Shown: piece after piece, positions 1 through 23,211 of the stretch
How the letters are laid out: the number at the start of each line of letters is the position of its first letter
How positions within the stretch are numbered: the first letter of the stretch is position 1
Origin: a virus
Length of the DNA stretch: 23,211 nucleotides
Virus record (IMG/VR): IMGVR_UViG_3300021963_000677
Coordinates: 1-23,211 of that record
Strand: one strand, 5' to 3'
Notes under the pieces: generated by a model
Database searches by the model: none
Seen by the model: the letters and a program-made list of their open reading frames with translations, nothing else
What the model was told of the DNA's origin: nothing
Translations under genes and position numbers: made by a program

Positions 1-490
1 TGATGGTGACAGTATCGCCCGAAATGGTAGTAGCAATATTAATAACACCAGAAGTATCGCCTGTAATCGTGTTAACAGAGCCCGCCGCTTTAACACTTAC
101 CCAACTGCTTCCATCCCAAATAAATAATTTTTCAGTGGAAGTATTAAGAGCGCCTTGTCCAACAAATTCGCCGGCACCAGGAAGGCTGGTAACTAAATCA
201 ACGGTACTTTCATTAGCAAGTTTGACGCCAGTAACTGCATCTGTGGCGATGGTGGCGGTTGTAACTGCACCAGACGCCAATGCAACAGTGCCTACTTCCC
301 CACCGCTAAAAGTAATCTTGGAAGCCGCAATAGTGCCACTAGGTAAAAGACCAATGGCATATTGAGTGAAGCCGCTGACTACAATTTTCTTTGTTTCACT
401 TGCCGATACGTCTACCACTGGAAGTAGATCGCCACCCGCTAGATCGACCCCAGAAAGACTATTAAGTTCGGAAATCCTAAGGTCTGCCAT
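1..490 (-). CDS. Tail fibre-like protein, N-terminal part (runs off the left edge)
   Basis: The reading frame opens with ATG at 490 and stays open to the window edge, giving 163 residues and no stop, so only the N-terminus is seen. It begins MADLRISELNSLSGVDLAGG, followed by a DLLPVVDVSASETKKI segment. This 'ISEL..L.G..L...D..PVVD.S..ETKKI' opening is one I recognise from fibre or baseplate-attached proteins of many environmental tailed phages. Further on it is rich in Gly, Thr, Ala, Ser and Val with short repeats such as ATIATDAVTGVKL, and it contains an EKLFIWDGSSWVSV segment typical of fibre shafts. It starts 14 nt after the stop of the preceding tail gene, so it is in the same operon. A role in host adsorption is inferred from family and position. 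The receptor-binding end lies outside the window. Confidence 0.72.
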   Translation of the reverse strand, partial: MADLRISELNSLSGVDLAGGDLLPVVDVSASETKKIVVSGFTQYAIGLLPSGTIAASKITFSGGEVGTVALASGAVTTATIATDAVTGVKLANESTVDLVTSLPGAGEFVGQGALNTSTEKLFIWDGSSWVSVKAAGSVNTITGDTSGVINIATTISGDTVTI

Positions 491-504
491 CTTAGAAAAC
501 TTTG

Positions 505-1398
505 CTAATCAACAGCTTCTTGCAACAGTCTAGCCGTCACATCTTGCTCAAGCAGGATATCATCAGTATTTTCTTGTAGTATCTTATTAATTGGAATGGT
601 CTTTGCCCTTAAACGAATGGGGCCAGTTGTTACAAAATCTATTGCAATTGTTGCATAGTCTTCCGCTGAATAATTTACACCAGCTTGAGTGACAATGCCG
701 TCAATCTCGTACCAAAGTTCATCATCTGCAGCGGTGCCAATTGAATAATCTCCGGCGGTTTTAATGTAAAATTTTGCCGCAAAACCACTGCCAATTTCAG
801 TGCGCAGTGTAAGTTGCATTAAATAATGCACTGTTTCGGCTGGATTGCCATCTATTTCCGTTGGGAGGTATTCCCAAATGGCACGCAAGCTACCACTCCC
901 GGAAATCAGGCTTGATTGACTATTTCTGAATTCTTCTCCCAATGCAGTAGTATCAACAGTTTCTCTATTGGTATTAAGCTCAAAAGACGTGCATTGCGCC
1001 AATAAATGCGGCACGCTATTCACAATTTTTACTGATATAGGAATATCGCTAACAATACTGCTTAAGGCAATGGCATTGGCTGTTAAGCCTTCTAAAGCAG
1101 CGTCAAAAGTAGAAAATAAACGAATACCGCCAAGCTCATCCACGTGAATGTACCAAGACCCGGCAGATTGCTGCTGGTTATTTCCCCATCCAGCGGATGC
1201 CACAAAAGACAAAATACTGCCATCAGTTGAACGAATTTCAATTTGATCTCCACTGTTAAGAAGACCAATGTCAAAATCAAAGCTAAATCGTTTCTTGCTT
1301 GTATTAATGTCGGAGGGATTGATAGTGGAATACTTGAGGCCATCAAACGATTGGCGCTTAAGCTCAACCTGTCCAAATCGTCCTAAATAAACGCTCAT
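505..1398 (-). CDS. Minor tail protein with a tail-tube-like C-terminal domain
   Basis: A 297-residue protein whose ATG overlaps the stop of the upstream gene in a TAATG junction at 1396-1400. The N-terminal half (about 1-125) is a beta-rich region I do not recognise, containing GDQIEIRSTDGSILSFVAS. The C-terminal half (about 130-285) carries ETVDTTALGEEFRNSQ followed by SGSGSLRAIWEYL and ends with ATIAIDFVTTGPIRL. The same order of motifs occurs in the adjacent 141-residue protein, and both resemble the two-sheet fold of phage tail tube proteins. The sequence shows the shared motifs. The fold and the role as a tail tip or distal tube component are inference from the neighbours (tip protein upstream, fibre downstream). 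Confidence 0.6.
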   Translation of the reverse strand: MSVYLGRFGQVELKRQSFDGLKYSTINPSDINTSKKRFSFDFDIGLLNSGDQIEIRSTDGSILSFVASAGWGNNQQQSAGSWYIHVDELGGIRLFSTFDAALEGLTANAIALSSIVSDIPISVKIVNSVPHLLAQCTSFELNTNRETVDTTALGEEFRNSQSSLISGSGSLRAIWEYLPTEIDGNPAETVHYLMQLTLRTEIGSGFAAKFYIKTAGDYSIGTAADDELWYEIDGIVTQAGVNYSAEDYATIAIDFVTTGPIRLRAKTIPINKILQENTDDILLEQDVTARLLQEAVD

Positions 1399-1823
1399 TA
1401 GATTGTCACCGATGTAGGAGCGCCAGTCACCTGGAAATTAATGTCAGCCTTGCTAATTTCACCAACCGAAGCGCCAATTGAAACGCTAGTAATATAAACA
1501 GTAAATTTCATGTCTTTATTTACATTGCCATCGCTCAAGCGAAGAGTAAGTTCGGCAGTATCGCTTGCGCTAACACCACTTGTTTTAACGATTTTTCGTA
1601 ACAATGTGCTTGCATCATTTCTGTTGGCATCGTCGGAATAGTACAGCAAACTTGCGCTTCCGCTAAAGCTTTGAAGGCCAGGAACAAACGTTTTCTGATC
1701 ATCTCCCAAAGTAGTGCTCTCAAGGGTTTCCATTTCCCCTTGCAATGACCACGAAGCAACTTTGACCAAAGTTGTGCCATCTAACAGCAGACTACCGTCT
1801 CGGCCAGTGTAAATTTTTGCCAT
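1398..1823 (-). CDS. Tail-tube-fold protein
   Basis: A 141-residue beta-rich protein beginning MAKIYTGRDGSLLLDG, with METLESTTLGDDQKTF, a GLQSFSGSASLLYY strand pair, and an end of KADINFQVTGAPTSVTI. The W..E....TT.GD......GL.S.SGS...YY pattern is typical of siphovirus major tail tube proteins. It could therefore be the tube subunit itself, although its position after the tip protein rather than before the tape measure is unusual, and the 192-residue product at 14213-14791 competes for that role. It has a good Shine-Dalgarno (GAGGG, 7 nt before the ATG), which suits an abundant product. It sits 23 nt after the upstream gene and shares a TAATG junction with the downstream one. Confidence 0.62.
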   Translation of the reverse strand: MAKIYTGRDGSLLLDGTTLVKVASWSLQGEMETLESTTLGDDQKTFVPGLQSFSGSASLLYYSDDANRNDASTLLRKIVKTSGVSASDTAELTLRLSDGNVNKDMKFTVYITSVSIGASVGEISKADINFQVTGAPTSVTI

Positions 1824-1846
1824 AATTGTGCCCTCGTCTTAATAGT

Positions 1847-2221
1847 CTACAAAACTCCAACCAATTGCACCTGTACAGTGCTTCGCCCTGGTTTTACTGA
1901 GGTGATTTGCGGAGCCCCTTCATAACGCCATGCATTGCCACCGCTCGCATCAAGGGTGGAGGAAGCACCCGTCCAACCATTCTTCGTGATCGATGGAATA
2001 GCAAATGTGCCATAGCTTCCATTCACTTCATCGTAATGATCGATAAATGCTTGAGCCTGTCCGTCAGTAATATTTTCATACGATAATTCCAGTTTCATTC
2101 CAGTGCGTTGACTTCCATACAAAACGCGTATTTCCACGCCAGACTGCGACTTGAAATTTTTAATCGGATATTCACCTGCATCAAAAGAGCGGCTAGTTGG
2201 AACAAGAGATGGAAAGGCCAT
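1847..2221 (-). CDS. Minor tail protein (gpM-like pattern)
   Basis: A 124-residue protein translated through a TAATG junction with the tip protein gene. It contains FPSLVPTSRSF, a GVEIRVLYGSQRTGMKLEL core and an FIDHYDEVNGSYGTFAIP segment. The order 'phage-specific N-terminus, R...G.....L.L.Y.NI....A..F..HY....G....F..P' recalls lambda gpM-type minor tail proteins (Phage_min_tail) and proteins found beside tip genes in many environmental siphophages. The match is by pattern only. No signal peptide or membrane segment is visible. A role in joining the tip to adjoining tail proteins is inferred from its place between the J-like gene and the tube-fold genes. Confidence 0.6.
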   Translation of the reverse strand: MAFPSLVPTSRSFDAGEYPIKNFKSQSGVEIRVLYGSQRTGMKLELSYENITDGQAQAFIDHYDEVNGSYGTFAIPSITKNGWTGASSTLDASGGNAWRYEGAPQITSVKPGRSTVQVQLVGVL

Positions 2222-5200
2222 TAGCTTTCAATTTCAAAGACGGCAGAATTGGCTACATCCTTAGCGATTAGGCTAACTAATTTATCGTCACATGGGAATT
2301 CGGAAGCTGACACCATTACCGTTCCTTCATTGTCCAATGTAAGTTGTTCGATCATATAAACATTTTGAGAAACAGTTGTCGTTACCACTGTAAAAACATG
2401 GCCATATAAAGAAGTTTCCTGAACAATCCCGCCACTGACGCTCATCGTGCTTTCCCTCACTTCATCAGAAGATGGGCCATAGCTCAAAATCTTATATTGA
2501 CCATCCGCAAAATCTGTGGCACTAGTGATAGCACCAATAGCGCTAATGCTTCCATTCTGAGCCGAACTATATGGATTGCTTTCTGTAATCACACGAATGT
2601 AATCACCTGGAGCTAAATCCATGCCGTAAGGAGTGGTTTTAAATTGAATGGTATGTGTAATATGGCGTCTTACTGCCATGAAAAATCGAGCAACAAGCTC
2701 CGCATGCTGCTGGCTTGTGCAATATTGCAACATATCAAATTGTTCCAATGGATAAGAAGAACTGTTGGCTTCTTTCCATCGAACAACAATATTTTTTTCT
2801 GCGCTAAGTTGATTTTCTTTCTCCTCACGGAAACGCATAGCAGCCTGGAAGTCTTTGCGTTGTTCAGCATTTAAATAGGTGAGTTCAAAAGAATCCTCGA
2901 TAATATTTCCTGCCGTAAATAATTGCTTGATTATTACTGGATTGGTGCTAATTGAGCCATCTGCATTAGCTGGTAAAGCGGGAATTAAAGAAAACTTTCC
3001 ATCAGTAATAGCAAAATTACATAGCATAAATGGTGCTGTATCAGCAATAAATTGCCTTACGTTAATGCTGCTTCCAATAATGCCATCAAAGAATAATTTA
3101 TTGTTTCTCAAAAATTTGGAAGTGGTTGCCATTTGCTCCGAATCAATCAATGGAGCATTGTCATATGACATATTTAAAGTGTTGCCAACACCAGCCACCT
3201 TGTCCGTAAGCAAATAATAAACAAGATCAGTAAATAAATTGCTTGGTTCAATGACGCCATTGTCATTGGGATGCAAATGCTTCACTGGAATACCATTTTT
3301 AAGCCAAAATCTCACTTGATCTAAATTAGAAAAATTCCTCGATGCTTTAAATGCAAGACCAGCAATAGTCATATTGTTATACAACGGGGCTTCATCGTTA
3401 CGCACAATTTCATTTACATAGACAACGCTGTGCTCAGGATTGCTTCCATTGGATTTTTCTACTAAATTGCCATACAAACTAATATCTGCATATTGACTTT
3501 GAAACTCAAAAACACGTCCAGGGTAAACAATGTTTTGCGATATAGCCGAGGTGAGAGCTTCTAGGACCAGTCTTACGCCAACACTGGTTCCTGGCGTCCT
3601 GAACGGATTGGAGCCACTGACAGTCTTGGAATCGGTATAAAGATCGCCACGCTGTAAGCTAAACCCTCCATTGACACTTTGAATTTCAACAATTGGATCA
3701 CTCCAAAAATTTGACCTTCCGAATGATCCGTTTGCGTCTACAACAGTGCTTTTTAAACGAATGGTCATCTGCGATGCCCAATTAATCGTATAAGTTTGAA
3801 CATAGCCACGACCATAACCATCTGCATTGCCAAATGCCTCATGGTAATAACCCTGGCGACGCCCAGATGAACTGTCTTTAGTGATAACGCCACTCACTCG
3901 ATATTTACGGCCAATAGTAGAAATCAATGGAGCCGGTGATGGCGGCTGTCTAAACGGATTGGACGAGATGGTATCAAAAGTCGTAATAAACTCTCCAAGC
4001 CCTTCCCAATTACTAGAAGCGGAAACAATATTCTCCTGCTCAATCACCCAGCCATAAATTTGTCCAGAAAAGTGAGTATTGGTGCCTGATAACTGAGCTT
4101 TGCTTAATGTATAACGCATTGTGTACCAACGACCACCAGTAAGCTCGTGCTTATAGTCAAGCGTCACACGAGTGCCGGCGTTACCAGGGTAATTATCGGC
4201 AGATCCAACACCCGCTAAACGAGTGAGTTCCCAGGTGAAAGATCCAGCGCGTCCACCCACTGGCGCATAATCAAATGATGCATTTGTATACCAATCCAAC
4301 CATTCAACTGCAGAAAGCGTGCGATCTAAGCTTTGGCCATCATTTGGCAGGTAATCAAGAATGCCAACATTTGATGGTTGCGGCGTTTGCGTGGTAATTT
4401 GCGTCTGCGCCGGTTTTGTCATAAATTCAGTGTTCGATTTGATATCGCTTTTCTTTACTCTCTGCCCCACTGAATTAACCTTAAATGCACCATAAACATT
4501 TGTATAAGTGCCCACTAATTCTTGGCGCACTGCCGTGTTATCCACTCCATGATGAAGGTGCCATATTGTTTCATTATCCTCCATGTTTTGACCAATATCA
4601 GCGCCATTAATAGGTACCATTTGGAATTCATATTGACGTTTGTCTGGATGACCGATGCGAATAAAGTTGTATTGCTCTTTGGGTTCATTGCCAATGATGC
4701 AAAATTCTTCGCCTAGTGGTTGCCAAGCATATTCGCTGCCAGAATCATCCGTGCCTGCCGGACGAAGATAAATTGTAAAAATAGACGAACGCGTGATAAT
4801 TGAAGTGATTGTGCCAGTATTTATCGAAATGCGATTTCTTTCTAATTCTTTTAATTTTTCAGGAGTGGGAATGGTTTGAAAATTGCAGAGCCCGCTGAGT
4901 CGCTGATAAACATTGCTGCGTAAACCAATTTCAGTGGAATGGCAGGCTCTTGTATTGCGAATGGTGGCCTTTGCCACTTTCATTAAAGGGAAAAACGCAG
5001 CACCAGCATTAAATTGATTGGAAGCGGCTTGATCTTCGCTATCGCTTAAATAATCAGCCGTGATCATTTTATTTGAAACCAAGCCAATTCTCCTTGCAGA
5101 GGCAAAACTGGTATCAATGCAACGAAGCCTAACAATTTGCGTATTGCCAAGACGCCAAATCGGCAAGAGACGACTTATGACTTGCCAAGTAGTACGTCCA

Positions 5201-6531
5201 ATCATAAAAATTTCGCCCACTTGTAATGCATCATCCGCAGCGTTACGCATTTCCTCGGTGGCATCATTTATATCGTCAACGCTTACTTCTCTATACGATG
5301 TTTTGTATAAATCTTCCCTAATTTTTCCGCCATCAATGGTAAAAGTGATAATATCTCCCTTGTTAACTGGACGGATTTCTGTACCATTAGCGTCTGAAAC
5401 AGTTTGATCATTTAAAGCCGTAATTCCCATGCGACGACTATAGTTTCGACCAGTGCCACTCATCCCTAAAGGACGAACACTGAAATAATTACCACCATCG
5501 TCGCCTTCATTTGTAAAGCCAGTATCGTTACGGCTGCCAGCAATTTTGACGCGCTCATAAGTGAGAGTTTCGCCAGGATCATCCCGTTGTCCTTGTAAAT
5601 GAGGAATAGGAATGACGCGCCAATTTACGCGATAATTTGAGCCGTTTGCAATTGGAGCGTAACAACCAAATTCAGCGTTATTGCTTAAACTATGCGCAGC
5701 ACAAAAAGCCGGAGATGCTAAAACATCTCCAACTGGACAAGAAAATACATCATTATTATTATCCGGATCTCCCGACGCTAAAGATCCACGAGTGCCATAC
5801 GTCAAATTAAAGTCTTGAATGCGGTATTCATTGGAGGCCGTAGTATTACGCTTCCAATAGAAAGCAAAAGACTGTTCATAAATGGCATCTAAGACACCAT
5901 TCCCCACAAAAATGCCAGACAATGCTGGTGGCGGATCAATGCCATCGGGGGTAACGTAATCTGCTACACCTTGCTCACCAACAACAAACAGCATTTTGAT
6001 GCCTTGCTGCGAGCCATAACTAAACATTCGGCTCCACACAAGCTTTGGCGTGACAAGTAATCCACCAGTTGATCCAGTCCAGCGTCCAAAAATGATGGGA
6101 ATGGGCTCTCCATAGTTCGCTAATTCAGCCTGGCTATTGAAGCCATAAGTTGGCGCAAAACGTTGGTTGCCAACAATACTGTCAAGAGTGAGAGTTCTTG
6201 TATCCTGGCTTTGGAATTGAGGGGCACTTGGCTTTGGAGCGAGAAAATATGCTGCCGCTGTACTAGCTGCTCCTAAAACTAAACTAATAACAATTGGTAT
6301 CCAAACTGCTTCTGCGGCTTGAATATCTGGAATGTGGTCATACTCGGCAGGGCGTATCCTTGCTTTTTCTTTTGCTAAAAATACAAACTTTCTATATTCT
6401 TCTTCAGTGCATCCTGCTATTGCAATAAGCTGTTTTTCATACGGTAACAATGGGGCGCGGTAATATTTGCCAGTGGCATCCATGCCACTTGTTCCGAAAG
6501 GCGGTTGATATACAGGACGCCCTTCTGCCAT
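2221..6531 (-). CDS. Tail tip / host specificity protein, J-like
   Basis: A 1436-residue protein, about the size expected for siphophage central tip proteins. The N-terminus has YEKQLIAIAGCTEEEYRKF and RPAEYDHIPDI, then a hydrophobic stretch at about 75-97 (WIPIVISLVLGAASTAAAYF), as is common in tip proteins of this kind. Residues about 110-500 are the hub-like region. The middle (about 740-1050) looks like a chain of beta modules with two SNPFR.P repeats. A region matching the Phage-tail_3 / J type spans about 1105-1310 and ends in LAPGDYIRV. The start at 6531 lies inside the NlpC/P60 gene (115 nt overlap) and is preferred because the conserved N-terminus needs it; the next ATG, at 6483, lacks a Shine-Dalgarno. 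The expected role is tube closure and first contact with the host envelope. Confidence 0.85.
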   Translation of the reverse strand: MAEGRPVYQPPFGTSGMDATGKYYRAPLLPYEKQLIAIAGCTEEEYRKFVFLAKEKARIRPAEYDHIPDIQAAEAVWIPIVISLVLGAASTAAAYFLAPKPSAPQFQSQDTRTLTLDSIVGNQRFAPTYGFNSQAELANYGEPIPIIFGRWTGSTGGLLVTPKLVWSRMFSYGSQQGIKMLFVVGEQGVADYVTPDGIDPPPALSGIFVGNGVLDAIYEQSFAFYWKRNTTASNEYRIQDFNLTYGTRGSLASGDPDNNNDVFSCPVGDVLASPAFCAAHSLSNNAEFGCYAPIANGSNYRVNWRVIPIPHLQGQRDDPGETLTYERVKIAGSRNDTGFTNEGDDGGNYFSVRPLGMSGTGRNYSRRMGITALNDQTVSDANGTEIRPVNKGDIITFTIDGGKIREDLYKTSYREVSVDDINDATEEMRNAADDALQVGEIFMIGRTTWQVISRLLPIWRLGNTQIVRLRCIDTSFASARRIGLVSNKMITADYLSDSEDQAASNQFNAGAAFFPLMKVAKATIRNTRACHSTEIGLRSNVYQRLSGLCNFQTIPTPEKLKELERNRISINTGTITSIITRSSIFTIYLRPAGTDDSGSEYAWQPLGEEFCIIGNEPKEQYNFIRIGHPDKRQYEFQMVPINGADIGQNMEDNETIWHLHHGVDNTAVRQELVGTYTNVYGAFKVNSVGQRVKKSDIKSNTEFMTKPAQTQITTQTPQPSNVGILDYLPNDGQSLDRTLSAVEWLDWYTNASFDYAPVGGRAGSFTWELTRLAGVGSADNYPGNAGTRVTLDYKHELTGGRWYTMRYTLSKAQLSGTNTHFSGQIYGWVIEQENIVSASSNWEGLGEFITTFDTISSNPFRQPPSPAPLISTIGRKYRVSGVITKDSSSGRRQGYYHEAFGNADGYGRGYVQTYTINWASQMTIRLKSTVVDANGSFGRSNFWSDPIVEIQSVNGGFSLQRGDLYTDSKTVSGSNPFRTPGTSVGVRLVLEALTSAISQNIVYPGRVFEFQSQYADISLYGNLVEKSNGSNPEHSVVYVNEIVRNDEAPLYNNMTIAGLAFKASRNFSNLDQVRFWLKNGIPVKHLHPNDNGVIEPSNLFTDLVYYLLTDKVAGVGNTLNMSYDNAPLIDSEQMATTSKFLRNNKLFFDGIIGSSINVRQFIADTAPFMLCNFAITDGKFSLIPALPANADGSISTNPVIIKQLFTAGNIIEDSFELTYLNAEQRKDFQAAMRFREEKENQLSAEKNIVVRWKEANSSSYPLEQFDMLQYCTSQQHAELVARFFMAVRRHITHTIQFKTTPYGMDLAPGDYIRVITESNPYSSAQNGSISAIGAITSATDFADGQYKILSYGPSSDEVRESTMSVSGGIVQETSLYGHVFTVVTTTVSQNVYMIEQLTLDNEGTVMVSASEFPCDDKLVSLIAKDVANSAVFEIES

Positions 6532-6788
6532 ACCACCCCGAAACTCCAGTGCTCTTGCTTTTGTAGCACAACATCTCCATCATACAGCGGAATCTTAACT
6601 GGATGTCCCCATTTTTTTAAATCACGCATTATCTCCTTCGTAGACGCTTTGTACCATTCTTGTTTAAATTTAGGCGCTGGTATGTTTAGTTCTTTTAATA
6701 CTGCATAAACTAAATGGATGCAATCAATCTCATTGTTGCTGCCATCAGCGCCAAGCTTGTATTTTTTGCCAATTAATGAATGAATCAC
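6417..6788 (-). CDS. NlpC/P60-type tail peptidase, gpK-like
   Basis: A 123-residue protein starting with GTG at 6788, which overlaps the upstream stop in a GTGA junction. It carries a compact NlpC/P60 core: Cys23 in NNEIDCIHLVYAV (the nucleophile position) and His79 in LQKQEHWSFGVVW, with a KGVLYINRLS strand after it. Members cleave peptide links in peptidoglycan or in tail proteins; here the likely job is local wall opening during DNA entry, as for the C-terminal domain of lambda gpK. It is short and has no separate Mov34/JAB domain, unlike lambda gpK. Its last 38 codons overlap the start of the tip gene in another frame. Placement between the gpL-like and J-like genes agrees with the call. 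Confidence 0.78.
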   Translation of the reverse strand: MIHSLIGKKYKLGADGSNNEIDCIHLVYAVLKELNIPAPKFKQEWYKASTKEIMRDLKKWGHPVKIPLYDGDVVLQKQEHWSFGVVWQKGVLYINRLSEQVAWMPLANITAPHCYRMKNSLLQ

Positions 6789-7249
6789 TGCATGCGAACG
6801 TTGGCAGTGGCGGGAATATTACCAATCAAACGCTGTGTAAGGCGCCTCTGAGGGGCGTCAGCCCCTACAGCGTCCAAAACTGTATTCAGGGTGAGGGAAA
6901 GCTCTGCATCGCGCCAGGCGCCTCCAGAGATCATGCTGACATAACGATGCACTCGATCAAAGCTGCTGGCATTGTCTGGATTTAAAAGCACCACATCCAC
7001 CTGCGCAAGCCATCGCTTGTTTAGTGCTTCAATAGCCCAGTTTCTGCTTAATGCATTATTAGGGAAAACTAAATCAGCTTCAGTGTTGTCTCCAGTGCGA
7101 TTAATCGTCACTCCAGAAAAACCAAACGGTAAAAAGCCGTATTGACCGCCTTCATAATCAATGGTTTGATTGATGAAGAAATTCTGGAAACGTTGTCTAA
7201 CATTTCCTTTCTCGCTAAGAACGAGAAAATTACCAAGGGCAAGTTCCAT
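6785..7249 (-). CDS. Minor tail protein (gpL-like by position)
   Basis: A 154-residue protein in a TAATG junction with the tape measure stop. It opens MELALGNFLVLSEKGNVRQR and ends with LTLNTVLDAVGADAPQRRL plus a short TQRLIGNIP tail. The 'L..VLDAV.A..P.RRLT..L.G..P' ending is a hallmark I associate with minor tail proteins that sit between the tape measure and the NlpC/P60 protein, as lambda gpL does. The centre (GFSGVTINRTGDNTEADLVF) is beta-rich. Unlike gpL, no cysteine cluster for an iron-sulfur site is visible. It is likely a part of the tail tip assembly hub; the assignment rests on gene order and the C-terminal pattern. Confidence 0.62.
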   Translation of the reverse strand: MELALGNFLVLSEKGNVRQRFQNFFINQTIDYEGGQYGFLPFGFSGVTINRTGDNTEADLVFPNNALSRNWAIEALNKRWLAQVDVVLLNPDNASSFDRVHRYVSMISGGAWRDAELSLTLNTVLDAVGADAPQRRLTQRLIGNIPATANVRMQ

Positions 7250-10200
7250 TAAATACCAATTCTCCTTCGAGTGGAAGCGCTCATTTGCATGCGACGCAAC
7301 GTGCGTTGTTCACCTTGAGCCGCGCCTTGTTTTGCGGCTTGTGCTAAGCCCACTTGGAATTGATCAGCCGTTACATAGTCAACGGCATTAATTCTTTCCA
7401 CAGTATATCTAACGTCAATTGGTCCCATCATGGCAGCCATTGCCTCGCCATCATCAGCACTTGTAGATCCAGGAACGACAGAAGGTCCACGAGCGCCTGC
7501 TGAATAACGATCCATAGCACTTCGCATTTTGCTTTGAGGAATAATATATTCAGGCTCGCCGCCTTCACCAATGAGACCAAGAGTGGGACCAGTGACCATG
7601 CCGCCATCGGCAAATGCTCCAACGCCAAAACTGGGATTTGCGCCGGGAGCAAAGCTGCCTAATTGAGCGCCAGATACACTGCCTGTGTTGCTAAGACCAG
7701 GGATGCCGCCTGTATTAAAGGCGTTTGTGGCAACTTTGCCGTCACCATAATTTCCGCCGCCTCCCATGCCAGCAAAAGCCTTGGCAATACCAATAGCAAT
7801 ATAAGTGGCAATCATTTGAGCTGCAGCTTGCAATAATGCATCTCCAATTGCTTTTAAGAACCCACTAAACACCTCTTGAGCAGTGGCAGTGCCTTCAATC
7901 ATTGCAACAACGCCTTCCGTCATCATCGAGGCGAAGGCGTCTCCAACACCACCAATGGCATTCTGAATGCTACCAAATACGCTTTCTAGTTTCATAGCTT
8001 GAGTTTCAAGCTCTGCCATTTGACGGGCGTATTCCTTGGTGGCGCCAGGCTGCTGCAAGGCAGTTTCATAAGTTTGAGCTGCACTGCCATAAAACCCAGC
8101 CCCTAAGCCTTGACCTGCCATGTCCACTCGCGCTCGCATTGCCTGCAAACTTGCCTCTCTTTCTGAAAGCTGATTATTTTCAATGCGCGATTGAATTAAG
8201 GCACGATATGCCGCAATTTCTTCTTTCTTCGCTTCAAGGACATCCGGGTCAAGATCTGCAAGTTTCTGGCGAACAATAAATTCTGCTTCTTGCGCTGCTG
8301 TAAGCCCTTTAATGCCGGCTCTGTAATTTTGAATTTCTTGAGTTGTTTTTTCAATAGCAAATTGCTCTTCTTTAATGCCGTCTGTAATAGGCTTGCTCAC
8401 TTTTGCTAAAGCTTGGGCATCTCTGCTGACCTTCGCGCTAGTTGCTTTTTGCATGCCCGAAAAATAAACAGACTCTGCCTGTAGCCGCGAACGATCTTTA
8501 TCTGCCGCAGTCATCCTTGATCGTTCAATTCTTTCCCTGCTAATCTCTCGCTGTTTCAGCAAAATTGCCTCATCCCGTATCAATTGCAGCGAAGACAATT
8601 CAATGTCATATTTATATTGCGATATTTTTTGTTCCGCAAGTTGCGTGTCTAAAATTTTCTTGCGCTCTTCATATTGATTTTTTAAAATATCAACGCTTTT
8701 GTCTACAAAAGGAGTTGGTTTCGCGCCTCTTTTGGCTGTTGTTTGACCAGCGTCTAATTCTCCGCTAGTTACAACTGCAGCAGGCTTATTAAGCCCCATT
8801 TTGGTTGCATTTGCTTCGGCTGTTTTTTCGTATTGTTCAGCCGCTTTGAAGACTGTCTTCTGTACATATAATGCATCGTTGAAAGCTTTTTTTATTTGCC
8901 TAGCGCTTGCCTTTCCTGCTGGCAACTGCACTCCTGATGCCTCGGCAAGCATTCTTTCTTGTGATGTGGCCTCGTACACGGTTCCAGTGGTGGCTCGTCC
9001 AGTGGCAACAGTTTTCCCTCTGCTTAAGATGCTTTTTTGCAGTTCTTTTATGTTGGCAATGTTAGCTTGAGCGCTTCCTCGCTGCATTGCAATCAAAGCC
9101 GTATTACCTTGTATAGCCGCTTGGGCCATGTCTTTCATCGTTTGCCTTGCTTGTTCGCCGGCCTGCTTCATCGCGTCTCCCATAGATAAAGCAGCGCCGG
9201 CAATGGCAGTGAACAAGCCAACGGCAAGGCCAATTCCCGAAGAAACCATTAACACCTTGAAAGCATTTCCAAGACCAATTACGCCAATTTGAGCAGTGCT
9301 GGCGCTAACCCCCAATGCACGAAAAGCAACTGATAGCGCATTAATGCCAACTGCCTGTCCAGTTGTTCCTTTTATTACAACATTCATAAGCGCCAACGCT
9401 GCCATGGTTGCCGTGGCGATCAAGCGAATGCTTCCCAACGCAATGCCAAAAGTTGTAACTACAGCGACAACAGTTGATAAATTAGTGCCTAAAAATGTAA
9501 TTACTGGATTGAGAACCGAACCAATTACTCTTGCAATATTCATTACAACAGTGGCGGCCTTAGTTACTTCCTCTACAAAAGACTGTAAATCCTTGGCCTG
9601 TTTGGCTATAGCTGGATCTTTTGCTGCCATATTTAATCCTTCCAGCCTTGCTTGCAATGCTGCTACGTTTTGCGTTGCAGCTTGAATTTGCGCCGGATCA
9701 GCCCCTCCTATTTTTAAATCACTCAAATCTTTCTGAGCGCTTAATAATTGTTTTTGAACTCTTTCTTGCTCTCCCATCGCAATTTGGGCTGACATTGATA
9801 GTTGCTTGAGAGCGCCAGACAAAGGCAGCAGAATTGCTTGGGCGGCGGCGTTGGCCAAGGGCGCAAAACTCTCCAAAGTGCGTTGAAAGTCGCCTTGAAC
9901 GGTATTCAATAAACCTTGCAGAGATTTGCCGGCAGCTTGCGCTCCAGTGCCAAAACGATTCATTAGCTCATCGCTTACCTTCGCAAATACTTCTCTAAAT
10001 CTTTGCCCAACAAATTCACCATCTTCCATAGCCTTGCTGAATTCCTTGACGGACATGCCAGCGGATTTAGCGAAAAGCGCTAGTGCACCAGGCAGTACAT
10101 CTCCCAACTGGCCTTTCAATTCTTCGCTCATAATCTGGCCTTTACTGGCCATTTGGCCAAAGGCATAAATCACTCTCTCCGCCTTATCGGGCGTCAACTG

Positions 10201-12060
10201 AAGGGCTGCAGTGGCAGCACTAATACCAGTAAAGAGTTTTTCAATGGCCCCTGAGTCAAAACCAGTGGGCGCCATTGAAGCGTAAAGTTTTGTAAATCCA
10301 GTGCGAGTAGTTGCTAAATTCAAGCCAAATGCGCGTTGAACATTGTCCACGTAAAGCAGTTCTTTTGCAAACGTGCCAGTATCTTGTGTGGCGGTTTGCA
10401 GGGCATTATTAAACTGCTGCTGGGCCTTGGCAGCATTAAGAAACTGTCCTGGAAGTGAAGTTAAAAATGCAAGCCCTCTATAGGCAGTGCCATATAGCAA
10501 CACTTGTTTAGTGGCATTTGCAAATTCAAAACCAATTTCCTTTAAACCGCCAATAAACGGAAGAGAACTGGCCCGGAATTTTGCCATTGACTGTTCTGCA
10601 ATGGAAATGGAAGTTTTTAATTTCTCCATAGAACTTCCAGCACCAATGAACGTAGCGGGTCCTTGTTTGCCACCATCTGGCCCTTCCGATGGAAAGCCGG
10701 TAGGTGGCACGTAACCCCCTCCACCGCCACCACGCCCTCCAGTTGTGACAGCATTAAAGCGTGTTTGGCCCGCAGAAGTTTGCCCAGCCGCCGGAAGTGC
10801 AAGTTGTCGCGGGGGGATATTAAAGGGGCTCACTCCCGCAATTTGAACTTGTTGAACCGTAAGGTTTTTATAAAAATCATCGATAACTGCCTGATAACCA
10901 CGCTTAAAGTCATCCAGTCTTCTCTTGTGAAAATCTTCAATAATATTAAATGCTTCGCGTACTTGCACTTCAATGACTTTGTATGGATCTGGAGGCGCGG
11001 CGCGTTTGGCTAATGGCCCAGTCACTTCAGAACCACCAAACGTTGTAGTTCCCACTCCCAGTTGAGCAGGGCCTATTCCAGCTCTTCTATTAATGCGATC
11101 TGCGTAAGCGTTAGTAGCCTGCGATGCTTTCTTCGATGCGGAGTCAAAGCCACGCAACGTATCATCTAGAGTGCTATTTAATCCCGCAATTTGAACAAAA
11201 GAATTAGATGCATTCCTTAACGTAAAAGATAAATCTTTGAGTGCATCCAGCAGTTCTACACCACCTTCAACTGAAACCTTCCTCAGATCACTGTTAAGTT
11301 TTTCAACACTGCTCAACAAGGAAGCGATTTTCAGGCCATAATTTTGCGGATATAAAGTTTTTTCTCCTTCCTTGATAAACGCCTTGCCACTCATGCGAGC
11401 GGCATCGCCCATTGCGCTTAAATCGTTTGCAAGTTTTTGCGCTTTATTTTGAATGGCGTCCAACCCAGCTTTAATGTCTGCGTTTTCACGCATCATCATG
11501 GTTGAACCATCGTCCAAAACTTTGGCTAAACGTTTGGGATCAACTTGCTTTAATTCTTGGAAAAACAATTTAAAGGCATTTTCAATGCCCATACCTTGCG
11601 CAGCTTCTTTGAAGCCAGGAACGCTCATCGTTCCTTTTCCATAGGGCCCTGCAGCGGGACGCATTTGCTGCATTGCACGTGCTGCAGCGCCAATATCTCC
11701 CTTGAACTGGTCGGCTAATTTTTGAGCCATGACCTTAGCCGCCGTTCCAACATCTTTGGAAACGCCGGAGCCAATGTCTATTTGGATTTTTGCCGATAAA
11801 GCTTTTAATTTATCAGACAGCTTTTCAACTTTATCCGCAGCCACCGAAACGGCGGTATCATTAAGGTCGATTCGATATTTTTTCTGTCCAAGATATTTAC
11901 TTAAACGACGAAATTCTGCTGCAATAGACCTGTTATCTAGCTTGATACCAATTGGTACTGAATATCCAGCAGCCTCAATTGGCAGGCGGGATAATTGCTG
12001 CCTGAAAAATGCCAGGTCAAGACTTACCTTAAGCCTCAGTTCGGCGTCTTGAGCTGCCAT
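7249..12060 (-). CDS. Tail tape measure protein
   Basis: The largest product here, 1603 residues. It has an alpha-helical N-terminus, a glycine-rich linker near 437-460, and then a block matching the tape measure N-terminal family (TIGR02675 type) at about 540-720, with KGQIMSEELKGQLGDVLPGA and the following ALFAKSAGMSVKEF. Hydrophobic segments lie at about 845-895 and 940-960, as expected for the part thought to enter the host membrane. A long charged, coiled-coil-like region covers about 1050-1330. The end contains FADGGMVTGPTLGLIGEGGE and PEYIIPQSKM, which is common in tape measures. By the usual 1.5 angstrom per residue the tail could be up to about 240 nm. The start ATG lies 37 nt after the chaperone stop and has only a weak Shine-Dalgarno. 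Confidence 0.93.
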   Translation of the reverse strand: MAAQDAELRLKVSLDLAFFRQQLSRLPIEAAGYSVPIGIKLDNRSIAAEFRRLSKYLGQKKYRIDLNDTAVSVAADKVEKLSDKLKALSAKIQIDIGSGVSKDVGTAAKVMAQKLADQFKGDIGAAARAMQQMRPAAGPYGKGTMSVPGFKEAAQGMGIENAFKLFFQELKQVDPKRLAKVLDDGSTMMMRENADIKAGLDAIQNKAQKLANDLSAMGDAARMSGKAFIKEGEKTLYPQNYGLKIASLLSSVEKLNSDLRKVSVEGGVELLDALKDLSFTLRNASNSFVQIAGLNSTLDDTLRGFDSASKKASQATNAYADRINRRAGIGPAQLGVGTTTFGGSEVTGPLAKRAAPPDPYKVIEVQVREAFNIIEDFHKRRLDDFKRGYQAVIDDFYKNLTVQQVQIAGVSPFNIPPRQLALPAAGQTSAGQTRFNAVTTGGRGGGGGGYVPPTGFPSEGPDGGKQGPATFIGAGSSMEKLKTSISIAEQSMAKFRASSLPFIGGLKEIGFEFANATKQVLLYGTAYRGLAFLTSLPGQFLNAAKAQQQFNNALQTATQDTGTFAKELLYVDNVQRAFGLNLATTRTGFTKLYASMAPTGFDSGAIEKLFTGISAATAALQLTPDKAERVIYAFGQMASKGQIMSEELKGQLGDVLPGALALFAKSAGMSVKEFSKAMEDGEFVGQRFREVFAKVSDELMNRFGTGAQAAGKSLQGLLNTVQGDFQRTLESFAPLANAAAQAILLPLSGALKQLSMSAQIAMGEQERVQKQLLSAQKDLSDLKIGGADPAQIQAATQNVAALQARLEGLNMAAKDPAIAKQAKDLQSFVEEVTKAATVVMNIARVIGSVLNPVITFLGTNLSTVVAVVTTFGIALGSIRLIATATMAALALMNVVIKGTTGQAVGINALSVAFRALGVSASTAQIGVIGLGNAFKVLMVSSGIGLAVGLFTAIAGAALSMGDAMKQAGEQARQTMKDMAQAAIQGNTALIAMQRGSAQANIANIKELQKSILSRGKTVATGRATTGTVYEATSQERMLAEASGVQLPAGKASARQIKKAFNDALYVQKTVFKAAEQYEKTAEANATKMGLNKPAAVVTSGELDAGQTTAKRGAKPTPFVDKSVDILKNQYEERKKILDTQLAEQKISQYKYDIELSSLQLIRDEAILLKQREISRERIERSRMTAADKDRSRLQAESVYFSGMQKATSAKVSRDAQALAKVSKPITDGIKEEQFAIEKTTQEIQNYRAGIKGLTAAQEAEFIVRQKLADLDPDVLEAKKEEIAAYRALIQSRIENNQLSEREASLQAMRARVDMAGQGLGAGFYGSAAQTYETALQQPGATKEYARQMAELETQAMKLESVFGSIQNAIGGVGDAFASMMTEGVVAMIEGTATAQEVFSGFLKAIGDALLQAAAQMIATYIAIGIAKAFAGMGGGGNYGDGKVATNAFNTGGIPGLSNTGSVSGAQLGSFAPGANPSFGVGAFADGGMVTGPTLGLIGEGGEPEYIIPQSKMRSAMDRYSAGARGPSVVPGSTSADDGEAMAAMMGPIDVRYTVERINAVDYVTADQFQVGLAQAAKQGAAQGEQRTLRRMQMSASTRRRIGI

Positions 12061-12097
12061 CTTAATTTATACGGTTACTTTTCCCTTTATTCTATAA

Positions 12098-12565
12098 TCA
12101 TTGCTCTTGATTACGTCCAGCAAAGGCTTTTAATTCATCCGCCAACAAAGCAATCACTCTACCGTCCATTCGCCTTGTCTTCATCAAGCGTTGAAGAACA
12201 ATCAAGCTCTCATCACTTAATCCAGTATCTTTTTTAATTGATTTTGTGTCAAATGGCAAGAAATCTTCTGGCTTAATTTTTGACTTACGTCCCGCCATCA
12301 TTCCTGACACCATTGTGCCAAGCTTGGCAATGGCAATGCTGTTGACATTGTATTTGGCTATGTCATGCTTGTCCAAATATTTCAACGCACGCTTCACGTC
12401 TTCAATGGGTTGCAAACCAAATTGATCTGCATTCCATCGTGGATCATGAAGGTCTGACGATGAAAGACGAAAATAAATTTCGTTCCAATTTGTCAGATTT
12501 TTTAATTGTTTCCTGGCAAGACTTTCTTGCCGTTCTGCTATTGAGGAGAATTCCTCTTCGTTGCT
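12098..12565 (-). CDS. Tail assembly chaperone, -1 frameshift extension (gpT-like)
   Basis: This frame is open from the slippery A7 at 12565 to a TGA at 12098 and adds 155 residues to the upstream chaperone after a -1 shift, for a fusion of about 325 residues. Its own only likely start would be TTG at 12415, which lacks a clear ribosome site and would discard the first 50 codons that read as ordinary protein (NWNEIYFRLSSSDLHDPRW). The C-terminal part (KDTGLSDESLIVLQRLMKTR, then MDGRVIALLADELKAF) is helical. Small helical proteins overlapped and extended by frameshift directly before the tape measure are the lambda gpG/gpGT arrangement, needed for tape measure folding and tail assembly. The frame and the signal are seen; the function is inferred from position. 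Confidence 0.78.
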   Translation of the reverse strand, partial: SNEEEFSSIAERQESLARKQLKNLTNWNEIYFRLSSSDLHDPRWNADQFGLQPIEDVKRALKYLDKHDIAKYNVNSIAIAKLGTMVSGMMAGRKSKIKPEDFLPFDTKSIKKDTGLSDESLIVLQRLMKTRRMDGRVIALLADELKAFAGRNQEQ

Positions 12566-13074
12566 TTTTTTGCAGTGGCGGCCTCCTGCACTTCTGCATT
12601 TTGCTCAGCAGTAATAAATTCAACTACTTTGGCAATGTATTTACGTGGCAGGGCCTTGGTATCGTCCAGTTCCCAATCAATGAGATCTTGCCAATTACCG
12701 TCAACCATACCCTGTCCGCGAGAACGAATGAAAGCAGTGACCATGCGGGCGTTGGTGCTTTCAACAGACGATCCGCTGGTAATCATGCTCAGCGTTTCTT
12801 CCGTATAGTCCGCAAGCAGTTCAGCCTCAGTAATAGAGCCACCGCCGCCCTGCAGAAGACCAAAAGCCTCGTCAAGACCAATGCCCTTGGCTGATGCAAT
12901 ACGCTTTGCCAACTGCACGGCACGAATGGTGGATTGACTTTGCAGCTTGCTAATCTCCTCTTGTTCAATTGCTTCAGCGACCAACCAGCCGCCATACTTC
13001 TTTAAACGCAAGTCCGGCAACAGTTCAAAATAATCTTCAGCCTTGGTTTGAACTAGGAAGCTGTATTTGCTCAT
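12538..13074 (-). CDS. Tail assembly chaperone, unshifted product (gpG-like)
   Basis: A 178-residue protein beginning MSKYSFLVQTKAEDYFELLP. The open frame reaches back to a TTG at 13080, but the ATG at 13074 is the better start. The gene overlaps the end of the upstream gene by 38 nt, so coupled translation is likely. The body is mostly helical (AEAIEQEEISKLQSQSTIRA; DGNWQDLIDWELDDTKALP) and the end is a low-complexity tail, ATAKKATKRNSPQ, which is where the frameshift happens. It sits two genes after the tail completion proteins and just before the tape measure, the usual place of the gpG chaperone. No family is recognised from sequence alone. Confidence 0.75.
   Translation of the reverse strand: MSKYSFLVQTKAEDYFELLPDLRLKKYGGWLVAEAIEQEEISKLQSQSTIRAVQLAKRIASAKGIGLDEAFGLLQGGGGSITEAELLADYTEETLSMITSGSSVESTNARMVTAFIRSRGQGMVDGNWQDLIDWELDDTKALPRKYIAKVVEFITAEQNAEVQEAATAKKATKRNSPQ
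12543..12587 (-). promoter_or_regulatory. Programmed -1 frameshift signal in the chaperone gene
   Basis: Read 5' to 3' on the minus strand there is a perfect Shine-Dalgarno-like AGGAGG (12587-12582), then 10 nt, then seven A (12571-12565) read in frame as GCA AAA AAA GCA, then 8 nt, then a stem GAGGA/TCCTC with loop ATTC (12556-12543). This is the same three-part layout as the known E. coli dnaX signal (internal Shine-Dalgarno, A-rich heptamer, downstream stem-loop). A -1 shift leads into the frame that stays open to 12098. Confidence 0.82.
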
Positions 13075-13300
13075 GGTCAAGAATGTTAAGCAATGCGTTG
13101 AAAACTTTCACCCTTTCATTGGAAGAGCGAAATTCTTTAGGAATTTCAACCAGCATTGAATGATTTTCGTTCAAAAGTCTAACAGTCTCTTCGCGGCAAG
13201 AAATAAGACATAAAATGCCAGCCTCTAACGCTGAGCCTTCTATCGTGTTGTTAATCGCATGAATCGTTTTGTCTTCGCTCCATAAATAATCAATTTTCAT
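13037..13300 (-). CDS. Small protein of unknown function in the tail completion cluster
   Basis: An 87-residue protein starting MKIDYLWSEDKTIHAINNTI and rich in charged residues and Leu/Ile, with two likely helices (about 18-40 and 60-80). It shares an ATGA junction with the upstream gene (13297-13300) and overlaps the downstream chaperone start by 38 nt, so it is plainly coded within the operon. No family is recognised. Its place between the gp10-like neck protein and the tail chaperone suggests a tail assembly accessory. Confidence 0.6.
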   Translation of the reverse strand: MKIDYLWSEDKTIHAINNTIEGSALEAGILCLISCREETVRLLNENHSMLVEIPKEFRSSNERVKVFNALLNILDHEQIQLPSSNQG

Positions 13301-13752
13301 CCGGCCAAAGCAGTTTTGATTCTGCGTCGTAAAGCTTTGCTCACTACACTAGCTTGAAATTTTGCTGGCACATATAAATCATCGGTCCATGGTCTCGGTT
13401 CAAGATTGGTGCCCAACCCTTCATGCACGTACATTGCATAAGCTCCGCCAGAATCATTCCTGGCGTCCCAATTCCACGATGCAGTGATGTCGTTACCACC
13501 TTGCGTAATCTTGAAACTATCCTTGCCGCTGCGATAAAGTTCCCCAAGATCATAAATATTACGCACGGTGCCTGCTGATTCCCCACTTTTCCTTCTCGTA
13601 AACCCTGGATAGCTCCATTTGTCATCTTTAAATTGATCTTCAAAGAAGCCATCGTCTAAGTCTTCATTCGCCCAAGTTTCAAATGCTTGGGCAAGCTTTA
13701 GCTCTAGCGCTTTGCCATTGATAATTTTTCCACTAACAATAACGCCGCTCAT
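13297..13752 (-). CDS. HK97 gp10-like head-tail / tail completion protein
   Basis: The protein is 151 residues from the ATG at 13752, which forms an ATGA junction with the previous stop. The frame is open for 16 codons further upstream, but those lie within the previous gene and have no better start. It starts MSGVIVSGKIINGKALELKL and contains GGAYAMYVHEGLGTNLEPRP, then WTDDLYV. The 'Y..YVHEG.G....PRPW' motif near the C-terminus is typical of HK97 gp10-like proteins, which have a 'Y...vE.Gtg..PaRPFl' sequence and act at the head-tail junction or in tail completion. The basic C-terminus (KALRRRIKTALAG) fits the family. Confidence 0.66.
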   Translation of the reverse strand: MSGVIVSGKIINGKALELKLAQAFETWANEDLDDGFFEDQFKDDKWSYPGFTRRKSGESAGTVRNIYDLGELYRSGKDSFKITQGGNDITASWNWDARNDSGGAYAMYVHEGLGTNLEPRPWTDDLYVPAKFQASVVSKALRRRIKTALAG

Positions 13753-14159
13753 TCTGGATATAAATTGCGAAGAATAGTGTCGGGAATAGTAAAGCGACAA
13801 CGCTCGTAAGCCACGTCATCCCCAGGAAAATATCGTGGCGCTGAATCGGGAAATCTCCTGATCATTCTGTCCATTGCCAAAGCGAGAGTGTTGGAAGCAG
13901 TTGTATATTGCACCATGATCACTTCCCACAACTGACCCACTTTTACAGCCCCGCTCAAAGGAGAAACTGGACGCAATTCAGGAAACTCTCGTATGGTTGT
14001 TTCTAGACCAGTTACTTTCCATTCACTTGGCACGGACTGTCTTCCCACTACGTAAATAGCAGGAATGACAGTATTATTTGGCAACGTATAGTCACCAGTC
14101 AAATCGGGAGACTCTGTAAGTAATTCAGTGATAGCTTCCCTGAGTTGAGAAATATTCAC
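13749..14159 (-). CDS. Probable tail terminator / tail completion protein
   Basis: A 136-residue protein with a GTG start at 14159 and an N-terminal helix, NISQLREAITELLTESPDLT. Residues about 30-110 are mixed alpha/beta, with GQLWEVIMVQYTTASNTLAL and the following AMDRMIRRFPDSAPRYFP. The layout (helix, strand with W.V.V..Y, helix with a basic end) and the location just before the gp10-like gene suit siphovirus tail terminator proteins that cap the tail tube. Sequence identity is not obvious, so the family is inferred. The gene starts 2 nt after the T-tract of an intrinsic terminator, and the best ribosome binding sequence for it lies within that terminator stem. Confidence 0.52.
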   Translation of the reverse strand: MNISQLREAITELLTESPDLTGDYTLPNNTVIPAIYVVGRQSVPSEWKVTGLETTIREFPELRPVSPLSGAVKVGQLWEVIMVQYTTASNTLALAMDRMIRRFPDSAPRYFPGDDVAYERCRFTIPDTILRNLYPE

Positions 14160-14160
14160 A

Positions 14161-14188
14161 ATAAAAAAGCCTCTCGTAAAGAGAGGCT
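14161..14188 (-). terminator. Intrinsic terminator inside the structural block
   Basis: On the minus strand AGCCTCTC and GAGAGGCT form a perfect 8 bp stem (14188-14181 with 14175-14168) around a 5 nt loop, followed at once by TTTTTTAT (14168-14161). This is a textbook Rho-independent terminator. It lies 25 nt after the stop of the probable tail tube gene and ends just before the next gene's GTG. The GAGAGG of the 3' arm is also the only Shine-Dalgarno candidate for that next gene, 10 nt before the start codon. Confidence 0.85.
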
Positions 14189-14212
14189 AGCAAACTTTCA
14201 ATGGAAGATGAA

Positions 14213-14791
14213 TCAGCTATTGGGAGCAGTCGGGATGATCGAACCAGTCTCAGAAGCATTCTGATGAATGCCAATGCGACCACGACTAGAAAGATCAAAG
14301 GTGACTTCCACAAGGTTGTCAGCCGGATAGCTTTCGTTGTAGTTCATCACGCAAGCAGTAAAAGCCACGCGATCATAATAATAAGTGGTGCCACTCACGC
14401 CAAGTTGCTTGTTGATTTCCACGTACACTTCATGGTTCTTGTCGTACCGCGAAGCGCTAATCACTTGGAAAGCTTCGTCAAAGCTATTGGGCAGGAAAGT
14501 GGTGCCGTCCACGTCTTTCTGGAAATAAGACGTAACAGAAGCAGTGGCAGCCGAAGTGGTAATCACACTATCAGCAAAGCCGCCGCCACCCAGCAGGTAG
14601 AATTCTTGGTTGCCATCGTTAAAGGCAACAGAAGCCGTCGTAGCAGCTTGCAGGGTATAAAGCGTAGGAGCGCCGCTCACGGTGAAGGTGGCGCCGCTCT
14701 GAGTGATAACTGGACGGCTGGTGCCGCCGATAGAGCCAACGCGCACAATCACGTCTTGGCTCTTTACCAGTTCAGTGGGATGGTAGAGCAT
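14213..14791 (-). CDS. Probable major tail tube protein (or other abundant virion protein)
   Basis: A 192-residue beta-rich protein, MLYHPTELVKSQDVIVRVGS to SETGSIIPTAPNS. It contains YDKNHEVYVEINKQLG and ends with NLVEVTFDLSSRGRIGIHQ, the kind of strand pattern that closes tail tube folds. It is Ser/Thr/Gly-rich and has no cysteine cluster or enzyme motif. It has a clear ribosome site (GAGGA, 9 nt before the ATG), and its codon choice resembles the capsid gene, with few TTA, CTA or TCA codons, so that the opposite strand is open over its whole length. The terminator directly after it also speaks for high, separately set expression. The position between neck proteins and tail terminator is the usual one for a tube gene; a second tube-fold gene at 1398-1823 is the rival. 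Confidence 0.55.
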   Translation of the reverse strand: MLYHPTELVKSQDVIVRVGSIGGTSRPVITQSGATFTVSGAPTLYTLQAATTASVAFNDGNQEFYLLGGGGFADSVITTSAATASVTSYFQKDVDGTTFLPNSFDEAFQVISASRYDKNHEVYVEINKQLGVSGTTYYYDRVAFTACVMNYNESYPADNLVEVTFDLSSRGRIGIHQNASETGSIIPTAPNS

Positions 14792-14825
14792 GAGAGGAAG
14801 TCCTCAGCGATGAAAGGGAAAGTGA

Positions 14826-15215
14826 TTAAGCGTTGTCCACGCTTCCTTTGCCAATTAGTCTAAAAATTCCCCTAATTGGCGTGCCGAGGAATTGCCAATA
14901 ATGAATAGCAATTTCCTCGTTAGGCAATAGTTCAAAACGACCCTCTCTTCCATTGATAGTGGCCCTAGCGGAATCACCAGGAGTCACTCCAGACAATGCA
15001 AGAGGAGACGTAAGTCTCCCTTCCATGTACACTGCTGTTTGATCAGCCCCAAGGAGATAATCAAACCTAGGATCGCGCTTTTGTCTTAACGATGCGTAAT
15101 ACGTCACGCCTGTTGCAGCCGCCACATAATTACCAGTTTCGCCGTCAAGCACATAGCCTGAAGCCACAGACCATACCAGAGTGGCATTGGCAAGTGGTTC
15201 CAGGAAGTTGCTCAT
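14826..15215 (-). CDS. Probable head-tail connector / stopper protein
   Basis: A 129-residue protein coupled to the upstream gene by ATGA at 15212-15215. It starts MSNFLEPLANATLVWSVASG and carries TYYASLRQKRDPRFDYLLGA and, near the end, HYWQFLGTPIRGIFRLIG. A small beta-barrel-like composition after a DUF4054 gene is the usual context for head closure (stopper) proteins. No family is identified with certainty; the call rests on gene order and size. Confidence 0.45.
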   Translation of the reverse strand: MSNFLEPLANATLVWSVASGYVLDGETGNYVAAATGVTYYASLRQKRDPRFDYLLGADQTAVYMEGRLTSPLALSGVTPGDSARATINGREGRFELLPNEEIAIHYWQFLGTPIRGIFRLIGKGSVDNA

Positions 15216-15523
15216 ATGACAAAGCCAACGGCAGTAGAAGGAAGAGAATTTAAAAGTCGCTTGAACTCTTGACCATACTGAGAAGCATCAAGCCCCTCAC
15301 CATACACCTTGCCATCAGTGGCACCAATTTGAATGCCCATTTGCGCAAGTTGTACGGCAATAATATGGGCCGCTAAAAACTTAACGGCCCTATCAGTTTG
15401 ATCCCCAAAAACATCCGCTGATGCATCATATGCCGCTTCCGCAAGGGCTCCATTTACAATCCCCGATGGATGGGGAGAGAATTCAGGAAACCTTTCCAGA
15501 AAATTGGCATAAGTGACGGCCAT
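15212..15523 (-). CDS. DUF4054-like head-tail adaptor protein
   Basis: A 103-residue protein with MAVTYANFLERFPEFSPHPS, then a helical AALAEAAYDASADVFGDQTD-like middle (residues about 25-45) and KFLAAHIIAVQLAQMG. The 'F...FPEF......I...L..A......FG...D.A...LAAH..A' pattern matches DUF4054 and gp6-like head-tail connectors, small helical rings between portal and tail. It begins 2 nt after the previous stop and shares an ATGA junction with the next gene. Confidence 0.72.
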   Translation of the reverse strand: MAVTYANFLERFPEFSPHPSGIVNGALAEAAYDASADVFGDQTDRAVKFLAAHIIAVQLAQMGIQIGATDGKVYGEGLDASQYGQEFKRLLNSLPSTAVGFVI

Positions 15524-15525
15524 GA

Positions 15526-15912
15526 TTAAGCTTTTCCAACGCGAATGGCTTCAATGCGTTTAGCAATGGCATTTCTCACGCGAATACGGCCTTCAATCTT
15601 TTTCCAATCAGCCAAGCGATCAGCATCATGGATGAGTTCAATGGCGCGAATGGCTTGGGTGAGAGGCAGTTCAGAAAGACTTTGAACTGTTTCAGGTAGA
15701 TCCTCTACCATCACTTGTTCTTTCATCTCCTCAATGGCACCAATGGCCATGAGTTTCTTCACTGCAATATTCTCTTTCGCTTCGCTCCATTTCTCGTCAG
15801 GAATTTCCTGGTTAAGTCCTGGAACTAGCTGAATCAAGCCAGTTTTAGTGATAATGCCAAACCCTGCTTCACGCGGGGGATTTTCAAGTTCGGGACGATA
15901 AGCAATCAGCAT
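15526..15912 (-). CDS. Phage head-module protein with a FluMu-type N-terminal segment
   Basis: A 128-residue protein. Residues about 25-60 read TGLIQLVPGLNQEIPDEKW followed by AVKKLMAIGAIEEM, like the short 'l.L.PG.N.V.de.W......v...i..G.i' module found in many small phage head or tail proteins. The C-terminal part (about 75-128) is helical and charged (TQAIRAIELIHDADRLADWK), ending in a basic stretch. It follows the capsid gene after 56 nt with no obvious terminator. In related head clusters a protein of this kind lies between the capsid and the first neck gene. The exact function is unknown. Confidence 0.55.
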   Translation of the reverse strand: MLIAYRPELENPPREAGFGIITKTGLIQLVPGLNQEIPDEKWSEAKENIAVKKLMAIGAIEEMKEQVMVEDLPETVQSLSELPLTQAIRAIELIHDADRLADWKKIEGRIRVRNAIAKRIEAIRVGKA

Positions 15913-15968
15913 TGTTCAAAAGAAAACAATTGCAAATAGCTTAACGTCCCTTTCTTGATTAACTATCC

Positions 15969-16871
15969 TCAAGCATTAGCTTGAACGTAAATCACGCTCT
16001 TGGGATAGTACAGGGCCACGCCACCAACGCGAGCATGGGCGGGAACAATGAATTCCAGACCGCGCTGCTGAGGGGGGAACAGCTCCAGGGGCTGAGGAAT
16101 GTGCAGTTGCACTTTCTCGGGATCGCGCTTGTACACAACCATGCGGTTGGTGTTCAGAGCGCTGTTGTCGGCATCCAGTTGGTTGATGGGCTCAACGTTG
16201 CGGATGAAGGGGTTGGTACGCAGGAAATACTCCAGCACAGTCACGTCCGAAGAATCGGAGTTACGAGTGGTGCTCACCTTGTTGTAGTCTTCCCACGCCA
16301 TCAGAATGGTGTCGGGCTGCTCCTTCATCTTGGAGGCATTGATAATGGCAGTCACGCCATAGTTCAGCAGCTCCAGCATTTCCTGGGCAGTCGCGGTGCT
16401 AAACCACTTATCAGCAGCAACCACGTCCACGGTGGAGTTGTTGAAGAAACCAGACAGACCCACGGTGCCCTCACCGAAGAAAGCGAGATCTTCCACTTTC
16501 TCTTCGTAGGCACGACGCACGGCAGCAGCACGACGCTGCTCCAGGGCGATGTTGGCCATTTGAGCAGCACGCAGCTCCTGCACGGTGTAGCCGAAGCTAC
16601 CGCCGAAGGAACGGATGTTGATGCTCTTCTCGGTCTGGCTGATGTCGGCACGGGGCAGATCATCAGCAGCGTCAGCGATCAGCTTGAACTCACCAGTGGC
16701 ATCCATGATGCGGTAGGTGAAGGTCTGAGCGCCAGGACCGGCTTCAGAAGTTACAGGCAGCACAGTCGGATATTTGATATCCGCATACTGCACTTCAAAC
16801 ACTTGGGGGCGGATGAACTCAAGCTGACGCTCAAGAAACAGACCCGCTTCATCCATACGGAATTCAGACAT
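15969..16871 (-). CDS. Major capsid protein, DUF2184 type (HK97 fold)
   Basis: A 300-residue protein starting MSEFRMDEAGLFLERQLEFI, with TFTYRIMDATGEFKLIADAA, SFGGSFGYTVQELRAAQMAN and LFPPQQRGLEFIVPAHARVG. The order of 'F..RQLE.I...v.e..Y', 'd..G.a..i...a.d.P..d', 'r......gf.Y...ELr.A...g..l...r..aA..a.e...e.laf.G....gl.Gl.N' is that of the DUF2184 family of phage capsid proteins. It has the strongest ribosome site in the head block (AGGAGG at 16885-16880, 8 nt before the ATG) and a markedly biased codon use. Its place after the protease/scaffold and cement genes agrees. Maturation cleavage is expected from the linked protease, but no cleavage site can be assigned by eye. Confidence 0.88.
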   Translation of the reverse strand: MSEFRMDEAGLFLERQLEFIRPQVFEVQYADIKYPTVLPVTSEAGPGAQTFTYRIMDATGEFKLIADAADDLPRADISQTEKSINIRSFGGSFGYTVQELRAAQMANIALEQRRAAAVRRAYEEKVEDLAFFGEGTVGLSGFFNNSTVDVVAADKWFSTATAQEMLELLNYGVTAIINASKMKEQPDTILMAWEDYNKVSTTRNSDSSDVTVLEYFLRTNPFIRNVEPINQLDADNSALNTNRMVVYKRDPEKVQLHIPQPLELFPPQQRGLEFIVPAHARVGGVALYYPKSVIYVQANA

Positions 16872-16886
16872 TGGTAGGGCCTCCTA

Positions 16887-17447
16887 TCAAGAATCAGCAG
16901 AGAGGGTGAAGCTCGGACCATTCAGCTCCAGCAGGGCAATGCCGCTGCTAGTAGTGGAGGTGAGGAAACGAGCGTTGGCCAGACGGACGGTTTTGCCGGA
17001 AGCAAAAGCGTGCGAGAACTGACCAGCTTTGCCGGTGCCGCTTGCCGAATACAGCACGCGAACCACGGACTTGGGGGTGACGGCGCCAGTCACGTAGACG
17101 GCCACAGCACCTTGGTTCACAACATTCATGGCTTGCTGGTTCTTCACGCCAGGACGGCTGTTGGAATCCAGTGCGGTTTCGTCCACATAAGTGAGAGCGT
17201 TGATGCCCAGCACGGTGTCGGAAGTACCAGAAATAGTGGTGGCGGAGTTGGCAACAGTGCCAGCGTTGTTATAGACCACCACGTTGCCGAAAGCCAGGGC
17301 AGCGCCGGTTTCGTTAATCGAGGTGGAGATGGTGTTGTCGCGAATGTCAGACAGACCACCCTCCAGGTAGGCAGTGTGAGTCAGAGCATAAGCCTGCTGC
17401 ACACCACCAGCGGAGGCAGTGCCCGAGGTGGAGAAAGAAACGGCCAT
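16887..17447 (-). CDS. Capsid cement / decoration protein
   Basis: A 186-residue Ala/Thr/Ser/Val/Gly-rich protein with few charged residues: MAVSFSTSGTASAGGVQQAY, then NETGAALAFGNVVVYNN, then PKSVVRVLYSASGTGKAGQF. The low-complexity beta composition, the 'i.aG..v.fG.vv' type strand and the place between the scaffold/protease and capsid genes suit the family of phage cement proteins that decorate DUF2184 capsids, as in Bordetella phage BPP-1-like heads. Its Shine-Dalgarno (AGGAGG) lies inside the last codons of the upstream gene and the start comes 2 nt after that stop, so the two are coupled. The strong site and codon bias suggest copy numbers near those of the capsid protein. Confidence 0.7.
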   Translation of the reverse strand: MAVSFSTSGTASAGGVQQAYALTHTAYLEGGLSDIRDNTISTSINETGAALAFGNVVVYNNAGTVANSATTISGTSDTVLGINALTYVDETALDSNSRPGVKNQQAMNVVNQGAVAVYVTGAVTPKSVVRVLYSASGTGKAGQFSHAFASGKTVRLANARFLTSTTSSGIALLELNGPSFTLSADS

Positions 17448-17449
17448 AA

Positions 17450-18070
17450 TTACTTAGCCTCCTTAGAGATGGAGAGGGGCTTCTTCCATGCGTTTTGCAG
17501 CGTTTCCATGTAGGAAGACGGTGCGCTCACGGGAGAAGCAATGGAAGCTACGGCTTTACGCAGCTCATCAGTGGTGGCAGAATCATCGCGAGAAGATTCA
17601 GCCAGAGTGTCGAACATGGCCTGAACATAGTCGTCAGACTTTTCAGACAGATCGACACTATCGCCACGCACAGCTTTGATGGCATCCACCATCACTTCGC
17701 GGGCTTCCTTGCCGCTAAATTCATAAGCGGCATCCAGAACGGGCTTAGCCTTTCCAATCAGAGCGAGACGCTCTTCAACCATGGAATCAAGATTGATTTC
17801 CTTGGCGGCGGCCAGTTCACCTTTCAATTCTTCAACGTGCTCGGCCAGAGCATCAGCACGACCCTCAGCGGAATCGCACTTGCCCTGCATTTCCTTAGCC
17901 ATGGCGTCCATTTCGGACTTCATGGAATCGGCAGCGGCCTGCAGCTCGTCGTATTTTTTCTTCATGTCCTCGTAGGACATTTTGGCGTCTTCACGTTCTT
18001 TGGTGATCGCAAGAGCAACGCTCTCACTCACCTCAAACTCGGCGCCATCAAAAACGACTTTTGCAGTCAT
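17450..18070 (-). CDS. Internal-start scaffold protein nested in the protease gene
   Basis: An ATG at 18070, in frame with the protease (codon 193), is preceded by AAAGGAG (18085-18079) at 8 nt spacing, a better ribosome site than that of the full-length gene. Translation from here gives 206 residues starting MTAKVVFDGAEFEVSESVAL, which is exactly the scaffold domain with coiled coil and no protease. This is the lambda C/Nu3 plan, in which a nested start provides many scaffold copies per protease. The start site and its spacing are seen in the sequence; separate production is inferred. Confidence 0.78.
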   Translation of the reverse strand: MTAKVVFDGAEFEVSESVALAITKEREDAKMSYEDMKKKYDELQAAADSMKSEMDAMAKEMQGKCDSAEGRADALAEHVEELKGELAAAKEINLDSMVEERLALIGKAKPVLDAAYEFSGKEAREVMVDAIKAVRGDSVDLSEKSDDYVQAMFDTLAESSRDDSATTDELRKAVASIASPVSAPSSYMETLQNAWKKPLSISKEAK

Positions 18071-18646
18071 TAGATGGTCTCCTTTAGTAGAGAATAAAGA
18101 TGGATCGGCTGCATCTTGACGATCAAGATGGAGCTTCACTTGCGGGCCAGCGCGGCCCCGACGAACAATAGCGATGTGATTGCCGATGATCTCCTTTTGG
18201 ATGCCATCGTAATTTTCGCCACTTTCTGTAACGCCAGGCGTGGGATCATAATTCACCCTGTAGCCAGCGCTTACCTCACGAGCATCTCCCCGCATAATCC
18301 GTTCAATGGCATCTTTGTCAGTGATTGTCATCACTGCCTTGACGAAACCATTGTCATAGACAATCTCAGTGCCGCTAAAGCCCACTTGGTAGTCTTTAGT
18401 GTTTTCGGCATCAAGAAGAACAGGGGGATGTTCCGAAGTGATTGCCTTGCCCGCAAACGAAGCAAGACTCTCGGGAGACGCCACTTCCGTTTCTGGACGA
18501 TACTCTCGCCGCACTGAACCATCAGCATCTGTATAGAGCTGAATACCAGTGCGAGCAATCGATGCCCACGCCCGAAGATAACCTTCTGGCGTCATTTCGT
18601 ATTTCTCAATTGGCGAGAAATCGTACCGACAAGATGTGGTGCTCAT
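17450..18646 (-). CDS. Prohead protease (DUF2213) fused to scaffold
   Basis: A 398-residue protein. Residues 1-175 match the DUF2213 protease-like family: GKAITSEHPP with His73, a DNGFVKAVMTITDKDAIE strand-helix, AREVSAGYRV with Ser126, and GNHIAIVRRGRAG. His73 and Ser126 are where the catalytic pair of the herpesvirus/phage-type head protease is expected. From about 193 the protein is a scaffold: a short beta start (TAKVVFDGAEFEVSESVAL), then a long coiled coil with EMDAMAKEMQ-type repeats (about 215-290) and a helical C-terminus. The full form is expected to be a minor product that enters the prohead with the scaffold and digests it. This is the first head gene in the window; a portal gene does not precede it here. 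Confidence 0.85.
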   Translation of the reverse strand: MSTTSCRYDFSPIEKYEMTPEGYLRAWASIARTGIQLYTDADGSVRREYRPETEVASPESLASFAGKAITSEHPPVLLDAENTKDYQVGFSGTEIVYDNGFVKAVMTITDKDAIERIMRGDAREVSAGYRVNYDPTPGVTESGENYDGIQKEIIGNHIAIVRRGRAGPQVKLHLDRQDAADPSLFSTKGDHLMTAKVVFDGAEFEVSESVALAITKEREDAKMSYEDMKKKYDELQAAADSMKSEMDAMAKEMQGKCDSAEGRADALAEHVEELKGELAAAKEINLDSMVEERLALIGKAKPVLDAAYEFSGKEAREVMVDAIKAVRGDSVDLSEKSDDYVQAMFDTLAESSRDDSATTDELRKAVASIASPVSAPSSYMETLQNAWKKPLSISKEAK

Positions 18647-18655
18647 GCTTATACT
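18626..18655 (+). promoter_or_regulatory. Possible promoter of the XRE repressor gene
   Basis: On the plus strand CCGACA (18626-18631), an 18 nt spacer and TATACT (18650-18655) precede the repressor ATG by about 55 nt. The -35 box lies in the first codons of the protease gene, so the two promoters would face apart and overlap. The -10 box is good and the -35 box is weak. Confidence 0.3.
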
Positions 18656-18666
18656 TTACCAAAAAA

Positions 18667-18695
18667 ATGTTATTACAATAAAAAAGCTTATTCAA
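18667..18695 (-). promoter_or_regulatory. Possible promoter of the head block
   Basis: In the 63 nt AT-rich gap between the protease and repressor genes, the minus strand has TTGAAT (18695-18690), a 17 nt spacer and TAACAT (18672-18667), about 20 nt before the protease ATG. Each box matches the sigma-70 consensus at four of six positions, so this is a candidate only. A start about 14 nt before the ATG would leave a short leader with a weak Shine-Dalgarno. Confidence 0.33.
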
Positions 18696-18709
18696 TTTCG
18701 ACTAGCCTC

Positions 18710-18991
18710 ATGATGTTCCTGGCAAAGAGCAATGCCGATGTGCTTAAAATGCCACACCAACAGGCACGACTGCTCATTGCCCAGCGCGTCAAAGACGCAC
18801 GCCTAAATAGCGGTCTCTCACAGAAAGATGTGGCTGAAATTCTCCATATCAGCCAAAGCTCTTATTCACGCATTGAACGCGCCACTGTCCCACCAGACTG
18901 CGTGCAAATTCGCACCCTTAGTGGCCTCTATGGAATAAGTGTGTTATGGCTAATGGGCTATCCGTCTTTTATCGCCCATTCCAGGCATTAA
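18710..18991 (+). CDS. XRE/Cro-type helix-turn-helix regulator
   Basis: A 93-residue protein read against the direction of its neighbours. Residues about 20-75 form a standard XRE helix-turn-helix: ARLNSGLSQKDVAEILHISQ followed by SSYSRIERATVPP, with the Q-K-D-V-A-E turn and an S-S-Y-S-R-I-E recognition helix. A short hydrophobic tail, GISVLWLMGY, may be for dimer contact. There is no peptidase domain, so it is not a LexA/CI-type cleavable repressor. The start may be ATG 18710, 18713 or 18749 (MPHQQARLL); none has a clear Shine-Dalgarno. Its stop overlaps that of the converging gene by 4 nt. A likely role is control of the divergent head block or of a lysis/lysogeny switch; this is inference from position. 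Confidence 0.8.
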   Translation: MMFLAKSNADVLKMPHQQARLLIAQRVKDARLNSGLSQKDVAEILHISQSSYSRIERATVPPDCVQIRTLSGLYGISVLWLMGYPSFIAHSRH

Positions 18992-19299
18992 TCATCATCA
19001 TCATCGTCCCCGCGAAGTTCGCTGAGCTGGCTTTCGATGCCTTCCATAATATAAGCCTTTGCCATTGCCTCAATTTCAAACGTAAGGAACTTAGTTGGCT
19101 CAAAATGAGGGTCGGGCTTTTCGTAAACGCTCATCACATAAATGTGAGTTTCGTCTAAACGGCCATTTTTAAAACATTGCTTTTCAACCAGTTCCCACTG
19201 TGAAGTGTTACGGTGCTCGTTGGCCGAAAGAATCGCCAAAGCCTTCAACAAACCAATGCCTTCATCTTCTTCTTCGATGACACGCACGTATTCGCTCAT
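18988..19299 (-). CDS. Small acidic protein with poly-Asp end, function unknown
   Basis: A 103-residue protein, MSEYVRVIEEEDEGIGLLKA to a RGDDDDDD terminus. The last six Asp codons come from a GAT/GAC run on the minus strand, seen as a short trinucleotide repeat near 18991-19008. The middle contains HIYVMSVYEKPDPHFEPTKF and looks alpha/beta. The start codon overlaps the stop of the frameshift extension upstream as ATGA (19296-19299), so its translation probably depends on ribosomes leaving that frame. The 3' end overlaps the repressor gene on the other strand by 4 nt. No family is recognised. Confidence 0.6.
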   Translation of the reverse strand: MSEYVRVIEEEDEGIGLLKALAILSANEHRNTSQWELVEKQCFKNGRLDETHIYVMSVYEKPDPHFEPTKFLTFEIEAMAKAYIMEGIESQLSELRGDDDDDD

Positions 19300-19649
19300 T
19301 GGTCTTTTTGACGACTTTCTACCATCTTAATGATGCGATTTGCCCACGCCCTGCCGGCATCGCCTCCCCATAACAGCCAAGCAATATAACCGGCGTCGCC
19401 TTCCCCTCCGCTTTTGTTCTTTTCATGGCGAGAAAAGAATGCAGCCATACGTTTAATTGTGGCGAAGCTTACGGCCCCGCCACCAGCTAAATCACTAGCA
19501 CGAGCCACGCCGCTGCCAATGCCCTGCTTGCCCGCCTCTTGCGTAGTTAGCCCGCCTTTGCCATACTTCTTGCGAAGCTCCAGACCACGACGGGCTGCGC
19601 TTCTAACACCAGCAGGAGGGGAGAAGCTTTCTGCGTCACCCCTCAGCGC
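19296..19649 (-). CDS. Recurrent phage domain reached by -1 frameshift
   Basis: From the slippery site this frame gives 117 residues before a stop at 19296: SFSPPAGVRSAARRGLELRK, YGKGGLTTQEAGKQGIGSGV, then ARASDLAGGGAVSFATIKRM and AWLLWGGDAGRAWANRI. The pattern 'FsPP.GVR.aARRGLe.R..Yg.GG ... vaRA..L..G..vs..TIkRM..FF.RHe..K ... aWlLWGGdaGr.WA' is one I recognise as a widespread small module of phage genomes, often near head genes. The only ATG, at 19508, would remove the first third of the conserved module, and no usable ATG, GTG or TTG precedes it, so the frame is most simply reached by a -1 shift from the upstream gene. Function unknown. Confidence 0.72.
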   Translation of the reverse strand, partial: ALRGDAESFSPPAGVRSAARRGLELRKKYGKGGLTTQEAGKQGIGSGVARASDLAGGGAVSFATIKRMAAFFSRHEKNKSGGEGDAGYIAWLLWGGDAGRAWANRIIKMVESRQKDQ

Positions 19650-19673
19650 TTTTTTCCGCAGGAGGCATCCTCC
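19616..19673 (-). promoter_or_regulatory. Candidate programmed -1 frameshift signal (A AAA AAG)
   Basis: On the minus strand the heptamer A AAA AAG (19655-19649) is in the correct phase (GGA AAA AAG CGC). It is preceded 13 nt upstream by GGAGG (19673-19669) and followed after 4 nt by GAGGGG (19644-19639), which pairs perfectly with CCCCTC (19621-19616) across a 17 nt loop. The zero frame stops 4 nt later, at 19643-19645, and the -1 frame is open to 19296. A AAA AAG is the most shift-prone heptamer known in E. coli. Confidence 0.68.
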
Positions 19674-19909
19674 ATCTCCTCTTCTTCCATGCCCTCCTCT
19701 TCTTCTTCCTCTTCTCCAATGAGAGTCATGAAATAATTATCCCAATATTCATCGCTCTTACCTTGACGGCTCATGCCAGCCTCGGAAAGGGCAATTGCAA
19801 TGGCCTGCTTCCGATTTTTCACGGGCTTCTTGTCGCTGCCCTTGAGTGTGCCAGCTTTAAACTCGCGCATTACTTTGGCCACCTTGGCCTGTTTTTCTTT
19901 TTTTGTCAT
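19643..19909 (-). CDS. Small DUF6496-like protein with acidic tail (zero-frame product)
   Basis: An 88-residue protein with a basic N-terminal half, KVAKVMREFKAGTLKGSDKK and PVKNRKQAIAIALSEAGMSR, which matches the pattern 'kVM.EfK.GtLkss.gk.Vk.RKQAiAIALSEAg' of the DUF6496 family found in phages and bacteria. The second half is strongly acidic, with runs of Glu (about 67-84), before a short SCGKKR end at the slippery site. The acidic run comes from a GAA/GAG repeat at about 19,680-19,716. With the shift a 204-residue fusion results. No Shine-Dalgarno is seen before the ATG, and a 6 bp hairpin (19918-19934) lies in the 27 nt gap from the upstream gene. Confidence 0.7.
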   Translation of the reverse strand: MTKKEKQAKVAKVMREFKAGTLKGSDKKPVKNRKQAIAIALSEAGMSRQGKSDEYWDNYFMTLIGEEEEEEEGMEEEEMEDASCGKKR

Positions 19910-19917
19910 GGGGACAA

Positions 19918-19934
19918 ATGCTTTTCTTAAGCAT
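19918..19934 (-). other. Small hairpin in the gap before the DUF6496-like gene
   Basis: ATGCTT and AAGCAT form a perfect 6 bp stem with a 5 nt loop in the only gap of the local operon. No T-tract follows, so it is not a convincing terminator; it could be a weak processing or pause site. Confidence 0.3.
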
Positions 19935-19936
19935 AC

Positions 19937-20653
19937 TCAATTAATAAATCCTATCGGCGCCGTTTCAATAGTCATGCCGGGGAAAAATTTATCACGATAC
20001 AAAACCAGCCCAGTAACAAGACGCTCCGCAATAAAGGCGATAGCTCGTTTGTCATATCCTTCAATGGAAAGAAAATGCTCTTTATGTTCTTCCCAAATAG
20101 GGAAAAGCCCATTAAATAAAACAGTGAAAAATCGTTTGTAATGTTGCAATGGCCCACGCGCCATGTTGCAGCCAATGAATAAATTTTGTGCCCACAATTT
20201 ATCGATTTCTTCGCGAGTAAAGAGCCATTTACCAGTATCAGCAAGTTTGCGAGTGATGGCAGGAGCGTCAAAGTCTGAATGGCCGCCATAAAATTGCTGC
20301 TCTAGCGTGCAATTAAAGACAGCCGGCTCGGGCACATAAAGCGTGTCTTCCGCATACCATTCATTCTTTGGTTCTAGCCAGTTACGACGATATTGTGCAT
20401 TGCCAATGTTCGTTTCTTTGGCATTTAAAAGCATCCAATGCACGCAAGACAACTCTCCCCAGCGTCGATTTAATTGAGAAAGAAAAGCTCCTTCGTCATC
20501 AAAAACATAGCCCCGCTCACGCAATATCCTGCGCTCAGCATCGACAATATTCCATGCCCCTCCCATAATTGGGACAATGCGAGACTGCGCCTCATAGCGC
20601 ACTTTCTCATTTTGAATGCACACTGCGTAAATGGTGCAATCAGACGGTTTCAT
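19937..20653 (-). CDS. DUF4422-like sugar transferase
   Basis: A 238-residue protein. It has LNRRWGELSCVHWMLLN at about 61-77 and NIGNAQYRRNWLEP at about 82-95, then CTLEQQFYGGHSDFDAP at about 115-131. The order 'N....ELT..YW.WKN....iGl.HYRR.f ... EQY...H...D' is that of DUF4422 proteins, which occur in exopolysaccharide and capsule loci and are regarded as glycosyltransferases. Two changes from the usual sequence stand out: SCVHWMLLN for the usual LT-YWAWKN, and NAQYRRNW for HYRRYF. No signal peptide or membrane segment is seen, so it is probably cytoplasmic. A good ribosome site (GAGGGAAG, 3 nt before the ATG) lies within the end of the upstream gene, with which it overlaps by 14 nt. Confidence 0.72.
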   Translation of the reverse strand: MKPSDCTIYAVCIQNEKVRYEAQSRIVPIMGGAWNIVDAERRILRERGYVFDDEGAFLSQLNRRWGELSCVHWMLLNAKETNIGNAQYRRNWLEPKNEWYAEDTLYVPEPAVFNCTLEQQFYGGHSDFDAPAITRKLADTGKWLFTREEIDKLWAQNLFIGCNMARGPLQHYKRFFTVLFNGLFPIWEEHKEHFLSIEGYDKRAIAFIAERLVTGLVLYRDKFFPGMTIETAPIGFIN

Positions 20654-21356
20654 AAACTTCCCTCGCAGCCCACATCTCGTTGTAATTATTTACGCCTTTA
20701 GCGCCAAGCCCCGTAAGATCACCGCCGCCAGCAGGCTTGCTCCAGGCCATGATCGTGCCATCAGGAAGCACAAATGCCCTGTTTTTCTGTTCATGCGTGG
20801 GCGTCAGCTCCAAATAATCGCCATAGACAAAATCGGGCTGACTGCCATTACATGCCAATGCCTTGCCAAGAAGTGTGGGGCCAGTGGGGCACAGTGGCGT
20901 TATGCCATAGTATTGTTCAACGCAGTTGGCCACAATCATTTCAATGGCGGTTTGTAAAGCTTCATTGTTGGGTTGTGAATACAAAACAGTAGTGGCGCAA
21001 GCCCAGCTCGTATAGCTAAATCGTTGAATATCGCGAAAGGCTAAAAATTTAATGCGATCTCCCACGTCCACAGCATTAACAGCCCGAACAGCAATGTCGA
21101 AATACCAGCCGCCAAAATGATTGAGGAGACAGAAGCGCCCAAGATCAGCTTTATACGAAAAAGGACGTAGCGAATCGTAAGCCCATAAAACGTGCCCACC
21201 ATAAACAGAAGCAATGAAATCACGGAGTTGTTCATTGTTGTAAATAGTGTGATTGGCTTTGGGGAAAACTGAATCAATAGTGCTAGTGGCATATTGAAGA
21301 AATGGAGAAAGTTTTTCTTCCGGATTGGTAGTTAGAAAAATTTGAGAGATTTCCAT
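20640..21356 (-). CDS. GT32-like glycosyltransferase with altered DXD motif
   Basis: A 238-residue protein of the family with the sugar-binding DXD region (Gly_transf_sug, GT32-type). The key stretch is YKADLGRFCLLNHFGGWYFD (69-87), with Asp71, Arg74 and the GGWYFD turn. The normal D-x-D at this place reads Asp87-Ile-Ala89 here, so the second Asp is missing. A second block, ITPLCPTGPTLLGKAL (about 150-170), matches the 'tGP......' region typical of the family. Products usually transfer a hexose from a nucleotide sugar to a glycan or protein. The start at 21356 lies 5 nt after the GT4-like stop. It is the middle gene of a three-gene unit. Confidence 0.75.
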   Translation of the reverse strand: MEISQIFLTTNPEEKLSPFLQYATSTIDSVFPKANHTIYNNEQLRDFIASVYGGHVLWAYDSLRPFSYKADLGRFCLLNHFGGWYFDIAVRAVNAVDVGDRIKFLAFRDIQRFSYTSWACATTVLYSQPNNEALQTAIEMIVANCVEQYYGITPLCPTGPTLLGKALACNGSQPDFVYGDYLELTPTHEQKNRAFVLPDGTIMAWSKPAGGGDLTGLGAKGVNNYNEMWAAREVYETV

Positions 21357-21361
21357 GATGA

Positions 21362-22576
21362 TCAGACAATTTTTGCAGGAGTGCCAAAGCCTTTAAATTC
21401 TTCCTCTGGCTGTTTTGCTAACACTGCTTCAACTGTTTCCAGCATCTTTTGCGTAATATCTGGCCAAATGAATTGTTCAATGCGCTCCTTGCACCATTGT
21501 CCATCAGCCTTAAGTTTGTCACGATCTTCGTAGTACGCCGTAAGCAACTCAGCCAAACTATCTGGAGATGGCTGCCCACGATCTAAGCCATAGTTGCGAT
21601 CAACTTCCCAACTTTCAATGGCAATCCTTGGCACATCACTAAAGATTTCCTTGCAACTCGTATGGTCTGGCACCAATTGCGCCACACCAACTGCAGCGTG
21701 CTCAGTGTTAACAAGTCCCCAGCCCTCGCCAATGCAAGTGTTGATGCCAATATCAGCGGAGTTGTAAACCATGTTTAATTGCTCAACAGTCAAGCAATTG
21801 GCAGTCGAGAAATGCGGACTTGTCAAAATAAGTTTGCCAGTGGCATCGTATCCCTCGTCACGCGCTACGCGCTTGAACAGCGGAACCAAGTCCCAGCCCA
21901 TATCTTTGCTGCCCATATTTAACCACAAACGTGCATCAGGCTTGTCTTTGGCAAATTTAATGAAGCCTTTAATTGTCAAGTCAATGCGCTTGCGTGGCTG
22001 ATTCCTGTTGCCATTGAAAACAATAAAGGCGTCTTGTGGTACGCCCAAGCTTTCCCGACATTCTTCCTTCTCCAATGGGAAAAATTTGGTGAAATCAGTG
22101 CCATGAGGGATGATGCCCACTTCCTTCTTGTAGCCAATCTTGCGAATTTCCTCTGCACCAAACTCCGTGTAAGTGGCAATGCCATCCCAAGCGTCAATAG
22201 GAGCAAGTAATTCAGGGAAAATACCATAACTGTCAATGGGAGTGTAAACAAAAAATTTAAAACCAAGCTTTTCCTTGAGTTCCTTTACGGCGTCCCACAA
22301 CGTAATGGCCACCCACACATCATTGGTCACCCATACAAGGTCAGGCTTAATGCGTTGCACTAAGTCTGCAATTCGATGGGAGCCAAACGGATCGGTGCCA
22401 TGGAGCATGGCCGGATAAGTGTCGTATTTACGCGCTTCCTCGTGCGGATCGCCGTGGTAATTCACGGCTAATACGCTCACATCATGATGCTCTGCCAATG
22501 CAGGAAGCAAGTTTTCGGCCACACGGCCAAACCCAGTTTCCACAAAAGCATCACCACAGTATAAAATTTTTGCCAT
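21362..22576 (-). CDS. GT4-type glycosyltransferase
   Basis: A 404-residue protein with the two-domain GT-B layout. The N-terminal domain opens MAKILYCGDAFVETGFGRVA, with a Gly-rich donor-side loop, and has DLVWVTNDVW at about 79-88. The C-terminal domain has FNGNRNQPRKRIDLTIKGF (about 187-205, the Arg/Lys region that binds the donor diphosphate) and GEGWGLVNTEHAAVG with Glu284 and Glu292, the E-x7-E motif of GT4 retaining enzymes. The length is normal and all key residues are present, so it should be active. It begins the minus-strand unit, about 60 nt from the divergent gene, with no Shine-Dalgarno before its ATG. The acceptor (phage protein, host surface glycan or DNA) cannot be told from sequence. 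Confidence 0.88.
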   Translation of the reverse strand: MAKILYCGDAFVETGFGRVAENLLPALAEHHDVSVLAVNYHGDPHEEARKYDTYPAMLHGTDPFGSHRIADLVQRIKPDLVWVTNDVWVAITLWDAVKELKEKLGFKFFVYTPIDSYGIFPELLAPIDAWDGIATYTEFGAEEIRKIGYKKEVGIIPHGTDFTKFFPLEKEECRESLGVPQDAFIVFNGNRNQPRKRIDLTIKGFIKFAKDKPDARLWLNMGSKDMGWDLVPLFKRVARDEGYDATGKLILTSPHFSTANCLTVEQLNMVYNSADIGINTCIGEGWGLVNTEHAAVGVAQLVPDHTSCKEIFSDVPRIAIESWEVDRNYGLDRGQPSPDSLAELLTAYYEDRDKLKADGQWCKERIEQFIWPDITQKMLETVEAVLAKQPEEEFKGFGTPAKIV

Positions 22577-22591
22577 GACAAAACAAGAATC

Positions 22592-22618
22592 TTCGACATC
22601 ATAAGCCGCGTTTATACT
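22592..22618 (+). promoter_or_regulatory. Possible plus-strand promoter of the divergent gene
   Basis: TTCGAC (22592-22597), a 15 nt spacer and TATACT (22613-22618) lie ahead of the plus-strand ATG at 22639. A start near 22625 would give a leader of about 14 nt containing the GGAGAG ribosome site (22631-22636). The -10 box is good; spacer and -35 box are poor. Confidence 0.4.
22598..22603 (-). promoter_or_regulatory. Possible -10 box for the glycosyltransferase unit
   Basis: On the minus strand TATGAT (22603-22598) fits the -10 consensus at five of six positions and is about 22 nt before the ATG at 22576. No good -35 box is seen 16-18 nt upstream, so the promoter may need an activator. It overlaps the plus-strand promoter, so both could not be occupied at once. 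Confidence 0.32.
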
Positions 22619-22638
22619 ATGGGCGCAGCAGGAGAGTC

Positions 22639-23211
22639 ATGCGATTGCAGCCAGAGTCAGTGCATTTTTGCATCAGCACTTGCCAGAAATTTGCAGCCCA
22701 CACTCTGCCCGTGATTGTTCCGGCCCTGCTGCGTCTTGGCATTTCCAGAGAACATATTTTGATTGTCAACGGTGGCTGGCAAGATTCTCTGACTATTGCC
22801 GACTACGAGGGCATTCCCATGCTCTTGACGCCGCAAAATTCCTTTGAATACACGCCCCTCATTGAAATTGTTGAGCATCATATTGAAGCTGACTATTGGT
22901 TCCTCCTGCACGACACCTGCATCCCTGGTCCGTCCTTTTACGAGCTAGCACTATCCTTGCCAGTAGACCGGCCTGAGAAGGTGGCGCTTAAGGGAACGCC
23001 CTCCATGAGCGTTGGCCTCTATCGCATGGACTATCTTCTGCGCCACAAGGATCGCTTGATGGCCATTAAAAACACCGACTGCTCGCCCGAAACTTTGCAA
23101 TGGTGGAAGCAATGGGGAGTGCCAAATGAAGACTATATGCTCTGGAAGTTAGACGACGTGCCTACGCACGTTTACCACCCTGATCGCCATGGTCCAGATG
23201 AATGGAACTAT
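22639..23211 (+). CDS. Glycosyltransferase-like (GT-A) protein, cut off at the right edge
   Basis: ATG at 22639, with GGAGAG 2 nt before it, opens a frame of 191 codons without a stop to the edge of the window. Residues 7-60 have an alternating strand/helix pattern (HFCISTCQKFAAHTLPVIVP; REHILIVNGGWQDS), and YWFLLHDTCIPGPSFYEL at 86-102 has a HDT tripeptide where GT-A enzymes carry DXD. SMSVGLYRMDYLL at 122-134 is also of this type. I read it as a small GT-A-like enzyme, perhaps with a weak or altered metal site, but no exact family is assigned. It is divergent from the other three sugar-transfer genes. Confidence 0.55.
   Translation, partial: MRLQPESVHFCISTCQKFAAHTLPVIVPALLRLGISREHILIVNGGWQDSLTIADYEGIPMLLTPQNSFEYTPLIEIVEHHIEADYWFLLHDTCIPGPSFYELALSLPVDRPEKVALKGTPSMSVGLYRMDYLLRHKDRLMAIKNTDCSPETLQWWKQWGVPNEDYMLWKLDDVPTHVYHPDRHGPDEWNY

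Follow-up and report, generated by a model that had tools for sequence, protein, structure and literature searches.

A putative programmed -1 frameshift cassette joining a DUF6496 protein to a portal- and prohead-protease-associated module in S-CBS4-like cyanophages

How is a conserved coding frame translated if it opens inside the end of another gene and has no evident start codon of its own? The question is raised by a minus-strand locus in a viral DNA stretch of 23,211 nucleotides (IMG/VR record IMGVR_UViG_3300021963_000677, positions 1 to 23,211), the whole of which is called the window below. An 88-residue open reading frame of this locus belongs to the Pfam family DUF6496 (PF20106; E 1.4e-9, 38.6 bits with a curated cut-off of 24) and its 3' end reads TGC GGA AAA AAG CGC TGA, which places the heptamer A AAA AAG in the phase X XXY YYZ required for simultaneous -1 slippage. 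An earlier note, made from the window's sequence, had proposed that a DUF6496-like gene ends just past this heptamer and that a -1 shift there would join it to a conserved module in a fusion of 204 residues. Both points were borne out by the Pfam match and by translation of the shifted frame, which is open as far as 19296. The second part of the fusion is a member of phrog_2859, a family of unknown function (E 3e-17; 66/66 aligned members match), and no Pfam family matched it. The positions of the features are collected in Table 1.

Table 1. Positions of the cassette features and of the likely tail-assembly chaperone pair in the window.
Feature	Position	Strand	Remarks
DUF6496 gene (0 frame)	19909-19643	minus	88 aa; basic N-terminal domain, Glu-rich tail, C-terminus SCGKKR-stop
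GGAGG, Shine-Dalgarno-like	19673-19669	minus	13 nt 5' of heptamer; 7 nt 5' of in-frame CTG
Putative slippery heptamer A AAA AAG	19655-19649	minus	in phase; TGA of the 0 frame 3 nt on
-1 frame, module ALRGDAESFSPPAGVRSAARRGLE... to stop (phrog_2859 type)	19649-19296	minus	C-terminal part of predicted 204-aa fusion
0-frame stop TGA	19643-19645	minus	within 5' edge of stem region
5' stem arm GAGGGG-T-GA	19644-19636	minus	mismatch at 19638 in window clade
3' stem arm TC-T-CCCCTC	19624-19616	minus	pairs with 5' arm
Likely tail-assembly chaperone pair	13080-12538 and 12415-12098	minus	in-phase A AAA AAA at 12571-12565, close to the 3' end of the first ORF

Relatives were collected by tblastn against annotated phages, where Synechococcus phage S-CBS4 matched at 78% identity, followed by about 87 records of greater distance, and by four IMG/VR scans. 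The scans turned up several hundred relatives, and the best 80 of each were retrieved. After removal of duplicates the comparison set consisted of 135 distinct sequences (IMG/VR relatives and S-CBS4). A single distant relative was found in the GTDB genomes. We refer to this large group of aquatic viruses as S-CBS4-like cyanophages, a label that rests on the nearest isolate and not on an identified host of the window phage. In S-CBS4 (HQ698895.1, 13166-13525; L082/L324) annotation treats the two parts as distinct hypothetical genes, gp018 and gp019, and the latter is called from an internal GTG (VRSAARRGLE...), with the conserved GDAEGFAPPAS cut off. Under a frameshift reading gp018 and gp019 should be one CDS.

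As a bare 7-mer the heptamer is unremarkable. AAAAAAG occurs 8 times in the window with 11 expected, and its frequency was dropped as evidence; among the window's called genes the only in-phase copy is the one in the DUF6496 gene, 6 nt from the gene end. Its significance lies in its conservation, since an in-phase X XXA AAG occurred exactly 15 nt 5' of the conserved (R)GD codons in 120 of the 135 distinct sequences. Three interchangeable forms were seen, A AAA AAG in 95 sequences, G GGA AAG in 18 and C CCA AAG in 7, all of which have been named as highly shift-prone in E. coli (Atkins et al., PMC5009743). The site was kept beyond coding constraint. The A-site codon was AAG in 120/120 (56% of Lys codons upstream in the same ORFs), and the P-site codon was AAA in 95/95 (44% of upstream Lys), GGA in 18/18 (about 18% of upstream Gly) or CCA in 7/7 (about 19% of upstream Pro). 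The 0-frame residues at the heptamer varied accordingly (KK, GK, PK) and the base before the first codon always matched. In trees calculated from the module minus the stem region (about 315 nt) the G type required 13 changes, at least 10 of them forced by well-supported branches; such counts of independent switches are approximate because of the short alignment and possible recombination. A 0-frame stop followed at the first or second codon past the heptamer in 116 of 119 relatives, and the two coding frames overlap at the site.

Conservation of the heptamer and of both frames, which the earlier note had put forward as a check, was accordingly found in more than 100 distinct relatives. Loss of the heptamer with both frames retained, named there as contrary evidence, was absent from the main set, the exceptions being L114 and L137, which have one-base deletions beside the heptamer, and L273, in which C CCA AAG is displaced 3 nt upstream and the usual stem is absent. 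A missing or extra A in the run, also named there, can be ruled out because G GGA AAG or C CCA AAG replaces the A run in many lineages. Two further variants were observed. In L048/L203 the 0-frame stop is lost, which extends the unshifted product by 13 codons, with heptamer, stem and -1 frame all retained. L249 (about 1562-2498) carries some 90 extra residues between the DUF6496 domain and C CCA AAG as well as an additional Cys-rich N-terminal part, and retains the cassette.

A potential RNA stem follows the site. The perfect 6-bp stem described in the earlier note (GAGGGG/CCCCTC, 19644-19639 with 19621-19616, beginning 4 nt past the heptamer) is indeed there, and the 36-nt stretch containing it has a predicted folding energy of -15.7 kcal/mol (z -2.6). 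For comparison among relatives 110 distinct sequences were aligned without gaps over the region. RNAalifold, supplied with no structure, returned a 7-bp stem at a suitable spacing, starting 6 nt past the heptamer. In a 9-bp version named by hand 93.1% of cells pair, compared to 58-72% when the partner is slid, and the covariation score was 0.168 against 0.090 +/- 0.006 in shuffles, a value reached by 0 of 500. Alignment columns 27/43 are occupied by AU 45, CG 45, UG 9, GU 2 and GC 1. This pairing is no coding necessity since the bases involved are the third of a Gly codon and the first of a Ser/Ala codon. A phylogeny-controlled test of these columns gave 9 independent pairs, of which 7.2 changed the same way and 0 the opposite way (median p about 0.016), and none of the control position pairs listed reached significance. 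In the window and its nearest relatives the covarying pair is mismatched (U.U or C.U), so that the stem consists there of 6 bp, a mismatch and 2 bp. A pseudoknot between loop and 3' flank (GCAG/CTGC) appeared possible by eye in the window; it was not kept in other sequences, again as read by eye, and was discarded.

A search for homologs with both parts in one frame, suggested in the earlier note, was successful. Twelve relatives lack the heptamer, and in all 12 DUF6496 and the module are encoded in one open frame from one ATG. On the tree this fused state required 5 changes, at least 2 of them forced. Such natural one-frame fusions demonstrate that the joined protein is a functional arrangement. 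Less secure than claimed is the fixed ratio of short protein to fusion proposed in the earlier note, and the fused-gene lineages seem to have no short product. They also show that some lineages can dispense with the short DUF6496 form, provided that it is not made in another way. The stem has decayed in the in-frame fusions, with several pairs broken, and for one of these fusions folding was no better than for shuffles. The Arg codon at the stem base is AGG/CGG in 120/120 frameshift types as compared to 4/13 in-frame fusions. Codon choice for Arg-Gly and Ser/Ala-Pro could explain part of the stem conservation, but the in-frame fusions argue against this. Separately, in L075/L194 the frames are joined via an A7 run beside a stop-like TAG of the other frame; the A7 run may have arisen by a recent insertion or reflect faulty assembly.

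The most serious competing explanation, because of a CTG 7 nt past GGAGG in the window, is that the module is a separate gene whose translation begins at a non-AUG codon, for instance the CTG at 19661-19659, perhaps coupled to termination of DUF6496. GGAGG-N7-CTG indeed opens the module frame ahead of the heptamer, and many close relatives have CTG or TTG at the corresponding position. The absence of a start codon for the first third of the second frame, as the earlier note had it, holds for ATG, GTG and TTG, none of which occurs in the window between the last stop and the FSPP motif, though two CTG codons do. Among the 119 relatives the independent, well-placed start that the earlier note had named as contrary evidence did not appear: ATG is absent from all 119, 80 have no ATG, GTG or TTG, and 26 have none of ATG, GTG, TTG and CTG. 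Furthermore, the second frame is closed at or just 5' of the heptamer in 29 of the 119. A CTG start after GGAGG was rejected for the family on the latter two counts. A separate start would also leave unexplained why a slippery X XXA AAG is kept while its first three bases change, and why one-frame fusions exist, and we consider it very improbable. The GGAGG, which had been proposed as a stimulator of the shift, is present in the window at the distance claimed, but it is not conserved; an SD-like 5-mer occurs 10-20 nt 5' of the heptamer in 43 of 118 relatives, and a conserved upstream SD element was dropped.

A second alternative is transcriptional slippage on the A run, giving mixed mRNAs in both frames. 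A6 runs are mildly slippery and L075 has A7 in frame. However, the long A run is missing from at least 25 distinct relatives, which have GGGAAAG or CCCAAAG instead, the covarying RNA stem is maintained, and a fixed phase of the heptamer would be needless. We consider this explanation even less probable than a separate start. Least probable of all is a sequencing error or the decay of a once-fused gene into two fragments. Homopolymer runs are error prone and L137, L114 and L075 differ by one base, but the two-frame layout recurs in over 100 distinct contigs drawn from many metagenomes, as well as in the genome of the isolate S-CBS4, and purifying selection acts on the module (third codon positions account for 68% of differences). 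The comparative data already contradict this last explanation.

We conclude that the locus is very probably a programmed -1 ribosomal frameshift cassette joining DUF6496 to the module, with a probability of about 0.93. The conclusion is drawn from features of the sequences: the site, its phase and conservation, the interchange of heptamers, stem covariation, the in-frame fusions and the lack of a usable start. Ribosomes would translate the DUF6496 gene up to A AAA AAG, where Lys-tRNAs would occupy the P and A sites. With the hairpin 3' of the site positioned at the mRNA entrance, some of the ribosomes would slip back one base and read on in the module frame, yielding a DUF6496-module fusion; the others would meet the stop one codon further on, ending translation with the short DUF6496 protein. 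We infer that this slippage takes place in vivo and that both products are used.

The surroundings of the cassette and the distant relatives of the module give indications of a role. On one side the cassette is flanked by glycosyltransferase-like genes and on the other by a gene cluster encoding DUF2213, a cement protein and the major capsid protein. An AlphaFold2 model of the module is a compact helical domain with a pLDDT of 91.8. A fold comparison with the PDB gave nothing significant (best E 2.1), and a profile search of PDB sequences was negative as well; because a significant fold match is lacking, no biochemical function can be derived from the structure. Structure-based matches among viral predictions included annotated prohead proteases, XkdF and portals. 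In distant relatives the module is fused in frame to an XkdF protease (L083), to DUF2213 (L277), to portal and Mu F (L292, L303) and to a lambda-type portal (L316), and in these it has the appearance of a mobile head-assembly module to which no Pfam family corresponds. The distant fusions to prohead proteases and portals make a head-assembly role likely. We therefore lean towards a role in prohead assembly in which frameshifting sets how many DUF6496 subunits carry the module. For this widespread cyanophage lineage as a whole, a plausible and somewhat favored picture is that a second -1 frameshift adds the portal- and prohead-protease-associated module to some of the DUF6496 protein and so sets the ratio of two head-assembly factors, the site being kept through heptamer swaps and lost on in-frame fusion.

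The site lies outside the tail chaperone, as had been claimed, with the cassette upstream of the DUF2213 and major capsid genes and the chaperone pair located separately at 12098-13080. The -1 frame of the latter is open all the way to 12098, and since this likely chaperone pair also has an in-phase site, the window contains two candidate -1 frameshifts. No description of frameshifting in the DUF6496-module pair was found in the open-licence literature searched, in agreement with the earlier note, and there was no mention of DUF6496 in that literature; by title and abstract, nothing in it was on the topic of cyanophage frameshifting. The mechanism itself is known and the gene pair appears to be new. 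To our knowledge, only a small number of conserved frameshift genes outside mobile elements are well documented, and almost all of those in tailed phages are tail chaperones or capsid/tail-shaft extensions. With the cassette, a gene pair that has hundreds of relatives joins this list, a pair which annotation divides between two 'hypothetical proteins'. The cassette also draws attention to an uncharacterised module with a probable part in head assembly. The natural variation in heptamer and stem, with the in-frame fusions as natural controls, offers material for work on -1 frameshifting in cyanobacterial hosts.

Among known systems, the lambda G/GT chaperone resembles the cassette in that its heptamer lies towards the 3' end of the first ORF and a -1 shift leads into an overlapping frame, yielding a short protein and a fusion. 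The lambda heptamer is G GGA AAG, one of the variants seen among the cassette relatives. The cassette differs in that it lies in the head region, not directly upstream of a tape measure gene, and encodes proteins unrelated to the tail chaperone. The dnaX gene of E. coli has A AAA AAG followed at short distance by a 3' hairpin (PMC3711429), both of which the cassette shares. However, the dnaX shift leads to a shorter product whereas that of the cassette would lead to a longer one, and dnaX has an upstream SD-like stimulator whereas the SD of the cassette is not conserved. Capsid-extension frameshifts are described for phages T3/T7, Lactobacillus phage A2 and Listeria A118 (PMC5009743). As proposed for the cassette, these equip some copies of a structural-region protein with an extra C-terminal domain, but the 0-frame protein of the cassette is an 88-aa DUF6496 protein instead of the major capsid protein, and its added domain is predicted to be helical whereas those of the capsid type are Ig-like.

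Follow-up and report, generated by a model that had tools for sequence, protein, structure and literature searches.

The glycosyltransferase (GT) genes beside the head genes of the virus fragment analyzed here belong to an island that recurs throughout the relatives of this virus at one place next to the virion genes. It consists of a few constant genes and one of several exchangeable cassettes, and it probably serves virion glycosylation, with an oligosaccharide of constant core and variable outer part being synthesized in the cytoplasm on a virion protein. Glycosylation of virions by phage GTs as such is already known; what appears to be new is the universality of the island and the exchange of cassettes at a capsid-locked site in cyanophages. 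Among open-licence papers, neither a published account of these swappable cassettes nor literature linking S-CBS4 with a glycosyltransferase was found.

The window and its gene context

The window, i.e., the whole stretch of DNA analyzed (23,211 bases), is a virus fragment recorded in IMG/VR. It encodes a head protease, a cement protein, a major head protein (MCP), tail genes and a tape-measure gene, and its head genes share 76% DNA identity with Synechococcus phage S-CBS4; because of this identity and this set of virion proteins the window is judged to derive from a Synechococcus siphovirus akin to S-CBS4, and with S-CBS4 as its relative the host is presumably cyanobacterial. The features referred to below are:

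15969..16871, minus strand: major head protein (MCP; PHROG 264), candidate acceptor
16887..17447, minus strand: cement protein (Phage_cement), 24% Ser+Thr, candidate acceptor
17450..18646, minus strand: head maturation protease (DUF2213, PHROG 530), downstream virion context
19643..19909, minus strand: DUF6496 small acidic protein, right-hand border of the island
19937..20653, minus strand: DUF4422/GT111-like (galactofuranosyl)transferase, the most variable among the shared GTs
20640..21356, minus strand: GT32-like GT-A glycosyltransferase, ADxGR conserved
21362..22576, minus strand: GT4 retaining GT-B glycosyltransferase, the constant gene of the island, with conserved EX7E and NGNRNxPRKR
22577..22638, no strand: divergent intergenic region of 62 bases between the GT-A-like gene and GT4
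22639..23211, plus strand: GT-A-like glycosyltransferase (cluster c6), 191 of 232 codons, cut by the window end

The sequence-only reading had described GT4-, GT32- and DUF4422-like genes as one unit from which a GT-A-like gene diverges, and the open reading frames were found accordingly: GT4 and GT32 are separated by five bases and GT32 and DUF4422 overlap by 14, so that the three form a single unit. All four are real genes, since they are under purifying selection (dN/dS of 0.03–0.06 against the close relative L009) and recur in dozens of contigs. The same reading had spoken of a four-gene set, which has to be extended: where relatives of the window's type are intact, three more sugar genes follow past the window end before MuF, portal and terminase genes are reached, and the island thus comprises seven genes. 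Membrane segments are lacking in the GTs of the window according to hydropathy (maximum 19-residue mean 1.5), and a search of NCBIfam returned no specific name. Promoter- and terminator-like matches, including the promoter-like ones of the divergent intergenic region, were no better than the shuffled background, and hence no claim on transcription is based on them.

Enzyme families of the glycosyltransferases

GT4 is the most clearly assigned protein. It matches the glycosyltransferases of PHROG 2170 (3e-53) and, in Pfam, Glyco_transf_4 (1e-6) as well as Glycos_transf_1 at the cut-off; the motifs EX7E and NRNxxRKR are conserved, the former in 102 of 103 copies, with E284 and E292 invariant in A1. 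Among proteins of solved structure it has one strong match only, which is to B736L of chlorovirus NY-2A (4e-20 with the single sequence, 2.5e-28 with the profile) and spans the full length of GT4; the next one is the mannosyltransferase PimB at 3e-5.

The second protein reaches 22 bits (2.8e-4) against Gly_transf_sug in its window copy, where the cut-off is 23, and 32 bits in the copy of the relative L047. A fold search with the predicted model, the C-terminal half of which is of low confidence, found Och1 nearest (5e-7). The DXD motif is incomplete, reading DI(A/G) in 99 of 100 copies and DVG in one, with Ala or Gly in place of the second Asp; the protein is therefore named only 'GT32-like', and judged by this motif its metal use or activity may differ.

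The DUF4422 protein matches its Pfam family with 46 bits (5.7e-12; cut-off 25), and no match was found among isolate phages. Its profile also finds the N-terminal domain of WbbM (1.1e-10, only about 70 residues being covered), the DUF4422 domain of WbbM being a GT111 galactofuranosyltransferase (PMC12269835). Only two of the 103 islands contain UDP-galactopyranose mutase, the enzyme that supplies the GT111 family with its donor, and thus most DUF4422 members may use a donor that is host-made or a different one.

For the GT-A-like protein, 232 residues long in L009, where it is complete, no sequence family was matched, and PDB sequences gave nothing credible with the single sequence or the profile; matches to luciferase in that search were dismissed as chance. 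Its model, which is of low confidence (pLDDT 58), is similar to GT-A enzymes such as POMGNT1 and GnT-I (Z about 11), but equal scores were obtained for nucleotidyltransferases that share this broad fold, for which reason only 'GT-A-like' is claimed. A motif LLHDTC is shared by 49 of 49 copies.

Conservation and position of the island

Five scans of viral contigs yielded several hundred loci, and 103 distinct islands were delimited by taking the gp13/portal genes and DUF6496/protease as the two bounds. They lie between portal/MuF and head-protease/cement/capsid genes, and the core GTs share the orientation of the head genes. GT4 was present in 103 of 103 islands, the GT32-like gene in 100 and DUF4422 in 98. 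As a control for the bias of fetching loci by their GTs, loci fetched by the capsid protein alone and with enough upstream sequence were inspected (n = 26), and all 26 contained GT4; in each of 17 long relatives, GT4 was located at a single place. The phage GTs are thereby locked to the virion genes in both sets, and the suspicion that the island might be host cargo missing from close relatives, or a chance acquisition, is rejected on account of its universality in the relatives examined.

Exchangeable cassettes

Around the constant genes the cassettes vary, each island bearing one of several types. The window's own type, composed of a Rossmann-type gene, a TIM-barrel isomerase, an FAD oxidoreductase and the GT-A-like gene, occurs in 49 islands, and the left-hand Rossmann/TIM-barrel/FAD set without the GT-A-like gene in 12 others. 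A methyltransferase cassette was found in 17 islands; a C-methyltransferase with an O-methyltransferase, mostly accompanied by a further small protein, in 13; an epimerase with a DegT aminotransferase in four; an unassigned 432-aa gene with FkbM or another methyltransferase in three, plus one mixed island; a cassette with UDP-galactopyranose mutase in two; and a radical-SAM gene in one, while two islands had no cassette. Pfam matches back these assignments; the Rossmann-type gene has none and was named from its N-terminal sequence only. The island of L261 combines two cassettes, as is expected of block recombination. Seven islands additionally contain HNH endonuclease genes (cluster c11, assigned by inspection).

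We tentatively regard the island as a capsid-locked modular glycan locus with a logic like that of O-antigen loci, a reading that comes close to even chances: a constant pair of GT4 and GT32-like genes would be combined with cassettes that are exchanged blockwise at a single genomic site, and similar capsids (MCP about 90% identical) would thereby lie under chemically different sugar coats. If this is true, sugar coating is a core and not an accessory trait of these cyanobacterial viruses, which form a widespread group, and the chemistry of the coat is swapped by recombination, much like that of bacterial surface antigens.

Proposed pathway

Stepwise building of an oligosaccharide, as suggested from the sequence alone, is well supported by the presence of several GTs together with sugar-modifying enzymes. 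GT4 and the GT32-like enzyme would build the constant inner part, whereas the variable outer sugar would be built and tailored by the DUF4422/GT111 enzyme and the swappable cassette, which in this phage type is predicted to contribute the GT-A-like enzyme and, beyond the window end, the FAD oxidoreductase, the TIM-barrel sugar isomerase/epimerase and the Rossmann-type protein. Donor nucleotide sugars would be supplied by the host, since nothing above the cut-off was found for NTP_transferase (sugar nucleotidyltransferase) in the 17 long relatives. As all enzymes appear soluble, synthesis of the chain would be cytoplasmic and would most likely proceed directly on a head protein while the neighbouring head genes are expressed, and the benefit might be masking of the particle or altered attachment.

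The acceptor

Location beside head genes alone is no proof of a head acceptor. Genes expected under other functions were searched for in the 17 long relatives, which comprise the complete S-CBS4 and metagenomic records that are possibly incomplete; control genomes were positive for every anchor family except TET/JBP. The main rival is that the island alters the LPS or EPS of the host via host-made lipid-linked intermediates and so blocks superinfection or the rebinding of progeny to debris. Enzymes such as GT4, GT32, GT111 and UDP-galactopyranose mutase typify O-antigen loci, WbbM as the characterized GT111 member makes O-antigen, and lipid-linked acceptors of the host would make carrier and flippase genes of the phage unnecessary. 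Nevertheless, GtrA (PF04138) and PMT_2 (PF13231) were absent from all 17 relatives, Wzx, ABC-2 and Bac_transf gave nothing above the cut-off, and the genes lie within the head block and not with early or moron genes, so that we regard this explanation as unlikely. Serotype conversion with an export system of the phage's own is ruled against by the same absences, which also uphold the earlier expectation of a cytoplasmic acceptor drawn from the lack of a flippase or Gtr-type anchor.

Modified DNA bases had been named as a further possible acceptor, the enzymes then protecting phage DNA against restriction. Glycosylation of DNA is an established function of phage GTs, the Shewanella phage Thanatos reportedly being an example. 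However, ThyA/dCMP-hydroxymethylase (PF00303) was found in none of the 17 relatives, TET/JBP (PF12851) in none above the cut-off, with one sub-threshold match of 11 bits, and S-CBS4 encodes a thy1-type thymidylate synthase and a dCTP deaminase, i.e., the normal dT route. Tailoring with methyl, amino and Galf groups and the position in the head block are likewise unlike known DNA-modification loci. With no such anchor gene above the cut-off in the 17 relatives, base modification is disfavoured, and we consider it the least probable of the readings.

To see which proteins track cassette type more closely than overall relatedness would explain, 36 dereplicated genomes were subjected to a partial Mantel test. 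DUF4422 does so (27 of 2000 permutations), which fits a pathway shared with the left cassette because GT4 and GT32 separate the two. Weak co-variation was also seen for portal (7/2000), MCP (22/2000) and cement protein (36/2000), and none in these genomes for gp13, protease, small head genes, GT4 and GT32. The co-variation of virion proteins is at most suggestive as a pointer to the acceptor, and no conserved acceptor stretch rich in Ser/Thr emerged; once ten or more tests are corrected for, little of the signal is left, independent cassette changes are few, and slow evolution, by which portal and MCP would keep deep signal best, could be an alternative cause. Sugars might instead be placed on tail tube, tail-tip or receptor-binding proteins and tune adsorption. 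Two tail proteins are Ser/Thr-rich (25% at 1398–1823 and 21% at 14213–14791), and mycobacteriophages are reported to carry glycans on tail as well as capsid proteins; but the major tail protein shows no co-variation with cassette type (440/2000) and the island adjoins head genes, making a tail acceptor quite improbable. Head proteins are the preferred candidates for virion glycosylation.

Comparison with known systems

The nearest cultured counterpart is S-CBS4 gp014–gp016 (NC_016766), annotated only as glycosyltransferases and methyltransferase. It likewise lies between portal/gp13 and protease/capsid genes, with a GT4 that is 61% identical and a methyltransferase cassette, but a GT2 (gp015) replaces GT32, and DUF4422 and the left-hand cassette are missing. 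S-CBS4 on Synechococcus CB0101 would offer a cultured system for the role of virion glycans without an animal immune system, possible roles being a shield from host defence, grazers or particles and a tuning of attachment.

Mycobacteriophages resemble the present viruses in having phage-encoded GTs, which are reportedly tied to glycans of capsid and tail proteins; the many tailoring enzymes and the layout with swappable cassettes are features of the present island. Glycosylation of their virions by phage-encoded GTs is reported by Freeman et al. (2023), as cited in PMC10568470.

Chloroviruses glycosylate their capsids autonomously with a conserved glycan core, as described in PMC7826918. GT4 is homologous to B736L of NY-2A, which is grouped here with PBCV-1 A546L (PMC9614988, PMC7826918), and a phage glycosyltransferase is thereby linked to one from viruses of green algae. 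Both systems combine several virus-encoded GTs with methyltransferases, and the conserved core with variable decorations is matched by the glycan predicted for the phages; chloroviruses differ as large DNA viruses of green algae with N-linked glycans on their own major capsid protein. B736L binds GDP-mannose best, its acceptor is unproven, and the capsid glycans of NY-2A are without mannose (PMC9614988).

With WbbM the likeness consists in the DUF4422 profile match (1e-10) and the co-occurrence of UDP-Galp mutase in two relatives, but the present protein is a stand-alone enzyme of 238 aa without an O-antigen export partner. In the unrelated Microcystis phage Mae-JY09 and Tetrasphaera phage TJE1, a GT4 of putative function and only 24–33% identity adjoins capsid or terminase/portal genes, together with epimerase or FkbM methyltransferase genes, the other virion genes being different. 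The search of cellular genomes for GT4, a scan that requires exact short peptides and so does not prove its absence from cells, gave two remote matches only (39% and 33%), and one of these adjoins an FkbM methyltransferase and an S74 tail-chaperone gene and is, given these neighbours, phage-like.

Extent and exchange of the sugar-gene island

In the viral relative L009, three more sugar genes (6853-9240) extend the island of the window past the window end and are followed in gene order by gp13, portal and terminase:

L009, within 6853-9240: Rossmann-type gene, 231 aa, island continuation
L009, within 6853-9240: AP_endonuc_2 TIM barrel gene, island continuation
L009, within 6853-9240: FAD oxidoreductase gene, island continuation

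The 7.2 kb island of another relative (L261) is composite and combines two cassettes, the first with a 432-aa gene and a methyltransferase, the second with a C-/O-methyltransferase set; it is likely a recombination intermediate. HNH endonuclease-like genes, perhaps tied to the block exchange of the island, were found at differing insertion points in the islands of L145, L206, L209, L219, L255, L269 and L362.

Island enzymes and remote matches

In the GT32-like enzyme (window 20640-21356, minus strand) DXD is replaced by DI(A/G) or DVG in 100 of 100 copies, although ADxGR and GGxY are retained; it is possibly a metal-independent GT32 variant. A GT4 gene with 39% identity was detected in an Arenicellales MAG (L371, 6001-7185), where it adjoins FkbM methyltransferase and S74 endosialidase-chaperone genes, which suggests that an enzyme of the same type also occurs in a tail-fibre locus of a prophage. 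A sub-threshold TET/JBP match (11 bits) was obtained in one relative (G003, 29277-29615).

Repressor-like gene in the head block

One gene lies on the opposite strand within the head block, between small head genes and the protease:

Window 18710-18991, plus strand: XRE-type HTH gene

It is kept in the relatives and in phage S-CBS4, where it is annotated as a repressor.
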